A stretch of DNA of 64,000 nt, taken from positions 124,001-188,000 of the forward strand of contig NZ_ANFZ01000009.1 in NCBI RefSeq assembly GCF_000331245.1. The letters are read 5' to 3'. The translations under genes were made by a program, and so were the position numbers. Source of the DNA: Blastomonas sp. AAP53. GTDB taxonomy: Bacteria > Pseudomonadota > Alphaproteobacteria > Sphingomonadales > Sphingomonadaceae. Below, piece after piece: positions 1-64,000 of the stretch (positions within the stretch are counted from its first letter, which is position 1; each line of letters opens with the position of its first letter). The notes under the pieces were generated by a model, which searched no databases, was not told the DNA's origin, and saw only the letters and a program-made list of their open reading frames with translations.

Positions 1-135
1 GCTCTGGTCCCGGCGGATGATCAGGGGCAGGGCTACGAAACGCTGATTGCCAATATGCGTGCTGCGCGCGACCGGCCCGCCATCGCGGCTGCCGCGCGCG
101 CGCTCTATCGATGGAAAAAGGAACGGATGGGATGA
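1..135 (+). CDS. C-terminal end of a protein cut by the window edge (possibly DUF4350-type)
   Basis: An open frame enters from the left edge and ends at a TGA at 133-135, leaving 44 residues that finish in a basic stretch ([10 protein letters not shown]). No domain can be recognised in so short a tail. Its stop overlaps the ATG of the moxR gene by the ATGA arrangement, so it is the upstream member of the same operon. In related MoxR/DUF58 operons this place is often held by a DUF4350 membrane protein; that identity is inferred from position only. Confidence 0.6.
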
Positions 136-1088
136 ACATGGCCGATATCAATGCGCTGGGGGACCGCATCCGCGCCGAAATGGGCAAGGCGATCATCGGC
201 CAGGACGAAATTGTCGAACAACTGCTGATCGCTTTGTTCTCATCGGGCCATGTGCTGCTCGAAGGCCCGCCGGGTACCGCCAAGACCTTCATGGCGCAAT
301 GCTTTGCCGCGTGCCTTTCGCTCGATTTCGGGCGCATCCAGTTCACGCCTGATCTGATGCCGGGGGACATTGTCGGGTCGAACCTGTTCAACTTCCAGAC
401 CAGCCAGTTCACGCTGACGCGCGGCGCGATCTTTACAGATTTGCTATTGGCCGACGAGATCAACCGTACCCCGCCCAAGACGCAGGCAGCGCTGCTCGAG
501 GCGATGCAGGAGCGTAGCGTGACGCTGGATGGCACGCGCCATGCGCTGTCGCCGCATTTCATGGTGGTCGCGACGCAGAATCCGATCGAGCAGCAGGGCG
601 TCTATCCGCTGCCCGAAGCGCAGCTCGACCGCTTTCTGTTCAAGCTGCTTGTTGGCTATCCCGATGCCGAGCAGGAGGCCCGCATTGTCGCCGAATATGG
701 CAAGCGCAGCGGCATGCAGCGCCCGCAGGCGTTCGATATTCAGCCGCAGGTGACGTCCGACGAACTGACGGCGGCGCGCGCTGTGGTGGCAGAGGTCAGG
801 CTGGTCGACGAGGTGGTCGCCTATATCGTTCGGCTGGTGCGCGCGACGCGCGAGACGGCGGACTTCGAAAGTGGCGCAAGCCCGCGTGCGGCGATCATGC
901 TTGCCAATGCGGCGCGCGCGCGGGCGGCGCTGCTGGGGCGCGACTATGTGATCCCCGATGACGTCAAGCAGCTCGCGGCATCGGTGCTGCGCCACCGCAC
1001 CTTGCTGTCGCCCGCCGCGGAGATCGAGGGCCGCCGGGTCGAGACGATCGTCGCCGATCTGGTCGAACGGACCGAGGCGCCGCGTTGA
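132..1088 (+). CDS. MoxR-family AAA+ ATPase
   Basis: A 318-residue AAA+ ATPase of the MoxR group, chaperone-like ATPases thought to help mature or activate partner protein complexes. The P-loop GPPGTAKT lies at residues 45-52 and the Walker B segment LLLADEINR at about 104-112. The MoxR signature [13 protein letters not shown] follows, then a sensor [10 protein letters not shown] and the C-terminal AAA lid. I chose the ATG at 132, which overlaps the previous stop as ATGA; an in-frame ATG at 111 would overlap the previous gene further. It is coupled to DUF58, SpoIIM-like and RDD genes, the usual MoxR partner set, so it probably acts on a membrane-associated complex with the DUF58 protein. The substrate is unknown. 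Confidence 0.93.
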
Positions 1089-2407
1089 TCGGAGCCTATC
1101 CCACGCTGCGCGCCGGTGTGCTGATCGCCGGTGGTGCGCCGCTGGCGATGCTGCTGGCAACAGCCGCGCCCGGGCTGTGGGCGCTGGGCCCGGCGTGGTC
1201 GGCAGCGATGCTGCTGCTGGCGCTGCTCGACGCGCTGGTCGCCGGGCGCGCACGCGATATCCGGTTGATCGTGCCCGCGAGTAGCGAATTGGGGCACGAT
1301 GTCGTGATCGGCCTGGAGGCAGCGCTCTCGTCGCGGGTGCAGATCCGCCATGTAGAGGCGAGCGTCTCGGTGGAAAGCCGGATCGTGCCCGGAGGAAACG
1401 GGTTTGCAACTTTGCAACTCGATGGCGGGGCAAGGCTTTTGCATGGCTATATCGCGCTTCATCCGGTGCGGCGTGGGACGCTGGTCATCGAGGCTCTCTG
1501 GCTGCGCTGGCAGGGCCCACTGGGGCTGGGCTGGCGGCAGGACCGACGCGCAAGTGGTGAGAGCATCGCAATCCTGCCCGATATCGCTGCGGTGCGCGCG
1601 CCTGCGCTGCAAGTCTTCATCAAGGATGCGATCTACGGCATTCTGGCGCGGCAGAGCCGCGGGGAAGGCAGCGAATTCGAGGCATTGGTCGAGTATCAGC
1701 CGGGGTTCGACCGCCGCACGATCGACTGGAAAAGCTCCGCGCGCCACTCCAAGCTGCTGGCGCGCGAATATGATACCGAGCGCAACAACCAGATCGTCTT
1801 TGCGCTCGATTCAGGCTCGGACATGTGCGAGCCGGTGGCGGGGCTTCCGCGCATCGACCGGGCCGTGTCGGCGGCGTTGCTGACCAGCTATGTTGCGCTG
1901 AAGGCTGGCGATCAGGTGCGGTTGTTCTCGTTCGCCGCCAGGCCTGAACGCGCGACACCGTTCGTTTCAGGCAGCCGCAACTTCTTTCGCCTGCAATCCG
2001 AAGCCGCTGCCATCGATTACCGTTTCGAGGAGAGCAACTACACGCTCGCTCTGTCGACGCTTGCCGCACAGCTGCAGCGGCGTTCGCTGATCGTCGTGTT
2101 CACCGATTTCACCGACCCGACGAGTGCCGAGCTGATGCTCGAGTCGGTCGGTCGGCTCATCGACCGGCATCTGCTGCTGTTCGTGGCGATGGAGGACGAG
2201 GAGTTGCTGGGGATTGTCGATCAACCTCCCGACACCAGCGAGAAGGTGGCTGAAAGCGTTGCGGCGGCGAGCCTGCTGGCACAGCGGCGGCTGGTGATCA
2301 CGCGGTTGCGGCATCTGGGCATCGAGGTCATCGAAGGGCGGCATGACGAAATCGGGACGCGGCTGATGAACGCCTATCTCAAGATCAAGCGCCGGGGGCA
2401 GCTGTGA
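1085..2407 (+). CDS. DUF58 domain-containing protein (MoxR partner)
   Basis: A 440-residue protein with two N-terminal hydrophobic segments (about residues 8-50), an extracytoplasmic-type middle and a cytoplasmic DUF58 region. The DUF58 signature, with [18 protein letters not shown] and then EYDTERNNQ, starts near residue 203. The C-terminal half resembles a von Willebrand A-like fold (FALDSGSDM, then IVVFTDFTD), but I see no complete MIDAS that I would vouch for. The start is a TTG whose last two bases lie in the moxR stop (TTGA), implying translational coupling. DUF58 proteins are standard partners of MoxR ATPases; the molecular role is unknown. Confidence 0.9.
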
Positions 2408-3435
2408 ACGGCGCGGTGTTTTCCCCTCAGGGCGAGCGGGCCGTGGCCGACGCCGTGCTGCGCAGCGATCGGTTCCGGCTGGAACGCGAAGCCGATTGGG
2501 CGCGGATCGACGCCATGGTCACCGCGATGGAAAAGGGCAAGCTCAAGACCCTGTCCGATGATGACGTCATGGCGTTGCCGGTGCTGTATCGCAACCTGCT
2601 CTCCAGCCTGTCAATCGCACGCGAAAGCTCTCTCGATGCAGGGTTGATCGCCTATCTGGAATCGCTGACACTGCGCGCGTATTTCATCGTCTATGGCACG
2701 CGCACCACCTTTGGTGGCTGGTGCCGAAGCTTTTTCGGCGGCGGGCTGAGCCGCGCGGTGCGCGCAACCTGGGGCGATATCCTGATTGCACTGGCTGCGA
2801 TGGTCATCGGCGCGCTGCTGGGCTTCTGGCTGGTCGATGCCGATCAGCAATGGTATTTCCGTCTTGTGCCCGCACAGTTCAGCGACGTACGGGTGCCCGG
2901 TGCCTCGCGCGAGGCGTTGCTCGGCACGCTGTTCGGCAAACAGGAGGCAGACGGGCTTTCGGTATTTGCCGCATACCTGTTCAACAACAATGCGCAGGTT
3001 GCGATCATGGCCTTTGCGCTGGGCTTTGCCTTTGGCGTGCCGACGCTGCTGCTACTGGTTTACAACATGGTGGGGTTGGGCGCGATGCTGTGGGTGTTCG
3101 CCTCGCGCGGGCTGACAGCAGAGTTCATCGGATGGCTGTCGATCCACGGCACCACCGAATTGCTGGCGATCCTGCTGGCGGGAGCCGCCGGGCTGCATAT
3201 CGGGCGGGCGCTGGCCTTTCCGGGGCGGCGCAGCCATCTGACCGCCTTGAGCGGGGCAGGGCGGACGGCCGCGCAGGTCATGGCGGGTGTCATCGTGATG
3301 CTGATCTGCGCCGGTCTGCTCGAAGGCTTCGCGCGCCAGCTCGTCCAGTCGACGGCGCTGCGCTATGCGATCGGCTATGGCGTGCTTGCGGCCTGGCTGA
3401 CCTATTTCTTCGCCTTCCGCCCGAGGCGCAGCTGA
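2404..3435 (+). CDS. Stage II sporulation protein M-like membrane protein (SpoIIM/DUF95)
   Basis: A 343-residue integral membrane protein starting at a GTG that overlaps the DUF58 stop (GTGA). The first roughly 110 residues are soluble and charged. They are followed by about five or six hydrophobic helices, including the stretches near ILIALAAMVIGALLGFWLV and FALGFAFGVPTLLLLVYNMVG. The conserved IHGTTELLAILLAGAAGLHIG block is characteristic of the SpoIIM-like family, which also occurs widely in non-sporulating bacteria. Its place between DUF58 and RDD genes is the usual MoxR-operon context. Sporulation is not implied; the function is unknown. Confidence 0.88.
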   Translation: MNGAVFSPQGERAVADAVLRSDRFRLEREADWARIDAMVTAMEKGKLKTLSDDDVMALPVLYRNLLSSLSIARESSLDAGLIAYLESLTLRAYFIVYGTRTTFGGWCRSFFGGGLSRAVRATWGDILIALAAMVIGALLGFWLVDADQQWYFRLVPAQFSDVRVPGASREALLGTLFGKQEADGLSVFAAYLFNNNAQVAIMAFALGFAFGVPTLLLLVYNMVGLGAMLWVFASRGLTAEFIGWLSIHGTTELLAILLAGAAGLHIGRALAFPGRRSHLTALSGAGRTAAQVMAGVIVMLICAGLLEGFARQLVQSTALRYAIGYGVLAAWLTYFFAFRPRRS

Positions 3436-4364
3436 TGGTACAAGGGGCGAGCATTGGCCGGTCTCGGGGCAGCGATGCCAAGCTGCAGCGGACGCTGGTA
3501 ACGCCGGAAGGCGTCGCGTTGGATATCGCGGTTGCCCCCGCCAGTGCGCGCATCGGAGCGTTGTTCATCGATTTGACTGCCTTGTTTGGCTTGTTCCTCG
3601 GTTTCGTGCTGACCATCCTGCTGCTCGCCTGGGCCTATTCGCGTGCGGGGCTGCCTTCGGTTTCGGATGGCGTGATGAACTTCCTGTTCGTGCTTTTCAT
3701 CATCGGCACGTTCCTGGCGCGCAACGCCTATTTCCTGTTCTTCGAGCTGGGCCAGCGCGCTGCGACCTGGGGCAAGAGATCGGTCGGCATCCGGGTGGCA
3801 TCACGCGATGGTGGGAGGCTGACGGCAGAGGCAGTCATTGCGCGCAATCTGCTGCGCGATATCGAGATGTTCCTGCCGCTGATGTTCATGACATCGGGCG
3901 GGGTGCAGGGCACGCTCAGCGAGTTTGCAGCGTGGTCTGGCATCATCTGGGTCGGCGTTTTTCTGGTCTTTCCCCTGCTCAACAAGGACCGGCTTCGCTG
4001 CGGCGACCTCATCGCCGGCACCTGGGTGGTAGCAGCGCCCAGGGCAGCCCTGGGCAGCGTCGTAGCCGGTGGTGGGGGCTCCATGGTGCAGGCCGCAGAA
4101 GGCCTTGCGCCTGATCGCTACCGGTTCGACGACGCAGAGCTGTCAGTGTATGGCGAGTATGAACTGCAGATGCTGGAACAGGTGCTGCGAACCGCCAATG
4201 CCGAGACGATGAAGACTGTTGCCGTCACCATCTGCACCAAGATCGGTTGGACGGCACCAGTCGATGATGAGCAGGCGTTCCTCCAGGCCTATTACACCCA
4301 GTTGCGCGCCCGACTGGAACGGGGCATGCGTTTTGGCCGCAGGCGGGCTGACAAGAACGCCTGA
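3435..4364 (+). CDS. RDD-family membrane protein
   Basis: A 309-residue protein. The ATG at 3435 shares one base with the SpoIIM stop (TGATG), which fixes the start; the frame stays open far upstream but reads there in the wrong frame of the previous gene. An RDD domain spans roughly residues 30-190: it begins near ASARIGALFIDL, has hydrophobic helices around 45-70 and 85-115, and includes the typical ATWGKRSVGIRV segment. The C-terminal about 100 residues are soluble and charged. It is the last gene of the MoxR/DUF58 operon. RDD proteins are poorly characterised; a membrane role next to the SpoIIM-like protein is inferred. Confidence 0.88.
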   Translation: MVQGASIGRSRGSDAKLQRTLVTPEGVALDIAVAPASARIGALFIDLTALFGLFLGFVLTILLLAWAYSRAGLPSVSDGVMNFLFVLFIIGTFLARNAYFLFFELGQRAATWGKRSVGIRVASRDGGRLTAEAVIARNLLRDIEMFLPLMFMTSGGVQGTLSEFAAWSGIIWVGVFLVFPLLNKDRLRCGDLIAGTWVVAAPRAALGSVVAGGGGSMVQAAEGLAPDRYRFDDAELSVYGEYELQMLEQVLRTANAETMKTVAVTICTKIGWTAPVDDEQAFLQAYYTQLRARLERGMRFGRRRADKNA

Positions 4365-4450
4365 GGCGGATACGCCAAGCGCGCCGGGCTGCTGGCCCAG
4401 CGTGATGGTGATTGACGGGTCAGGTTAAGCGGGTGCAGCCAGCCCTGGCG

Positions 4451-4786
4451 TCAGCGGACGCCGATCAGTCCGGTGACGTCTTCCGCAGGGGGCGGCATCT
4501 GGGCGCGCATTGCACCGCGTGGATCGCCCAGGATGGCGCGGGCCACCTGGCGCGCGAAGACATCGAGCGACTGAGGCAGCTCAGCTGCGCCGCTGCTTTT
4601 GGCGAGCTGCGTCATCGCGCCGCCGGTCGCATTGGGGCGATTGATCAAATTGATCACGCCGTCATTTGCTGGCTTGGCAGGTGCAGGGTCGGTGTCGCGC
4701 GGGGCGACATCGTTCACCTGATAATTTGGCCGGATATATACCGTCCGCATCGTCGGCGAGCCCGGAGGGTCTGAATTGTTGATCAT
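4451..4786 (-). CDS. Hypothetical proline- and asparagine-rich small protein
   Basis: A 111-residue frame with no signal peptide, no membrane segment and no domain I recognise. The N-terminal half is low-complexity (PPGSP, PAPAKPAND). The C-terminal half looks helical (AELPQSLDVFARQVARAILGD). A purine-rich AGGA lies about a dozen bases before the ATG, which supports translation only weakly. It stands alone, converging on the RDD gene and upstream of the carboxyltransferase on the same strand. It could be a genuine lineage-specific gene; coding support is modest. Confidence 0.5.
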   Translation of the reverse strand: MINNSDPPGSPTMRTVYIRPNYQVNDVAPRDTDPAPAKPANDGVINLINRPNATGGAMTQLAKSSGAAELPQSLDVFARQVARAILGDPRGAMRAQMPPPAEDVTGLIGVR

Positions 4787-4871
4787 GATATGTTGGTCCT
4801 AAACAGGAGGTCCCGAACACCATGGCACCAAGGGCGTTAACCCGTGCTTCAAAAGACTGGCGTATGCGATC

Positions 4872-6422
4872 TTAAGCATGATTACCGCTTAATTTCTGCC
4901 GCGCCCCGCTCACGCGTGCCCAGGCCAGATCCGCAAATTCGCACAGCAATGGTCGCGTATCGCGCGGATCGATGATGTCTTCCACCGCAAAATGCTCGGC
5001 ACTGCGGAACGGGCTGCGCACCTTGTTCAGCCGCTCGCGGATGGCGGCGAGGTGGGCTTGCGGGTCCGCGCTGGCCTCCAGCTCGGATTTGTAGGCGACC
5101 TCGACGCCGCCATCGATCGGCAGCGAGCCCCAGTCACCGCTGGGCCAGGCGAACCGATACTGGAAGCGTTCGGCGTTCGACATCGCAGAGCCTGCAATGC
5201 CATAGGCGCGGCGGACGATGACCGATGCGAGCGGCACGCGCGCGCGATAGATCGCGTTCATCGCATTGACGCCATAGCGGATCGTGCCCGCGCGCTCGGC
5301 ATCCGCACCGATCATGAAGCCCGGATTGTCGACGAGATGGACGATCGGCAGATGGAACTGGTCTGCCAGCTTGACGAAGCGCTCGGCCTTCTCGCTGGTC
5401 CTGGCCTCCCATGAGCCGCCCAGAAAGCTGGGGTCGCTGGCCAGCACCGCGACCGGCCAGCCGTCCAGCCGGGCAAAAGCGGTAATGACCGCGCGGCCCC
5501 AGCGGCGACCCATTTCGAAGACGCTGCCATGATCAAACACCTGGGTCAGCACGCGGCGCATCGCATAAACCTGCGCCGGATCGCGGGGGACAACGGAGAG
5601 CAAAGCCTCTTCCCGGCGATCGACGGGGTCCGTGCAGGGCGTGCGTAGGGCCAGCGTATCGACCGATGAAGGCAGATAGCTCAGAAACCGTCGTGCGACC
5701 GCGAACGCTTCGGCCTCGCTCGCAACCTCTTCGTCCACCACGCCATTGCGGCAGTGGATTTCAGTGCCGCCCAGCTGTTCCTTGTCCACCGTCTCGCCGA
5801 TCGCTGCGGCGACCGCAGGGCCCGCTGCAAACAGCTGCGACAGGCCCTTGACCATCACCGAATAATGGCTGGCGACGGTGCGCGCCGCGCCCAGCCCTGC
5901 GGTCGGTCCCAATGCGAGCGCCACGACGGGCACGGTTTCCAGATTGGTGACGATATGGTCCCAGCCGGGCACCATCGGCACATAGGTATAGCCCATGGTC
6001 TCGAGCGTCTTGACCGAACCACCACCGCCGGTGCCGTCGATCATGCGGATCAGCGGCAGGCGCAACTCGTGCGCCATCGCTTCGCACTGGACGAACTTGC
6101 GGTGCAGCGCGGCATCGGCAGAGCCCCCGCGCACAGTGAAGTCATCGGCGCTGGCAACGACCGGACGGCCATCGATGTCACCGCGTCCGAAGATGAAGTT
6201 GGAGGCGGCAAGGTCTACAAGGTCGCCTTGCGCGTCATAGCTGCCACGCCCTGCGATCTTGCCGATCTCGCGGAAACTGCCGGGGTCCAGTACGCCGTCG
6301 AGCCGCGCGCGAGCGTCCATTTTGCCGCGCGCGTGCTGGCGTGCGACCTTTTCTTCTCCGCCCATTTTGTCTGCCAGCGCACGGCGCCGATGCAGCTCGT
6401 CGATCTCTTCCTGCCAACTCAT
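4872..6422 (-). CDS. Acyl-CoA carboxylase carboxyltransferase (beta) subunit
   Basis: A 516-residue protein of the propionyl-/methylcrotonyl-CoA carboxylase beta family, which moves a carboxyl group from carboxybiotin to an acyl-CoA. The N-terminal crotonase-like half has GKMDARARLD and RMIDGTGGGGSVKTLE. The C-terminal half carries VHLVDNPGFMIG (oxyanion region) and RRAYGIAGSAMSN, as in carboxyltransferases. Length is normal for the family. No biotin carboxylase/BCCP (alpha) gene is adjacent, so the partner must be encoded elsewhere and the acyl-CoA substrate cannot be deduced. Acetyl-CoA carboxylase AccD is excluded by length and by the missing zinc finger. Confidence 0.92.
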   Translation of the reverse strand: MSWQEEIDELHRRRALADKMGGEEKVARQHARGKMDARARLDGVLDPGSFREIGKIAGRGSYDAQGDLVDLAASNFIFGRGDIDGRPVVASADDFTVRGGSADAALHRKFVQCEAMAHELRLPLIRMIDGTGGGGSVKTLETMGYTYVPMVPGWDHIVTNLETVPVVALALGPTAGLGAARTVASHYSVMVKGLSQLFAAGPAVAAAIGETVDKEQLGGTEIHCRNGVVDEEVASEAEAFAVARRFLSYLPSSVDTLALRTPCTDPVDRREEALLSVVPRDPAQVYAMRRVLTQVFDHGSVFEMGRRWGRAVITAFARLDGWPVAVLASDPSFLGGSWEARTSEKAERFVKLADQFHLPIVHLVDNPGFMIGADAERAGTIRYGVNAMNAIYRARVPLASVIVRRAYGIAGSAMSNAERFQYRFAWPSGDWGSLPIDGGVEVAYKSELEASADPQAHLAAIRERLNKVRSPFRSAEHFAVEDIIDPRDTRPLLCEFADLAWARVSGARQKLSGNHA

Positions 6423-6467
6423 GGCGCAACGCTAGCGCGCCATGCGAGCCAGGTCACGCGGGAAAGA

Positions 6468-7040
6468 TCAGCCCTTTTTCTTGGCCATCGACTGCACCGC
6501 GCCCAGCGTCAGCTTGACGTGATCGCGATAGTCCATGTTGTCATGGACAAAGGTGATGCGGCCATTGGGAGCGACCACCATGCTGGTCCGCCCCGTCATG
6601 CTCGGGCGACCGGCCAGGCCGACGCCGTACGCCTGGATCATCTGCGGGGTGGCCTGGGCAACGGTGAACTTGCTCTGGCAAGCTTCGGTCGAGAACTTCT
6701 TGAGTTCGTCGATCCCGTCCGCTGACAGGCCGATCACGGTCGCGCCGGCTTTCTTGAATTCTGTCATGCGGGTGGCGAATTCATGCGCCTCTGCGGTGCA
6801 GCCGCTGGTGAACGCCTTGGGGAAGAAATACAGAACAACCGGGCCTTTTTTCAACTCGCTGGCCAGGCTGAGCTTGTACGCCTTGCCCGCTTTTGCGCCG
6901 GTGGTCGTGAACATCGGGGCCTTGCCGCCGATTGCGACCTTGCCGGCATCCGCGGCGAGGGCAGGGGCTTGTACAAGCATCGCGGCAGACCCTGCGGTCA
7001 TGGCGAGAACGGCGAGAGGAAGAGCAACCTTGGCGCGCAT
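6468..7040 (-). CDS. Exported peroxiredoxin (PrxQ/BCP-like)
   Basis: A 190-residue thiol peroxidase with a Sec signal peptide (cleavage probably after ALA at 27-29), so it acts in the periplasm. The peroxidatic motif PKAFTSGC sits at 74-81 with Cys81 as the attacking residue. The BCP-type resolving cysteine five residues later is absent (AEAHEF). A second cysteine at 121 (STEACQSKF) lies where PrxQ enzymes of the helix-3 type keep theirs, so a Cys81-Cys121 disulfide is likely. The conserved Arg is in GRTSMVV. AAGGGG lies just before the ATG. Confidence 0.88.
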   Translation of the reverse strand: MRAKVALPLAVLAMTAGSAAMLVQAPALAADAGKVAIGGKAPMFTTTGAKAGKAYKLSLASELKKGPVVLYFFPKAFTSGCTAEAHEFATRMTEFKKAGATVIGLSADGIDELKKFSTEACQSKFTVAQATPQMIQAYGVGLAGRPSMTGRTSMVVAPNGRITFVHDNMDYRDHVKLTLGAVQSMAKKKG

Positions 7041-7147
7041 GACTGTGACCCCTTATGTCAGTGATAGTGGCAACTTAGGGGCTGTCAGCGATATTTCCAG
7101 AGCGTGTCGCTGTGTTTTGCAGGCAAACCGGGCGCTGCAACGCACAA

Positions 7148-7909
7148 TCAGCTGAATTCGCGTGCGACATCCTGGGCATCCGGCCCTGCAAGCTGGCGGT
7201 AGAGCGCTGCATTGACGCAGACCATCAGCACGGTCAGCAGCATGCTCAGCACGGCATCGACAAGCGTGGTCAGCGTGTCGGCGATCTCTGCCGAAAGCGC
7301 GAGGCGAATGATCAGGCCAAAGACAGTAACGCTGGTGATATAGACGAAGAACGCCGTGATGCCGACGACGATCACGAACAGCAGGATGCGGCCGCTGTTA
7401 CCCTTGGTCAGCGCCCAGGACCGGCGCAGCGGGACGTTGATGCTGTGCTTGCGTTCGGCCACCATGACCGCGCCTGCGACGATCAGCTTCACGAAGATGT
7501 AGATGCCGGGCAGGATGAAGGCGAGAGAGCCGAGAAAGGTCAGAATCCCGCTCAGCACGCCCATCGCATAATACGGCAGGATGATCGTCAGGCCACGCCG
7601 CATGGCCTCTGAGACATTGGGGTTGCTGCGATCGAGCATCAGCACCAGCATGACGATGCTGGCAAAGCCGTTGAGCAGCCCGATCAGCACGATCCAGACG
7701 ATATTGTCCGAATAGAACTGTTGCAGGTTCTGGTAGATCACCTCGAAGGTCGCATCGGCCGGCGCCGCAGGCTGCGGGGAAAAGAACGCAAAGGCCAGGC
7801 TGGGCAGCAGGATGAACACGCCCGCCACACTGAGCAGCAGCTCGCGGTTGGCGCGAAACAGCTGCATCACGTCGTTCCAGCAGGCGGAAAGATCAAGCTT
7901 GCGGGTCAT
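7148..7909 (-). CDS. Polytopic membrane protein resembling the glycerophosphodiester phosphodiesterase membrane domain
   Basis: A 253-residue protein with about six hydrophobic helices: near residues 25-42, 68-88, 108-135, 140-160, 178-205 and 215-240. The layout, including the PLRRSWALTKGN loop before a long helix, resembles the GPDPase-type membrane family that is often annotated only as hypothetical. There is no catalytic phosphodiesterase domain, so no enzymatic role is claimed. It stands alone between the peroxiredoxin and the divergent lipB. Confidence 0.7.
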   Translation of the reverse strand: MTRKLDLSACWNDVMQLFRANRELLLSVAGVFILLPSLAFAFFSPQPAAPADATFEVIYQNLQQFYSDNIVWIVLIGLLNGFASIVMLVLMLDRSNPNVSEAMRRGLTIILPYYAMGVLSGILTFLGSLAFILPGIYIFVKLIVAGAVMVAERKHSINVPLRRSWALTKGNSGRILLFVIVVGITAFFVYITSVTVFGLIIRLALSAEIADTLTTLVDAVLSMLLTVLMVCVNAALYRQLAGPDAQDVAREFS

Positions 7910-8018
7910 GGCGGGATTGGCCTCACGGACTAAAGCGACTAAAGCCGTGCGCTAAACGGCACAGCGGCACGGCGCAAGGCATTTGGCACGCGACGGCCGC
8001 TGCAGAAGGCAGGGCGCG

Positions 8019-8732
8019 ATGGCATTGGCAGGTGGTTTGGCAACGACAGCGGCAGCGGCAGGCACAGGTGCGCCCGAGTGGCGCGTGACGCCCGGCCACA
8101 CCGCCTATCCGGACGCGCTCGCCGAGATGGAGGCGCGCAACCAGGCGATCGAACGCGGCGAGGCCGGCGAGCTGCTGTGGCTGCTCGAACATCCGCCCCT
8201 CTACACCGGCGGAACCAGCGCCGACCCGGCGGAATTGCTCAGCCAGCAATTCCCGGTGTTCGATACCGGGCGCGGTGGGCGCTATACCTATCATGGGCCG
8301 GGCCAAAGGGTCGGCTATGTGCTGCTCGATCTGCGCAGGCGCGGCAAGGATGTGCGCTGTTTCGTCCATGCGCTCGAAGGTTGGGTGATCGCTGCGCTCG
8401 CCGATCTGGGTGTGTCGGCGCGGCGGGCCGAAGGCCGCGTGGGCATCTGGACCGATACGCTGAATGGCCAGGAGGCCAAGATCGGTGCGATCGGCGTGCG
8501 CGTGCGGCGCTGGGTGACGATGCATGGCTTTGCGGTCAACGTGAACCCCGACCTTTCGCACTTCGGCGGAATCGTGCCCTGCGGCATTGCCGAATATCCG
8601 GTGACCAGCCTGGCAGATCTAGGAATTTCCGCGTCGATGGCTGATCTGGACGCGGCGCTGGCGCGCCACGCCGATGCCTTTCTTGCAGCGCTTGGCGGGG
8701 CATGCCAAAGCGCTGACGAAGAAAAGGAATGA
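8019..8732 (+). CDS. lipB: Octanoyl-[acyl carrier protein]:protein octanoyltransferase LipB
   Basis: A 237-residue enzyme that transfers the octanoyl group from acyl-ACP to lipoyl domains of dehydrogenase complexes, the first step of lipoate assembly. The motif [12 protein letters not shown] is at about 86-97. Catalytic Cys188 is in GGIVPCGI and Lys154 in AKIGAIGV, the expected pair. The ATG at 8019 follows a purine-rich AAGGCAGGG; an in-frame TTG at 7983 is a less likely start. It overlaps the next small lipoprotein gene by four bases. Confidence 0.95.
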
Positions 8733-9052
8733 CGATGATGCTGAGGGTTGTGAAGATCGGGGCGACGATGGCGCTGGCGGGGCTGGCACTGGCCGGTTGC
8801 GAAAAGAAGGCCGCCGATGGCGCCACCGTCGCGCAAGGCAGTGCGCCGGTTGGCACGATCAGCGACGAAATGCCGAATCTGGAACTGCTGCCCAACGATG
8901 CGGCGCTCGCAGATCCGGCGGATGTGCCACTGGTGCCCGGTGCCAGCCCTGCTGCGCCGCCTGCCCAAGCCGAGGCATCAGCTCCGGTTGCACAAGCCGC
9001 TCCACCACCCGCACCCGCCGAACCGGCGCTGGAAGGTTCGATCGCCGAGTAA
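8729..9052 (+). CDS. Small alanine/proline-rich lipoprotein
   Basis: A 107-residue predicted lipoprotein. A basic, hydrophobic N-terminus ends in the lipobox LALAGC, with the modified Cys at residue 24. The rest is low-complexity, with acidic and then Ala/Pro-rich segments ([20 protein letters not shown]) and no recognisable domain. Its ATG lies in the lipB stop region (ATGA), so it is co-translated with lipB. It ends 15 bases from the convergent queC. Function unknown. Confidence 0.75.
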
Positions 9053-9067
9053 CGTGCGGCTGCGCGG

Positions 9068-9751
9068 TCAGTCCGCGTAAACGGTCGGATCGATCAATCC
9101 GGCATCGGCAAAGCCCTGTTTGCGCAGGCGACAGCTGTCGCAAAGGCCGCAGGCGCGGCCATCGGGCGTGGGGTCATAGCACGACCAGCTCATTCCCGGA
9201 TCGAGCCCCAGCCGCGCGGCTTCGGCTGCGATCTCGGCCTTGCCCAGAAACTGCAACGGCGCGTGGATGGTGAACGGCTCGCCTTGGTCGCCCGCCTTGG
9301 TGGCAAGATCGGCCAGTCGCTCGAAGCCCTGGATGAATTCGGGCCGGCAATCGGGATAGCCCGAGTAATCGAGCGCGTTGACCCCGATGAAGATATCGCG
9401 CGCGCCCAGCGCTTCGGCCCAGCCCAATGTCAGTGACAGGAAGATAAGGTTGCGTGCGGGCACATAAGTGACAGGAATATCCGAGCCCACCCCCGTCTTG
9501 GGGACGGCGATGTCATCGGTCAGCGCCGATCCGCCGAACTGGCGCAGGTCGAGCGGCAGGATGATGTGCCGCACTGCGCCGATATGCGCTGCGATCGTCT
9601 TCGCCGCCTCGATCTCCACCCGGTGGCGCTGGTTGTAATCGATGGTCAGCGCCGCGACAGCGAAGCCCGCCTCCTGCGCGCGCGCGGCGGACACCATGGA
9701 ATCAAGGCCGCCTGAAAGCAGGACGACAGCGGTTTTCTGCGGATCGGTCAT
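9068..9751 (-). CDS. queC: 7-cyano-7-deazaguanine synthase QueC
   Basis: A 227-residue enzyme that converts carboxydeazaguanine to preQ0 with ATP and ammonia in queuosine biosynthesis. The PP-loop SGGLDS is at residues 13-18. DYNQRHRVE and FIGVNALDYSGYPDCR are typical of the family. Four zinc-binding cysteines cluster near the C-terminus (SCYDP, then CGLCDSCR). The frame is open a further 41 codons upstream, but that extension covers the structured leader and has no family similarity, so the ATG at 9751 is chosen. Other queuosine genes are not in the window. Confidence 0.95.
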   Translation of the reverse strand: MTDPQKTAVVLLSGGLDSMVSAARAQEAGFAVAALTIDYNQRHRVEIEAAKTIAAHIGAVRHIILPLDLRQFGGSALTDDIAVPKTGVGSDIPVTYVPARNLIFLSLTLGWAEALGARDIFIGVNALDYSGYPDCRPEFIQGFERLADLATKAGDQGEPFTIHAPLQFLGKAEIAAEAARLGLDPGMSWSCYDPTPDGRACGLCDSCRLRKQGFADAGLIDPTVYAD

Positions 9752-9925
9752 GCGGAGGACGCATATTGCGCTGCGGCATCTGTCGCAAATCAAAAAATCG
9801 GGCCGCGCGGACAGGTCCGGCGGCCCAGGAAGGTCTTGCGACCTGAATGGAGGAAAGCGTACCGAATCCGGCACGTTCTCCTTCTACCCCGGTTGTGGTT
9901 AAGAAACCGTGTACCTCTGAAAGGA
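9752..9925 (-). promoter_or_regulatory. Structured leader of queC with three hairpins
   Basis: Read on the minus strand, the 174 bases before queC can form three successive hairpins. The first (9875-9858) has a 7-bp stem and a 4-base loop. The second (9844-9831) has 5-bp AGGTC/GACCT arms closed by a GCAA (GNRA-type) loop. The third is the terminator at 9826-9791. GACCT recurs inside the third, so the AGGTC arm could pair with either copy. This would suit an attenuator or riboswitch, but it could instead be the 3-prime end of the upstream gene. I do not see the canonical short preQ1-I motif. Confidence 0.4.
9791..9826 (-). terminator. Intrinsic terminator upstream of queC
   Basis: On the minus strand a 7-bp GGGCCGC/GCGGCCC stem, extended inward by CGGAC/GTCCG with one bulge, is followed by six consecutive T residues. 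It lies after the DUF3617-like gene and only about 40 bases before the queC ATG, so it either ends the upstream transcript or attenuates queC. Confidence 0.75.
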
Positions 9926-10339
9926 CTATCCGCCGCAGGCTCCGGCGTAGCGGGCTTCCTTGGCAAAGGCGAAGGGCGAGTTGTGGGCAATGCCCTGCGA
10001 GTCGATCTGGATCAGGCCACGACCTTCGTACTTGATCGTGGTCCGACCCGTCCCGCCGCCGGGGCACCGATAGGTCACGGTCACCTCGTCGGGCTCGTCG
10101 GAAACCACAAAGCGGCTGCATTGCAGATCACGGTGCTGCAGTTGCAGCAGCTTGCGGATGTCGCGCACGCACACTTTGTCCGCATCGGCGCCGCCGCGTT
10201 CCTTGAGGTTCCACAAGCCGGGCTGCAGCTTGTTGAGCATCGCCAGCTCCGGGCCCTGGGCGGGCGCGGCCACAGACGCCAGGCCGAGCGCCGCGGCGGG
10301 CAGCATTAACCATTTCAGATGACGGGGAAATGCGATCAT
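9926..10339 (-). CDS. Exported DUF3617-like protein
   Basis: A 137-residue protein with a Sec signal peptide (LPAAALGLASVAAPAQG, cleavage near residue 28). The body has LQPGLWNLKER, CVRDIRKLLQLQ and a C-terminal CGG. The pattern of an exported protein opening with a PGLW-type motif and carrying spaced cysteines resembles the DUF3617 family of alphaproteobacteria, whose function is unknown. AAGG lies nine bases before the ATG. It precedes queC on the same strand but is separated from it by a terminator-like hairpin. Confidence 0.65.
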   Translation of the reverse strand: MIAFPRHLKWLMLPAAALGLASVAAPAQGPELAMLNKLQPGLWNLKERGGADADKVCVRDIRKLLQLQHRDLQCSRFVVSDEPDEVTVTYRCPGGGTGRTTIKYEGRGLIQIDSQGIAHNSPFAFAKEARYAGACGG

Positions 10340-10506
10340 GCGGGTAACCTTATCGTTGGCCCCTGCTGTCTTGGGCAGCAGGAACAGTCAATCGTGTGCG
10401 ACCCGATTCAGGTTTCTTGCCCCAGGCAATATTATCGCTTTATGCAAAGATGATGGCGAAATCACTTGGCAATTATGGCGGGTTTGCGGCCCGCCGTCAG
10501 CCGTGA

Positions 10507-11403
10507 TCACACAGCGGCGGGCGGCTCGATGTGAAAAGCGCGCGAGCAGAAGGCGCAATCGACCACGATCGTGCCGGTATCGCCGACCATCTCGGCCTGC
10601 TCTTCGGGCGGAAACCGACCGATGACGTCGCGGATATGGTCGAGGTTGCAGCGGCATCCCTTGACGAGCGCCACGCCATCCTCAGCGCGCACTTCGTCCT
10701 CCTCGTGGAACAGCCGCCACAGCAGGTCGCGCCCGGTGAGCTCGGGGTCAAGCAGTTCGGAGTGCTTCAGCGTGCTCGACAGGACGGACACATGTTCCCA
10801 TTCAGGATGATCAAGTCGCACGTGCAGCCGCTCGCGGCCTTCCTCGCCCTCGGGCAGGTGCTGCACCAGATAGCCCGCGCTGCGGCAGCCGGTGGCATCG
10901 CTCTCGATCGCGATGCGGATCAGCGTCGGTACCTGCTCGGACTGGCTGAAATAGCTCTCGCACGCCTGTGACAGCGAATCGCCGTCCAAGGGCACGATGC
11001 CCTGATAGCGGCCCTTGCCGAAGCTCTGGTCGAAGGTCATCGCCAGATAGCCCTTGCCGAACAGCGCGAACAGCGAGGGATTGGCGCCCAGCCGGGCGAG
11101 CCGTTCGGCATCGAAACGCACATGCCCGCGCAGCTCTCCGCCGCGATAATCGACCACCAGCAGCTCGATGATGCCGCCCTCGGTCTGCGCCTGGATGGTC
11201 ACTTGGCCGCCATCCTGCTTCATCAGCGATCCGATCAATGCGGCCAGCGTGATCGCCTCGGCCAGCACCAGCTTGATGCAGGTGGGATAATCATGCGCGG
11301 CAAGAATCTCGCGCAACACGCTGTCCAGCCGCACGAAACGGCCGCGCGCATCGCGGGCGGGGAGGGTGAAATGGACGGGCAGGGCTTCAAAAGGTGAGGT
11401 CAT
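10507..11403 (-). CDS. hslO: Redox-regulated chaperone Hsp33
   Basis: A 298-residue holdase chaperone that is switched on when oxidation releases zinc from four C-terminal cysteines. All four are present, as CRC (in GCRCNLDH) and CAFC (in VDCAFCSRAFH), in the family spacing. The N-terminal substrate-binding domain includes the typical MTFDQSFGKGRYQGIVPL. The ATG at 11403 fits the family length. A GGCGGG/CCCGCC hairpin at 10478-10496 lies just after the stop, without a clear T run. Confidence 0.95.
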   Translation of the reverse strand: MTSPFEALPVHFTLPARDARGRFVRLDSVLREILAAHDYPTCIKLVLAEAITLAALIGSLMKQDGGQVTIQAQTEGGIIELLVVDYRGGELRGHVRFDAERLARLGANPSLFALFGKGYLAMTFDQSFGKGRYQGIVPLDGDSLSQACESYFSQSEQVPTLIRIAIESDATGCRSAGYLVQHLPEGEEGRERLHVRLDHPEWEHVSVLSSTLKHSELLDPELTGRDLLWRLFHEEDEVRAEDGVALVKGCRCNLDHIRDVIGRFPPEEQAEMVGDTGTIVVDCAFCSRAFHIEPPAAV

Positions 11404-11462
11404 GCGCCGCTATATGGTGCGGGCAGGGGCTGGCGTCAAACCTGCGTTCCGAATGCCCACTC

Positions 11463-11544
11463 CGTCATTCCCGCGCACGCGGGAATCCCGCTTGGTCGCC
11501 AATGTTCGCGCTAAAGCGGGACCCCCGCATGCGCGGGGGTGACG
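11463..11544. repeat. REP-like palindromic element
   Basis: An 82-bp element bounded by CGTCA at the left and TGACG at the right. It holds two imperfect GC-rich hairpins (CCCGCGCACGCGGG, and CCCCGCATGCGCGGGG) joined by a segment with CCCGCTT/AAAGCGGG arms. It lies in the gap between hslO and the small gene after sufE. The design matches short interspersed palindromic repeats of proteobacteria. Only one copy is visible in this window. Confidence 0.65.
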
Positions 11545-11586
11545 TCAATGTTGTGTTGCTACAAAGTCCTAAGGACGCCCACCGCA

Positions 11587-11763
11587 TCATCGCTCGCGCC
11601 GCGTGGCATAAAGCCATCCAATCAAAACAACTGCACCAAAGATAAATGCAGTGACAGCGATCGTTTGCAGCTTATCAGGTCGATGGTCTGCCAGTCCCCG
11701 CAACACGAAAAGTGCAGCAAAAATCAATAACCCGGCTCTGATGTACCTTGATCGTTGCAGCAA
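11587..11763 (-). CDS. Small two-helix membrane protein downstream of sufE
   Basis: A 58-residue frame with two hydrophobic segments (about residues 12-24, GLLIFAALFVLRG, and 36-52, TIAVTAFIFGAVVLIGW) joined by a short polar loop and ending in TRRER. It begins at a TTG with GGGGTAGG about ten bases upstream and lies 12 bases after the sufE stop, in the same reading frame as sufE. Its base composition is visibly less GC-rich than its neighbours. Nothing is recognised; an operon with sufE is likely, and coding status is inferred from hydropathy and position. Confidence 0.5.
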   Translation of the reverse strand: MLQRSRYIRAGLLIFAALFVLRGLADHRPDKLQTIAVTAFIFGAVVLIGWLYATRRER

Positions 11764-11775
11764 AGTCCCGATAAC

Positions 11776-12195
11776 CTACCCCGTATACCGCCCCGCCGTT
11801 TCCCTGATCAGCGCGATCATGTTCGGGATGCCCTGAGTGCGATTGGACGAGAGCTGGTTTTTGAGGTCGAACGGGGCCAGCGCGCCTTCGATGTCCGCGC
11901 TGGCGACGTCGGCCGGCGCCTTGTCCTGCACGCTCAGCAGTACGAGCGCGATGATGCCCTTGGTGATCGCGGCGTTGCTGTCGGCGAGGAAGTGCAGATC
12001 GCCCTCGTCGGTGCGGGTGGGATAGACCCAGACCGAGGCGGAGCAGCCGCGCACCAAGGTGGCGTCGGTCTTGAGCGCATCGGGCATCGGATCGAGCGTT
12101 TTGCCCAGATCGATGATCAACCGATAGCGATCGTCGGCGTCGAGGAATTCATATTCTTCGGCCAGATCGGCCAGTTGGGGGGCTGTGCTGCTCAT
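11776..12195 (-). CDS. sufE: SufE-family Fe-S cluster sulfur acceptor
   Basis: A 139-residue sulfur-acceptor protein that takes persulfide from the cysteine desulfurase SufS for Fe-S cluster assembly. The acceptor Cys51 is in the conserved VRGCSASVWV. Flanking family features are YRLIIDLGKTLDPMP and TKGIIALVLL. The ATG at 12195 is chosen; an upstream in-frame start would add a proline-rich stretch with no family support. No other suf genes are present, so it is detached from the suf operon. Confidence 0.9.
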   Translation of the reverse strand: MSSTAPQLADLAEEYEFLDADDRYRLIIDLGKTLDPMPDALKTDATLVRGCSASVWVYPTRTDEGDLHFLADSNAAITKGIIALVLLSVQDKAPADVASADIEGALAPFDLKNQLSSNRTQGIPNMIALIRETAGRYTG

Positions 12196-12247
12196 GGGCC
12201 GCAGATAGGGGCGCGGCGGGGGAAAGTCACCCCGCCGCGCGCTTTTG

Positions 12248-12487
12248 TTAAAGCTCGACCCCGGCAGCAATCGCTTCGAGCTTGCGGATGCGTTCCTTCA
12301 GGTCAGCGATCTCGATCCGCGAATGGGTCGAGGGCGATCCGCCGTCATGCAGCGGTCCGTGCGATTCAATCTCGTGGCGCTTGAACGCCAGCCATTCGCG
12401 CCAGCCGCGCAGCACGGTGGAGGAGACGAGGGCAATGCTCAGCAGGGCGCTGGTTGCCACGGTCATGTAGAGATAGGCGCTTTCCAT
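12248..12487 (-). CDS. PspB-like small membrane protein 5 (membrane helix plus coiled coil)
   Basis: A 79-residue protein with an N-terminal membrane helix (about residues 6-27) and a C-terminal amphipathic coil (IADLKERIRKLEAIA). AAAGGG precedes the ATG. It is the last and most divergent of five PspB-like genes in the phage-shock operon: it has the architecture but ends just after the KLEAIA core, without the terminal EIxxLR element. Family assignment rests on architecture and gene order. Its role is inferred to be with the PspA/B/C membrane-stress system. Confidence 0.62.
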   Translation of the reverse strand: MESAYLYMTVATSALLSIALVSSTVLRGWREWLAFKRHEIESHGPLHDGGSPSTHSRIEIADLKERIRKLEAIAAGVEL

Positions 12488-12538
12488 GATATTACCCTTT
12501 ACGGCCCCCGCCGCCCGGTTGATGGTTCATGCGCCGCG

Positions 12539-12808
12539 TCAGCGGTCGCGCAGTTTCTCGATTTCAAGGCTGAGGTCGCTGGTCTGGCGTTGATCGGTAA
12601 TCACGCGCTCCAGCACCTGCACCCGCTCCTTCAGTCCGCGTACTTCCTCGCGCAGGCGCGCAGCCTCAGCGGTGTCGGCAGGCCGGGCGAGCTGCTCATT
12701 GCCATGCTCGTCTTCCAGAATGCCGTGCTGGGCTTTGTACCTTGCCTTCAGGACATTGCCGATCATCACGATCAGGACGATGCCGATTACCATTTCAAAC
12801 GGGTTCAT
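12539..12808 (-). CDS. PspB-like small membrane protein 4
   Basis: An 89-residue protein with a membrane helix at about residues 4-20 (FEMVIGIVLIVMIGNVL), then KARYKAQHGILEDEHG, then a long coil. The C-terminus has VLERVITDQ and ends in SLEIEKLRDR, the motif pair repeated in its neighbours. GAGGGAAA precedes the ATG. The KxxHGxxLED-type segment after the helix matches the first two array proteins. It probably binds or tunes the PspA-PspBC complex at the inner membrane; that is inference from context. Confidence 0.7.
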   Translation of the reverse strand: MNPFEMVIGIVLIVMIGNVLKARYKAQHGILEDEHGNEQLARPADTAEAARLREEVRGLKERVQVLERVITDQRQTSDLSLEIEKLRDR

Positions 12809-12839
12809 GATGCGATTTCCCTCAAAATCTCAGAACGTC

Positions 12840-13100
12840 TCAGGTCAATTGCTTGGTCCGCAGGTTCTCGATCTGCTGGGCCAGGTCGTCGCGGCCCCGG
12901 CCATCGGTAACGATGCGTTCCAGCGTGCGCAGGCGCTGTTCCATCCGGTCATCGACGGGCGGTCTTGCGACCGCTTGCGCCTTGGCCAGTTCGATCTGCA
13001 GTTCCAGCGTCTTGCGCTGATGCTTCGTCCAGATCGCCAGGCCGCCGAGCATGAACGGGGCCAGCGGGATCAGAACCAGAAGCGCGTCGAAATCGAACAT
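12840..13100 (-). CDS. PspB-like small membrane protein 3
   Basis: An 86-residue protein with an N-terminal membrane helix (about residues 6-22, ALLVLIPLAPFMLGGLAIW), a basic turn (TKHQRK) and a coiled coil that ends with RTLERIVTDGRG, then QQIENLRTKQ. The GGGGG before the ATG at 13100 decides this start over a longer frame opening at 13169. It lacks the GYPLE segment of the first two array proteins but keeps the shared C-terminal motif. Function unknown beyond its place in the psp operon. Confidence 0.7.
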   Translation of the reverse strand: MFDFDALLVLIPLAPFMLGGLAIWTKHQRKTLELQIELAKAQAVARPPVDDRMEQRLRTLERIVTDGRGRDDLAQQIENLRTKQLT

Positions 13101-13131
13101 TGGTATGCCCCCAGGTGTTAGAGTGTCAGTG

Positions 13132-13455
13132 TCAGTTCGCGCGCTTGTCGCGCAGGGCTTCGATTTCATGGGTCAGGCGGTGGGAGTCATCAGTGACGAT
13201 GCGCTCGACATTGCCCAGACGGTCCTTGATCGATCCCAGTTCGGCGCGCAGCTGAGCATTTTCCTGGCTCAGCAGCTTGATCCGCTCGACCGATTCCTGG
13301 TCGGTCTTGGGATAGACCGGCTTGCCCCAGCTGTTTTCCAGCGGATAGCCGTTCTTGATCCGCAGCCAGTTGTTCACAAGAACGCCGATCGTGATGATCA
13401 GTATGCCAGCTGTCAGCGCAGGGCCCAGTGCTTCAATCAATGCAAGCTTGTCCAT
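13132..13455 (-). CDS. PspB-like small membrane protein 2
   Basis: A 107-residue protein with a membrane helix at about residues 11-29, then WLRIKNGYPLENSWGK, then an extended coiled coil ending in NVERIVTDD and THEIEALRDKR. It is clearly paralogous to the gene before it (WIRAKHGYPLED there). The ATG at 13455 shares one base with the preceding stop (TGATG); a GTG one codon earlier is also possible. Translational coupling to the previous paralogue is strong. Confidence 0.75.
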   Translation of the reverse strand: MDKLALIEALGPALTAGILIITIGVLVNNWLRIKNGYPLENSWGKPVYPKTDQESVERIKLLSQENAQLRAELGSIKDRLGNVERIVTDDSHRLTHEIEALRDKRAN

Positions 13456-13775
13456 CACGCGCGGTCCTTCTGTACTCTCAGGCGTTCGATTTCGTCCGCC
13501 AGGCGGCTGCTCGAACTGTTGGCGTCGGTAGCAATGCGTTCCAGCACCGCAATCCGTTCTTCCAGCCGTCCGATCTTGCCGGTTAACTGCTCGTTTTCTG
13601 ATGTGAGCAGCGATATTTTTCGATCAGCGTCAGGATCTGTTCGTTCAATGACTTTACCGGTCCACTGATCTTCGAGGGGATAGCCATGCTTGGCGCGGAT
13701 CCAGGTGGTAAACACCCATGCGCTCATCGAAAGCATGACAATCGCGATAACAAAACCTGGTCCACCCCAGCTCAT
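13455..13775 (-). CDS. PspB-like small membrane protein 1
   Basis: A 106-residue protein with an N-terminal helix (about residues 8-25, VIAIVMLSMSAWVFTTW), then IRAKHGYPLEDQWTGK, then a coiled coil with VLERIATDA and a terminal ADEIERLRVQ. It resembles a lengthened PspB: one membrane helix followed by a cytoplasmic coil. CAGGAGA precedes the ATG. It follows pspC by 33 bases on the same strand. Likely an accessory of the Psp envelope-stress system. Confidence 0.75.
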   Translation of the reverse strand: MSWGGPGFVIAIVMLSMSAWVFTTWIRAKHGYPLEDQWTGKVIERTDPDADRKISLLTSENEQLTGKIGRLEERIAVLERIATDANSSSSRLADEIERLRVQKDRA

Positions 13776-13808
13776 GACAATCTCCTGAAACCTTGTTTCT
13801 GTTCTCGT

Positions 13809-14216
13809 TCAGCGCAGGCTTTCGATCTCGTCGGCCAGCCGCGTGTTCTTGGCGGTGTAGAACAGTTCGACATCAGCCAGGCGACGGTCGATCTCGCGGA
13901 ACCGGGCCTTCACATCGCGAGCGGTGCGGGTCGGCGACTGGCGTACACCCTGCCAGAACTTCTGGTCCTGATCGTCGGTGTAAAGGTGCGCCGGCTTCTT
14001 CTCAGCCAGAAAGCCCATTCCGAGATAGCCAATCAAGGCCCAACCGGTCATCAGCGTGAGCAGGATGGCGGCAACGCGGATCCACACGACATCGATCCCG
14101 GTGTAATCGGCGATGCCAGCGCACACGCCCATGAACTTGCCGTTCTGCTTGTTGCGATAGAACTTGGTCTTGCGCGGTGCGGGGGCGTCGTTGCGATATT
14201 TGTCCAGGCGGCTCAT
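13809..14216 (-). CDS. pspC: PspC-domain membrane protein
   Basis: A 135-residue phage shock protein C. The PspC domain begins with KFYRNKQNGKFMGVCAGIADYTGID, followed by a hydrophobic hairpin (about residues 45-70). In model systems PspC and PspB at the inner membrane sense envelope damage and release PspA from PspF. Here the C-terminal extension ends in VELFYTAKNTRLADEIESLR, which carries the same motif as the PspB-like proteins of this operon. Its ATG overlaps the pspB stop by four bases. Confidence 0.9.
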   Translation of the reverse strand: MSRLDKYRNDAPAPRKTKFYRNKQNGKFMGVCAGIADYTGIDVVWIRVAAILLTLMTGWALIGYLGMGFLAEKKPAHLYTDDQDQKFWQGVRQSPTRTARDVKARFREIDRRLADVELFYTAKNTRLADEIESLR

Positions 14217-14515
14217 TTCCTTACCCTTTCCTTCAGCAGGCGCTCAACCTGTTCCAGGGCGTAATCGTCCTGGTCATCCGAACTGGTCAGTCGCGCCGGG
14301 CGCCAGTCGGGGTTGTCGGCGGAGATGATCCGCTCGACCGTATCCATGCGATCGTCGAGGCGACGGGCCATCGCGTGCAGCTCTTCCAGCAGGTTTTCAT
14401 CCGAGCTGGTGAGCGTCGCTGCGGTCTTCCACTTGGTGATGTAGTGAAACACCAGCCAGGGCAGTCCGATGAAGAGCATGCCGACGATGAAGATGGGGAC
14501 GAGGATCTCTTCCAT
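14213..14515 (-). CDS. pspB: Phage shock protein B
   Basis: A 100-residue inner-membrane protein, longer than typical PspB of about 75. It has an N-terminal helix (ILVPIFIVGMLFIGLPWLVFHY) and the coil ARRLDDRMDTVERIIS, which is characteristic of PspB. The tail beyond the usual end is acidic, then basic. AAGGAGG in the end of pspA serves as its ribosome site, four bases after the pspA stop. It couples to pspC through ATGA. Confidence 0.88.
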   Translation of the reverse strand: MEEILVPIFIVGMLFIGLPWLVFHYITKWKTAATLTSSDENLLEELHAMARRLDDRMDTVERIISADNPDWRPARLTSSDDQDDYALEQVERLLKERVRK

Positions 14516-14519
14516 CGGA

Positions 14520-15215
14520 TCAGCCCTCCTTCTTCATGGCGCGTTTCATCGCCTCGAGTTCTTCGTCGACCTTGTCCGACTGCGCGAGAGCGGCAAATTC
14601 GTCGTCAAGGTTGCGCTGGCCCAGCGCCTTGCGCTCGCCGCGCTCGTCCTCGGCCATGCCCAAAGCATCGGCGCGGCCTTCGGCCATGTCGACGCGGCGT
14701 TCGAGCAGGTCAAAGCGGCTGAAGGCTTCGCGGACCTTGTCGCCATTGTACATCGTGCGCAGCTTGACGCGGTTCTCGGCGCTTTCGAGGCGGCTCATGA
14801 TGTTGTTCTGGCGCATGCGGGCCTCGCGCAGCTTGGCCTGCAGCTTGGCAATGTCCTGCTCCGACGCGCGCAGCGCATCATCGAGCACGTTGATTTCGAC
14901 ATTGAGCTGATCGGCCATATCGGCAGCCTTCTTCTTTTCCAGCAGCGCGGCGCGGGCCAGGTCTTCGCGGTCCTTGGACAAGGCGAGTTCTGCCTTGTCG
15001 GTCCAGTCAGCCTGCAGCTGCTCCAGCTTGTTCACGTGCCGCTTCATTTCCTTCTGGTCGGCGATGGTGCGCGCGGCAGAGGCGCGGACTTCGACCAGGG
15101 TTTCTTCCATCTCGAGGATGATCATCCGGATCATCTTCGACGGGTCTTCGGCCTTGTCGAGCAGCTCGGTAACATTGGCGGCAATGATGTCGCGGGTTCG
15201 AGAGAAAATTCCCAT
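14520..15215 (-). CDS. pspA: Phage shock protein A (PspA/IM30)
   Basis: A 231-residue coiled-coil protein of the PspA/IM30 (ESCRT-III-like) family that binds stressed inner membrane and, when bound to PspF, keeps the regulon off. The N-terminal amphipathic helix MGIFSRTRDIIAANVTELLD and the EDPSKMIRMIILEMEETL segment are diagnostic; nearly all the rest is coil. The ATG at 15215 is chosen because this is the family's conserved first residue. The frame stays open upstream through an unrelated hairpin region. Confidence 0.95.
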   Translation of the reverse strand: MGIFSRTRDIIAANVTELLDKAEDPSKMIRMIILEMEETLVEVRASAARTIADQKEMKRHVNKLEQLQADWTDKAELALSKDREDLARAALLEKKKAADMADQLNVEINVLDDALRASEQDIAKLQAKLREARMRQNNIMSRLESAENRVKLRTMYNGDKVREAFSRFDLLERRVDMAEGRADALGMAEDERGERKALGQRNLDDEFAALAQSDKVDEELEAMKRAMKKEG

Positions 15216-15295
15216 GGCGAAAACTCCGTTCGTTAAGGTCGGGTGGACCGGATCCTGATCCACCTTACCCCCTTTTGCATGGCAGTTGAAAGAGA

Positions 15296-15335
15296 TTGGC
15301 CGGGACGGGGCAAGGGGGGTAAGCGTCCCGGCCAA
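15296..15335 (-). terminator. Strong hairpin between the small psp gene and pspA
   Basis: A perfect 12-bp inverted repeat (TTGGCCGGGACG and its complement) encloses a 16-base loop in the 125-base gap before pspA. On the minus strand it is followed by TCTCTTT rather than a clean T run. It could be a partial terminator or an RNA-processing or stabilising element that sets pspA output relative to the promoter-proximal gene. Confidence 0.5.
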
Positions 15336-15340
15336 ATCCG

Positions 15341-15541
15341 TCAGGCGAGGTACCGGACGGAAACGATTTTGCCGGCATCCCTGTCGTGCTGAACAGGCGA
15401 GGCCGCGGCCTCGATGCTGGCGAAGGCGGTGAGGAACAGCGTGGTGACCAGCATCAGTGCAGCAACCGTGGTGATCAGCGTCGACTTGAAGACGCCGTCT
15501 TCCTGTGCCGTCTGATCGTTGGTTTGGTTCGCGTAACGCAC
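15341..15541 (-). CDS. Small single-helix membrane protein, first gene of the psp operon
   Basis: A 66-residue protein starting at a GTG with GGGAGAA five to six bases upstream. A polar N-terminus (about 22 residues) leads to one hydrophobic helix (STLITTVAALMLVTTLFLTAFASI) and a short polar tail ending VSVRYLA. It is the first gene after the sigma-54-type promoter and precedes pspA. It resembles neither PspB, PspD nor PspG clearly. A Psp membrane accessory is the natural inference. Confidence 0.65.
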   Translation of the reverse strand: MRYANQTNDQTAQEDGVFKSTLITTVAALMLVTTLFLTAFASIEAAASPVQHDRDAGKIVSVRYLA

Positions 15542-15587
15542 TGTCTTTCTCCCATGGACCGCTGTGTGTCGGTGTTGCCAATAGCGT

Positions 15588-15603
15588 TGCAGGGTGCGTG
15601 CCA
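15588..15603 (-). promoter_or_regulatory. Sigma-54-type (-24/-12) promoter of the psp operon
   Basis: On the minus strand TGGCAC-GCACC-CTGCA closely matches the RpoN consensus TGGCAC-N5-TTGCA, with one mismatch in the -12 element. It lies in the 162-base gap between pspF and the small gene, about 47 bases before that gene's GTG. PspF, the adjacent enhancer-binding protein, is the expected activator. Confidence 0.8.
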
Positions 15604-15703
15604 AACTGAAAAACACTGCAATAACAATGTTTTGCAAAATTCAAGGCCGTTGGACGTTGGTTAGGATTGCCATGAGTTGGGATTTTGCACTATCTCTTGG
15701 GCC

Positions 15704-16756
15704 ATGCAGAGGGCCAGTCAGTTCATCGGGGAGTCAGGGGCGTTTCTGGATGCGGTCGAACGCGCCAGCCGTGCTGCCATGCTCAACCGACCGGTGCTGG
15801 TGATCGGCGAGCGCGGCACGGGCAAGGAACTGATCGCCGAGCGGCTCCATCGCCTGTCCTCGCGCTGGGATGGTCCGCTGATCACATTGAACTGCGCCGC
15901 GCTCCCCGAAACGCTGATCGAAGCCGAGCTGTTCGGCCACGAGGCAGGCGCCTTCACCGGCGCAACCCGCGCGCGCCAGGGCCGGTTCGAGGAGGCCGAT
16001 GGCGGCACGTTGTTCCTCGACGAACTCGCAACCTTGAGCTCCGCTGCGCAGGAACGGCTGCTGCGCGCGGTCGAATATGGCGAGATCACCCGCATCGGCT
16101 CTTCGCGCGCGATCAAGGTCGATGTGCGGATCGTCGCTGCCACCAACGAACATCTGCCCGAACTGGTCGAGCAGGGCCGCTTCCGCGCCGACTTGCTCGA
16201 TCGCCTGTCGTTCGAGGTGGTCACCCTGCCGCCGCTGCGCGTGCGCGAGGGCGACGTGATGGTGCTCGCCGATTTCTTCGGGCGGCGCATGGCGGCGGAG
16301 CTCGACTGGCCCGATTGGCCGGGCTTCGGCGCGATGGCGACCGAGGCGATGAAGCGCCACAGCTGGCCGGGCAATGTCCGCGAACTGCGCAACGTCGTTG
16401 AACGCGCGGTCTATCGCTGGGACGATCCCGATCGTGCGGTGGACCATATCGTGTTCGATCCGTTCGAATCGCCCTGGAAGCCGCAGCCTTCCAAGCGCCC
16501 TGCTTCTGCGCAATCGCCCTGCGATGACGTGATCGATGCGGCGCTGGCGGACTCCGGGGTGCGCGCGACGCTCGACCAGACGATGAACTTCGATAACGTC
16601 GATGATCTGCGCGGCGCGGTCGACGCACACGAAAAGCGCATCCTGCAGGCAGCATTGGCACGTCACCGCTACAACCAGCGCCAGACCGCCAAGGCGCTAG
16701 GCCTGAGCTATGACCAATTGCGGCACTGTTTGAAGAAGCACGATTTGTTGAACTAG
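15704..16756 (+). CDS. pspF: PspF, sigma-54 enhancer-binding activator of the psp operon
   Basis: A 350-residue AAA+ activator of RpoN-polymerase. The Walker A GERGTGKE is at 35-42, the sigma-54-contacting GAFTGA loop at 82-87, and the typical GGTLFLDEL and WPGNVRELRNVVERA follow. The C-terminal Fis-type helix-turn-helix is YNQRQTAKALGLSYDQLRHCLKK. As in PspF there is no N-terminal sensory domain, consistent with control by PspA binding. The ATG at 15704 is chosen. It is transcribed divergently from the psp operon. Confidence 0.94.
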   Translation: MQRASQFIGESGAFLDAVERASRAAMLNRPVLVIGERGTGKELIAERLHRLSSRWDGPLITLNCAALPETLIEAELFGHEAGAFTGATRARQGRFEEADGGTLFLDELATLSSAAQERLLRAVEYGEITRIGSSRAIKVDVRIVAATNEHLPELVEQGRFRADLLDRLSFEVVTLPPLRVREGDVMVLADFFGRRMAAELDWPDWPGFGAMATEAMKRHSWPGNVRELRNVVERAVYRWDDPDRAVDHIVFDPFESPWKPQPSKRPASAQSPCDDVIDAALADSGVRATLDQTMNFDNVDDLRGAVDAHEKRILQAALARHRYNQRQTAKALGLSYDQLRHCLKKHDLLN

Positions 16757-16767
16757 GAGGCCCTGGA

Positions 16768-17577
16768 ATGCCACGTGTTTTGTTGCATATGGTGCTTATG
16801 GTCGCCCTCGCTATGGTCTTGAGCGGAACAGCAAGCGCAAAGCCCGATAAACAAGAAGAAGTTGCAACACGCGAGGCTGAGAAAACAGGCGCACTGATCT
16901 ATGCTTATGATCAGGCTGCATGGCGCAGCACCGACATGTTCATGGCTGAGATGCAGTCAAAAATGCCGCCGAACATGCGTGGCTATATCGTTGTTCCAGA
17001 GCAGGGCGGTAGGCTGCGCGCGATCTATTATGCCGAGGATGGCGGCAAGATGGTCGCGATCCGATCCTACAGCGTTGCAGGCAAACGATCCATCCGGCCC
17101 TTGAATTCCGAAGCCGGATCACCGTTATCCGCGCTGACGTTGCGAATGATCGCCGCGCGAGATGCAGCCTTGAGGTATGCTAGCGACAATATGCTTCCCA
17201 TTTGTGCCAAAGCTTCACCTAATACAGTGGTGCTTCCGCCAGATGAAAATGACCGTATCGTTGTGTATATTCTGACTCCCCAGGAACAAAATGTGCAGTT
17301 TCCAGCGGGAGGGCATTATCGGTGGGTATTCGACAATCAGAACCAACTGATCTCGCATCGAAAATTGTCTGAAGGTTGTGGGCTTATCAAGGTCCAACAG
17401 CAGGGGTTTGGCATCATCATCATCGAACATAAAATGGATGAACACCCCACCGAGATACACGCGTTTCTGAGCCGGTTGATCCCCTTTCCTCTGACGATCG
17501 TCACGCCCAAGAGAGATGTCTGGTTCGCCACCAACGGCAAACTTGAATATACCTCCCGGCTCAAACCGGAGGAGTAA
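16768..17577 (+). CDS. Exported hypothetical protein
   Basis: A 269-residue protein with a clear Sec signal peptide (VLLHMVLMVALAMVLSGTASA, cleavage near residue 24). The mature part is mixed alpha/beta with two cysteines (LPICAK and SEGCGLI). It has no motif I recognise and no membrane segment, so it is probably periplasmic. It starts 11 bases after pspF, preceded by AGGAGG, so it may be co-transcribed with pspF. Its GC content is lower than its neighbours'. Function unknown. Confidence 0.75.
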   Translation: MPRVLLHMVLMVALAMVLSGTASAKPDKQEEVATREAEKTGALIYAYDQAAWRSTDMFMAEMQSKMPPNMRGYIVVPEQGGRLRAIYYAEDGGKMVAIRSYSVAGKRSIRPLNSEAGSPLSALTLRMIAARDAALRYASDNMLPICAKASPNTVVLPPDENDRIVVYILTPQEQNVQFPAGGHYRWVFDNQNQLISHRKLSEGCGLIKVQQQGFGIIIIEHKMDEHPTEIHAFLSRLIPFPLTIVTPKRDVWFATNGKLEYTSRLKPEE

Positions 17578-17625
17578 CGCGCAAAATGCTGGACGCGGCG
17601 GCGCTCCGCTGAAATGGGGGGGGGC

Positions 17626-18789
17626 ATGAAACTCACCCATTTCGACCCCGCCGCATTCCTTGCCCAACATTGGCAGCAAACGCCTTTGCAAATTCGCAAT
17701 CCGTGGGATGACTGGCAGTGCCCGGTCGAGCCTGACGAGCTGGCGGGGCTTGCCTGCGAGCCCGAGGTGGAATCGCGGTTGGTGGTGCAGACGGGCCCGG
17801 AAATCTGGGCGCTCAAACAGGGGCCGTTCGATGCCGAGCGGTTTGCGGTGCTGGAGGGCAGCCCATGGACGCTGCTCGTGCAGGCGGTCGATCATCATGT
17901 GCCCGAGGTTGCCGCGCTGCTTTCGCAATTTCGCTTCGTGCCCAATTGGCGGATCGATGATGTGATGGTCAGCTTTGCCAGCACCGGGGGCGGGGTGGGG
18001 CCGCATTTCGACCAGTATGACGTGTTCCTGATCCAGGGACGCGGGCGGCGGCGCTGGCGGGTGGGGCAGATTTGCGACGAGGCGACCCCGCTGCGGCCGC
18101 ACCAGGAGCTGAAGCTGCTCGCCGATTTCGAGGAAAAGGCGGTGTACGACCTGGGACCGGGCGATATCCTGTACGTTCCGCCCGGCGTTGCGCATGATGG
18201 CATGGCGCTCGACGATGATTGCATGACGCTTTCGATCGGCTTTCGTGCGCCGTCGCGCGCCGAACTGGTCACCGGCTGGAGTGATCATGTCCTCGATCAG
18301 TTGACCGACGATGATCGCTATGCCGACCCGGGCCTTGCCGCTCAGGACAATCCCGGAGAAATCACGGCGGAGGCGCTGGACCGGTTACAGGCAATGGTTC
18401 TCGAAGCTCTGGGTGACCGCGAACAGTTTGCCCGCTGGTTCGGTGCCTCAAACAGTACGCCGAAATATCCCGATATCGACTGGAAGCCCGAAGAGCCTCT
18501 GGCGCTGGGCGATGTTCGCGGTGCACTGGACGAAGGCGTGCCGGTGCTCCGCAACCCTGCCAGCCGCTTTTCCTTTGTGCGGGAGGGAGAGGGCGTTGTG
18601 CTGTTCGTCGATGGCGAGACGTTTGAGTGTCTTGCAGAGGTCGCAGATCTGGCTGCAGACATTTGTGGTGCTGACGAGATGACAGTCGAAGGCGCGACGC
18701 CTGCCATGGTCGACCTGCTGCTCGCGTTGGCGAACATGGGCAGCATTGCCTTTGCCGGTGACGAGGACGACTGCGATGACGAGGGCTGA
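17626..18789 (+). CDS. JmjC/cupin-type ribosomal protein oxygenase (RoxA/YcfD-like)
   Basis: A 387-residue 2-oxoglutarate/Fe(II) oxygenase. Iron ligands are supplied by HFD in GGGVGPHFDQYDVF and a distal His in VPPGVAHDGMA, the usual HxD...H facial triad. RGRRRWRVG and PGDILYVPPG are typical of the YcfD group, which hydroxylates an arginine of ribosomal protein L16. The C-terminal about 130 residues form a winged-helix-type dimer region as in that group. The ATG at 17626 follows a run of G residues; an ATG at 17614 lies before that run. Confidence 0.88.
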   Translation: MKLTHFDPAAFLAQHWQQTPLQIRNPWDDWQCPVEPDELAGLACEPEVESRLVVQTGPEIWALKQGPFDAERFAVLEGSPWTLLVQAVDHHVPEVAALLSQFRFVPNWRIDDVMVSFASTGGGVGPHFDQYDVFLIQGRGRRRWRVGQICDEATPLRPHQELKLLADFEEKAVYDLGPGDILYVPPGVAHDGMALDDDCMTLSIGFRAPSRAELVTGWSDHVLDQLTDDDRYADPGLAAQDNPGEITAEALDRLQAMVLEALGDREQFARWFGASNSTPKYPDIDWKPEEPLALGDVRGALDEGVPVLRNPASRFSFVREGEGVVLFVDGETFECLAEVADLAADICGADEMTVEGATPAMVDLLLALANMGSIAFAGDEDDCDDEG

Positions 18790-18796
18790 TTGGGGT

Positions 18797-19339
18797 TCAG
18801 TCCACGTCGAGCGCGCGCCATTGGCCCAGTGAAAGCCCGTCGAGCGACCATGGCCCCACCTGCCAGCGCACCAAGCGCAGCGTCGGCAGGCCCACCGCCG
18901 CCGTCATCCGCCGGACCTGCCGGTTGCGGCCTTCGCGCAAGGTCAGGCTGATCCAGGCATCGGGCACCGTTTTGCGAAACCGCACCGGGGGGTCGCGCTG
19001 CCACAGTTCGGGAGGCTCGATTTTCCGTGCGTCTGCCGGCCTAGTAATGCCGTCCTTCAGCAAAACGCCACTTCGCAACTTTGCAAGAGCATCCTCAGAA
19101 GGCTCGCCTTCCACCTGGACGAGATAGGTCTTGGGCAGCTTGAACTTCGGGTCGGCGATGCGCGCCTGAAGCCTGCCATCGTCGGTCAGCAGCACCAGCC
19201 CCTCGCTGTCAGAATCGAGCCGCCCGGCGGGATAGACGCCGCGCACATCGACGAAATCCGCCAGTGTCGGCCGCGCGCCATCGCCGCTGAACTGGCAGAT
19301 GACGCCATAAGGTTTGTTGAACAGGATCAGCCGGGGCAC
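18797..19339 (-). CDS. RsuA/RluE-type RNA pseudouridine synthase
   Basis: A 180-residue pseudouridine synthase lacking an S4 domain, closest in length and sequence to RluE (23S rRNA). The catalytic Asp is in GRLDSDSEGLVLLT. LILFNKPYGVICQFS opens the fold, and LREGRNRQVRRMTAAVGLPTLRLVR is the C-terminal signature. The start is uncertain: a GTG at 19339 begins right at the conserved N-terminus, while an ATG at 19408 would add 23 residues with no family support. It converges on the oxygenase gene seven bases away, so both may modify the ribosome. Confidence 0.88.
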   Translation of the reverse strand: MPRLILFNKPYGVICQFSGDGARPTLADFVDVRGVYPAGRLDSDSEGLVLLTDDGRLQARIADPKFKLPKTYLVQVEGEPSEDALAKLRSGVLLKDGITRPADARKIEPPELWQRDPPVRFRKTVPDAWISLTLREGRNRQVRRMTAAVGLPTLRLVRWQVGPWSLDGLSLGQWRALDVD

Positions 19340-19436
19340 GTTTGGGGCACTTTCTGCGGGCCATGGGTGGCAATGTCGTGCAAGGCTTGGCACAGGGGTG
19401 CATTGCATAACAACCCCAATAGAGAGAGGTCCCACT

Positions 19437-20570
19437 ATGACGCTTCCGTCAACCTATCTGCAGATGATCTCCACCGTCAGCGCCGAGGGCGAACTGACGA
19501 TGGAGCTGGCTGAAAAACCCATGCCCGAGTTGGGCGACGATGATGTCCTGATTCGCGTCGAGGCAACGCCGATCAACCCGTCCGACCAGGGCGTGATGTT
19601 CGGCTGGGCCAGCATGGCCAAGGCGGCATCGTCAGGCAGCGGCACCGCCACCAAGCTCACCGCGCCGGTCTCGCCGCAGGGCATGGCCGTGATGAAGGCG
19701 CGTGTCGGCCAGGAACTCACCGTCGGCAACGAGGGCGCAGGTACGGTCGTGGCGGCCGGATCGGGTGAATATGCGCAGAGCCTGATGGGCAAGGTCGTCG
19801 CGGTGATGGGCGGCGGCATGTACGCGCATTACCGCAAGGCGCCTGCGATGATGTGCCTGGTGCTGAAGGATGGCCATACGGCCCGCGAAGGCGCTTCGTG
19901 CTTCGTTAACCCGCTGACCGCGCTGTCGATGGTTGAAACCATGCGCATGGAAGGGCACACTGCGCTGGTCCACACCGCGGCTGCCTCGAACCTGGGCCAG
20001 ATGCTCAACCGCATCTGCGCCGCCGATGGCGTCGAACTGGTCAACGTCGTGCGCAAGCCTGAACAGGCGCAGCTGCTGCGGGACATGGGCGCCAAATATG
20101 TCGTCGATTCGAGCAGCGAGAGCTTCAAGGCCGATCTGATCGACGCGATTCACGCAACCGGCGCAACGCTGGCGTTCGATGCCACGGGCGGCGGCGAGCT
20201 GGCGTCGAACATCCTGGCAGCCATGGAAGCTGCCGCTGCCAGGACTCCCGGCGCCTACAGCATCTATGGTTCGGTCAAGCACAAGCAGGTGTACCTGTAT
20301 GGCGGGCTTGATACCTCGCCCACCGTGCTCAACCGCGCCTATGGCATGGCCTGGGGCGTTGGCGGCTGGCTGCTGCCCAACTTCCTCGCCAAGGCGGGCG
20401 GCGATGTCGCGATGCGGCTGCGCGCGCGGGTGGCTGATGAGCTGACCACGACCTTTGCCAGCCATTATACCGATGAACTGTCGCTGGAGCAGGCGCTGCA
20501 GGCGGATGTCGTGGCGCGCTATTATGCCAAGACCACGGGCGAAAAGTTCCTGATCTGCCCGCAGGCATAA
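19437..20570 (+). CDS. Zinc-type alcohol dehydrogenase-like / quinone oxidoreductase
   Basis: A 377-residue medium-chain dehydrogenase/reductase. The GroES-like N-terminus has DDDVLIRVEATPINPSDQG, and a Rossmann segment covers ALVHTAAASNLGQMLNRIC and VDSSSESFKADL. The structural four-cysteine zinc site is absent, so it is more like an NADPH:quinone reductase or enoyl reductase than a zinc alcohol dehydrogenase. GAGAGAGG precedes the ATG. The substrate is not deducible. Confidence 0.85.
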   Translation: MTLPSTYLQMISTVSAEGELTMELAEKPMPELGDDDVLIRVEATPINPSDQGVMFGWASMAKAASSGSGTATKLTAPVSPQGMAVMKARVGQELTVGNEGAGTVVAAGSGEYAQSLMGKVVAVMGGGMYAHYRKAPAMMCLVLKDGHTAREGASCFVNPLTALSMVETMRMEGHTALVHTAAASNLGQMLNRICAADGVELVNVVRKPEQAQLLRDMGAKYVVDSSSESFKADLIDAIHATGATLAFDATGGGELASNILAAMEAAAARTPGAYSIYGSVKHKQVYLYGGLDTSPTVLNRAYGMAWGVGGWLLPNFLAKAGGDVAMRLRARVADELTTTFASHYTDELSLEQALQADVVARYYAKTTGEKFLICPQA

Positions 20571-20767
20571 GCGGTTCCGGCGGGGGCGGGCGGGCACTTC
20601 GGTCTTGCCCGCCTCCGCTACATGCCCATATTGGTCGCGTAGCGGTTGTTCAACAAACCCTGCTGCAGGATGAACGACCACTCCACAATCCGTTCAGTTT
20701 CGCTCCCTTATACATGAACACAACAGATGGCGAATCGGCGCTGTCTCGGTCTCAAGGGAGACAGATT
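20571..20767. other. Intergenic region with a hairpin and likely promoter
   Basis: The 197 bases after the dehydrogenase hold a GGGCGGGCA/TGCCCGCC hairpin at about 20588-20616 without a T run, possibly a factor-dependent end. The rest is an AT-richer stretch ending in the AAGGGAG ribosome site of the next gene. No small gene is seen. Confidence 0.4.
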
Positions 20768-21268
20768 ATGAAGAAGTTCCTTCTTGCTGCTGCCGCCGCC
20801 GGTGCAGCCACCCTTTCAGCTGCGCCTGCCATGGCAGCCCCGCTGACGCATTCCGCCCCCAGCGCCGCCGCTGCCTATGGCATGACCCATGAGGCGCCCA
20901 TCGCTCACCAGTACAGGGGTCGCTACGACAACGACTGGCAGCGCCGCGGCTATGGCAACGATCGCGGATATGACCGCGCATATGATCGCGGCGGCCGCTA
21001 CAATGATCGCTATGACGACCGCTATGATCGTCGCGCCGTGCGCGGCTGGAACGGCCAGTCCTGGCGCGGCAATGACGGCCGCACCTATTGCCGTCGCGAC
21101 AATGGTACCACCGGCCTGCTGATCGGCGGTGCCGCAGGTGCCCTGGCCGGCAGTGAAATCGCAGGACGCGGTGACCGCACCGTCGGCGCGATCATCGGCG
21201 GCATTGGCGGCGCGTTGCTGGGCCGGTCGATCGACCGCAGCGGCAACAACGGTTACAGCTGCCGCTAA
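20768..21268 (+). CDS. Exported glycine-zipper 2TM-type protein
   Basis: A 166-residue protein with a Sec signal peptide (KKFLLAAAAAGAATLSAAPAMAA). An Arg/Asp/Tyr-rich middle with repeated YDR units (about 60-95) follows. The C-terminal glycine zipper reads GLLIGGAAGALAGSEIAGRGDRTVGAIIGGIGGALLGRSID. Such proteins associate with the outer membrane. AAGGGAGA precedes the ATG at 20768. The zipper is the same type as the two in the gene at 48097. Confidence 0.8.
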   Translation: MKKFLLAAAAAGAATLSAAPAMAAPLTHSAPSAAAAYGMTHEAPIAHQYRGRYDNDWQRRGYGNDRGYDRAYDRGGRYNDRYDDRYDRRAVRGWNGQSWRGNDGRTYCRRDNGTTGLLIGGAAGALAGSEIAGRGDRTVGAIIGGIGGALLGRSIDRSGNNGYSCR

Positions 21269-21313
21269 CGAGCTTTCGCCCACGCCCTCTTGCAGGGCGA
21301 GGTGAACGGGGAG

Positions 21314-21352
21314 ACCCCTCTCCGCCGACGGGCGGGGAGGGGTTTCGCTTTG
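21314..21352 (+). terminator. Intrinsic terminator
   Basis: A 13-bp stem (ACCCCTCTCCGCC against GGCGGGGAGGGGT, one G-T pair) with a four-base loop is followed by TTTCGCTTT. It lies after the glycine-zipper gene on its coding strand. Confidence 0.7.
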
Positions 21353-21428
21353 GGGGCGTAGCCTTGCCAAGTGTCGGCCCTGTGCTATCCCCTGAGGCCA
21401 GAACGGCCACAGGCGAGGGAGCGGCGCG

Positions 21429-21983
21429 ATGATCAATGGACCCATATTGGTAACCCAACGCCTGATCCTGCGCCCGCCTGGCCCCGAGGATTTCGAAGCC
21501 TGGGCCGAATTTTCCGCAGATGAAGAGACGATGCGCTATCTGGGCGGGGTGCAGCCGCGCGCGGTAGCCTGGCGCGGCCTATGCGCGATGGCAGGAGCCT
21601 GGCACGTTCGCGGTTTCGCCATGTTCTCGCTCGTCACGCGCGACACTGGCGAATGGATCGGACGGATCGGCCCGTGGCAGCCCGATGGGTGGCCGGGTAC
21701 CGAGGTCGGCTGGGGTGTGATGCGCAGCCATGCCGGCAAGGGCTATGCGCTCGAGGCAGCGGTGGCCACGATCGATTATGCGTTCGATCTGCTGGGCTGG
21801 GACAATGTGATCCACACGATCGACCCGGAAAATGCCGCGTCGATTGCGCTTGCCGAACGGCTGGGATCGCGCAACCAGGGGCCAACCCGGCTGCCCGAGC
21901 CGTATCAGGATTTTCCGGTCGATTGCTATGGCCAGAGCAAGGCCGAGTGGCAGGAAAACCGGCGCAAATTTGTCCGGTTCTGA
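21429..21983 (+). CDS. GNAT-family N-acetyltransferase (RimJ/RimL type)
   Basis: A 184-residue acetyltransferase. It opens with TQRLILRPPGPEDFEAWAEF, typical of RimJ/RimL-like enzymes. The acetyl-CoA-binding region is EVGWGVMRSHAGKGYALEAAVATIDYAFD, and NAASIALAERLGSR is the usual C-terminal signature. The substrate amine (ribosomal protein or small molecule) is unknown. It stands alone after a terminator. Confidence 0.88.
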   Translation: MINGPILVTQRLILRPPGPEDFEAWAEFSADEETMRYLGGVQPRAVAWRGLCAMAGAWHVRGFAMFSLVTRDTGEWIGRIGPWQPDGWPGTEVGWGVMRSHAGKGYALEAAVATIDYAFDLLGWDNVIHTIDPENAASIALAERLGSRNQGPTRLPEPYQDFPVDCYGQSKAEWQENRRKFVRF

Positions 21984-22151
21984 AACGGTTAGCCTGAAAA
22001 TCCCGTTTTGGGACACAGTTGATCGCGATTAGCCTGCGGTTAACCCTCTTTTGGCAGGACAGTGTCGTGCCGACACAGGCATGGCTAACGTAACGCTAAC
22101 AGCTTCTCTGCCAATGAGGGGCAGACTGCCGACCAATTGAGGATATGAGCC

Positions 22152-22907
22152 ATGGCTAGACCTTCGTTCGCGATCACGCGCAATCTGCTGGTTCTGGGCG
22201 GAGCCGCGCTGGCGCTGGCAGCCTGTCAGGACGCAAACGACAAGGCGGCTCAAAGCGAAGACGCAGCCCTGCTCGCCGATGCTGCTGACCCCGCGATGAA
22301 GGGTGCGCTGGAAGACCAGATCCTGGTCGATCCTGATCTTGTGGACAAATCGAACCGCAATGCGGTTCTGGCCGAGGGCAGCGATGGCTCGGTCCCGTCT
22401 GCAGGCGCGCCCAAGGGGCAGCTCGCAGCGACGGAAAAGGCCGCTGCAGCGGCCATCGGACCGCGCGGGCTGATGAAGGCGCCCGAGCCGACCAAGGTGT
22501 CGGCAGAAGAGTGCAAGGATTGCAATCAGGGCAGCACATTGGGGGCCAAGGCTGCGCAGCAGACGGGCGTTTGCCAGGGCAAGCTGGACTATGCGATGGG
22601 CTGGGCGAGCCGGATGCCCGCCGATTTCGCGGTCTACCCGCGTGCCAATGTCAAGGAAGCCGCTGGCGTCGACAAGGGCCAGTGCAACATCCGCGTGGTC
22701 AATTTCACCACGCCCGCCGCGCTGAAGAACGTTGTCGATTTCTATTACACCAAGGCCCGCCGGGGCGGCTATTCGGCAGAATATCAGCTGCGCGGTGCCG
22801 ACCATGTGCTCGGCGGCACCAAGGGCGATGCAGCCTATGTGCTGTTCCTCAAGCCGATGGCCAATGGCGGCACCGAAGTTGATATCGTCGCCAATGGCGG
22901 AGGCTGA
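22152..22907 (+). CDS. Predicted lipoprotein of unknown function
   Basis: A 251-residue lipoprotein. The N-terminal segment ends in the lipobox ALAAC with Cys25. The next about 80 residues are Ala/Asp-rich linker. The folded C-terminal part has CKDC, CQGK and QCNI cysteines, which could form disulfides, and MGWASRMPADFAVYPRANVKEAAG. The domain appears in sphingomonads as hypothetical; I cannot assign a function. It ends seven bases from the convergent DUF481 gene. Confidence 0.75.
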   Translation: MARPSFAITRNLLVLGGAALALAACQDANDKAAQSEDAALLADAADPAMKGALEDQILVDPDLVDKSNRNAVLAEGSDGSVPSAGAPKGQLAATEKAAAAAIGPRGLMKAPEPTKVSAEECKDCNQGSTLGAKAAQQTGVCQGKLDYAMGWASRMPADFAVYPRANVKEAAGVDKGQCNIRVVNFTTPAALKNVVDFYYTKARRGGYSAEYQLRGADHVLGGTKGDAAYVLFLKPMANGGTEVDIVANGGG

Positions 22908-22913
22908 GCGGCG

Positions 22914-23885
22914 CTAGAAGCCGTAGACCAGCGTCAGCCGGCTCGTCGTATCGGTCGGAGCACGGCCCAGCGCCGGACTGGATTCATACTGGACCGTGTA
23001 CGACAGGCGCGCCTTGAGCTTGCCGATCAGTTGTGAATCGAGCGCGGCGACCGAAAACAGCGTGCTGCGCTCTTCATCGACATAGGCGCTTGCCGCCTCG
23101 GTGAGCTGAATGGTCGGCGTGAGCTTCAGCTTGATATCGACCGATGCCAGCCCCGCGACCACGGATTCGTTCATGCCCGTGACCAACCGCGTATGCCGCA
23201 CCGCCGGGCCGGCCTTGACGTTGAGCTTGGCATTCTCTCCGGTCAGAACACTGTAGCCGACGCCACCGGACACGCTGTAACGGGCGTGAAATCCTTGAAA
23301 ACGGTCCTGTTCGAACTGGCCCAGGCCATAGACATAGCCGCGCTCGTTGAACTTGTAGTTCGGTTCGGCGCTGAAACGGTATTGTTCGCGCACCACGATG
23401 TTGCTGGTTTCCTGATAGTCTGCCCGGCCAAGGAGCCCCAGTCGCCAGTCCTCGCCCTCGACGGTCAACTTCAGCCCGGCGGCCAGACCGATCCCGGGGG
23501 CGTTGCCGGTGGTGGTGAAGGCGCCCAGTTCACCTTCGCCGGTATATTTGGCCGCCGATGCGCTCTTGGCCTCCTCAGCAGCGATTGCGGGCTTCGCCTC
23601 GGCGGTGACAACCGGGGACTCGGTTTGGGCCTGTGCCTGCGCCTGCCGAGGTTGCGAGGACGCGTTGGTGTTGCGGAAAGCGGCGACTTGCGCATCGATC
23701 GCTTCTGCTGATTGCGGGTAGGCTTGCTTGGCAATGCGGACAACCGCCTCAAGCCCTGCCGCATCGCCCGCACGCAGCGCGGTATCGACCAGTTCGCTTA
23801 CCCCGGCAGGGGTTTGCGCCGCCAAAGACGGTACGCCAACGCTCGACAGGGCAGTCGCGCCTAATACGGCACGGAAGAAGGTCAT
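22914..23885 (-). CDS. DUF481-family outer-membrane protein (YdiY-like)
   Basis: A 323-residue exported protein. Its signal peptide is FFRAVLGATALSSVGVPSLAAQ, and a helical Ala/Gln-rich linker runs to about residue 105. The C-terminal about 210 residues form alternating amphipathic strands ending in RLTLVYGF, a terminal aromatic typical of outer-membrane barrels. GEGELGAFTTTGN at the domain start and the strand pattern match DUF481 (salt-induced outer-membrane protein type). The ATG at 23885 is chosen ahead of the signal peptide. Function unknown. Confidence 0.8.
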   Translation of the reverse strand: MTFFRAVLGATALSSVGVPSLAAQTPAGVSELVDTALRAGDAAGLEAVVRIAKQAYPQSAEAIDAQVAAFRNTNASSQPRQAQAQAQTESPVVTAEAKPAIAAEEAKSASAAKYTGEGELGAFTTTGNAPGIGLAAGLKLTVEGEDWRLGLLGRADYQETSNIVVREQYRFSAEPNYKFNERGYVYGLGQFEQDRFQGFHARYSVSGGVGYSVLTGENAKLNVKAGPAVRHTRLVTGMNESVVAGLASVDIKLKLTPTIQLTEAASAYVDEERSTLFSVAALDSQLIGKLKARLSYTVQYESSPALGRAPTDTTSRLTLVYGF

Positions 23886-23921
23886 TTCGGGCGCGTCCAA
23901 TCGTATCAATGGGCGCAAAGC

Positions 23922-24398
23922 TTAGATCAGCGGGCGGAACTCTTCCACCACTGCACGATACAGTCGTCGCTTGAAAGGCACGATCAGTCCCTCGAGGCTG
24001 TCGGGATCGGCCCAGCGCCACGAACGAAACTCCTGATGGTCGGTTTCGATGTTGATGTCCTGGTCGGTTCCCATGAAGCGCATCAGGAACCACATCTGAC
24101 GCTGCCCGCGATATTTTCCGCCCCAGATCCGCCCCATCAGGTCTGATGGCAGATCGTACAGATGCTCCTGCTTGGAGCGGGCAATGACTTCGACCAGCGT
24201 GGCGGCAATGCCGGTTTCTTCGCCCAGTTCGCGATAGGCGGCCTGTTCCGGCTCTTCGCCCGGATCGATCCCGCCCTGCGGCATCTGCCATGCATCGGCG
24301 CTGCTATCCAGCCGCTGGCCGACAAACACCTTGCCGTCATTGTTGACCAGCATGATGCCCGCACACGGACGATAGGGAAGACTGTCAAATTCGTTCAT
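23922..24398 (-). CDS. rppH: RNA pyrophosphohydrolase RppH
   Basis: A 158-residue Nudix hydrolase that removes pyrophosphate from 5-prime triphosphorylated mRNA and so starts decay. The Nudix box GGIDPGEEPEQAAYRELGEETGI is complete. LPYRPCAGIMLVNNDGKVFVGQR at the N-terminus and KYRGQRQMWFLMRF are signatures of the RppH/ApaH-like subgroup. The ATG at 24398 is family-typical. It lies between the DUF481 gene and a secreted hypothetical on the same strand. Confidence 0.93.
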   Translation of the reverse strand: MNEFDSLPYRPCAGIMLVNNDGKVFVGQRLDSSADAWQMPQGGIDPGEEPEQAAYRELGEETGIAATLVEVIARSKQEHLYDLPSDLMGRIWGGKYRGQRQMWFLMRFMGTDQDINIETDHQEFRSWRWADPDSLEGLIVPFKRRLYRAVVEEFRPLI

Positions 24399-24415
24399 GC
24401 TGCACGCCTTAGCGG

Positions 24416-25150
24416 TCAGGGCGTGCCAAAGGCAATGGAGCAATCACCAGTTGCCGCCTTGTCGCGACAGAATGCGATCGAGCGAAAGCGGCTCATGATC
24501 GCAGGGACCATGTCATCGGTGATGGGTGGCCGGTCATGGGCAAAGCCTTCACCGCGCTCGGCATATTGTAATACAACGATATTCTGTTCGTCGCGCAGCA
24601 GCAAGGCAATGAACTGTTCGCCACGACCCGATTGCGCGCCGGGGTAGCCGCCTGCCGCCGTCGATCCGCAGCCGTTGCTGGACAGATTGTACTCCGTGCC
24701 ATCACCCAGCCTGCCGCTGGCAATGGTCCGAGAGAGGTTTGCAACTTCGCAACCCTTGCCGGTATTGAAGAACCGCTGCTGCATATCGGCGGTGGAGACC
24801 GGCGCGGCGCCTGCCCCCTTGAAGGCTGACAGGGTGATCATTCGCGACCAGTCTTCCACCGTTGCGCCCTGGGGAACGAACTCGAGGATCATCTGCCGGT
24901 CGTTTTGCGCCTCGTATACAGGTTCGAACGTATCGAACACGCGGAAGGACACGGTCTTGTCGAAGACAGGCGCGGAAAATGCGCAGCACCCGTCCGTGCC
25001 CTGCACGCGCTGCTTGCGATATTCCTTCACGACATCAGCGAAGTCGGGGGCGTTGCGGACCTTGGGGGTGCTCTGCGCCGCCAGCGGGGCGGCCAGCAGG
25101 CCGCCCAGCGTCAGGGCCCCGAGCGCCAGCAGGCCCGCAAGCCGCCTCAC
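24416..25150 (-). CDS. Exported hypothetical protein
   Basis: A 244-residue protein with a Sec signal peptide (RRLAGLLALGALTLGGLLAAPLAAQ). The mature part has several cysteines (GCCAF, GKGCEV, NGCGS, FCRDK, GDCSI), suggesting disulfides in the periplasm, and a mixed alpha/beta pattern (QMILEFVPQGATVEDWSRM). The GTG at 25150 overlaps the esterase stop (GTGA), so it is translationally coupled to the esterase. No domain is recognised. Confidence 0.72.
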   Translation of the reverse strand: MRRLAGLLALGALTLGGLLAAPLAAQSTPKVRNAPDFADVVKEYRKQRVQGTDGCCAFSAPVFDKTVSFRVFDTFEPVYEAQNDRQMILEFVPQGATVEDWSRMITLSAFKGAGAAPVSTADMQQRFFNTGKGCEVANLSRTIASGRLGDGTEYNLSSNGCGSTAAGGYPGAQSGRGEQFIALLLRDEQNIVVLQYAERGEGFAHDRPPITDDMVPAIMSRFRSIAFCRDKAATGDCSIAFGTP

Positions 25151-26124
25151 CGTGCCAGCATGGCCTTCATGCCGCGGAAAATGGCGTCGCAATCGTCCTG
25201 TGCGCTGGGCACGCCCTTGCGCAGGCAGATGAATCCATGAATTGTTCCCCGCATTTCCATATAGGTCACATCGACCCCGGCCTTGATCAGCCGCGCGGCG
25301 AAATCACGGCCCTGATCGCGCAGCGGATCCAGCCCTGCGGTGACGAGCAGCGTCGGCGGCAGCGTGGCGAGTTCACCGTGGATGCAGTCATTGCGCGGAT
25401 CGCCGGGGGTTGCGGCATAGCTGTCGCCAAACCATTTCATCGCCTCGGCGGTCAGCAGATAGCCTTCAGCAAATTCGGTGAATGATCCGCCAGTCTGGCT
25501 AGAATCGACCACGGGGTAGAGCGGAGCCTGGGCGATGACCGGCACGGCGGCAGGCTTGGCCATCAGGGCTTGGCTGACCACGATGGTCAGGTTGCCACCC
25601 GCGCTGTCGCCGGTGAACACCAGCCCAGTGATGTCGAGCCCCAGTGTCTTGCCGTTTTCTGCCAGCCAGCGTGCAGCCGCCTCGCAATCTGTCGGCGCTG
25701 CGGGGAAGGGGTGTTCGGGCGCCAGGCGATAATCGACCGCAACCACCGGCAGGTCCATCTTGGCGGCCAGTTCGGTGCAATACGGGTGATGTGTTTCCAG
25801 ATCGCCGATCACGAAGCCGCCGCCGTGAAAGAACATGATGGCCGGACCGGCTTCGCGGCTCTCGCGCGCATCATAATAGCGCAACGGAATATCGCCCGCC
25901 GGTCCCGGGCAGGTGAGATCGCGGACGATCGCAAGTTCGGTCGGGTCGGCATCGGCAACAAACCGCATCATGCGATAGGCATCGCGGGCATCGGCGAGCG
26001 GCATCTGATCCATCGGCGGTGCGCCAGAAGCCGCCATCATGGCCAGCAGCATCGCCACATCGGGCCGCACAAACGGCGCGCTCATGGTGCTGGTATCACG
26101 CTCGATCTCGATGGTGTCGCTCAT
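25147..26124 (-). CDS. HSL-type alpha/beta-hydrolase (carboxylesterase)
   Basis: A 325-residue esterase/lipase of the hormone-sensitive-lipase family. The oxyanion motif HGGG is at 100-103, with nucleophile Ser174 in GDSAGGN, the acid Asp in TAGLDPLRDQG (near 269) and the His in GTIHGF. VDYRLAPEHPFPAA is diagnostic of the family. It has no signal peptide and so is cytoplasmic. The ATG at 26124 is chosen over a longer frame. A TTTAA-N8-TTAAC palindrome lies 25 bases upstream, and the gene is coupled to the exported protein downstream. Confidence 0.92.
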   Translation of the reverse strand: MSDTIEIERDTSTMSAPFVRPDVAMLLAMMAASGAPPMDQMPLADARDAYRMMRFVADADPTELAIVRDLTCPGPAGDIPLRYYDARESREAGPAIMFFHGGGFVIGDLETHHPYCTELAAKMDLPVVAVDYRLAPEHPFPAAPTDCEAAARWLAENGKTLGLDITGLVFTGDSAGGNLTIVVSQALMAKPAAVPVIAQAPLYPVVDSSQTGGSFTEFAEGYLLTAEAMKWFGDSYAATPGDPRNDCIHGELATLPPTLLVTAGLDPLRDQGRDFAARLIKAGVDVTYMEMRGTIHGFICLRKGVPSAQDDCDAIFRGMKAMLAR

Positions 26125-26148
26125 TGCAGGACGGTCCTCTTCCCGTTG

Positions 26149-26166
26149 TTTAACCGGGAGGTTAAC
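26149..26166. promoter_or_regulatory. TTTAA-N8-TTAAC palindrome upstream of the esterase
   Basis: TTTAA, CCGGGAGG, TTAAC: an inverted repeat with TTAACC/GGTTAA arms, 25 bases before the esterase ATG. Its size and spacing match the palindromes before the P450 and the APH-fold kinase, suggesting a shared repressor. Confidence 0.55.
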
Positions 26167-26286
26167 GCGTTGGCTTCGGCTGGTCCATCGACAAATTATC
26201 CAGCTCATCAGAGCCGGAATCCCCATCGCACGCGCGCTTCTGGCGGGTCATTGCGGGTTCAGCTTCGGCACTTTAGCGTCGCCATC

Positions 26287-27489
26287 ATGACCGATGTAAC
26301 GCCTGAGCCCGCCCCTGCCCCACCGCTGATAGAACCTGTTACCCGCCGCGCGATGATTGCGGGAGCAGGGGCTGCGACCATCGTTGCAGCAGGACAGGGT
26401 GTGGCGCAGGCCGTGCAGCGTGCCCCGGATCCGTTGCCGGCCACACCGGTTCTACCGCCACGAATGCGCGGGCTGAACCTTGAGCTTTCGCCCGGCAGCC
26501 TGTCGCCGGCGATCTCGCGAGAACTCGCCAGCTGGGGCATCAATGTGGTGCGGATCAATTTTTCCACCGATATCGCCAGCCACATGACCACGGACAAAAC
26601 CGTGGTGAAGCCGACCCGTACCAATCCGCTTGCGCCCTACCGGCTGGGTCTGGCGATGCTCAAGCAGTTCACCGCCGAATGCGCGCGGCAGGGGGTGGGC
26701 GTGATCCTGGGAGCCGCAGGAATCTACGGTCGTGACAGGGTCAACCTGGACGACAGTACGGGCGCTTCCTTTCGCAAGGAGATCGGCGCCAGCCTGATGC
26801 AGTTCTGGAATGCCATGGCGCGTGAGCTGCGCAACGATCCAGCGATCGTCGCCTATGACGTTCTGGGCGAACCCAACTACACCTTGCGCCGCGATGTCGA
26901 TGGTGCGGTATGGTACGAACAGCTGATGCCAGAGGCGATCCGGCAGATCCGTGCGATCAATCCGCATATCTGGATCGCCGTGATGCCCTGGCCATGGGGC
27001 TTTGCCAATCGCTACGGGTCGATGCCGTTGATCGATGATCCGGCAATTCTATACTCGTTCCACTTTTACGCCCCGCATAGCTACACGCATCAGGGCATCG
27101 GCACGATCGCACGCGGGACCAGCTATCCGGGCCGAATTCGGGAATTCGAAGCCTCGCCCTTGCGCCAGTGGAACAAGGCGGCGCTGGTCGAAGCGATGCA
27201 GCCGGCGCTAGATTTCGCCAGGCGGCACCAGGTTCGGCTGATCAACGGCGAATTCGGCGTCGTGCGCTGGGCCGCCGGGCGCGAGCGCTGGCTGGCTGAC
27301 ATGCTGTCGGTGCTGGAAGACAATGGCGTCGATTGGTTCTTCCACACATACAACACGTGGAATGGCTGGAACCCCAGCTTCGCGGCGGACGCACCCGGTA
27401 TCAGCGTCCATCCGACTCTTTATGGGGGGGTAAACTCTCCGTCGCATCAGCTGCTGCGGCGACACTGGCGCAAGAATATCGGGGTGTGA
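26287..27489 (+). CDS. GH5-type glycoside hydrolase with Tat-like signal
   Basis: A 400-residue predicted endoglucanase-like enzyme. The N-terminus carries twin arginines (VTRRAMIAGAGAATIVAAG) and so is probably Tat-exported. The TIM-barrel body has RINFSTDI, the acid/base Glu in DVLGEPNY (as in the NEP motif) and the nucleophile Glu in NGEFGV, together with HFYAPHSYTHQG and WFFHTYNTWNGW. The ATG at 26287 is used; the frame is open far upstream through the esterase antisense. It ends close to a strong hairpin shared with bfr. Confidence 0.85.
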   Translation: MTDVTPEPAPAPPLIEPVTRRAMIAGAGAATIVAAGQGVAQAVQRAPDPLPATPVLPPRMRGLNLELSPGSLSPAISRELASWGINVVRINFSTDIASHMTTDKTVVKPTRTNPLAPYRLGLAMLKQFTAECARQGVGVILGAAGIYGRDRVNLDDSTGASFRKEIGASLMQFWNAMARELRNDPAIVAYDVLGEPNYTLRRDVDGAVWYEQLMPEAIRQIRAINPHIWIAVMPWPWGFANRYGSMPLIDDPAILYSFHFYAPHSYTHQGIGTIARGTSYPGRIREFEASPLRQWNKAALVEAMQPALDFARRHQVRLINGEFGVVRWAAGRERWLADMLSVLEDNGVDWFFHTYNTWNGWNPSFAADAPGISVHPTLYGGVNSPSHQLLRRHWRKNIGV

Positions 27490-27539
27490 GCCAGACTGTG
27501 CCCGCCAGGCGGCGCTTGGTCGCCAGGTGGGGGATGGTT

Positions 27540-27585
27540 GCAACACCGCGCGCCAGCCCGTTTTGCGGGCGGCGCGCTGTGTTGC
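27540..27585. terminator. Long hairpin between convergent GH5 and bfr genes
   Basis: About 19 base pairs in three blocks (GCAACAC, GCGCGCC and GCCCG with their complements), with one mismatch and one bulge, close a TTTTG loop. It lies ten bases after the bfr stop and 51 after the GH5 stop. It probably serves both directions, although there is no long T run. Confidence 0.6.
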
Positions 27586-27594
27586 GCATTCGGA

Positions 27595-28074
27595 TCAATC
27601 CTCGATCGCGCTCGACTGCAGCTGGATGTAGTTTTCCATGCCCATGCGCGCGATGAGATCGAACTGCGCTTCGATCGTATCGACATGCTCTTCTTCGCTG
27701 CGCAGGATATAGGCCAGCAGATCGCGGGTGCCGTAATCGCGGACGGACTCGCAATAGGCGATGCCTTCCTTGAGCAGCGGGATCGCCTCGTTTTCCAGCG
27801 CGAGGTCGGACTTGAGGATTTCCTCAACCGTCTCGCCGATCTTCAGGCGGCCGAGCAGCTGAAAATTGGGCAGGCCATCGAGGAAGAGGATGCGATCCGC
27901 CAGCTTGTCGGCGTGCTTCATCTCGTCGATCGATTCCTCATATTCGTATTTCGCGAGCTTCTTGATGCCCCAGTTGGCGAGCATCTTGGAGTGGAGGAAA
28001 TACTGGTTGATCGCCGTCAGCTCGTTCTTGAGCGCGTCGTTGAGAAATTCGATGACCTTCGGGTCGCCCTTCAT
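27595..28074 (-). CDS. bfr: Bacterioferritin
   Basis: A 159-residue 24-mer iron-storage protein. The ferroxidase ligands appear in order: Glu in [24 protein letters not shown] (Glu, and His after Met), Glu in [10 protein letters not shown], and EEEHVDTIE. The haem-binding Met is in [18 protein letters not shown]. Length is normal. bfd lies upstream on the same strand, the usual pairing for iron release. Its ribosome site CAGGAGC lies between the ATG and a 10-bp perfect hairpin. Confidence 0.96.
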
Positions 28075-28090
28075 GGTGATGCTCCTGTAG

Positions 28091-28118
28091 CCGCATCGCG
28101 TGCATGTACGCGATGCGG
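28091..28118 (-). promoter_or_regulatory. Perfect hairpin in the bfr leader
   Basis: Ten-bp arms CCGCATCGCG/CGCGATGCGG surround an eight-base spacer, just before the bfr ribosome site. It could be an mRNA structure limiting bfr translation, a bfd transcript end, or an operator. Confidence 0.5.
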
Positions 28119-28222
28119 TCGTGATCGTTCAGGCGCTCAGAATAGGGGATTTGTGGCCAGAATGGAAGAGGGGGTCGGCCCTGAAATCATTGAAATTTTT
28201 AGGAAAAACATGTAGGCTATTG

Positions 28223-28393
28223 CTATGCGCTCGCAGTTTCCCGCGTGATAATGCTTTGCGCGAACGACAGGCACTGGCCACACTTAGGACGCCGACCGAG
28301 CCGGGCGTAGACCTCTGCCGGACGGGCTGCGCCATCGCGCAAAGCGTCCTTCAAGTCCTGTTCGCGTATCGCATTGCAGATGCAAACAACCAT
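28223..28393 (-). CDS. bfd: Bacterioferritin-associated ferredoxin
   Basis: A 56-residue [2Fe-2S] protein that reduces ferric iron in bacterioferritin for release. The four cluster cysteines are CIC in MVVCICNAI and CGQC in RPKCGQCLSF, spaced as in Bfd. CAGGAGAGA precedes the ATG at 28393. The frame is open much further upstream, but that part is antisense to the DUF418 gene. An iron-box-like palindrome lies 58 bases upstream. Confidence 0.9.
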   Translation of the reverse strand: MVVCICNAIREQDLKDALRDGAARPAEVYARLGRRPKCGQCLSFAQSIITRETASA

Positions 28394-28450
28394 GGGTCTC
28401 TCCTGTTGCAGCAGAGATAGCGATATTGAGAACGCATCGCAACAGTCTTT

Positions 28451-28467
28451 TTGCGAATTTATCGCAA
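28451..28467. promoter_or_regulatory. Possible iron-responsive operator upstream of bfd
   Basis: TTGCGA-ATTTA-TCGCAA: a perfect 6-bp inverted repeat with a 5-base AT-rich centre, between the DUF418 stop and bfd. It resembles alphaproteobacterial Fur boxes of the TGC...GCA type. A looser GCGAT/ATCGC pair lies at 28420-28440. Confidence 0.4.
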
Positions 28468-28476
28468 TTCGGTCCA

Positions 28477-29712
28477 TCAGCGGCGCATTGGTTGCAGGCT
28501 TCGTCGTGCCAGCGAGCGCCACAGCCACTCCGCAGGGCCGAATCTGTATCGCTCCAGCCAGGGCTTGGACCACAGCAGCATGATTGCCCAGGCGCTCAAT
28601 ACAAACAGCATGGCGCCTGCGCGGCTGACCGTTCCAAACAGGCCGAGGCCCCAGCCATAGAAGATGAAGGTCATGAGCAGGCTTGTGCCCAGATAATTGC
28701 TGAACGCAGCGCGCCCGGCGGCGGCCACGCGCGCGACAAGCGGGCTGTCGCGGTGCTGACCGATCAGCCAGAGCAGTCCCGACGCCCAGCCGATCGTCAG
28801 CACGATGCGGAAAGGGAAGGAGAACGAGAAGAACGCGGCGAAGGTGATGACGGTGTCGAAGCCGCTGGCAATCACCCACGCTGCCAGTCCGATCATGGGC
28901 AGCAATCCGATGGCAAAGGCACGGACTGCGATCTTGGCGTAGATCGCCGGAGCCCAGATCCCGAGAATGAAACCGCTCTTGAGCATCGCCATGCCCACCA
29001 GCATCATCGCAAGCGTATCGATCGTGAAGAACATCAGCGTGTTCACCAGCGATTCGGCGAATATGCCCAGATGCTCGTGCATGATGGGCAGCCACCCGCC
29101 GCGATAGAGCTCGAGGCTTTCGGTGACCTGGTCGGTACCGGGCTTGCCGAAGCTCGCGAGCATCTTGGCGGTGCTTTGGACCATCTCGGGATCGGCGCCA
29201 GGGGCGGCAGCCTGAATCGATTGCCACCAGCCGCCCGCCACGATCAGCGACGCGAGGAGGAAATACAACAGATACAGAATGACGGCCCAGCGCAGCAGCT
29301 GCTTCACGTCCTTGTTGATGAAGAACAAGGCGAACGTGCCGCAGATGGCATAGGGGACAAGAATATCGCCCCACCACACCAGGATGAAGTGCGCCGCACC
29401 GATAACGAACAGCCAGGCCATGCGGTTGAGGTGGACTGACTTGGCGTTCTGTCCTGACGCTTCGGCGCGCTGGATCACCAGCAGCATGCTCGCTCCGAAC
29501 AGCACGCTGAACAGGCCGCGCATCTTGCCGTCGAACAGCACGAAGTTGACCGCCCAGACGCCGGCGTTGAGTGGGTCCGTTCCGCCCCAGGCCGCCGGAT
29601 TCACATAGGCTGCATCTGGCATCGCAAAGCCGACGATGTTGAGCAGCAAAATGCCCATGACGGCAAAGCCGCGCATGGCATCGAGCGATAGATGGCGGTC
29701 ATTCACTGTCAC
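28477..29712 (-). CDS. DUF418-family membrane protein
   Basis: A 411-residue protein with about ten hydrophobic helices. It opens with LSLDAMRGFAVMGILLLNIVGFAMP, the DUF418 N-terminal signature, and the C-terminal half has RAAFSNYLGTSLLMTFIFYGWGLGLFG, typical of the DUF418 domain. The family is thought to contain membrane transporters or acyl-group handlers, but that is unproven. GAGGGGG eight bases before the GTG at 29712 favours that start; an ATG at 29739 is the alternative. Confidence 0.85.
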   Translation of the reverse strand: MTVNDRHLSLDAMRGFAVMGILLLNIVGFAMPDAAYVNPAAWGGTDPLNAGVWAVNFVLFDGKMRGLFSVLFGASMLLVIQRAEASGQNAKSVHLNRMAWLFVIGAAHFILVWWGDILVPYAICGTFALFFINKDVKQLLRWAVILYLLYFLLASLIVAGGWWQSIQAAAPGADPEMVQSTAKMLASFGKPGTDQVTESLELYRGGWLPIMHEHLGIFAESLVNTLMFFTIDTLAMMLVGMAMLKSGFILGIWAPAIYAKIAVRAFAIGLLPMIGLAAWVIASGFDTVITFAAFFSFSFPFRIVLTIGWASGLLWLIGQHRDSPLVARVAAAGRAAFSNYLGTSLLMTFIFYGWGLGLFGTVSRAGAMLFVLSAWAIMLLWSKPWLERYRFGPAEWLWRSLARRSLQPMRR

Positions 29713-30060
29713 GTCGCAAGCCCCCTCATGCCAGCCCATGGATGCGCGTGTGCGATTGGACCCGGGCCAGGCGAGTTAGCTTTGTAACACACTGCGCGAT
29801 GATGGCAACGCACCGTCTGTCCCAGAGACGAGGGTAGGGGAGGGGCATGGCGTTTGTCATCTGCCCCCATCCGTGCCGCCCGATCCAGCGTGTTTCGCCG
29901 CGCAGACTGAGCGGTCCAGCGGCCGACGCGCTGGTCCAGCAGCAAACCTTTCGGTCTAGACTTCGTGCGCCGAAACCGGCTCCGAGTGACCCAGTCGGAG
30001 GTCTAAATGCGTCTTTTCGAGGGGTGGCAAGGCCTCCCTGGGCGCCAAATCATGCCCCTC

Positions 30061-30076
30061 TGGACCAGCCGGTCGG
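30061..30076. promoter_or_regulatory. Weak third TetR-type site
   Basis: TGGAC-CAGCCG-GTCGG shares the GGAC-N6-GTC core and most positions with the two stronger sites at 30540 and 31213, but its right arm is degenerate. Confidence 0.3.
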
Positions 30077-30118
30077 ATACCAAATCGTTAATGGACCGAT
30101 CGGATCATCCGCAGCGCG

Positions 30119-30136
30119 CTTAATGGACCGGTTAGG
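30119..30136. promoter_or_regulatory. Degenerate TTAA-N8-TTA palindrome in the long intergenic region
   Basis: CTTAA, TGGACCGG, TTAGG: the same 5+8+5 layout as the esterase, P450 and kinase sites, with weaker arms. Part of the TTAATGGACC repeats. Confidence 0.35.
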
Positions 30137-30539
30137 CGACAGTCGTCATGCCTTGGTCCCGGTAACAGATGGTTCACCCTCATTAACGGATAAATGGCTC
30201 GATTTTATCAATTATTAACCATAGTTAATGCCAGAAAATATGCCATCGGATCAACTGCTTGAGTTTGATATCTTATGACCTTTCGAGGAAGGGGCGCCGC
30301 TACCGCGCTCAACAACGATCAAATCGTGAAGGACCGCATGGTCCATTAACCAGATGTAGAGGGCAAGTTTCCCAAAAGTGAACGGCGATCGGGCACCTGT
30401 TTCGCCTGATGATGACGCCGCAGGAAAAGGTTAACGAAAAATGTTGACATTTTCGGGTTTCAAAAGGCCGGGATCGGGCCTCGGCAAGGGCAAGAAGAGC
30501 GGCAAAACAGGGCTCGCTTGACAGTCCGAGGCCCATCGC

Positions 30540-30555
30540 TAGACTGCTCGGTCTA
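30540..30555. promoter_or_regulatory. Putative TetR autoregulatory operator
   Basis: TAGAC-TGCTCG-GTCTA lies 68 bases before the tetR ATG. It matches the palindrome at 31213-31230 at 12 of 16 aligned positions. TAGAC/GTCTA arms recall operators of LmrA/YxaF-type TetR proteins. Confidence 0.6.
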
Positions 30556-30623
30556 TGTTGGCTTTTCTTCTCGATCAAAACCCCGTTTCTGGCGCCTCAG
30601 GTGGCCATGATGGCTCTGGGCAG

Positions 30624-31187
30624 ATGCATCCGACGCGGTCGCGGCTGATCACCGTGGCGACGCGGCTGTTTCAGCAGCGCGGCTATCATGCGATCGGGCT
30701 GTCCGAAATTCTGGCCTTGTCCGAGACGCCCAAGGGTTCGCTCTACCACCACTTTCCCGGTGGCAAGCAGGAGCTGGCAGAGGCCTGTATCCGCCGGAAT
30801 GCGGAATCATCGATGGCCGCCCTGGACAGGGTGTCTGCTACAGGGCTCGATATCATCGGGTTTTTGCGCAACCTGTCCGATGTCACCGAGGCGTGGCTGC
30901 AGCGAACCGACTGGCTTGATGGGTCCCTTCTGGCGGCCATCGGGCAGGAGCAGGGCGGGGCGAGCAGCCCATTGGGCGAGGCCGTGCGGATCGCCTATCA
31001 GCGGATTGAAATGCGGCTGGCACGCTGGCTGATGGCCGAAGGCGTGGCCGTGGCGCGTGCGCGCGACATGGCCGCGACCATCATCGCCTCGCAGGAAGGC
31101 GCCCTGGTGCTCGCACGCAGCCGCCATGATGCGACCCCCGTGCGTCTGGTGACGGACATGCTGTGTGCCATGGTCGATCGTGGATAG
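30624..31187 (+). CDS. TetR-family regulator (LmrA/YxaF-like)
   Basis: A 187-residue repressor. The N-terminal DNA-binding domain reads TRSRLITVATRLFQQRGYHAIGLSEILALSETPKGSLYHHFPGGKQELA; the PKGSLYHHFPGGK form is typical of the LmrA/YxaF branch. The C-terminal ligand domain is helical with no fingerprint I can read. The start is uncertain: the ATG at 30624 fits the domain, while one at 30555 would touch the operator. Palindromes before it and before the next gene suggest that it controls itself and the dehalogenase. Confidence 0.88.
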   Translation: MHPTRSRLITVATRLFQQRGYHAIGLSEILALSETPKGSLYHHFPGGKQELAEACIRRNAESSMAALDRVSATGLDIIGFLRNLSDVTEAWLQRTDWLDGSLLAAIGQEQGGASSPLGEAVRIAYQRIEMRLARWLMAEGVAVARARDMAATIIASQEGALVLARSRHDATPVRLVTDMLCAMVDRG

Positions 31188-31212
31188 CCCGGTTTGTCGA
31201 GCTTTTGACCAG

Positions 31213-31230
31213 CTGGACTGGTTGGTCCAG
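31213..31230. promoter_or_regulatory. Putative TetR operator upstream of the dehalogenase
   Basis: CTGGAC-TGGTTG-GTCCAG, a perfect 6-bp inverted repeat, lies between the tetR stop and the dehalogenase ATG (107 bases upstream) and resembles the site before tetR. Confidence 0.6.
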
Positions 31231-31336
31231 TCAATCAAATAGGCTGGCATCTGCGCTTCTGGCGGCTACACTCCCCTTCACAGACGCACCGCCGATTGCA
31301 GGCGCAATGCGCTGGCTGACACAGGAGAGCCCGGCG

Positions 31337-32251
31337 ATGATCCAAGCCCTGCGGACCCCGGATACGGCATTCGATGCCGTTCCAGACTTCGACTATCCGG
31401 TCGAATATGCCGAGGATCTGCCCGGCTACGAAGGACTGCGCGCCGCCTGGATCGATGCCGGACCGCAAAATGCCGACCGGGTGTTTCTGTGCCTGCACGG
31501 CGAGCCGAGCTGGCCATTCCTCTATCGCCGGATGATCCCGGTCTTTCTGGCGAGCGGCGCGCGGGTGATCGCGCCCGACCTGTTCGGCTTCGGCCGATCG
31601 GACAAGCCGGTGCGGCAGGAGGACTTCAGCTTCGACTTCCATCGTGACCATCTGTTGCGGCTGGTCGAGCGGCTCGACCTTCGCAACATAACGATGGTCG
31701 TGCAGGATTGGGGCGGGCTGTTGGGGCTGACGCTGCCCGTCGATCCGGGTTTCGCCGCGCGGCTCTCAAGGTTCCTCGTGATGAACACGGGGCTGGGGCA
31801 GGGGGAAAGCCCCGGTCCGGGCTTCGAGGCGTGGAAAGCCTATGCGCTGTCCACCCCGGATATGCCGGTTGGCCGGATCATCGCGCGGGGCACGCCGCAT
31901 CTGACCGAGGCGGAGATCGCCGCTTATGATGCGCCCTATCCCGGCCCGGAATACAAGGCGGGTGCGCAGGTGTTTCCCGCATTGGTGCCGGTGCGCCCCG
32001 ACATGGCTGGCGCCAAGCTTGGCAAGGCGGCGGCGCAATTCTGGCGCGAGGACTGGACCGGAGAGAGCTTCATGGCGGTGGGCGCGGCCGATCCGGTGCT
32101 GGGCACCGAGCCGATGGCGCGGCTGCGCTCGCTGATCCGGGGGTGCCCCGAGCCGTTGGTCATTCCTGATGGCGGCCATTTCGTTCAGGAATGGGGGGAA
32201 CAAATCGCACGCGCAGCGCTTGCAAGCTTTGGCGATCTGCCCGCCGAATGA
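31337..32251 (+). CDS. Haloalkane dehalogenase of the DhlA type (HLD-I)
   Basis: A 304-residue alpha/beta-hydrolase that hydrolyses carbon-halogen bonds through an ester intermediate. The whole DhlA catalytic set is present: nucleophile Asp124 and halide-binding Trp125 in VVQDWGGLLG, second Trp166 in GFEAWK, acid Asp252 in GAADPVLG and His281 in DGGHFVQEWG. The oxyanion segment is HGEPSW. Asp124/Trp125 even share numbering with DhlA, and the C-terminal half is visibly close to it. CAGGAGAG precedes the ATG. The natural substrate is unknown; the related epoxide hydrolase fold is excluded by the tryptophan pair. Confidence 0.92.
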   Translation: MIQALRTPDTAFDAVPDFDYPVEYAEDLPGYEGLRAAWIDAGPQNADRVFLCLHGEPSWPFLYRRMIPVFLASGARVIAPDLFGFGRSDKPVRQEDFSFDFHRDHLLRLVERLDLRNITMVVQDWGGLLGLTLPVDPGFAARLSRFLVMNTGLGQGESPGPGFEAWKAYALSTPDMPVGRIIARGTPHLTEAEIAAYDAPYPGPEYKAGAQVFPALVPVRPDMAGAKLGKAAAQFWREDWTGESFMAVGAADPVLGTEPMARLRSLIRGCPEPLVIPDGGHFVQEWGEQIARAALASFGDLPAE

Positions 32252-32291
32252 TAGCCTGTCCGGGCTATTGTGCAGCATCAAGGATGACCCG

Positions 32292-33200
32292 ATGACAGAC
32301 CCAGCCGCCCCGCGCCGGATGCGCGCAAGCGATTTTCACCCGCATATCCTCGAAATTTTCGATGGCTATGTGCACGGCAAACTGACCAAGCGCGAGTTCA
32401 TCCAGCAGGCCGGACGCTATGCCGCTGCAGGGGTCACCGGGCTGATGATCCTCAACCAGCTCAGCCCCGATTACGCGCTGGCGCAGCAGGTCGCGCCGGA
32501 TGATGCGGCGATCAAGACCCAACGGGTCGAGTATGCCAGCCCCGAGGGCCATGGCAGTGTACGCGGGCTGATGGCCTGGCCCGCCAAGGCCAAGGGCAGG
32601 TTGCCGGCGGTGCTGGTGGTGCACGAAAATCGGGGGCTCAACCCGTATATCGAGGATGTTGTGCGGCGGCTCGCCAAGGCTGGCTATCTGGCGCTCGGCC
32701 CCGATGGGCTGACCTCGCTGGGCGGCTACCCCGGCACAGATGACGAGGGGCGCACGATGCAGGCCTCGCTCGATCCGGCCAGGCTGATGGAGGATTTCTT
32801 CGCCGGGTTCGAATTTCTGCGCGGCCATGAAAGCTCGACCGGCAAGGTCGGCGTCACCGGCTTCTGCTATGGCGGCGGCGTGTGCCATGCGCTGGCGGTG
32901 GCCTATCCCGATCTCGCCGCTGCTGCCCCGTTCTACGGGCGGCAGGCGCGCCCCGAAGAGGTGCCGACGATCAGGGCACCGCTGCTGATCCATTTCGCCG
33001 AGAATGACGAGCGGGTCAACGCGACCTGGCCCGCCTGCGAGGCCGCGCTCAAGGCGAACGGCAAGTCCTATGAGGCGCATTTTTACCCCGGCACCAGTCA
33101 CGGTTTCCACAACGACACGACGCCGCGCTACGACGAGGCGGCGGCCAGGCTCGCATGGGACCGGACGCTGGCGTTTTTCGGAAAGCATCTGATGGCATAG
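32292..33200 (+). CDS. Dienelactone hydrolase family protein
   Basis: A 302-residue alpha/beta-hydrolase. The nucleophile Cys192 is in GFCYGGG, with Asp in AENDERVNA and His in GTSHGFHND, the dienelactone hydrolase triad. HENRGLNPYIEDVVRRLAKAGY is typical. An N-terminal extension of about 70 residues contains KREFIQQAGRYAAAGVTGLMIL, a degenerate export-like hydrophobic stretch seen in this subgroup. It follows the dehalogenase by 40 bases and may be in the same operon. Confidence 0.9.
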   Translation: MTDPAAPRRMRASDFHPHILEIFDGYVHGKLTKREFIQQAGRYAAAGVTGLMILNQLSPDYALAQQVAPDDAAIKTQRVEYASPEGHGSVRGLMAWPAKAKGRLPAVLVVHENRGLNPYIEDVVRRLAKAGYLALGPDGLTSLGGYPGTDDEGRTMQASLDPARLMEDFFAGFEFLRGHESSTGKVGVTGFCYGGGVCHALAVAYPDLAAAAPFYGRQARPEEVPTIRAPLLIHFAENDERVNATWPACEAALKANGKSYEAHFYPGTSHGFHNDTTPRYDEAAARLAWDRTLAFFGKHLMA

Positions 33201-33240
33201 GATGGCCGCCAGCATGGGGGCGGCCTTGGACAATGTGTCT

Positions 33241-33298
33241 CATTGCCGGTATCGTTGCACTGTCATAGAAGCGTGACAGTCGCACAGGGCCGGCAATG
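33241..33298. promoter_or_regulatory. Nested inverted repeat upstream of cydA
   Basis: Outer arms CATTGCCGG (33241-33249) and CCGGCAATG (33290-33298) enclose inner arms ACTGTCA (33259-33265) and TGACAGT (33274-33280) with an 8-base centre. The element ends 50 bases before the cydA ATG. It could be an operator pair or a long RNA hairpin in the leader. Confidence 0.5.
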
Positions 33299-33348
33299 TT
33301 CTGAGATGCCGTGTCCAGGGCGACCTTGCGAGACAGGAGATCGCGCCG

Positions 33349-34782
33349 ATGTTCGACGGTTTTGACGCGCTGCTGCTGGCGCGGATCCAGTTTGCCTTCA
33401 CGGTGAGCTTCCACTTCATCTTCCCGGCGTTCTCGATCGGGCTGGCCAGCTATCTCGCGGTACTGGAAGGTCTGTGGCTCAAGACCAACGACAACACCTA
33501 TCTCGACCTGTTCAAATACTGGCGCAAGATCTTCGCGATCGCCTTTGCCATGGGTGTCGTCTCGGGCATCGTGATGTCCTATCAGTTCGGCACTAACTGG
33601 TCGGTATTCTCTGACAAGACCGGTCCGATCATCGGTCCGCTGATGGCGTATGAGGTGCTGACCGCTTTCTTCCTGGAGGCGGGTTTCCTCGGCGTGATGC
33701 TGTTCGGCATGGACAAGGTGGGGCGCAAGCTGCACTTCACCGCGACGCTGATGGTGGCGCTGGGCACGTTCATCTCGGCCTTCTGGATCCTGAGCGTCAA
33801 CAGCTGGATGCAGACGCCGACGGGCTACGAGATCGCCGCCAACGGCCAGTTCGTGCCCGGCGAAAGCTGGATGGCGATCATCTTCAACCCCAGCTTCCCC
33901 TATCGTCTGGTCCACACCGTGATGGCGGCATACTTGACCACCGCCTTCGTGGTCGGTGCGGTCGGCGCGTTCCATCTGCTCAAGAACAAGACCGATCATC
34001 GTGCGCGGCGGATGTTCTCGATGGCGATGTGGATGGCGGCGCTGGTCGCGCCCTTGCAGATTTTCGCCGGCGACATGCACGGGCTCAACACGCTCGAGCA
34101 TCAGCCTGCCAAGGTCATGGCGATGGAAGGCCATTACCAGAGTCACCCCGATGGCGCGCCGCTGATCCTGTTCGGCATCCCCAACAGCGCGGAAAAGCGC
34201 GTCGACTATGCCATTGAAATCCCCAAGGCATCGTCGCTGATCCTCAAGCATGATCTCAATGCGCCGCTGAATGGCCTCGATACCGTTCCGGAGGCCGAAC
34301 AGCCGCCGGTGGGCGTGGTGTTCTGGTCGTTCCGCATCATGGTGGGCATCGGCTTTGCGATGCTGGGCATTGGCGTGTTCAGCCTGCTCGCGCGGGTTCG
34401 CGGCAAGCTGTATGACTGGTCGTGGCTGCACCGTGCGGCCATGGTGATGGGCCCATCGGGCTTTGTCGCGGTGATCGCGGGCTGGGTGACGACCGAGGTC
34501 GGACGCCAGCCCTATACGGTCTATGGCCTGCTGACGACGGCGGACAGCGTTGCACCGCTGGCGGCACCAGCGGTGGGCGCGTCCTTGCTGGCGTTCGTGG
34601 TTACCTATTTCATCATGTTCGGCGCGGGCACGCTGTATATCCTCAAACTGATGAGCAAGCCGGCCACCGGCCATGAAGAGGCAGCGGCCTCGGGCCCGCT
34701 GCGCAGCGCAGGCATCACGCCGGCATCGGCGGACAGCTCGCGGCGCGGGCAGAGCGCGACCATGCTGGAGAAGGGCGCATGA
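33349..34782 (+). CDS. cydA: Cytochrome bd-type quinol oxidase subunit I
   Basis: A 477-residue subunit that carries the haems and oxidises quinol. It opens with LLLARIQFAFTVSFHFIFPAFSIGLA (haem-ligand His), followed by GVVSGIVMSYQFGTNW, AGDMHGLNTLEHQPAKVMAMEGHY and GWVTTEVGRQPYTVYGLLTTAD, all family hallmarks. The quinol loop is short, as in the cyanide-insensitive (CIO) type. The ATG is family-typical, and the stop overlaps cydB by four bases. A nested inverted repeat lies in the promoter region. Confidence 0.96.
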   Translation: MFDGFDALLLARIQFAFTVSFHFIFPAFSIGLASYLAVLEGLWLKTNDNTYLDLFKYWRKIFAIAFAMGVVSGIVMSYQFGTNWSVFSDKTGPIIGPLMAYEVLTAFFLEAGFLGVMLFGMDKVGRKLHFTATLMVALGTFISAFWILSVNSWMQTPTGYEIAANGQFVPGESWMAIIFNPSFPYRLVHTVMAAYLTTAFVVGAVGAFHLLKNKTDHRARRMFSMAMWMAALVAPLQIFAGDMHGLNTLEHQPAKVMAMEGHYQSHPDGAPLILFGIPNSAEKRVDYAIEIPKASSLILKHDLNAPLNGLDTVPEAEQPPVGVVFWSFRIMVGIGFAMLGIGVFSLLARVRGKLYDWSWLHRAAMVMGPSGFVAVIAGWVTTEVGRQPYTVYGLLTTADSVAPLAAPAVGASLLAFVVTYFIMFGAGTLYILKLMSKPATGHEEAAASGPLRSAGITPASADSSRRGQSATMLEKGA

Positions 34783-35780
34783 GCATCGATCTGACGGTTG
34801 TCTGGGCGTTCATCATCGCTTTTGCCGTGTTCGCCTATGTGGTGATGGATGGCTTCGACCTCGGCATCGGTATCATCTTCCCGGCGCTGGGACGCGGGGC
34901 AGAGCGCGACAAGGCGATGAACTCGGTCGCCCCCGTATGGGACGGCAATGAGACATGGCTGGTGCTGGGTGGGGGAGGGCTGCTTGCGGCGTTTCCGCTG
35001 GCTTATGCGATCATCCTGCCCGCGATCTATCCGCCGATCATCGCGATGCTGCTGGGGCTGGTGCTGCGGGGCGTGGCGTTCGAGGGGCGCTGGCGCGACC
35101 CCAATCACCAGCCGTTCTGGGATTTCTCGTTCACCGCCGGTTCGTTCGTCGCCGCCTTTGCGCAAGGCGTGACTTTGGGCGCCCTGCTGCAGGGGGTAGA
35201 GGTCGAAGGCCGCGCCTATGCCGGCGGCTGGCTTGACTGGCTGAGCGCCTATTCGGTGCTCACCGGCATCGGCACGGTGATCGGCTATGGCCTGCTCGGA
35301 TCGACTTGGCTGATCATGAAGACCGAAGGCGTGGTGCAGGACCATGCCTTTCGAATGAGCTGGAAGCTGTTTCCCGCGACACTGATCGCGCTGGGAGCGG
35401 TGAGCCTGTACACGCCGTTCCTCGACGCGGGCTATTTCGCGCGCTGGTTTACCTTCCCCAATGTGCTGTTCTCCGCCCAGGTGCCGGTGCTGGTCGCGCT
35501 GATCACCTTCCTGCTCTACCGCGCACTCAAGCTGCGCCGCGACTACGCGCCGTTCCTGCTGACGCTGGCGCTGTTCCTGCTCGGCATGATCGGGCTCGGG
35601 ATCAGCATGTTCCCCTACGTCGTGCCCGATGAAGTGACGATCTGGGATGCCGCGACGCACCCCAGCAGCCAGATGTTCATGCTGGTCGGTACCCTTTTCA
35701 TCGTGCCGCTGATCATCGGCTATACCGGCTGGGCGTACTGGGTGTTTCGCGGCAAGGTCGGCGACGAGGGCTACCATTGA
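34779..35780 (+). CDS. cydB: Cytochrome bd-type quinol oxidase subunit II
   Basis: A 333-residue subunit with about eight or nine membrane helices. It opens with VVWAFIIAFAVFAYVVMDGFDLGIGIIFP, and NSVAPVWDGNETWLVLGGGGLLAAFPLAYA is the CydB signature. Shorter than E. coli CydB, as in CIO types. It is coupled to cydA (ATGA) and to the small third gene (TGATG). There is no cydDC in the window. Confidence 0.95.
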   Translation: MSIDLTVVWAFIIAFAVFAYVVMDGFDLGIGIIFPALGRGAERDKAMNSVAPVWDGNETWLVLGGGGLLAAFPLAYAIILPAIYPPIIAMLLGLVLRGVAFEGRWRDPNHQPFWDFSFTAGSFVAAFAQGVTLGALLQGVEVEGRAYAGGWLDWLSAYSVLTGIGTVIGYGLLGSTWLIMKTEGVVQDHAFRMSWKLFPATLIALGAVSLYTPFLDAGYFARWFTFPNVLFSAQVPVLVALITFLLYRALKLRRDYAPFLLTLALFLLGMIGLGISMFPYVVPDEVTIWDAATHPSSQMFMLVGTLFIVPLIIGYTGWAYWVFRGKVGDEGYH

Positions 35781-35923
35781 TGCTGCCCGATGCGGACGAC
35801 CCCGATCGCGGCGATGCGCGGCCCCTGGCGCAGAAACTGGGCTGGATGGTCGCGATCTGGCTGATATCCGTGGGGGTGATTGGTGTCGTCGCCTATGCCA
35901 TCCGCTGGTGGATCAACGGCTGA
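35780..35923 (+). CDS. DUF2474-type 47-residue third subunit of cytochrome bd
   Basis: A 47-residue protein that starts on the last base of the cydB stop (TGATG). A polar N-terminus leads to LAQKLGWMVAIWLISVGVIGVVAYAIRWWI, one membrane helix. The QKLGWM...W pattern matches DUF2474 proteins, which replace CydX in many CIO operons and are thought to stabilise the oxidase. Translational coupling and the single helix support it despite the size. Confidence 0.85.
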   Translation: MLPDADDPDRGDARPLAQKLGWMVAIWLISVGVIGVVAYAIRWWING

Positions 35924-35929
35924 CGCCGC

Positions 35930-37216
35930 TCACCCCTTTGCCAGCTTCGGCGCAAGCTCGAGCAGCGCCTTGGCCAGCGCGTCGACATCGGCCATCGCGT
36001 TGCACAGGCCAGGGGTGACGCGCACGCAAGACCCCTTGGCAACCCCGCCGCGCTGCACGGTGAAGATGCCGTGGGTCTCCAGCAACGCCTGCGCCACCGC
36101 GCGATTGTCCGCATCGGTCGTGCACCCGCGCACGCGAAACGAGGTGATCGCGCCGTGCATCCGGGGATCGTCGGGGGTCAGCACCGTGATATCGGGGTGT
36201 TCCCGCACCTGCTTCACCCAGCGGTCGCGCAACCCGCGCAGCCTGTTTTCGCGCGGTCCGGCGCCGATCGCCGCCTGAAAATCAAGCGCGGCGGGCAGGG
36301 TGAGCAACGCTGCAAAGTCCACCGTGCCGGTGTGCACCCGCGAGCTTATCCGGTCGAGACGGGCGTGATCATCCGCCAGATCGGGGTCGATCGCATCGAG
36401 CCGGCCCGCGCGGATGTACATCGCGCCCACGCCCAGCGGCGCGCCGATCCATTTGTGCAGGTTGAAGCCGATGAAATCCGCGCCCAGATCGCGCAGCCGG
36501 TAATCCACCTGGCCCAGGCTGTGCGCGGCATCGAGAATGGTGTCGATCCCGCGTGCCCGCGCCATGTCTGCAATTGCGCGCACCGGCAGCATCAGTCCGG
36601 TGCGGTGGCTGATATGGGTGAGCAGCACCAGCTTGAGGTCGGGATGGGCGCTGAATGCCGCATCATACGCGGCCAATACGGCATCATGGGTTGCCGGCTC
36701 GGGCAGGTCGATCCGCACCACGCGCGCGCCGCGCAGCCGGGCGGCGTTGACGAGGCTCGCCTGCATGCTGTCATAGTCGAGATCGGCGCAGAGCACGGCG
36801 GTGCCCGCACCGATCCGGTTATAGCCACCGATCAGTCCCTTGAGCGCTTCGGTGGCGTTGCGGGTGAACACGATCTCGTTCGCGTCCACGCCAAGTTCGG
36901 CGGCAAGCCGCTGCTGCGCTGCCATCAGATCGCGGCCCATGCCGCGCCGCGCATAGAAGCTGGTATCGCGGTTCACCCGGCCGACCGCTTGCTGATATTG
37001 GGCCAGCACCGGGCGCGCCATCATTCCCCAATTGCCGTTTTCCAGCTGGGTTACGCCTTCGGGGCGATCATATTGCGCGGCAACGCGCGCCCAATAGGCC
37101 TCGTCATCTGCTGCAATGGCCCCGATCGGGGATGCGGCACGGACAAGGGGGGAGGTGAGGGGCGCAGCAGCCAAGGCCGCTGCACCCGTCATCATCGATC
37201 GGCGGTTGATGGTCAT
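35930..37216 (-). CDS. Class V aminotransferase-like PLP enzyme with Tat signal
   Basis: A 428-residue PLP enzyme, close in layout to isopenicillin-N epimerase-like and cysteine-desulfurase-like class V proteins. The Schiff-base Lys is in GFNLHKWIGAPLG, with the PLP Asp/His region in DTILDAAHSLGQ. The N-terminus INRRSMMTGAAALAAAPLTSPLVRAA is a Tat-type signal, so it works outside the cytoplasm. The substrate cannot be deduced. It converges on the cyd operon seven bases away. Confidence 0.85.
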   Translation of the reverse strand: MTINRRSMMTGAAALAAAPLTSPLVRAASPIGAIAADDEAYWARVAAQYDRPEGVTQLENGNWGMMARPVLAQYQQAVGRVNRDTSFYARRGMGRDLMAAQQRLAAELGVDANEIVFTRNATEALKGLIGGYNRIGAGTAVLCADLDYDSMQASLVNAARLRGARVVRIDLPEPATHDAVLAAYDAAFSAHPDLKLVLLTHISHRTGLMLPVRAIADMARARGIDTILDAAHSLGQVDYRLRDLGADFIGFNLHKWIGAPLGVGAMYIRAGRLDAIDPDLADDHARLDRISSRVHTGTVDFAALLTLPAALDFQAAIGAGPRENRLRGLRDRWVKQVREHPDITVLTPDDPRMHGAITSFRVRGCTTDADNRAVAQALLETHGIFTVQRGGVAKGSCVRVTPGLCNAMADVDALAKALLELAPKLAKG

Positions 37217-37230
37217 GCGCCGATCATGCC

Positions 37231-39639
37231 TCAGAACTGCACGCCCAGGCGAACATAATATTGACCGCCGTCGGTGTCGTAAGGCGCGTTGCGCGAGTAG
37301 ATCAGCCCGCGCACCGCCTGGTTGGTCGCCTCATCCGGATAGGTGTTGAAGATGTTCTCCGCGCCAACCCGGACCGAGAGGTTCTCGGTGAACTGATAGC
37401 CTGCCGACAGATCGAACAGCACGATCGATCCGAAGCGCTGGAAGAGATCACCCGTCGCATTGCCGCTCGAGTCGGTCCATGCGCCATAATAGCGGCCATT
37501 GGCGGTGACGTTGAAGCCGCCGATCGCATAGGTCAGCGATCCGGTGGCATTGTGCTGCGGCAGCCGCTCCTCGAACAGCCGGCGCTGGGTATCGTTGCCA
37601 ATCGTGACGCTGGTTCCGTTGGTCACCCTGGTCTGGTTGTAGTTATAGGCCAGCCGCGCGTTGAAAGTGCCGTCCCCCAGCGCCGTTGCATAGGCCAGCA
37701 CCACATCGACGCCGCGCGTGCGCGTGTCAAAGTCGTTGGTGAAATAGCTGATCGAGGTGAATTGCAGCGGGTTGGGGACGCCTGCGGGCACGGCAAAGGC
37801 GTTGGATTGGCCAAAACGGTCGCGCACATCGATCTGATAGGCATCGATGCTTGCCGACAGCCCGAAGCCGGACTGGAAGGTCAGGCCTGCGGTGACCGTT
37901 TCGGATTGTTCGGGCTGCAGCGGCTGGGCTCCCAGCGCGATGGCAACCGGGTCGTTGGTCGACAGCCGCCCCCGGGTAAAGATCTGCAGCGTGCGGGTGT
38001 CGAGCCCCTGCGAGGTGTTCGAGGTGTTCGACTGGCCCGGTGTCGGCGCGCGGAAGCCGGTCGAATAGGCGCCGCGGATCGCAAGGCCCTGCGCCGGTTC
38101 GAAGCGTGCGGAAACCTTGTAGTCGAACGTATCGCCGAAGTTCGAGAAATCCTCGTAACGAGCCGCCACGCCCAGCGTCAGCGGCTCGACCGGACGCCAT
38201 TCGAGATCGAGATATCCTGCATAGCTTTCCTGGCTGAAAGCGCCTGCCTGGCTGGGCGCAAAGCCCGGGAAGCCGTTCGAATTGGGGGCAAGACCTGCCA
38301 CTGCGCCTGGGCCAACCGCATAGGATGCCGGGTCGCCTGCACCAACGGTATAGGTTTCCTCGCGGCGCTCGCCGCCAAAGGCAATGTTGACCGGCTCGAA
38401 CGCACCGACATCCAGCCGATAGACGAAATCGGCGTTGAGGTTGAACTCGCGCTGTTCCAGCCTGCCCAGATAGAAACCGGTCGGGCTGTTGGGGCCCAGC
38501 GAGGCATTGAGCGATTCGCTCATCAGATAATCGATCCGGCTGCGGCCCGACGATGCGCTGACATCAAAGGTGAAGTCGCTCGCGCGGTCGGCGCTGCGCA
38601 GGCCGGCAACCGCCTGCAGATCCTCATGCTCGGTGCCGAAGCGCGGGGTGAAGCCTGCCGGGTAGATGCTGGCGAAGTTGAAGCCCGGGAACACGGTGGT
38701 GTTGGCATAGACATTCGCGGTGCCGACAGGGTTGCGCCAGTTGAAATCGGTCACCCCGTCGCCGCCAGCAGCGGTGCCGAACGCATAGAGCTCCAGCGCG
38801 TCGGTCAGTCCATAGCGCATGTTGATCGCGCCGCGCATGATCCGCGATTCCGGCTGGCCCCAGCGCTGCACAGGGTTGGGGATCGCCAGATCGGGACGAG
38901 CGGCCTGCAATGCGATCGCATCGGGACGCTGACGGGTGCGCGATGTCGCGGCGTTCTTGCTGTATTCGCCCGAGAATACGATGCTGCCCCGATCGCCCAG
39001 CGCCAGCCCGCCCTGGACTCCGACCTGATAGTTATCGCCATCGCCTTCGTAATATTCAGAAAACTGACCGAAGGCTTCCATGCCGGGTTCATCGTCGAGG
39101 ATGATGTTGATCACCCCTGCAATCGCGTCCGATCCATATTGTGCCGACGCGCCATCACGCAGCACCTCGATCCGCTTGATCGCGATGGTCGGGATGGTGT
39201 TGAGATCGGGCGCCTGTGCGCCGCGGCCGCCGAGCAATGCCGAACGGTGATAGCGCTTGCCGTTGACCAGCACCAACGTGTGGTCGGGTGACAGGCTGCG
39301 CAGGCTGGCAGGGCGGACGAACGCCTGGCCATCGGCTGCGGGAAGTCGCTGAACGTTGAACGACGGCAGAAGCCTGGCGAGCGTATCGGACAGGTCTTCG
39401 GAAATGACGTTGTCCACGACATCGTCCGACAGCACATCGACCGGCGCCATGGTGTCAAACTGGGTGCGGGTCGCATCGCGCGTGCCGGTGACGATGATCA
39501 TGTCGGACGGGGCGGCATCGGCAGTATCCGCCGAATCTTCGGCTCCAGGTGACTGCATGACGTCAGCAGCATGGGCTGTGGCAGGACACAGCGTAGCGAA
39601 TTGCAGCGCGACGAGCGCGCACCCGGTGAATTTCGACAT
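37231..39639 (-). CDS. TonB-dependent outer-membrane receptor
   Basis: An 802-residue receptor. After a signal peptide (KFTGCALVALQFATLCPATAHAA) comes the TonB box-like MIIVTG and a plug domain with RIEVLRDGASAQYGSDAIAGVINIIL, then a 22-strand-type barrel ending in YYVRLGVQF. The start at 39639 is preceded by GGGG; an ATG five codons earlier is possible. The ligand is unknown: no siderophore or sugar genes are adjacent, and the neighbouring Tat-exported PLP enzyme starts 14 bases downstream on the same strand. Confidence 0.93.
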   Translation of the reverse strand: MSKFTGCALVALQFATLCPATAHAADVMQSPGAEDSADTADAAPSDMIIVTGTRDATRTQFDTMAPVDVLSDDVVDNVISEDLSDTLARLLPSFNVQRLPAADGQAFVRPASLRSLSPDHTLVLVNGKRYHRSALLGGRGAQAPDLNTIPTIAIKRIEVLRDGASAQYGSDAIAGVINIILDDEPGMEAFGQFSEYYEGDGDNYQVGVQGGLALGDRGSIVFSGEYSKNAATSRTRQRPDAIALQAARPDLAIPNPVQRWGQPESRIMRGAINMRYGLTDALELYAFGTAAGGDGVTDFNWRNPVGTANVYANTTVFPGFNFASIYPAGFTPRFGTEHEDLQAVAGLRSADRASDFTFDVSASSGRSRIDYLMSESLNASLGPNSPTGFYLGRLEQREFNLNADFVYRLDVGAFEPVNIAFGGERREETYTVGAGDPASYAVGPGAVAGLAPNSNGFPGFAPSQAGAFSQESYAGYLDLEWRPVEPLTLGVAARYEDFSNFGDTFDYKVSARFEPAQGLAIRGAYSTGFRAPTPGQSNTSNTSQGLDTRTLQIFTRGRLSTNDPVAIALGAQPLQPEQSETVTAGLTFQSGFGLSASIDAYQIDVRDRFGQSNAFAVPAGVPNPLQFTSISYFTNDFDTRTRGVDVVLAYATALGDGTFNARLAYNYNQTRVTNGTSVTIGNDTQRRLFEERLPQHNATGSLTYAIGGFNVTANGRYYGAWTDSSGNATGDLFQRFGSIVLFDLSAGYQFTENLSVRVGAENIFNTYPDEATNQAVRGLIYSRNAPYDTDGGQYYVRLGVQF

Positions 39640-39831
39640 TTGGTGTAACCCCATGAAAACTGCCGTTATTTGGCTGTCGCGGCGGATAGGTTGGGGTGAC
39701 GTCGGCCTCGTGACTGGATTGTATACTATTTATGGCAGTTGGATGGCTGGGGTGTCACAATGCCGATGCTATCGGACCGGCGGCGCACACTCGGCGCTAA
39801 CCTTTTTTGCGATGCTGTGTTAAGCTTGGTC

Positions 39832-40263
39832 ATGGACGAGCGTTCCGGAGCACATGAAAAGGTGTCCGTACAACCAGCCGATGCATCGGCTGCGCTGCCA
39901 GGCGATTCGTTCGCCGTGCGCGGCTTTCACCTGATCGAGCATATTCTGTTGATCCTGGTGGCATTGATGACGTTGGCTGCGGCCGGGATCGAGGTCTGGG
40001 GCATCCTGGCGGCACGGACGATTTCGCTCGCCGATATCCTGCTGATGTTCCTCTATACCGAAGTGATCGGCATGATAGCGGTCTTCTATACCGGTCGCGG
40101 ATCGCCGTTCGTCTACCCCATCTTCATCGCCATTACCGCGCTGGCGCGGCTGATCGTGCTTCAGGGCAAGGATATGGCGCCCGACAAGATCCTGTTCGAA
40201 GCCGGCGCGATCCTGCTGCTGGCGATCGCCGCCGTGGTGATTACGCGCGCGGGCAGGGCTTGA
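39832..40263 (+). CDS. PsiE-family membrane protein
   Basis: A 143-residue protein with four membrane helices (about residues 33-55, 63-83, 89-108 and 118-138). LLMFLYTEVIGMIAVFY and SPFVYPIFIAITALARLIVLQGKDM match the phosphate-starvation-inducible PsiE family. Function unknown even in E. coli. It is followed after 61 bases by the phosphoribosyltransferase on the same strand. The start ATG lacks a strong ribosome site. Confidence 0.82.
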   Translation: MDERSGAHEKVSVQPADASAALPGDSFAVRGFHLIEHILLILVALMTLAAAGIEVWGILAARTISLADILLMFLYTEVIGMIAVFYTGRGSPFVYPIFIAITALARLIVLQGKDMAPDKILFEAGAILLLAIAAVVITRAGRA

Positions 40264-40324
40264 CCGACGCTGCCACGCTGGCAAGAAAGCCCAATCCCCG
40301 TCGCCAGCAAGGCTCCACATCACG

Positions 40325-41955
<1,631 letters not shown>

Positions 41956-41969
41956 GAGCATCGTCCTGC

Positions 41970-42656
41970 TCAGCGCTCACTGAGGTAATAGCGCTCCACT
42001 TCGGCGAGGTTGTCGTCGAGTTCGGAGACGATCGGCTGGCCGGTGGGGATTTCCAGCGAGGTGATGGCATCGTCGGCGATGCCCGACAGGTGCTTGACCA
42101 GCGCGCGCAGCGAATTGCCGTGCGCCGAGATGATCACACGCTTGCCCGCCTTGAGTTCAGGCGCGATGCGGCTCTCCCAATAGGGCAGCACGCGCGCGAT
42201 CGTGTCCTTGAGGCTCTCGGTGTTGGGGATGGCGATGCCGGCGTAGCGCCGGTCCTGCGACAGGTCGAATTCCGATCCGGCATCCATCGGCGGCGGCGGA
42301 ATGTCAAAGCTGCGGCGCCAGATGTGCACCTGTTCGTCGCCGTGCTTGGCGGCGGTCTGCGCCTTGTCGAGCCCGGTGAGCCCGCCATAATGACGCTCGT
42401 TGAGCCGCCAGTCCTTCTCCACCGGCAGCCACAGCCGGGTCATCTCTTCGAGCGCCAGGTTCAGCGTCTTGATCGCGCGGGTCTGCAGCGAGGTGAAGGC
42501 GATGTCGAAATCCAGCCCCTTGTCGCGCATCAGACGTCCCGCCGCGCGCGCTTCTTCGGCGCCCTTTTCGGTCACGTCGACATCCCACCAGCCGGTGAAG
42601 CGGTTCTCCAGGTTCCATTGCGACTGGCCGTGGCGGATAAGGACGAGTTGCGGCAT
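41970..42656 (-). CDS. gpmA: 2,3-bisphosphoglycerate-dependent phosphoglycerate mutase
   Basis: A 228-residue glycolytic mutase. The phosphohistidine is in [20 protein letters not shown], the second His in [17 protein letters not shown], and [20 protein letters not shown] is the GpmA signature. Length and start are family-typical, with GGAGA before the ATG. It converges on the deaminase gene. Confidence 0.95.
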
Positions 42657-42750
42657 CGAAAGCGTCTCCTGTGCTGGTCTGTTGCCGCCACCTAGCGCCG
42701 ATGCACGTTCGAGAAAACCCGTTTTCCGGCGAGCCGCCGAGTACCAGGGG

Positions 42751-44157
42751 TTACAGCTTCTCGAACCGCACCTTGAGCCCGTCCTTGGGCTGCGGGATCG
42801 GCCAGGCCTGCCATTCGGGGGCATAGCCAGGCTCGGTAACGATACGGTGTTCGCTGAGGATGTGGTGGAGCAGCACCTTGATCTGCATATAGGCAAAGTG
42901 CAGCCCCAGGCACATATGCGCGCCGCCGCCAAAGGGCACCCAAGCGTATTTGTGCCGGTTGCGCGTCGCCTCGGCGGTGAAGCGCATCGGATCGAACCGG
43001 TGCGGCTCGGGCCAGTGCTCCTCCTGCTTGTGGGTATAGGCGGCGCTGATGCTGACCGGAGTGCCGGCAGGGATGCGATAGCCGCCGAATTCGAACTCCT
43101 TGAGCGCGCGGCGCGGGGTCGAGGGAACCGGCGGAATCAGCCGCAGTGATTCCTTGAACGCCATTTCGGTGAGCTCGAGATTGGGGAGCGAGTCGTACGG
43201 CATCGGCGAACCGGCAGGCGCCTGCTCGAGCAGTTCGGCACGCAGCTTGTCCTGCCATTCGGGGTGGCGGGCGAGCATCCAGATCAAGGAACTGGCCGAC
43301 GAGGTGATGGTGTCGTGCGCCGCCATCATCAGGAAGTTCATGTGATCGACCACCTCGTCGGTGGTGAGCAGGCTGCCATCGTCGCGGGTGGCGCGGCAGA
43401 ACTGGCTGAACATGTCGGGTCCCTGCTGTTCGCGGCGTTTCTGAACCTCTGGGGTGAAGTAATCGACCAGGAATTTGCGGCCCGCCACGCCGCGGCCCAT
43501 CTTGGTGAACGGCAGCGGACGACGAACCACGCCGATCGAAGCCTGGACCATGTCGACAAACGCCTTGTTGATCTGGTCGGCCTCCGGACCCCAGGGAATG
43601 CCCAGGAAAGATGTTGCCGCAAGATCGAGCGTCAACTTCTTGATTTCCGTGTAAAACTGGATGTCCTTGTCGGCCCAGCTGCGGACCCGGGTGGAGATTC
43701 CCTCGTTCAGCTTTTCGGCATAATGCCGCATCGGTGCGGGCTTGAAGGCGATCGACAGCGCGCGCCGATCGGCGCGGTGATGGTCGAAGTCCATCAGCAT
43801 CAGTCCGCGCGGGAACAGCAGGTTGAGCACCGGGCCCCAGCCTTGTTCGGACGAAAACACCTTGTCGCGATCAAACAGCACCAGTTCATTGGCCTCTGCC
43901 CCGAACAGCGCGACCTGCTTTCGACCGAAAGCATTGGTGCGATAGACCGGACCGTATTTGGCGCGCATCTCGTTGCCGAACTTTTCGGGGTCGGCGAGCA
44001 TCTTGAATGTGACGCCGACGACCGGCAGACCGTCTTCTCCCGGAATATGGTCGAGCGAGTTGGGCCCGGGCATCCGCGTCCAATGCGGATTGCCGCTGTC
44101 ACGCTGGATCGTGTGATCGGGAAACATCTCGCGCGGGGGAGCAATCACGGTAGCCAT
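42751..44157 (-). CDS. Cytochrome P450
   Basis: A 468-residue soluble P450 monooxygenase. The haem-ligand Cys416 is in [16 protein letters not shown], the K-helix ExxR at 336-339 in [10 protein letters not shown], and the I-helix oxygen-activating AAHDT at 279-283. There is no N-terminal anchor, so it is cytoplasmic and needs ferredoxin and reductase partners, which are not in the window. The substrate is unknown. The ATG at 44157 is chosen. A TTTAA-N8-TTAAA palindrome 20 bases upstream suggests repressor control. Confidence 0.94.
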
Positions 44158-44176
44158 GGAGAATCCTCTGCACTGA

Positions 44177-44194
44177 TTTAACCGATCCATTAAA
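44177..44194. promoter_or_regulatory. TTTAA-N8-TTAAA palindrome upstream of the P450
   Basis: TTTAA, CCGATCCA, TTAAA lies 20 bases before the P450 ATG, with matching outer A/T bases. Layout is identical to the sites before the esterase and the APH-fold kinase. Confidence 0.6.
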
Positions 44195-44342
44195 TATCAA
44201 CTGACATCAATGTTAGCAAGCGCAGATCGCAGCGTGAGTCTCATTCATCGTTAATTCAACTTGTGGTTTATATGAACAAACCATCGGGGCGTCGCTCCGT
44301 TGGCCTGCCGCGCCCGGCTTGCGGCAACCAGGGGATACAAAT

Positions 44343-45215
44343 TTGACCCGAATTCCATTTTTCGCCAACGCGCGCCAGCGTGCTACCCGTATCGCCGCCC
44401 TGGCTTTGGGCGCCATGTCCCTGTCCGCATGTGCTTATGGTGATTATGGCGGTTATGGCGGTGTCTCTGTTGGCGTGGGCAGCGGCTATGCGGGGGGATA
44501 TGATCCCTATTGCGATGGCTTTTCGGCATGGGACAGCTGGTACGGTTGCGACGCGGGCTATGGCTTTGGCCAGATCGGCTATGGCGGCGGCTATTGGGAT
44601 AATTTCTATTATCCCGGCTATGGCACGTACATCTTCGATCGCCCCGGCGGCGCGCGCTTTGCGATGCAGGACCGGCATCGACGGTATTGGGCGCAGCAGC
44701 GCTGGCAGTACCAGCAGCAGCGCAGAGCAAACCGGCAGGATTTCCGCCAAGGGCGGCGCGACGACCGGCGGGATGTGCGCCGCGATGACAGGCGCGAAAC
44801 GCTCGACGATCGGCGTGATTGGCGGCGCGAGCAGCGCAGCGATAATCCCGAGTTTCCGCGCACCCGGCGTGGTGAGCGCGAACGCATGGGTGGGCTGACC
44901 CCTGAAGACCGGCAGCGGCAGCTCGAGCGCTGGCAGCAACGGCAGCAGGGCCAGGCTGGTCAGCCACCACAGCAGCAGCCCGTCAGGCGGGGTCCCGAAG
45001 CGAGGGGTGAAGGCCGCGCCCGCCCTGACATGCGACGGCCCGGCGCTCAGCCGCAGCCCAACGTCGTTGCGCCCCCTCGGGCGGAGCGGCCGCCGCGGAC
45101 CGAGCGTACTCCACGGCCCGACCGTGCGCCGCGCATCGAGCGGCCACAATCGCGCAATACATCCGAGGGGCTGAGGCGCTCGGGTGTGCAGCGGGAGAAT
45201 GTGCAGGAGGACTAA
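44343..45215 (+). CDS. Lipoprotein with Gly/Tyr-rich and Arg/Asp-rich low-complexity regions
   Basis: A 290-residue predicted lipoprotein. The lipobox LSAC (about residue 22) follows a basic hydrophobic N-terminus. Next come a Gly/Tyr-rich stretch (YGDYGGYGG) to about 90, then repeated RDDRRD-type units (about 120-175), then a Gln/Pro/Arg-rich tail. A TTG at 44343, seven bases after AGGGGA, is the best start. Extremely biased composition suggests an envelope- or nucleic-acid/polyanion-binding surface protein; no domain is recognised. Confidence 0.68.
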   Translation: MTRIPFFANARQRATRIAALALGAMSLSACAYGDYGGYGGVSVGVGSGYAGGYDPYCDGFSAWDSWYGCDAGYGFGQIGYGGGYWDNFYYPGYGTYIFDRPGGARFAMQDRHRRYWAQQRWQYQQQRRANRQDFRQGRRDDRRDVRRDDRRETLDDRRDWRREQRSDNPEFPRTRRGERERMGGLTPEDRQRQLERWQQRQQGQAGQPPQQQPVRRGPEARGEGRARPDMRRPGAQPQPNVVAPPRAERPPRTERTPRPDRAPRIERPQSRNTSEGLRRSGVQRENVQED

Positions 45216-45286
45216 GGCACAACGCTTTTCGGGGGCGGTTCACGGCTTGGGCTTGTGACCCGTCCCAAAAGGCCTATCCTTAAGGC

Positions 45287-46279
45287 ATGCTGCGTTTTTC
45301 CCTTCTCGACCAGTCCGTCCGCTTTGCCGACATTCCTGCCAGCGCCGCGCTGGCTGCTTCGCTGGAGACCGCTCAACTGGCAGACCGGCTGGGCTATCAC
45401 CGGCTGTGGCTGTCCGAACATCATGCCAGCCGCTTTCTGTGCGGCAGCGCTCCGGAGATCCTCATCGCCGCGATCGGCGCGCAGACAAAGGCCATCCGGC
45501 TGGGTTCGGGTGGCGTCATGCTACCCCATTACAGCGCGTACAAGGTGGCCGAGCAGTTTGCGGTGTTGAGCAACCTGTATCCCGGCCGTATTGACCTCGG
45601 CGTTGGCCGCGCTCCGGGCGGCGAGATGCGCGTCGCCGCAGCCCTCTCCGCACCGCACCCGCCATCATTTCGCGAGTTTCCGCAGCAGGTGGCGGAGCTT
45701 GTCGGCTATATTGACGGAAGCCTGACCGACCCGCGGCTGAGCCCCGAGCCGGAAGGCGACGTGCCTGTCTGGATCCTGGGCACCAGTCCGGACAGCGCGA
45801 TGCTTGCGGGGCAGCTGGGTCTGCCCTATGCGCTGGCCCTGTTCATCAATCCGCATGCCGATACCAGCCTCACGGACCTGTATCGGCGCAATTTCCGGCC
45901 CAGCGCCCAGCTGGCCGAACCTTATGTCATGCTGGCCACCACCGCTTTTGCCTGTGACGACCCCGAAAAGGCAGAGCTGTTGCGCAAGAACTATTTCCTC
46001 AACATCGCGCGGTTGCTCGGCGGCGGACAGCAGCCTGCGCTGTCGCCCGAAGAAAGCCGCGACATGGGCTTTACCGAGCGCGAGGCGATGATCGTCGGTG
46101 CCCAGGCCCGCATCGCGGCGTTTGGTACGGCAGCGGTGGTGCGCGACAAGGTGCTCGCCCTGGCCGATGTGTTCGAGGCGGATGAGGTGATGATCTCTTG
46201 CAACGCCTATCACCAGGCAGACCGGTTGCGCGCGATAGAGCTGTTCGCGCAAAGCTTCGCGATGGCGGAGGCCGGCTGA
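45287..46279 (+). CDS. LLM-class flavin-dependent oxidoreductase (luciferase-like)
   Basis: A 330-residue bacterial-luciferase-family monooxygenase using reduced flavin. It begins LRFSLLDQSVRFAD and has LGYHRLWLSEHHASRFL, IRLGSGGVMLPHYSAYKVAEQFAVLSNLYPGRIDLGVGRAPG and a C-terminal DEVMISCNAYH, typical of the MsnO8-like subgroup. The substrate is unknown. AAGG lies close to the ATG. The next gene starts five bases after its stop. Confidence 0.9.
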   Translation: MLRFSLLDQSVRFADIPASAALAASLETAQLADRLGYHRLWLSEHHASRFLCGSAPEILIAAIGAQTKAIRLGSGGVMLPHYSAYKVAEQFAVLSNLYPGRIDLGVGRAPGGEMRVAAALSAPHPPSFREFPQQVAELVGYIDGSLTDPRLSPEPEGDVPVWILGTSPDSAMLAGQLGLPYALALFINPHADTSLTDLYRRNFRPSAQLAEPYVMLATTAFACDDPEKAELLRKNYFLNIARLLGGGQQPALSPEESRDMGFTEREAMIVGAQARIAAFGTAAVVRDKVLALADVFEADEVMISCNAYHQADRLRAIELFAQSFAMAEAG

Positions 46280-46284
46280 CCGCG

Positions 46285-46995
46285 ATGAGTGCCCCCATTC
46301 CCGCATTTTGCGTCGCAGGCACGTTGCCTTTCATTGATGGCGAAGCGATCGTCATCGACAAGCCTGCGGGCCTGCCGGTGACCCAGCCTCGCAAGGGTGG
46401 CCGCAGCCTGGACGACTATCTGCCGCAACTGCGCTTCGGTTTTCACAAAATGCCGCTGGCGGTCCACCGGCTCGATCAGGACACATCGGGCTGCCTGCTG
46501 CTCGCGCGCCATGCCAAGGCGGCGAAGCGGTTCGGCGCGGCGTTTGAAAGTGGCGAGGTCGAAAAGACCTATCTGGGCATTGTCGAAGGCGATCTGCCCG
46601 ATGATCATGGCACCATCGACATCGCTCTGGGCAAGACCAGCACCGCAGAGCAGGGGTGGCGGATCGTTCCCGACGCATCGGGCAAGCGCGCGGTTACGCA
46701 CTGGAAGCGCGTTACAACAGCAGGTGGGCGGACCTTGGTCGAGTTTCGCCCCGAAACCGGGCGTACGCACCAGATCCGCGTGCACGCGCTGCACGGCCTG
46801 GGCAGGCCACTGGTGGGCGATCCGTTTTACGGGACGCCTTATCCATCGGGGTTGATGCTGCACGCCGCGGGGCTGATCCTGCCGCGCGGGGCCAAGCCGC
46901 CGATCGTCGCCACCGCGCCGATGCCCAAACGCTTTCTCGATCTGGGGTTTGGCATGGCTGAGCCGCTGGTGGACGAGGGGCTGGCCGATGTCTGA
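46285..46995 (+). CDS. RluA-family RNA pseudouridine synthase
   Basis: A 236-residue pseudouridine synthase without an S4 domain. The catalytic Asp is in AVHRLDQDTSGCLLLAR. IVIDKPAGLPV opens the fold, and RPETGRTHQIRVH and GDPFYG are RluA-family marks. The target uridine is uncertain. It overlaps the arfB start by eight bases, so the two are co-translated. Confidence 0.92.
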   Translation: MSAPIPAFCVAGTLPFIDGEAIVIDKPAGLPVTQPRKGGRSLDDYLPQLRFGFHKMPLAVHRLDQDTSGCLLLARHAKAAKRFGAAFESGEVEKTYLGIVEGDLPDDHGTIDIALGKTSTAEQGWRIVPDASGKRAVTHWKRVTTAGGRTLVEFRPETGRTHQIRVHALHGLGRPLVGDPFYGTPYPSGLMLHAAGLILPRGAKPPIVATAPMPKRFLDLGFGMAEPLVDEGLADV

Positions 46996-47395
46996 CATTG
47001 CGATCCCCGATCATGCCATCGTCTCCGAACGGTTCATCACCGCATCGGGTCCGGGCGGGCAGAACGTCAACAAGGTGGCGACTGCGGTCCAGCTGCATGT
47101 GAACATTTATGCTCTGGGTTTGCCACCTCTCGTCTATAACCGATTGAAATCACTGGCGGGTAGCAAGATCAACCAGGATGGCGAGCTGGTCATCCTGGCG
47201 CGCAATCACCGCACCCAGGAAGCCAACCGCAAGCTCGCGCGCGAACGCGTTTCGGCCTTGCTGGCGCAGGCCTATGACCTTCCCGTCACGCGGGCCCGGT
47301 CACGGCTCAACCGCGTGGGCAAGACAGAGCGGCTGGCGGGCAAGAAGAACCGGTCGACGGTGAAGAAAAACCGGGGCCGCGTCGCGTTCGACTGA
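46988..47395 (+). CDS. arfB: Peptidyl-tRNA hydrolase ArfB (alternative ribosome rescue)
   Basis: A 135-residue release-factor-like protein. The catalytic GGQ is in TASGPGGQNVNKVATAVQ, and the C-terminal basic tail (KTERLAGKKNRSTVKKNRGR) enters the mRNA channel of stalled ribosomes in the family. The ATG at 46988 lies inside the end of the pseudouridine synthase gene. It rescues ribosomes stalled without a stop codon. Confidence 0.92.
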   Translation: MSDIAIPDHAIVSERFITASGPGGQNVNKVATAVQLHVNIYALGLPPLVYNRLKSLAGSKINQDGELVILARNHRTQEANRKLARERVSALLAQAYDLPVTRARSRLNRVGKTERLAGKKNRSTVKKNRGRVAFD

Positions 47396-47420
47396 TTTTG
47401 CATGATCTGGAAGCTATACC

Positions 47421-47903
47421 ATGTATTCGTTTGAAATTGATCAGAATATCCCGAAGCCTCAGCTCTATGACGATCTGCATTCCGCAGCCCTTGCGCTGGT
47501 GGACGGCGAAAGCGACGGCATCGCCAACATGGCCAATGTCGCTGCCCTGCTCTGGCAGTTCCTGCCCGATCTAAACTGGGCGGGATTTTATCGCATGGTC
47601 GATGGTGAACTGGTCCTCGGCCCGTTTGTCGGCAAGCCCGCGTGTATCCGCATCGCGCTGGGCAGCGGCGTGTGCGGCACGGCGGCGGCGAGCGGGGAGA
47701 CTCAGCTCGTGGCCGATGTCCATGCCTTTCCGGGCCATATCGCGTGCGATGCCGCCAGCCAGTCCGAACTGGTGGTGCCGGTGATCCATGAAGGTCGTGT
47801 GACGCATGTCATCGACCTCGATAGCCCTGATCTGGCGCGCTTCGAACAGGAAGACCGGGCCGGAATCGAGCGGCTGGCCAGGACGCTCGCCGGGCGTATC
47901 TGA
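47421..47903 (+). CDS. Free methionine-(R)-sulfoxide reductase (GAF domain)
   Basis: A 160-residue GAF-domain enzyme that reduces free methionine-R-sulfoxide. The three catalytic cysteines are present: PACIRIALGSGVCGTAAAS and HIACDAASQSELVVPV. LPDLNWAGFYRM is typical of the fRMsr group, and length is normal. It stands 25 bases after arfB and may belong to the same transcript. It counts as protein-damage repair together with arfB. Confidence 0.92.
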   Translation: MYSFEIDQNIPKPQLYDDLHSAALALVDGESDGIANMANVAALLWQFLPDLNWAGFYRMVDGELVLGPFVGKPACIRIALGSGVCGTAAASGETQLVADVHAFPGHIACDAASQSELVVPVIHEGRVTHVIDLDSPDLARFEQEDRAGIERLARTLAGRI

Positions 47904-48096
47904 TTCAACGAATTAACCTCTCGTCCGGCTCTGCCCCATATTGAAACACCGCATCGCGATGCACCCGGTTTTACATCGGTCCGATGGTGCGAACTTCCCA
48001 CAAATGGTAACAATCGCTTAACCACGCCGGATGGGACGGAGGGACATACGCCCTTCTGCCCGCGCGGCGCGCCGGATTGCCCAAGGGGAGTTAACC

Positions 48097-49431
48097 ATGA
48101 AGAGCCGCGCTTTTGCTTCACTGCGTCACGCTGCGATAACCGCCAGCGTCCTTGCTCTGGTGGGCACGACCGTGCCAGCCCAAGCCGCCGAATCGGGCGT
48201 ACGCCACGCCGCACACGGATGGATCGCGCTCAAGACCAGCAGCGCGCTTAACCGCGGACCTGTGGTGCAGCGCAGCTATGGCGCGCGCTTCCCCGCTGGT
48301 GCCCCGGCCTATGTGCGGCCCTTCCGAGGCTTCATTCTGCCGCGCGTATGGATTGCACCGAGCTATTACATCGCCAACTGGCAGGGCTACGGCCTGCCGC
48401 GTCCGGCACAGGGTTTCGGCTGGTCGCGCTATTACGACGATGCGGTGCTGACCGATCGCAGCGGCCAGGTGTACGACGCGGTGCAGGGCGTCAACTGGCA
48501 GGCCGCACAGGCAGGGACCAGCACGGTCGTTACCCAGACCTATTCGCCCGATTACGACCCGTATAACTATGACGAGAGCCTGTTGCTGGGCAGCGACAAC
48601 GTGATGCAGGGCACGCACTGGGTCCAGGGGCCGGCGGATGCCCCCGGCGCAACCTTTGACCGTAGCATGCCGCCGCCGCCCGCAGCCTATGACAGCAGCT
48701 ATGATCCGGCGTTCCTGGAGGCCTGTCGTCGCGACAGCGGCCTGGGTGGTGCGGCCATCGGCGCAGCTGCCGGTGGTCTTGCCGGCAATCGCATCGCAGG
48801 GCGCGGCAACCGCACCGGCGGCACGCTGATTGGCGCTGGCGTCGGCGCCGTCGCCGGCATGGTGATCGACAAGGCTGAGGACCGCGAGCGCTGCAAGCGT
48901 CTGCTCGCGCAGGAAAGAGCGGGAAGCTACGGCACCAGCTACGCTCCGCCGCCGCCCGTCGGTCATCGCGGGTATGCGCCTCCGTCACCTCCTGGAGCCT
49001 ATGATCGCGATTACGATCCCGCCTTCCTGGAGGCTTGTCGCCGCGACAATGGCCTGGGCGGCGCGGCCATCGGCGCGGCTGCCGGTGGTCTTGCCGGCAA
49101 CCGCATCGCAGGGCGCGGCAACCGCACCGGGGGCACGCTGATTGGCGCGGGCGTCGGCGCGCTCGCCGGCATGGTGATCGACAAGGCCGAAGACCGCGAA
49201 CGCTGCAAGCGGGTGCTCGCGCAACAGGGTGTCGCGCCGCGCCAGCCAGGTGGCTATCCGCCGCCCCCTCCGGGCTATTATTATTACTATCCGCCGCCGA
49301 TCGTGACCACGGTCACGATCACGCCGGGCAGCTGCAATTGCGAGGAAACCGTTGTGGTGACCGAGAGTGCCACGCATCACCGCCCGGTCGTGCATCATCG
49401 CGGCAAGAACGTGCGCGTCTATCGCAAGTGA
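48097..49431 (+). CDS. Exported RcnB-like protein with duplicated glycine-zipper modules
   Basis: A 444-residue exported protein. The signal peptide is followed by an RcnB-like N-terminal part (RPFRGFILPRVWIAPSYYIANWQGYGLPRPAQGFGWSRYYDDAVLTD). Next come two near-identical modules starting YDPAFLEACRRD, each with GGAAIGAAAGGLAGNRIAGRGNRTGG zippers and KAEDRERCKR, then a Pro/Tyr-rich and His-rich tail. The duplication is also clear in DNA (about 48700-48915 against 49011-49225). CAAGGGGAG precedes the ATG at 48097. It is probably outer-membrane associated. Confidence 0.82.
   Translation: MKSRAFASLRHAAITASVLALVGTTVPAQAAESGVRHAAHGWIALKTSSALNRGPVVQRSYGARFPAGAPAYVRPFRGFILPRVWIAPSYYIANWQGYGLPRPAQGFGWSRYYDDAVLTDRSGQVYDAVQGVNWQAAQAGTSTVVTQTYSPDYDPYNYDESLLLGSDNVMQGTHWVQGPADAPGATFDRSMPPPPAAYDSSYDPAFLEACRRDSGLGGAAIGAAAGGLAGNRIAGRGNRTGGTLIGAGVGAVAGMVIDKAEDRERCKRLLAQERAGSYGTSYAPPPPVGHRGYAPPSPPGAYDRDYDPAFLEACRRDNGLGGAAIGAAAGGLAGNRIAGRGNRTGGTLIGAGVGALAGMVIDKAEDRERCKRVLAQQGVAPRQPGGYPPPPPGYYYYYPPPIVTTVTITPGSCNCEETVVVTESATHHRPVVHHRGKNVRVYRK
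48700..49225 (+). repeat. Tandem intragenic duplication of a glycine-zipper module
   Basis: Two copies of about 215 bp (about 48700-48915 and 49011-49225), separated by a proline-rich linker of about 95 bp, encode nearly the same protein module. Differences are mostly synonymous, with a few changes such as RRDSGL against RRDNGL and GAVAG against GALAG. Confidence 0.85.
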
Positions 49432-49434
49432 TCG

Positions 49435-50535
49435 CTACTCGCTGACCGGCGTATCGCCATAGCCGGTCAGCCCCCAGGGGTCATAGGGGCCGAGCACGAG
49501 CTGCTCGAACGTGCCCAGCCCGGTCTCGCCGGCGCTGGTGGTGACCCGGCACAGGATCTGGACGTGCAGGTTGCCCATGTCCGGGGCCAGCGGATCGAGG
49601 GCAGCGAGATCGAAATCCTCGCGCTCGACCGCCAGTTCGCCATGATGCAGGCCGTGCCCCCAGCGTGGGCAGGTATAGCCCAGGCCGCGCATCTGGAAAC
49701 GTTGCAGCGGCTCGAAGGTCACTGTGAGCGGGCCTGCATCGGTTTCGATCAACAGATCGCCCCCGGCGGGCCAGCGGGTCCCCGCGTGATGCCGGGTCAC
49801 CATCGTGGCATCGGGCGTCTCGAAAAACCCGTCATGCCCGGCATGATCGGGCGCGATCACCGCTCGCGTGTTCCAGGCCCTGCCGCTGCGGTGCGCATTG
49901 AGGTGGAAGAACAGGCTGCGCTCGCCCAGGTTGACCGGGGTCCATTGCCAGAAGAAGCAGGGGGCGCGGCTACCCGAATGCGGTTGCGCATCGCTCGCGC
50001 CGACGGGCCGGACGCCCCAGCTCCGGTCGCGGGTGCCCGCGCACCCGTCGGCGACCTGCGTGCGAACGCCATCGACCTCGATCCAGCCGCTGTAATGGCC
50101 GTTCTGCGTCATCCGCGTATAGTCCATGAACGTGCGCGGGCCGTTGCGGAACACGAAACGCGGTTCCTCGATCGGGAAGGCGCGCCCGGTGAACAGCAGA
50201 TCTGCGGCCAGGCCTTCACCCTCGACGACAATGCGCAGCGCCTTGAGCGGTTCGATCACCTCGATACGGATCGGCCCGACCGCGAGGTCCATCCGCTCCA
50301 TTCCCAGCTCACGCGAAGCATGAAGATTGTGCTGTATACCATTGCGAATACAGCAAAAGCTTGCATCGGCTATGTCGAGATGCGGGTAAACACCAAAGGC
50401 TAGAGCGAAAAACCCTGAACCATCGGGATTATACCCGTTGAAGAAATAGCGATCGTAGAAATTCCGGTCGGTCCCCGAATAAGCAATCGGCTCGGGAGTC
50501 TGATGCAGAGGAAAGTCATCACCTTTGGTCAGCAT
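49435..50535 (-). CDS. DUF7064/DUF7065-like protein of unknown function
   Basis: A 366-residue soluble protein rich in beta-strands. It begins LTKGDDFPLHQTPEPIAYSGTDRNFYDRYFFNGYNPDG and has DRSWGVRPVG and FFWQWTPVNLG. These are features I associate with the DUF7064/7065 proteins found near lipid- or steroid-degradation genes, assigned with moderate certainty. The ATG at 50535 overlaps the end of the upstream kinase gene by seven bases, so the two are co-translated. No signal peptide. Confidence 0.65.
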   Translation of the reverse strand: MLTKGDDFPLHQTPEPIAYSGTDRNFYDRYFFNGYNPDGSGFFALAFGVYPHLDIADASFCCIRNGIQHNLHASRELGMERMDLAVGPIRIEVIEPLKALRIVVEGEGLAADLLFTGRAFPIEEPRFVFRNGPRTFMDYTRMTQNGHYSGWIEVDGVRTQVADGCAGTRDRSWGVRPVGASDAQPHSGSRAPCFFWQWTPVNLGERSLFFHLNAHRSGRAWNTRAVIAPDHAGHDGFFETPDATMVTRHHAGTRWPAGGDLLIETDAGPLTVTFEPLQRFQMRGLGYTCPRWGHGLHHGELAVEREDFDLAALDPLAPDMGNLHVQILCRVTTSAGETGLGTFEQLVLGPYDPWGLTGYGDTPVSE

Positions 50536-51635
50536 AGCGTTGTTTCCAAATGATTGTTGGCCCAATTCAGCAGGGCCCCGATGCTGCCATGGTCGAGTGC
50601 CAGGCTGCACGCGCCCCGCGCCATCGACAGGAAATTGGCATCGCCGCGCTCGGTGCGCTCGACAAACGCAGCGCTGAAAACCGCGGTGGAAAGCCCGCTG
50701 AGCGCTCCAATGCGGTAATCTTCCCAGATCGTCTCACGCGTACGCGGAACGCCCAGCCGGGTCATTTCCGCGCAATACAGGTCGATCAGTTCATCCTCAT
50801 GGGCGCGGCGCAGATCGGTGCCGATGCCGGTGCCCAGGAAATAGCCCAGATCGCTGGTGCCGCCGCCGGTGACGCAGGTTTGCCAATCGACCAGTGCCAA
50901 CGGTTCTGCGCCGCCCCGGATGTCGAACAGGATGTTATCGAGCCTGAAGTCGCCATGGGTGATGCAGCGGGTCGCCGGGGTGAAATGGAACCATGTTGCG
51001 CAATGGGCCGCCAGCTGCTCGCAGATCTCGAGATATTCAGGCTCGATCTGCCCCGCAAATCGTTCGGCAAAAGCCGCTTGTGCTCCGGGATAGGCCTGGA
51101 TGATCCAATCGCGCGCATCGGGATCGCCCTGCAGCCAGTCCTCGTCCAGCACCGGCAAGCCATCGGTCGAGGCGTGCAGCAACGCCGCCTCGCAAACCGC
51201 TGCGCGCGCCTGCATCAGTGAACATGATGCCAGTTGATTGCCGACCTGGGCGGGTCCGACATCCTCGAACAGCAAGGCAAAATCGCATCCGGCATCGTCG
51301 ATCAGTGCGGCATACATGCGAGGCACGCGTGAGGGGATGAGCGGTGCGACTCGGGCGTAGAAGTTCACCTCGCGCAGATACAGCCTGAAATGGGCAGCGG
51401 TGGCCCGGCTGGTGGCATCGCGCGACGGCAGCTTGGCGGCGATGGATGCGGGCGCGGTCGGGGAGGGGCGGTCGTACTCCAGCGCAATGCGAACCGTGTC
51501 GCCGACCTGGCCAGTGCCTATGGCTGTGGTAGTGTACCCGGTAATCAGTGCGCCATCGAGCACACCCGCCTGGTCCAGCCGGGCTTGCAGCCAGTCGCGA
51601 TCGATATCCTCCGCCCGGGTCGGGAACATCTGCAT
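50529..51635 (-). CDS. APH-fold phosphotransferase
   Basis: A 368-residue kinase-like protein of the aminoglycoside phosphotransferase superfamily. The catalytic loop is CITHGDFRLDNILF and the metal site LVDWQTC. It is nearer to the ecdysteroid-kinase-like and acyl-CoA-associated APH branch than to true resistance enzymes, so no antibiotic role is implied. GAGAGGG precedes the ATG. A perfect GTTTAATC/GATTAAAC palindrome lies 34 bases upstream, and the DUF7064-like gene is translationally coupled downstream. Confidence 0.88.
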   Translation of the reverse strand: MQMFPTRAEDIDRDWLQARLDQAGVLDGALITGYTTTAIGTGQVGDTVRIALEYDRPSPTAPASIAAKLPSRDATSRATAAHFRLYLREVNFYARVAPLIPSRVPRMYAALIDDAGCDFALLFEDVGPAQVGNQLASCSLMQARAAVCEAALLHASTDGLPVLDEDWLQGDPDARDWIIQAYPGAQAAFAERFAGQIEPEYLEICEQLAAHCATWFHFTPATRCITHGDFRLDNILFDIRGGAEPLALVDWQTCVTGGGTSDLGYFLGTGIGTDLRRAHEDELIDLYCAEMTRLGVPRTRETIWEDYRIGALSGLSTAVFSAAFVERTERGDANFLSMARGACSLALDHGSIGALLNWANNHLETTLC

Positions 51636-51669
51636 ATCTGCCCTCTCCGCCGGATCATGTCCGGCTTTT

Positions 51670-51689
51670 GTTTAATCGAATGATTAAAC
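51670..51689. promoter_or_regulatory. Perfect TTTAA-N8-TTAAA palindrome upstream of the APH-fold kinase
   Basis: GTTTAATC-GAAT-GATTAAAC, with 8-bp perfect arms, 34 bases before the kinase ATG. The core TTTAA-N8-TTAAA (51671-51688) has the spacing seen before the P450 and the esterase. Confidence 0.7.
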
Positions 51690-51743
51690 AACGAGAGTCA
51701 GAAAGCAATCGCGCAAATGCGATCCGCGTACGGGGCAGTTGAG

Positions 51744-52223
51744 TCAGGCCAGTTCGTTCGCCAGACGCGCCTGCATCTGGTGGACCATCGGGTGCATCGC
51801 CTGAGCCTCGGCAAAGCCCAGCCGTTCCGCCTCGAGCGATCGCTCGAGCCGGACCAGCCGTTCCAGCAGGTGCTGGGTTTCCTGCACCAGCCGTTGGGCT
51901 TCGGCGGGAAGGCGGGCGACGATGAACGCGTCACTGGTGCTGCACTTGCCCAGCGATCGGCTGCGGCTGCGCAACTGGTGTTCGGAAAGTTCGCCGGCGA
52001 AAAAGGCCTTCTGGTTCAGCAACCAGGCGATCGAGTGCATCAACCGGGTGGTCACGCGCAGCGACTCGCACGACATGTCTATGCGGATTTCGTCGGACGG
52101 GCTGAGGCCTTGTTCATCCGGACCCAGCTCGAAAAAGGCCCGGGCCTCGTCGGCCAGGACCATGGCTTCGACATACAACGACTCGACCAGTTTCGCAGTA
52201 AATGGGGATTGGTTGCTTTCCAT
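51744..52223 (-). CDS. DUF1465-family protein
   Basis: A 159-residue helical protein. FTAKLVESLYVEAMVLADEARAFFE and MSCESLRVTTRLMHSIAWLLNQKAFFAGELS are typical of the alphaproteobacterial DUF1465 family, whose function is unknown and which often sits near cell-cycle or envelope genes. The ATG at 52223 is the family start. The following minus-strand gene (52350) is a DUF465 protein, a common neighbour. Confidence 0.88.
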   Translation of the reverse strand: MESNQSPFTAKLVESLYVEAMVLADEARAFFELGPDEQGLSPSDEIRIDMSCESLRVTTRLMHSIAWLLNQKAFFAGELSEHQLRSRSRSLGKCSTSDAFIVARLPAEAQRLVQETQHLLERLVRLERSLEAERLGFAEAQAMHPMVHQMQARLANELA

Positions 52224-52349
52224 TCCCCATCCTTGCCAAACTGGCGCACGACTGCACAGGCCAAAGCTATGGTTAAGCCGCAAAACCGGGGCTTTGTGTC
52301 AACTCGGAACACTTGCCGTGGCAGATATGAAGGCTGGCAGTAGCGTGGC

Positions 52350-52556
52350 TCAGGCGATGATATCGGGGATCAGATAGTCTTCCAGCATCGCAATCTGGTC
52401 GCGCAGCATCAGCTTGCGCTTTTTCAGCCGGGCGAGCTGGAGCATGTCTGCCGTGCCGCCATTGCTCAGCGCCAGGATCGCATGGTCAAGATCGCGATGC
52501 TCGATGCGCAATGAGGCCAGCTTTTGCCGGACTTCTTCCTCTGTCACGCGCGACAC
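52350..52556 (-). CDS. DUF465-family (YdcH-like) small coiled-coil protein
   Basis: A 68-residue helical hairpin: KLASLRIEHRDLDHAILAL, then ARLKKRKLMLRDQIAMLEDYLIP, the DUF465 pattern. It starts at a GTG (52556); a second GTG three codons later is possible. Function unknown. It is divergent from a second DUF465 gene at 52755. Confidence 0.85.
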   Translation of the reverse strand: MSRVTEEEVRQKLASLRIEHRDLDHAILALSNGGTADMLQLARLKKRKLMLRDQIAMLEDYLIPDIIA

Positions 52557-52754
52557 CTTTCTCCACCACGGCTCGCGGCTGCAAAGCCAGCGAATTCACC
52601 ATAGCGCAGGCCCAATGCCTGCCGGTTATCGCGGTTATGGAATGTTTCGCCGCAATGCAAGCGCACCTGTGCATAAAGCCGAGAGACAGGTTAGAAAGAT
52701 TATGTTTAGATCACGATCCCAAGATGAGAAGGCAACGAGTCGAAGGAGACATAC

Positions 52755-52913
52755 ATGCTGCATGACAGTCATACCCAAGCCCTCAAGGCCAAGCATGCCG
52801 GTATCGAGCGGATGATCCACGACGAAGAGAGCCGACCCGCGCCCGACACCGCGCTGATCGCCAAGCTGAAGAAGCAGAAACTGCGCATCAAGGAGGAAAT
52901 CAGCCTGCATTGA
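52755..52913 (+). CDS. Second DUF465-family (YdcH-like) small protein
   Basis: A 52-residue protein: ALKAKHAGIERMIHDEESRP, then TALIAKLKKQKLRIKEEI, again the DUF465 helical hairpin, shorter than its neighbour. AAGGAG lies six bases before the ATG. Function unknown; two such genes side by side are common in sphingomonads. Confidence 0.85.
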   Translation: MLHDSHTQALKAKHAGIERMIHDEESRPAPDTALIAKLKKQKLRIKEEISLH

Positions 52914-53020
52914 TCGGCTGATCTAGCGGACCGGATGCAATCCGTCCGCCAATCCCAGCCCGGCGCGTCTGACGAGGGGTCAGATCGCGCGCCGGGTGAC
53001 GGGAGATAAAGCTGCACGGC

Positions 53021-54142
53021 CTAGCGCAGCACCATCATGGTATCGGCCAGCCGCACGTCATGCATTTGATGCAGATAGGCTTCATAATAGCCCTTGTGTG
53101 ATGCCCCTACGATCGTCAGCAGCCGAGTTCCCGGGTTGCGGCCGATGACATCACGCATGTTGGCAACCATGCGCAGGTTGCGCGTTTCCCAGTATCCCAC
53201 ATACTGCCTGCCAAAGCCCTGGGGCGACGGTTCCGCCACGGCGGCGCCAAAGTCAGATCGATAAACCAGCATCGGCGCATCGGGCTCGTTGTAAGCGCGA
53301 TAAAGGTTCAGCAGTCCGTCTGGCTGATCAAGCTGCGTATTCAGCGTTGCGGTCTGCGCAATGCGCGCATGGGTTGCCGGGTTGTCCCAAGCCTTGGCTA
53401 TGGCATCGGAACTGGCTTGGGCCTCAGCTGCTTCGGTCCTATCGGGCGTGTCGGCAGAATGATCATCGACGCTCCACAGTCGCTCGAGGCCCAGCTGCGC
53501 AGCAAGGGCTGCTGCAATCATGGTGGTTTCGTTGCGACGGGCGCGGGCCCGTTCAAGCGTAGTCACGAGGTCTTGGTTCAGACCATCGCCGACCATGCGC
53601 TGGTCTTCCGATAGCCTGAGCCATTGGACCAGTGCGGATCCGGGCTCTCCTGCCGCCAGAAATACAGCCGCAAGTTCGCGACGCTGTGCAGGCAAAGGGT
53701 TGGCTGGCCATTGGTGCAACAGTCGTTCCGCCTCGGCATTGGCTTCGGGCACGGTCAATCCGATGGCCTGCTCCGCTGGCATTGGGTCAAAGCAATATAT
53801 TTTCACCGTTTCAGCATAACGAAATGGATAGCGGCGCAGGGTGTCGCATTGCAGCCCGGACAGATCCTCGGTCGCGATTGCGGTCGGGCGCCATGCAGCC
53901 AACCGGTCGAGCAATGGGGCGAGCACATCAGCCGAGAACGTATCGGGCAATTCGGACAAGTGAGGTGTACCCAGCACCAGAACCTCATTCGGTAGTCCGG
54001 TGACGGACCCCTTGAGTTCACTCGGCCGAAAGCTTGGCTGATAAGCTTGGGCTGATGCGGGTAGGCACGTCAGCATCAACCCCGATGTCAGCAATGCTAT
54101 GGTCATTGTCCGGCTTGACCAGCCTGGGCGATCGCAGTTCAT
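53021..54142 (-). CDS. Exported DUF5694-like protein
   Basis: A 373-residue protein with an N-terminal signal (TIALLTSGLMLTCLPASAQA). Conserved elements are EVLVLGTPHLSELP, WRPTAIATEDL and VGASHKGYYEAYLHQM, which resemble the DUF5694 / TraB-EreA-type fold with His and Glu residues that could bind a metal. The ATG at 54142 follows GAGGTGAG. The gene is less GC-rich than its neighbours. Function unknown. Confidence 0.72.
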   Translation of the reverse strand: MNCDRPGWSSRTMTIALLTSGLMLTCLPASAQAYQPSFRPSELKGSVTGLPNEVLVLGTPHLSELPDTFSADVLAPLLDRLAAWRPTAIATEDLSGLQCDTLRRYPFRYAETVKIYCFDPMPAEQAIGLTVPEANAEAERLLHQWPANPLPAQRRELAAVFLAAGEPGSALVQWLRLSEDQRMVGDGLNQDLVTTLERARARRNETTMIAAALAAQLGLERLWSVDDHSADTPDRTEAAEAQASSDAIAKAWDNPATHARIAQTATLNTQLDQPDGLLNLYRAYNEPDAPMLVYRSDFGAAVAEPSPQGFGRQYVGYWETRNLRMVANMRDVIGRNPGTRLLTIVGASHKGYYEAYLHQMHDVRLADTMMVLR

Positions 54143-54278
54143 CTCACCTCGCAAGAATCAGTGTGTTAGTTATATGATACACCTGACCGGCGCGAAGGTC
54201 CATCTGTCTTTTCGATCCCACCAGATCGGATTGAAGCCCCGATGGCGCATGGCGACTGTGCGTGCTAGACCCTGGCTC

Positions 54279-56561
54279 ATGTCAGAAGCCCAGATCAACG
54301 CCACGCTCGCCGCCCGTAACATTCTTACCCGTCTGCACGATGTCATGGCCGCGCGTACCCATGCGCAGGCCAAGCTCAACCAGGTGGTCGATATCATCGG
54401 GGATTCGTTGAACAGCGAGGTGTGCTCGATCTATCTGCTGCGCGAAGGCGTGCTCGAGTTGTTCGCGACGCGCGGGTTGAATCAGGAGGCGGTGCACGTC
54501 ACCAAGCTCGCGCTGGGGCAGGGGTTGACCGGCACAATCGCCAAGAATGTCGAGACGCTGAACCTCGCCGAGGCGACCGCGCATCCCGATTTCCAGTATC
54601 GCCCGGAAACCGGCGAGGAAAAATTCCACAGCTTTGCCGGCGTGCCCATCGTCCGCATGGAGCGCGCGGTGGGCGTGTTGTGTATTCAGCATGTCGAGCC
54701 GCGCCGCTATCTGGAGGTCGAGATCGAGGCGATGCAGACGGTGGCGATGGTGCTGTCCGAGCTTATCGCCAATGCCGGGCTGGTCGATACCCAGGGTGCC
54801 CAGGATGGCGGCATGGAATTGACCCATTCGCAGCGCGAGATCGGCTTTACGCTGGTGGCGGGCCTCGCCAGCGGCAAGGCGGTGTTCCACCAGCCGCGCA
54901 TCACCATCGAGCATGTCGTCGCCGAAGATGTCGAGGTGGAGCGCCAGCGTGTCTATTCCGCCTTCATCAAGATGCGCGAGCAGATCGACAAGATGGCAAG
55001 CCAGGCCGAATTCGGCACCGGCGGAGAGCATGACGAGGTGCTCGAGACCTACAAGATGTTCGCCTATGACGAAGGCTGGTCACGGCGAATCAACGAGGCG
55101 ATCGACAGCGGTCTGACCGCAGAAGCGGCGATCGAGCGGGTGCAGCAGCGCACGCGGATGCGGATGCGCAAGATCGACGATCCGCTGCTGGCCGACCGGA
55201 TGCATGACCTGGAGGATCTGTCCAACCGCTTGCTGCGCATGGTCTCCGGCCAGATCGGTACGGCGGCGCAGATGGGACTGCGGCAGGACACGATTCTGAT
55301 CGCGCGCAATCTTGGCCCGGCCGAGCTGCTCGAATATGATCGCCGGCGGCTGAAGGGCGTGATCCTGGAGGAAGGATCGCTGACCGCGCACGTCACCATC
55401 GTCGCGCGCGCCATGGGCATCCCGGTGATGGGGCGGATGCGCGACATCCTGCACCAGGTGCGTCAGGACGATCATCTGCTGATCGACACCAATGAGAATT
55501 CCGTCCTCATCCGCCCCGCGCCGCAGGTAATCGAGGCGTTTGAGGCGAAATTCCTGCGCAGCCGCGAAAAACAGGCCGCCTATGCTGCGCTGCGCGATGT
55601 CGAGCCGCGCAGCAAGGATGGCCAGCGGATCGATCTGATGATCAACGCCGGCCTTCGCGATGATATCGCCCATCTGGCGGTCACCGGGGCCGACGGCGTC
55701 GGGCTGTTCCGTACCGAGTTCCAGTTCCTCGTCTCGGCCACGCTGCCGCAGCGCGAGCGCCAGTTGCGGCTTTACCGTGATGTACTCGATGCGGCGGGCG
55801 AGAAGCCGGTCATCTTCAGAACCGTCGATATCGGCGGCGACAAGTCACTGCCCTATCTGCGCGAGGATGGTCCGGGCGAGGAAAATCCCGCCATGGGCTG
55901 GCGCGCAGTGCGTGTTGCGCTGGAGCGCGACGGTTTGCTCAAGGTGCAGGCGCGCGCATTGATCGAGGCGGCGGCGGGGCGGACGCTCAATGTCATGTTC
56001 CCGATGATCGCAGAGCCCTGGGAGTTCGATGCCGCGCGGCAGGTGTTCGAAGACCAGCTGGTGTTCCTGAAAGGCCGCAAGAAGATGCTGCCCGACCGCA
56101 TCCGCTACGGCGCGATGCTCGAGGTGCCGGCCCTGGCGGAAACGCTCGACATCCTGGGTCCCAATATCGACTTCCTCTCGATCGGCACCAACGATCTTAC
56201 CCAGTTCCTGCTCGCTGCAGACCGGGCACATCCCAAGCTGGCGCAGCGGTATGACTGGATCTCGCCGGCCATCTTGCGCTTCATCCGCCGGGTGGTGAAA
56301 TCGGTCGAGCCCTATCACATCGATCTCACCGTGTGCGGAGAGATGGGCGGCCGCCAGCTCGAAGCCCTGGCATTGCTGGCCATCGGCATTCGCCGACTGT
56401 CGATCACGCCCGCGGCGGTCGGCCCGATCAAGGCCATGGTGCGCTCGCTCGATCTGGAAGCGGCGCGGGCGAAGCTGGAAGACATGCTGGCTCACCCGCC
56501 TGCCGACATGCGCGCAACGTTGCTCGACTGGGCGACCGAGCAGGGTGTGGAGCTGGGCTGA
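54279..56561 (+). CDS. ptsP: Phosphoenolpyruvate-protein phosphotransferase PtsP (nitrogen PTS EI)
   Basis: A 760-residue EI-Ntr. An N-terminal GAF domain (about 20-160) precedes the EI domain. The phosphorylated His371 is in GSLTAHVTIVARAMGIPVMG. The PEP-binding barrel has GLFRTEFQFL, RTVDIGGDKSLPYL and SIGTNDLTQFLLAADR, with the active-site Cys in VCGEMGG. It passes phosphate from PEP to NPr in a regulatory PTS, not a sugar transporter. The ATG at 54279 is chosen over an in-frame ATG at 54249. Confidence 0.95.
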   Translation: MSEAQINATLAARNILTRLHDVMAARTHAQAKLNQVVDIIGDSLNSEVCSIYLLREGVLELFATRGLNQEAVHVTKLALGQGLTGTIAKNVETLNLAEATAHPDFQYRPETGEEKFHSFAGVPIVRMERAVGVLCIQHVEPRRYLEVEIEAMQTVAMVLSELIANAGLVDTQGAQDGGMELTHSQREIGFTLVAGLASGKAVFHQPRITIEHVVAEDVEVERQRVYSAFIKMREQIDKMASQAEFGTGGEHDEVLETYKMFAYDEGWSRRINEAIDSGLTAEAAIERVQQRTRMRMRKIDDPLLADRMHDLEDLSNRLLRMVSGQIGTAAQMGLRQDTILIARNLGPAELLEYDRRRLKGVILEEGSLTAHVTIVARAMGIPVMGRMRDILHQVRQDDHLLIDTNENSVLIRPAPQVIEAFEAKFLRSREKQAAYAALRDVEPRSKDGQRIDLMINAGLRDDIAHLAVTGADGVGLFRTEFQFLVSATLPQRERQLRLYRDVLDAAGEKPVIFRTVDIGGDKSLPYLREDGPGEENPAMGWRAVRVALERDGLLKVQARALIEAAAGRTLNVMFPMIAEPWEFDAARQVFEDQLVFLKGRKKMLPDRIRYGAMLEVPALAETLDILGPNIDFLSIGTNDLTQFLLAADRAHPKLAQRYDWISPAILRFIRRVVKSVEPYHIDLTVCGEMGGRQLEALALLAIGIRRLSITPAAVGPIKAMVRSLDLEAARAKLEDMLAHPPADMRATLLDWATEQGVELG

Positions 56562-56726
56562 CCTGCAAACCTTTGCGACTTTGCGAAAATTACCGCCATT
56601 TTACATCTATTGGCATGTGAGTGATGGTTAATATCGGCCTATAACGTTGACTTTCCGCCTTGTTCATGTTTCTCCCAGTGCAGGGGCAACAGTATAACCG
56701 GGCAAACCCGGATCGGGAGCGCATAC

Positions 56727-57608
56727 GTGGCAAACACGTCAGATGAAGCAATGGCTGAGCCATCGAACGATGGTGCGACGACCGGAAACCTGTTCCCGCC
56801 ACCGCCGGTCGGGGAGCGGCTTGCCGAGGCACGCCGTGCGCAGAGCCTCACTCTGGACGACATTGGATCGCGTACGCGCATTCCCCTGCGACATCTGGAG
56901 GCGATGGAGGCTGGACTGTTCAGCAGCCTGCCGGGACGCACATATGCGATTGGCTTTGGCAAGGCCTATGCCAGGGCCGTCGAACTGCCCGAAGACGAGA
57001 TCGCGCAGAGCATTCGAGAAGCGCTGGGTGGAGCCGCCGCCGTGCCGATGCGCGATGCCACGCAATTCGATCTGGATGAACCCAGCAAGGTGCCGTCCGC
57101 TCGGCTGGCGCTGATTGCAGCCGCCGTCGGGATGGTGATCCTCGTTGCCGGATTCGGCGTGTGGCGCACGTTTTTCTTCCCCGGTGCCAATGTCGAGGAA
57201 CTGGCGCAGGCTGCGGACGCGGCCTCGAGCGATGCCGCAGCTCCGGCTGCAAAGCCCTCCCGGCGCCAGACCGCAGCGCCGGCTGTCAGCCCCACGGCCG
57301 AGGTGGTTTTCACTGCCACGGAAGACAACATCTGGATCAAGTTCTACGATGGCGAAGGCAAGCAGCTGATGCAGAAGCAGATGGCGCTGGGAGAGCAGTA
57401 TACGGTTCCTGCCGACGCGGTTGAACCAAAGGTTTGGACTGGCCGTCCCGATGCCTTTGAAATCACCGTCGGTGGCCGCAACGTTCCTCCGCTGGGAACG
57501 GCAGAGGTTGCGGTCAAGGACGTTCCTGTCACAGCCACCGCGCTGATGGATCGTCCCCCGGTTGCTGCGCAAAGCGCCGCCGAAACAGGCGACCGGGTCA
57601 GCGGCTGA
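56727..57608 (+). CDS. RodZ-like helix-turn-helix membrane protein
   Basis: A 293-residue protein. A Xre-type helix-turn-helix (about 28-85: GERLAEARRAQSLTLDDIGSRTRIPLRHLEAMEAG) contains the RodZ-specific LPGRTYAIGFGKAYAR. One membrane helix follows (about 128-148), then an Ala-rich linker and a C-terminal DUF4115 domain (WIKFYDGEGKQLMQKQM...). It links MreB to the envelope in known cases. A GTG start follows CGGGAGC. Confidence 0.9.
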   Translation: MANTSDEAMAEPSNDGATTGNLFPPPPVGERLAEARRAQSLTLDDIGSRTRIPLRHLEAMEAGLFSSLPGRTYAIGFGKAYARAVELPEDEIAQSIREALGGAAAVPMRDATQFDLDEPSKVPSARLALIAAAVGMVILVAGFGVWRTFFFPGANVEELAQAADAASSDAAAPAAKPSRRQTAAPAVSPTAEVVFTATEDNIWIKFYDGEGKQLMQKQMALGEQYTVPADAVEPKVWTGRPDAFEITVGGRNVPPLGTAEVAVKDVPVTATALMDRPPVAAQSAAETGDRVSG

Positions 57609-57749
57609 AGCCAAACCCTGCATTTTGATCTGTCAGCCGCCGTTCAGTGACGTCATGACATCCACTTTATTTGCGCCCGGCTTTGACGAACGCTGCGGGG
57701 CCCGTATAGATTCGTTGTGAAGTACCAATTTACTGAGCTGGAGCCTGAC

Positions 57750-58730
57750 ATGCCGATTGCCCGCCCATCCCCGGCCTTTCCCCGCCGGACCAGCCTGTCC
57801 GCGCGGTTATTGGCAAGCACTCTGATTGCCGCGTTCGTCGCGTCGGCCAGCCCTGCTGCCGCGCAGTCTGCTCCGCTGGAACCGCGCGTGAAGAAGCTGG
57901 AATCCGAAATGCGCGCGGTGCAGCGCAAGGTGTTCCCCGGCGCATCCGACAGGTTCTTCGAGCCTGAAATCTCCGCGCCTGCTGCCGGTCCTTCGACGAC
58001 GGGCGTCAGTGCCAGCGCTCCGCTGACCGATCTGCTGCAGCGAGTGGATACGCTGGAAACGCAGATTACCCGGCTGACGGCGCAGACCGAAGAGAACGGC
58101 TTCAAGATCGGTCAGCTTGAAAAGCGGATGGTGCTGCTGGAAGATCAGGCCAAGCAGGCAGCTGCTGCTGCGGCAGCCTCGGCGCCCGCAGCCGCGGCAG
58201 GAACCGTACCAGCAGGCGCGGCAGGAGCGGGAACGTCGGCTGCACGCCCGGCGGCAACGGGTGCCACATCAGCCGCTGCTGCCGCGCCCAGTGCGGAGCG
58301 GGTGGCTGCGGTTTCGAGGATCGAAAAGCCGCAGACCGCCGATGCGGGTGAGGACGCCTATCTCTATGGCTATCGTCTTTGGGAGGCCAAGTTCCTGCCC
58401 GAGGCGCAGGCGCAGCTTCGGTTCGCGCTGGAAAAGCACCCCAAGCACAAGCGGACTAGCTATACCCGCAATCTGCTGGGCCGCGCCTATCTGGACGATG
58501 GCAAGCCCAGCGCCGCAGCAAAGATGTTCGCCGAAAATTACGAAAAGGAACCCAAGGGGGAACGCGCACCAGAAAGCCTTTATTTTCTAGGTGATGCGTT
58601 GATCAAGCTGAACGAGAAAGCCAAGGCCTGCGTCGCATTTGCCGAATTGGCGGAAGTGTATCCCGATGTTGCGACCGGGCGCCTATCCGACCGGCTGGCT
58701 GCCGGGCGTCGCAATGCCGGATGCAAATGA
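57750..58730 (+). CDS. cpoB: CpoB/YbgF-like exported TPR protein
   Basis: A 326-residue periplasmic protein. A signal peptide ending near AQS is followed by a coiled coil (about 80-150), an Ala-rich linker, and C-terminal TPR-like repeats from DAYLYGYRLWEAKFLPEAQAQLRFALEKHPKHK to the end. This layout matches CpoB (YbgF), which links Tol-Pal to peptidoglycan synthesis. GGAG precedes the ATG at 57750. Its end overlaps tilS by 17 bases. No tol genes are in the window. Confidence 0.86.
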   Translation: MPIARPSPAFPRRTSLSARLLASTLIAAFVASASPAAAQSAPLEPRVKKLESEMRAVQRKVFPGASDRFFEPEISAPAAGPSTTGVSASAPLTDLLQRVDTLETQITRLTAQTEENGFKIGQLEKRMVLLEDQAKQAAAAAAASAPAAAAGTVPAGAAGAGTSAARPAATGATSAAAAAPSAERVAAVSRIEKPQTADAGEDAYLYGYRLWEAKFLPEAQAQLRFALEKHPKHKRTSYTRNLLGRAYLDDGKPSAAAKMFAENYEKEPKGERAPESLYFLGDALIKLNEKAKACVAFAELAEVYPDVATGRLSDRLAAGRRNAGCK

Positions 58731-59676
58731 CGAGCTGCTGACACGGGTGGGGGATGCGCTGGCCGGGTTGACCGGCTCGCGCGATGCCGCCCTTGTGCTG
58801 GCCGTGTCGGGTGGTCCCGACAGCATGGCAATGCTGGATATCGCGCGGAGCTGCTGGGCCGGTTCGCTCTATGCGACCACCGTCGACCATGGCCTGCGCC
58901 CTGAGAGCGCAGACGAAGCTGCCATGGTCAACGCGTATTGCGCCGCGGCAGGGGTGGCCCACGCAACTTTGCGCCCGCCTGTTCCGATCACCGGCAGTCT
59001 GCAATCGGCCGCGCGCGCGGCGCGCTACGCGTTGCTCAATCAGCATGCGAACGACTGTGGCGCTGACTTCATCGTGACCGCGCATCATGCCGATGACCAG
59101 CTGGAGACGATGCTGATGCGACTGGCGCGGGGAAGCGGGGTGGATGGGCTTTCCGGCGTGCGGTCGCGCAATGGCCGGATCATTCGTCCGTTGCTGGGAT
59201 GTCGCAAGGCTGAGCTGATCACCTATTGCGAGCGGACCAGACTGAGGTTCGTGTCTGATCCCAGCAACGATAATATGGAGTTCGACCGGGTGCGGATGCG
59301 CGCAGCCCTGGCTAGCTTCGATGCGATTGACCCGCTGATGGCGGTGCGATCTGCCGACGCGCTGGCTGACGCTGCCGAGGCGCTGGACTGGATGGCCGAC
59401 CGCGAGGCACAAACCTCGATCATCGCGGATGATGACGGGGTTCTGCTGATCCTGACGTCCTATCCGCCCGGCCTTTTGCGTCGGTTGGTGCAGCGCTGTC
59501 TGGAGCGTGTTCAGCCAGGAATCGTCCCGCGGGGACCGCAAGCCGACCGATTGATCGCGGCGCTTCACAGTGGCGAACAAACGATGATCGGCGACGTGCT
59601 ATGCCGACCCGTGCGCGAGGGTCTGGCCTGGCAATTCACAGCCGCGCCAAAGCGCGGGGGCGTGCAACGGCGCTGA
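58714..59676 (+). CDS. tilS: tRNA(Ile)-lysidine synthase TilS
   Basis: A 320-residue PP-loop ATPase that attaches lysine to C34 of tRNA-Ile(CAU), letting it read AUA. The P-loop SGGPDS is at 32-37; TTVDHGLRPES and TAHHADDQLETMLMRLARGSG are TilS signatures. The C-terminal part is shorter than in E. coli TilS, as in many alphaproteobacteria. The ATG at 58714 lies inside the end of cpoB. Essential in most bacteria. Confidence 0.93.
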   Translation: MPDANDELLTRVGDALAGLTGSRDAALVLAVSGGPDSMAMLDIARSCWAGSLYATTVDHGLRPESADEAAMVNAYCAAAGVAHATLRPPVPITGSLQSAARAARYALLNQHANDCGADFIVTAHHADDQLETMLMRLARGSGVDGLSGVRSRNGRIIRPLLGCRKAELITYCERTRLRFVSDPSNDNMEFDRVRMRAALASFDAIDPLMAVRSADALADAAEALDWMADREAQTSIIADDDGVLLILTSYPPGLLRRLVQRCLERVQPGIVPRGPQADRLIAALHSGEQTMIGDVLCRPVREGLAWQFTAAPKRGGVQRR

Positions 59677-59792
59677 TCCCTGCGCCACACAGCCGATTAA
59701 TTTCCCCGAAAGACGAATGCCGGGCAGATTATATTGTCATTCAGGAATAGCAGCCTATCTTGAAGATGGTTTACCGCTTCAAAGGCTTTGTG

Positions 59793-61748
<1,956 letters not shown>

Positions 61749-61762
61749 CCCTCCGGACCTGA

Positions 61763-62164
61763 ATGATCGGTCTCACGAGAATGCTTCCGGCGCTGCTGGC
61801 CACACAGGCCGCAGCGCCGTTTGCATTTCAAACCACACCACACACGGTGGCCGAATTCCTGGCTCAGGCTGACGCGCTGCTTTTGTCAGGTCATGAGACC
61901 GCTGGCTCGACGGCGCAGGCAGATGCCATTCGCAGTGCCATCCAGCAGGCGGCCATGGCCTATCGCAGCAGCCTGGCTGAGGCGGCGCTGCGCGGCGAGC
62001 CAGCTGCCAGCTGCCCACCACCACCGGGCCAGGCGCAGCTCTCGCTGGCGGATATCAGCGATGATCTCCGCGCGTTTCCGCAGGCCCATCGCAGCATGCC
62101 GCTGGACACCGCGTTCGCGCTGGTGATGACATTGCGCTACCCTTGCCAGCGGGAGGTAAAGTGA
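61763..62164 (+). CDS. Exported Rap1a/Tai-like paralogue 1
   Basis: A 133-residue secreted protein with signal-like LPALLATQAAAPFAF and HTVAEFLAQADALL. The C-terminal half has SCPPPPGQAQLSLADISDDLRAFPQAH...DTAFALVMTLRYPC. The Cys-Pro ... YL/FP ... Y-P-C arrangement matches the C-terminal half of Rap1a/Tai immunity-type proteins. The first cysteines of that family are missing. It begins 15 bases after ftsH. Confidence 0.65.
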   Translation: MIGLTRMLPALLATQAAAPFAFQTTPHTVAEFLAQADALLLSGHETAGSTAQADAIRSAIQQAAMAYRSSLAEAALRGEPAASCPPPPGQAQLSLADISDDLRAFPQAHRSMPLDTAFALVMTLRYPCQREVK

Positions 62165-62227
62165 AGTCATCGGGCATTCATCTGGCAATGCTAGGCGGAC
62201 ATAGACACGCCTTCGGGAGGGACGGGC

Positions 62228-62611
62228 ATGAGGATTGGAACAAGGCTGATAGTGTTGGGCATGGCGACGGTCATGCTGACCGCTACGGCATCCGAAATGA
62301 CGGTGGCGCAGTTTCTGCAAGCTGCGAAAAAGGCAGAGAGCCTTGGCCCTGCCGCGATCCTGTCCAGCGATGTTCGCGCGTTGCGTACTGAAACACAGCG
62401 GGTACGCGACCTGTATATCGCCGATATCACGAAGCAGAAAAAGGCGGGCGGCGCGCAACACAGCTGCCCACCGGCCGATAACCGGCCCAAGATGACCGGC
62501 GACGAGCTTCGCGATTATCTCACCAGCCTCAGCCCCGCTGCCCAGAAGCAGCCGTTTCGCGTGGCGGTCTATAATCTGATGAAGAAGAAATATCCCTGCA
62601 AAAAGGGGTGA
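62228..62611 (+). CDS. Exported Rap1a/Tai-like paralogue 2
   Basis: A 127-residue secreted protein with signal RIGTRLIVLGMATVMLTATAS, then MTVAQFLQAAKKAESLG and HSCPPADNRPKMTGDELRDYLTSLSPAAQKQPFRVAVYNLMKKKYPC. It shares the TVAxFLxxA segment and the CPP...YPC C-terminus with the preceding gene, so the two arose by duplication. GGGAGGGA precedes the ATG. A Rap1a-like fold is inferred; a partner toxin is not seen. Confidence 0.65.
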   Translation: MRIGTRLIVLGMATVMLTATASEMTVAQFLQAAKKAESLGPAAILSSDVRALRTETQRVRDLYIADITKQKKAGGAQHSCPPADNRPKMTGDELRDYLTSLSPAAQKQPFRVAVYNLMKKKYPCKKG

Positions 62612-62625
62612 GCGGGCTGTCCGGG

Positions 62626-62663
62626 CTGCCCCTCCCGCCGGTCAGGCCAGCAGGAGGGGGCAG
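62626..62663. terminator. Hairpin between convergent genes
   Basis: CTGCCCC pairs with GGGGCAG and may extend past a bulge. It lies between the second Rap1a-like gene and the nitronate monooxygenase. There is no T run, so it is only a weak terminator candidate. Confidence 0.35.
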
Positions 62664-62668
62664 AACGC

Positions 62669-63646
62669 TCAGGCCGCGAGGAAACCTTCCAGACGGCCGC
62701 GAATGATGGCCTCTGCCTCGCGCATGATCCGGTCGATCAACTCCTTGCAGGTCGGAATGTCGTGGATCAGTCCGGCGACCATGCCGCAGCTCCACGCGCC
62801 TGCATCCATGTCGCCTTCCATCATGATGCGCGGATAGACACCGGCTACCTGCTCGATGATGTCGGTGAATTGCAGATCCTTGCCCTTTTCACGCTCGATC
62901 AGCAGCAGCCGTTCGACAGCCTCGTTGGTCATCACGCGCTCGGTGTTGCGCAGCGGGCGCATCACCAGCCGGGTGTCGAGTTCGGACGCTGCCACGATCG
63001 CCTGCTTCACATTTTCGTGCACTGGGGCTTCCTGGGTGGCAATGAAGCGGGTGCCCATGTTGATCCCGTCTGCCCCCATGGCGAGCGAGGCGACCAGCGA
63101 GCGCGCATCGGCCTGTCCGCCCGAAGCGACGAAGGGAATGTCCAGCTCATCTGCGGCGCGCGGCAGCAGGATCATGTTGGGCACATCGTCTTCGCCAGGA
63201 TGTCCGCCGCACTCGAATCCGTCGACCGACACCGCATCACAGCCGATTGCCTGTGCCTTCAGCGCATGGCGCACGCTGGTGCACTTGTGGATCACCTTGA
63301 CGCCGGCTTCCTTGAGATAGGGCAGCACGGATTGCGGATTGTTCCCGGCGGTTTCCACGGCAGTGACGCCATTTTCGATGATCGCACGGACATAGCCGGG
63401 ATAATCGGGCGCTGTCAGCACCGGCAGGAAGGTGAGGTTGACGCCGAACGGCTTGTCGGTCAGCGCCTTGCACTTCTTGATCTCGGCATCGAGGTCCGCA
63501 GGTGTCTTCTGCGTCAGTCCGGTGATGATGCCCAGGCCCCCGGCGTTCGATACCGCTGCGGCCAGCTCGGCAAAGCCGACATAATGCATTCCGCCCTGAA
63601 TGATCGGGTGTTCGATGCCAAACAGTTCGGTGATCCGGGTCTTCAT
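62669..63646 (-). CDS. Nitronate monooxygenase-family flavoprotein
   Basis: A 325-residue FMN oxidoreductase. It opens ITELFGIEHPIIQGGMHYVGFAELAAAVSNAGGLGIITG. CDAVSVDGFECGGHPGEDDVPNMILLPRA and FVASGGQADARSLVASLAMGADGINMGTRF are signatures of the nitronate monooxygenase / enoyl-reductase-like family. The catalytic base position is covered by GFECGGH. The substrate could be nitroalkanes or another compound. A thioesterase gene lies upstream on the same strand. Confidence 0.9.
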   Translation of the reverse strand: MKTRITELFGIEHPIIQGGMHYVGFAELAAAVSNAGGLGIITGLTQKTPADLDAEIKKCKALTDKPFGVNLTFLPVLTAPDYPGYVRAIIENGVTAVETAGNNPQSVLPYLKEAGVKVIHKCTSVRHALKAQAIGCDAVSVDGFECGGHPGEDDVPNMILLPRAADELDIPFVASGGQADARSLVASLAMGADGINMGTRFIATQEAPVHENVKQAIVAASELDTRLVMRPLRNTERVMTNEAVERLLLIEREKGKDLQFTDIIEQVAGVYPRIMMEGDMDAGAWSCGMVAGLIHDIPTCKELIDRIMREAEAIIRGRLEGFLAA

Positions 63647-63686
63647 GGGGTGCTCTCCTGATTGTCTTTTGTGATTGGCAAAGGGG

Positions 63687-64000
63687 TCAGACGAACAGCG
63701 CGACGCTCTGCATCGCGGCCATCACCGGCTCCAGTCGGCTGTTCCACACGGTCATGTACTGGCTCGATGCACCATGGTGTGCATGGTGGGTCACCGATTC
63801 GAGAAGCCACCAGCCATTGTCGGTCTCCGGCGCGTCGGTGAGCATGTTGACCTGCCAGTTCATGCTGCTGATCGGTCCGGCAGCGTCCATCAGTCCCATG
63901 GCAGAGGGGGGCAGGCCATCGCCGATGCACATCAGCTCGGTCATCGGATCAAGCCCGTCGCGCGCGGCAAAGCGGTGCCAGTTGGCGAGCCTGGGCGTGT
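63687..64000 (-). CDS. Acyl-CoA thioesterase family protein, C-terminal part
   Basis: The last 104 codons of a gene that runs past the right edge; no true start is visible, because the frame stays open to base 64000. LANWHRFAARDGLDPMTELMCIGDGLPPSAMGL and WQVNMLTDAPETDNGWWLLES match the second hotdog half of TesB-like thioesterases, which hydrolyse acyl-CoA. It is 40 bases from the nitronate monooxygenase on the same strand and may share its operon. Confidence 0.8.
   Translation of the reverse strand, partial: TPRLANWHRFAARDGLDPMTELMCIGDGLPPSAMGLMDAAGPISSMNWQVNMLTDAPETDNGWWLLESVTHHAHHGASSQYMTVWNSRLEPVMAAMQSVALFV

Follow-up and report, generated by a model that had tools for sequence, protein, structure and literature searches.

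We know of no settled account of how two small proteins allow the Psp system to perceive insults of such different kinds. In the accessible part of the E. coli study (PMC3068692), leucine-zipper mutants of PspC (motif 77-98) lost PspA binding, while PspC69-119 together with PspB bound PspA and induced psp; the tail-bearing C-terminal part of PspC is described as the PspA binder in enterobacteria. For Yersinia, the zipper has been proposed to be a signal receiver and not a PspA binder (Gueguen 2009, as cited in PMC3068692), and the available part of another report assigns PspBC a second, regulation-independent role in which it is complexed with mislocalised secretins (PMC5596341). Psp operons with PspB duplicates and PspB-PspC fusions have already been published (Ravi et al. 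2024, PMC11237479), with AOL22920.1 among the accessions named there. In the open-licence literature, PspB duplicates were found in that paper only and no paper was found to link PspB, PspC and Sphingomonas.

The window, a stretch of 64,000 nucleotides from Blastomonas sp. AAP53, contains a psp locus in which pspA, pspB and pspC are followed by five short genes (orf1-orf5), all on the minus strand and in the order given by a preliminary description of this DNA. PspA, PspB, PspC and PspF of the window all score above the NCBIfam cut-offs. None of the five short genes passes a PspB or PspC cut-off, and no Pfam or NCBIfam model supplies a name for them. The features of the locus are listed in Table 1.

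Table 1. Features of the psp locus in the window (dN/dS against seven Blastomonas-clade loci).
Feature	Position	Strand	Evidence
pspF, sigma-54 enhancer-binding activator, divergent to the operon	15704..16756	+	TIGR02974 491 bits, cut-off 443.55
sigma-54 (-24/-12) promoter element TGGCACGCACCCTGCA	15588..15603	-	sequence
leader ORF, 66 aa, GTG start, one hydrophobic helix	15341..15541	-	between sigma-54 site and pspA
pspA	14520..15215	-	TIGR02977 263.5 bits, cut-off 242.95
pspB	14213..14515	-	TIGR02976 91.9 bits, cut-off 51.7
pspC, tail ...VELFYTAKNTRLADEIESLR	13809..14216	-	TIGR02978 124.3 bits, cut-off 104
orf1: TM helix + WIRAKHGYPLED + coil + PspC-type tail	13455..13775	-	dN/dS 0.03-0.13
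orf2: TM helix + WLRIKNGYPLEN + coil + PspC-type tail	13132..13455	-	dN/dS 0.18-0.30
orf3: TM helix + coil + PspC-type tail, without GYPL	12840..13100	-	dN/dS 0.03-0.22
orf4: TM helix + HGILED variant + coil + PspC-type tail	12539..12808	-	dN/dS 0.04-0.17
orf5: terminal gene, TM helix + short coil, tail-less	12248..12487	-	dN/dS 0-0.23

Each of the five small proteins has one N-terminal membrane helix, as had been described. Lysine and arginine are more numerous behind this helix than ahead of it in 367 of 373 proteins, a charge pattern which predicts an N-out/C-in topology. The C-terminal signature claimed for the first four genes was found in all of them, reading VLERIATD/EIERLR in orf1, VERIVTD/EIEALR in orf2, LERIVTD/QIENLR in orf3 and LERVITD/EIEKLR in orf4; the claimed EI is a QI in orf3, and the shared consensus reads ERI(V/A)TD...(E/Q)IxxLR. 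The GYPLE motif is common to orf1 and orf2 with a variant (HGILED) in orf4, and PspC carries its own version of the signature at the C-terminus (...RLADEIESLR), both as first noticed. The C-terminus of orf5 is LKERIRKLEAIAAGVEL (...LEAIAAGVEL) and the PspC-type tail is absent. Paralogs of the same locus were observed to have in common 20% of the residues in the head and 43% of those in the tail, compared with 10% and 18% after shuffling (416 pairs). Judged from their sequences, the modules are a variable juxtamembrane head on a constant tail. The AlphaFold2 model of orf2 has helices at residues 3-35 and 53-106 (mean pLDDT 86.8); as a single chain with a pTM of 0.40 it indicates no partner. The model of PspC was mediocre (pLDDT 75.6) and was left out of the analysis. 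A search of solved structures returned coil-type matches only (best E 0.026), and the module coil could pair with any partner.

Profile-profile comparison places the orf1-4 groups in one paralogous, PspB-related family, with probabilities of 98.6-99.9% among themselves; PspB profiles match these groups at 43-94% and PspC profiles at 69-96%. As controls, four unrelated E. coli membrane or coil proteins did not exceed 13%, and reversed PspB and PspC profiles stayed at or below about 14% apart from one value of 53% (orf2 against reversed family PspC). Outgroup PspB matches the orf1, orf3 and orf4 groups at about 94% over the TM helix and coil, and the orf2 group matches family PspB at 85% and outgroup PspB at 55%, the latter over the coil only. 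At the other end, residues 70-106 of the orf2 group align to residues 111-147 of family PspC with 96% probability, and residues 85-119 of E. coli PspC align to the modules at 69% (pooled) or 89% (orf2 group). Furthermore, the tails of PspC and the modules look alike when set side by side in 20 genomes. By these profile alignments orf1-4 are homologous to one another and, less strongly, related to PspB and the tail of PspC.

Single-sequence matches of orf1-4 stay below the PspB cut-offs, at no more than 15.5 bits for Pfam PF06667 (cut-off 25.6) and 13.9 bits for TIGR02976 (cut-off 51.7). Matches to TIGR02978 start at profile position 46 or later for the window genes and 43 or later for eight stand-alone relatives described below; the PspC domain, which forms the N-terminal half of that model, is absent from the modules and the PspC C-terminal tail is present. 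These low single-sequence scores, the tendency of coils to yield spurious matches such as bZIP and ZapB, and the reversed-profile control at 53% would fit generic membrane-plus-coil proteins which resemble PspB and PspC through convergent coiled-coil composition, but we consider this very improbable given that the other profile comparisons lie far above the controls, that all eight stand-alone relatives scanned have both the PspB and the PspC model in the first three places of their NCBIfam matches, and that module gain and loss track psp.

The term PspB-like in the preliminary description is therefore appropriate for orf1-4 up to ERI, beyond which the resemblance is to PspC. It is not supported for orf5, which reaches at most 7% against PspB profiles, has no PspB match (PF06667 or TIGR02976) and has no Pfam match at E 0.01. 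Against the orf1 and orf2 groups orf5 scores 2-12%, against the orf3 and orf4 groups 86-92% and against all modules pooled 94-95%; on these profile scores orf5 is a remote, tail-less relative of the modules. It had also been suggested that the same peptide was grafted on PspC. This has to be reversed, because the segment is the standard C-terminus of PspC (residues 85-119 in E. coli, and PspC of other families) and it is therefore the small proteins that bear the tail of PspC.

The array was observed to be conserved far beyond this genome, with 1-8 modules (mean 4.2) at 89 of the 90 other pspC loci from the window's family. These counts include orf5, rest on start codons chosen by rule and take in one added module each at loci L107, L119 and L146. 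Neither small proteins unrelated to each other and to PspB nor a gene order confined to this genome was found. The last gene is orf5 in 80 of the 90 family loci, and none of six psp-less genomes of the family has a module. As the copy number ranges from 0 to 8, the family as a whole depends on no particular module. Orthologous groups with at most 8% duplicates are present in the module tree (FastTree, midpoint root; two of 301 tail-type proteins, shorter than 70 aa, were left out), where support is 85-96 in five of the seven large groups and 49 and 65 in the other two. Duplication of a module, as proposed earlier, agrees with the paralogy of orf1-4; recent tandem duplication was rejected, since none of the 90 terminal pairs of the tree joins two genes of one locus. 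Selection on orf1-5 is purifying (dN/dS 0-0.30).

The array genes are co-directional with small gaps or overlaps. Of 90 loci (the window and 89 family loci), 69 have a strict sigma-54 pattern in the 700 bases upstream of pspA, compared with a rate of 0.06% in shuffled upstream sequences; 21 of these loci have no strict match, and no sigma-54 site was found inside the arrays of the same 90 loci. With this single predicted promoter, the array is probably co-transcribed with pspABC and driven together with it by PspF and sigma-54. The range given in the preliminary description ends at position 15541, the start of the leader ORF, which it left undescribed. This ORF is 65-91% identical among seven Blastomonas-clade loci with a dN/dS of 0.19-0.56 and has no Pfam match; when a loose rule is applied, small ORFs similar to it are present at 24 of 109 loci, the window among them.

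Stand-alone modules were found in seven other families of the phylum sample, solely alongside PspC. In this sample of 348 genomes, PspC is present in 28/28 non-family genomes with a stand-alone module and in 28/301 without one, a comparison uncorrected for relatedness in which module absences are less certain because at most 14 first-look candidates were scored per genome. In a second sample of 147 genomes, PspC occurs in 43/43 non-family genomes with modules; in both samples the module and PspC counts were taken as covering the same genomes. Non-family genomes of the class with a PspC match were taken in for 19 of 23, with four weak matches left out, and distance to pspC was examined for three non-family modules of the order sample. 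Neighbours of stand-alone modules are shared in some families and none is common to all (20 loci, ten neighbours scanned). The idea that stand-alone modules are unlinked PspF targets was not supported: the strict sigma-54 pattern precedes 1/23 of them and 0/126 other genes (P 0.15), and a looser pattern 4/23 and 5/126 (P 0.03).

We favour, at roughly even chances, the reading that the array encodes lineage-specific small inner-membrane Psp adaptors with PspC-type tails on differing heads which recruit PspA. Each of several heads would have a membrane trigger or protein partner of its own, and when the membrane is stressed these heads would expose or assemble the tails jointly with PspBC; the tails would then draw PspA to the membrane and release PspF. 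Recruitment of PspA and release of PspF would give one stress output with several inputs and positive feedback. Hetero-assembly, PspA binding and signal diversity of the modules are all presumed in this scheme. Several points weigh against it: the shared tail covers only residues 85-98 of the E. coli zipper (77-98), for which the Yersinia proposal is signal reception; orf5 is tail-less; module number varies down to 0 in the family; the coil could pair with any partner; and a strict sigma-54 match is missing at 21 of 90 loci and found for only 1 of 23 stand-alone modules. Variable heads on a constant tail would equally fit the binding of different targets, and with the regulation-independent role of Yersinia PspBC in mind the modules may be effectors instead of sensors, that is, diversified PspB relatives which neutralise misplaced membrane proteins or leaks and whose tail merely tethers them to PspC or PspA with no regulatory input; we regard this as rather unlikely, as the conserved tail sits in the part of PspC tied, in the E. 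coli work available, to PspA signalling.

Genome G036 has lost pspB and the PspC tail and has retained two modules, a hint that the tail is able to function on a separate protein. The same genome, though only one, speaks against the modules acting as dampers whose tails compete with PspC for PspA or PspB and so set a threshold or a shut-off, because its modules are kept with the competitors gone; a tail that PspC has in common with as many as seven adjoining, probably co-transcribed proteins does invite competition, and we judge damping to be distinctly unlikely. On the adaptor reading, an array which keeps one tail and varies the heads would have swappable heads and separable inputs, and the suggested function of the tail on its own protein in G036 would offer a minimal setting in which to test how PspC contacts PspA. 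As a broader and more tentative proposal, which we hold to be possible at somewhat less than even chances, the modules may belong to an unnamed superfamily of single-helix 'PspC-tail' proteins across Pseudomonadota, restricted to genomes with a PspC and ranging from single genes to arrays (orf5 and as many as seven genes with the tail), which forms a modular Psp receptor layer of interchangeable heads and a PspA-recruiting tail able to replace PspB and the PspC tail.

The locus resembles the classical pspFABC of E. coli and Yersinia in its divergent pspF, its sigma-54 site and the order pspA-pspB-pspC. In E. coli MG1655, however, pspC is followed by pspD, whereas five other genes take this place in the window. 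The modules are similar to PspB (PF06667, TIGR02976) in having one N-terminal TM helix and a coil up to ERI, but the coil of PspB ends in NPxWR in both the window and E. coli while the modules run on into the PspC-type tail. Similarly, the E. coli PspC ending ERYVTSDTFTLRSRFRQL aligns to the module tails, which differ from the PspC C-terminal domain in being borne on a protein which has a single helix and lacks the PspC domain. Compared with the operons of Ravi et al. 2024 (PMC11237479), the accessible portion of which contains no count, gene list, separate PspC-tail proteins, orf5 or stand-alone relatives that we could find, the window and its family present a conserved, number-variable row of modules, in keeping with a known alarm system that may here have several inputs.

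Transcribed away from pspF, the minus-strand genes of the window are pspA-pspB-pspC and, behind them, five more small genes (orf1-orf5); sufE comes next. PspF, PspA, PspB and PspC of the window exceeded the NCBIfam cut-offs. In scans with Pfam and NCBIfam models none of orf1-orf5 was found above the PspB or PspC cut-off; orf1-4 gave weak matches below it, mainly in the C-terminal parts of these models, and orf5 gave no match at all. The motifs quoted in a preliminary description were observed in the window proteins, the sole deviation being QI instead of EI in orf3. Against seven Blastomonas-clade loci, dN/dS was 0 to 0.30 for orf1-orf5, compared with 0.02-0.23 for pspA, pspB and pspC. The window adjoins Blastomonas: the six best named orf2 matches (77-83% identity) belong to Blastomonas or to strains catalogued as Sphingomonas. 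Of the 80 named loci that were retained, almost all carry sphingomonad or erythrobacter labels, and four are labelled only Alphaproteobacteria or Pseudomonadota. A second PspC-model match was noticed in the window's own genome at C2:253864-254049, with one TGA counted inside.

Features of the psp operon and related loci (window coordinates unless a locus is named)
Feature	Position	Strand	Remark
sigma-54 site TGGCACGCACCCTGCA	15588-15603	-	strict -24/-12 pattern upstream of pspA
small ORF, one hydrophobic helix	15341-15541	-	between sigma-54 site and pspA
orf1	13455-13775	-	
orf2	13132-13455	-	
orf3	12840-13100	-	
orf4	12539-12808	-	
orf5	12248-12487	-	
reduced operon	L312 (genome G036) 2306-3907		pspA, tail-less 88-aa PspC, two modules
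stand-alone relatives	L208-L227		in seven further families, not near psp genes

PspC was above the cut-off in 91 of 99 sampled Sphingomonadaceae genomes, and we read the genes downstream of pspC in the other 90 loci of the family. Small TM+coil genes, orf5 counted, average 4.2 per locus: one locus has none, four have one, seven two, ten three, thirty four, twenty-three five, nine six, five seven and one eight. The gene order of the window is conserved outside its own genome, with orf5 as the terminal gene of the array in 80/90 loci. The usual order is [orf3 type]-orf1-orf2-[orf3 type]-orf4-orf5, where every member is optional and exceptions exist. Among 19 pspC loci from other alphaproteobacterial families, 17 had no such genes downstream of pspC; at both loci of one family (f41), two genes follow pspC: one for a single-helix TM protein bearing a canonical PspC tail, the next for a second PspB. 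Three loci (L090, L113 and L121) carry an additional short PspC-domain protein without the tail between pspB and pspC. The six family genomes without a pspC match had neither pspA nor modules. In G036 the 88-aa PspC ends ahead of the tail; no PspB was above the cut-off in this genome, where the top PspB-model matches are its two modules. Another genome (G092) lacks modules; it has pspA, and its PspC match sits at the end of a contig.

In HHalign the orf1-orf4 groups matched each other at 98.6-99.9%; against PspB and PspC profiles they scored 43-94% and 69-96%, respectively. Single-sequence controls (FtsL, FtsB, AtpF, LapA) reached at most 13% and reversed PspB/PspC profiles about 14%, with the exception of the orf2 group against reversed family PspC (53%; forward 96%). 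Since the match between PspB and PspC profiles is just 2-25%, the modules bridge the two at the level of sequence, with a predicted PspB-like TM and coil followed by a PspC ending. This tail aligns with E. coli PspC 85-119 and is therefore a part of PspC itself, rather than a grafted peptide as had been suggested. Between paralogs of the same locus, 20% of residues agree in the head and 43% in the tail (416 pairs; shuffled, 10% and 18%). Module tails share 27% with the PspC tail of the same locus (shuffled 17%, n=296) and 29% with its PspB (shuffled 16%, n=140), so that residue sharing does not separate the two origins. For orf5, matches were 94-95% to pooled modules and 86-92% to the orf3/orf4 groups, just 2-12% to the orf1/orf2 groups and at most 7% to PspB or PspC.

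In a tree of 299 modules (orf5 excluded), 284 fall in groups matching orf1 (42 rows), orf2 (64), orf3 (47, 22 and 16) and orf4 (49 and 44). None of its 90 terminal pairs joins genes of one locus, which argues against fresh duplication; we read the array as a probable old expansion accompanied by extensive loss.

Stand-alone relatives of the modules were observed in 28 genomes outside the family, from seven families, with one or two in each (phylum sample, 348 genomes). By eye comparison of positions, they are either over 75 kb away from pspC or located on a different contig, and their neighbour genes vary from family to family. PspC was present in 28/28 non-family genomes with a module versus 28/301 without (Fisher P 2.5e-25, kinship of genomes ignored), and PspA in all 20 checked of the 28. 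In the order sample PspC was present in 43/43 non-family genomes with a module, 13 had PspC and no module, and the five without PspC also had no module (Fisher P 0.0014). PspB and PspC models were both among the top three NCBIfam matches, below the cut-off, for all eight stand-alone proteins scanned. A sigma-54 site was not evident at these genes (1/23). Two stand-alone modules occur in tandem at L211, L212 and L214.

The strict -24/-12 pattern occurs in front of pspA at 69 of 90 loci (89 from the family plus the window), compared with 0.06% of shuffled sequences; no array contains one. The small ORF lies between this site and pspA, which probably makes it the operon's first gene; it is kept across the Blastomonas clade, and comparable small ORFs occur at other family loci under a loose rule. 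More K/R residues were found behind than ahead of the helix in 367/373 small proteins, orf5 counted, which implies a C-in orientation. The AlphaFold2 model of orf2 (mean pLDDT 86.8, pTM 0.40) has a TM helix at 3-35, a loop across the GYPLE segment and a single long helix at 53-106.

In Yersinia, stress switches PspBC on, after which PspA is bound by the C-terminal domain of PspC and PspF is set free (PMC5596341). In E. coli, PspA binding is lost when the PspC zipper (motif 77-98) is mutated; PspC69-119 together with PspB does bind PspA and switches psp on, and the PspB-PspC contact runs via the membrane segment (PMC3068692). The same paper follows an older topology in putting the PspC C-terminus in the periplasm, allows two topologies, and cites Gueguen 2009 for the zipper as a signal receiver and not a PspA binder. 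The modules, probably co-regulated, are best interpreted as further inputs to PspA, in which different membrane heads joined to a PspC-type tail would each bring an additional signal to it. A role as effectors is less probable, and one as dampers less probable still.

No description of the array, tail, orf5 or stand-alone relatives was found in the literature searched, including passages of PMC11237479 and PMC9239133, and we therefore take the array as an apparently undescribed form of the known psp operon. The main PspA neighbours in Proteobacteria are PspB, PspC and PspD (Popp et al. 2022, PMC9239133), and PspB duplicates within psp operons as well as PspC-PspB fusions have been described (Ravi et al. 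2024, PMC11237479).
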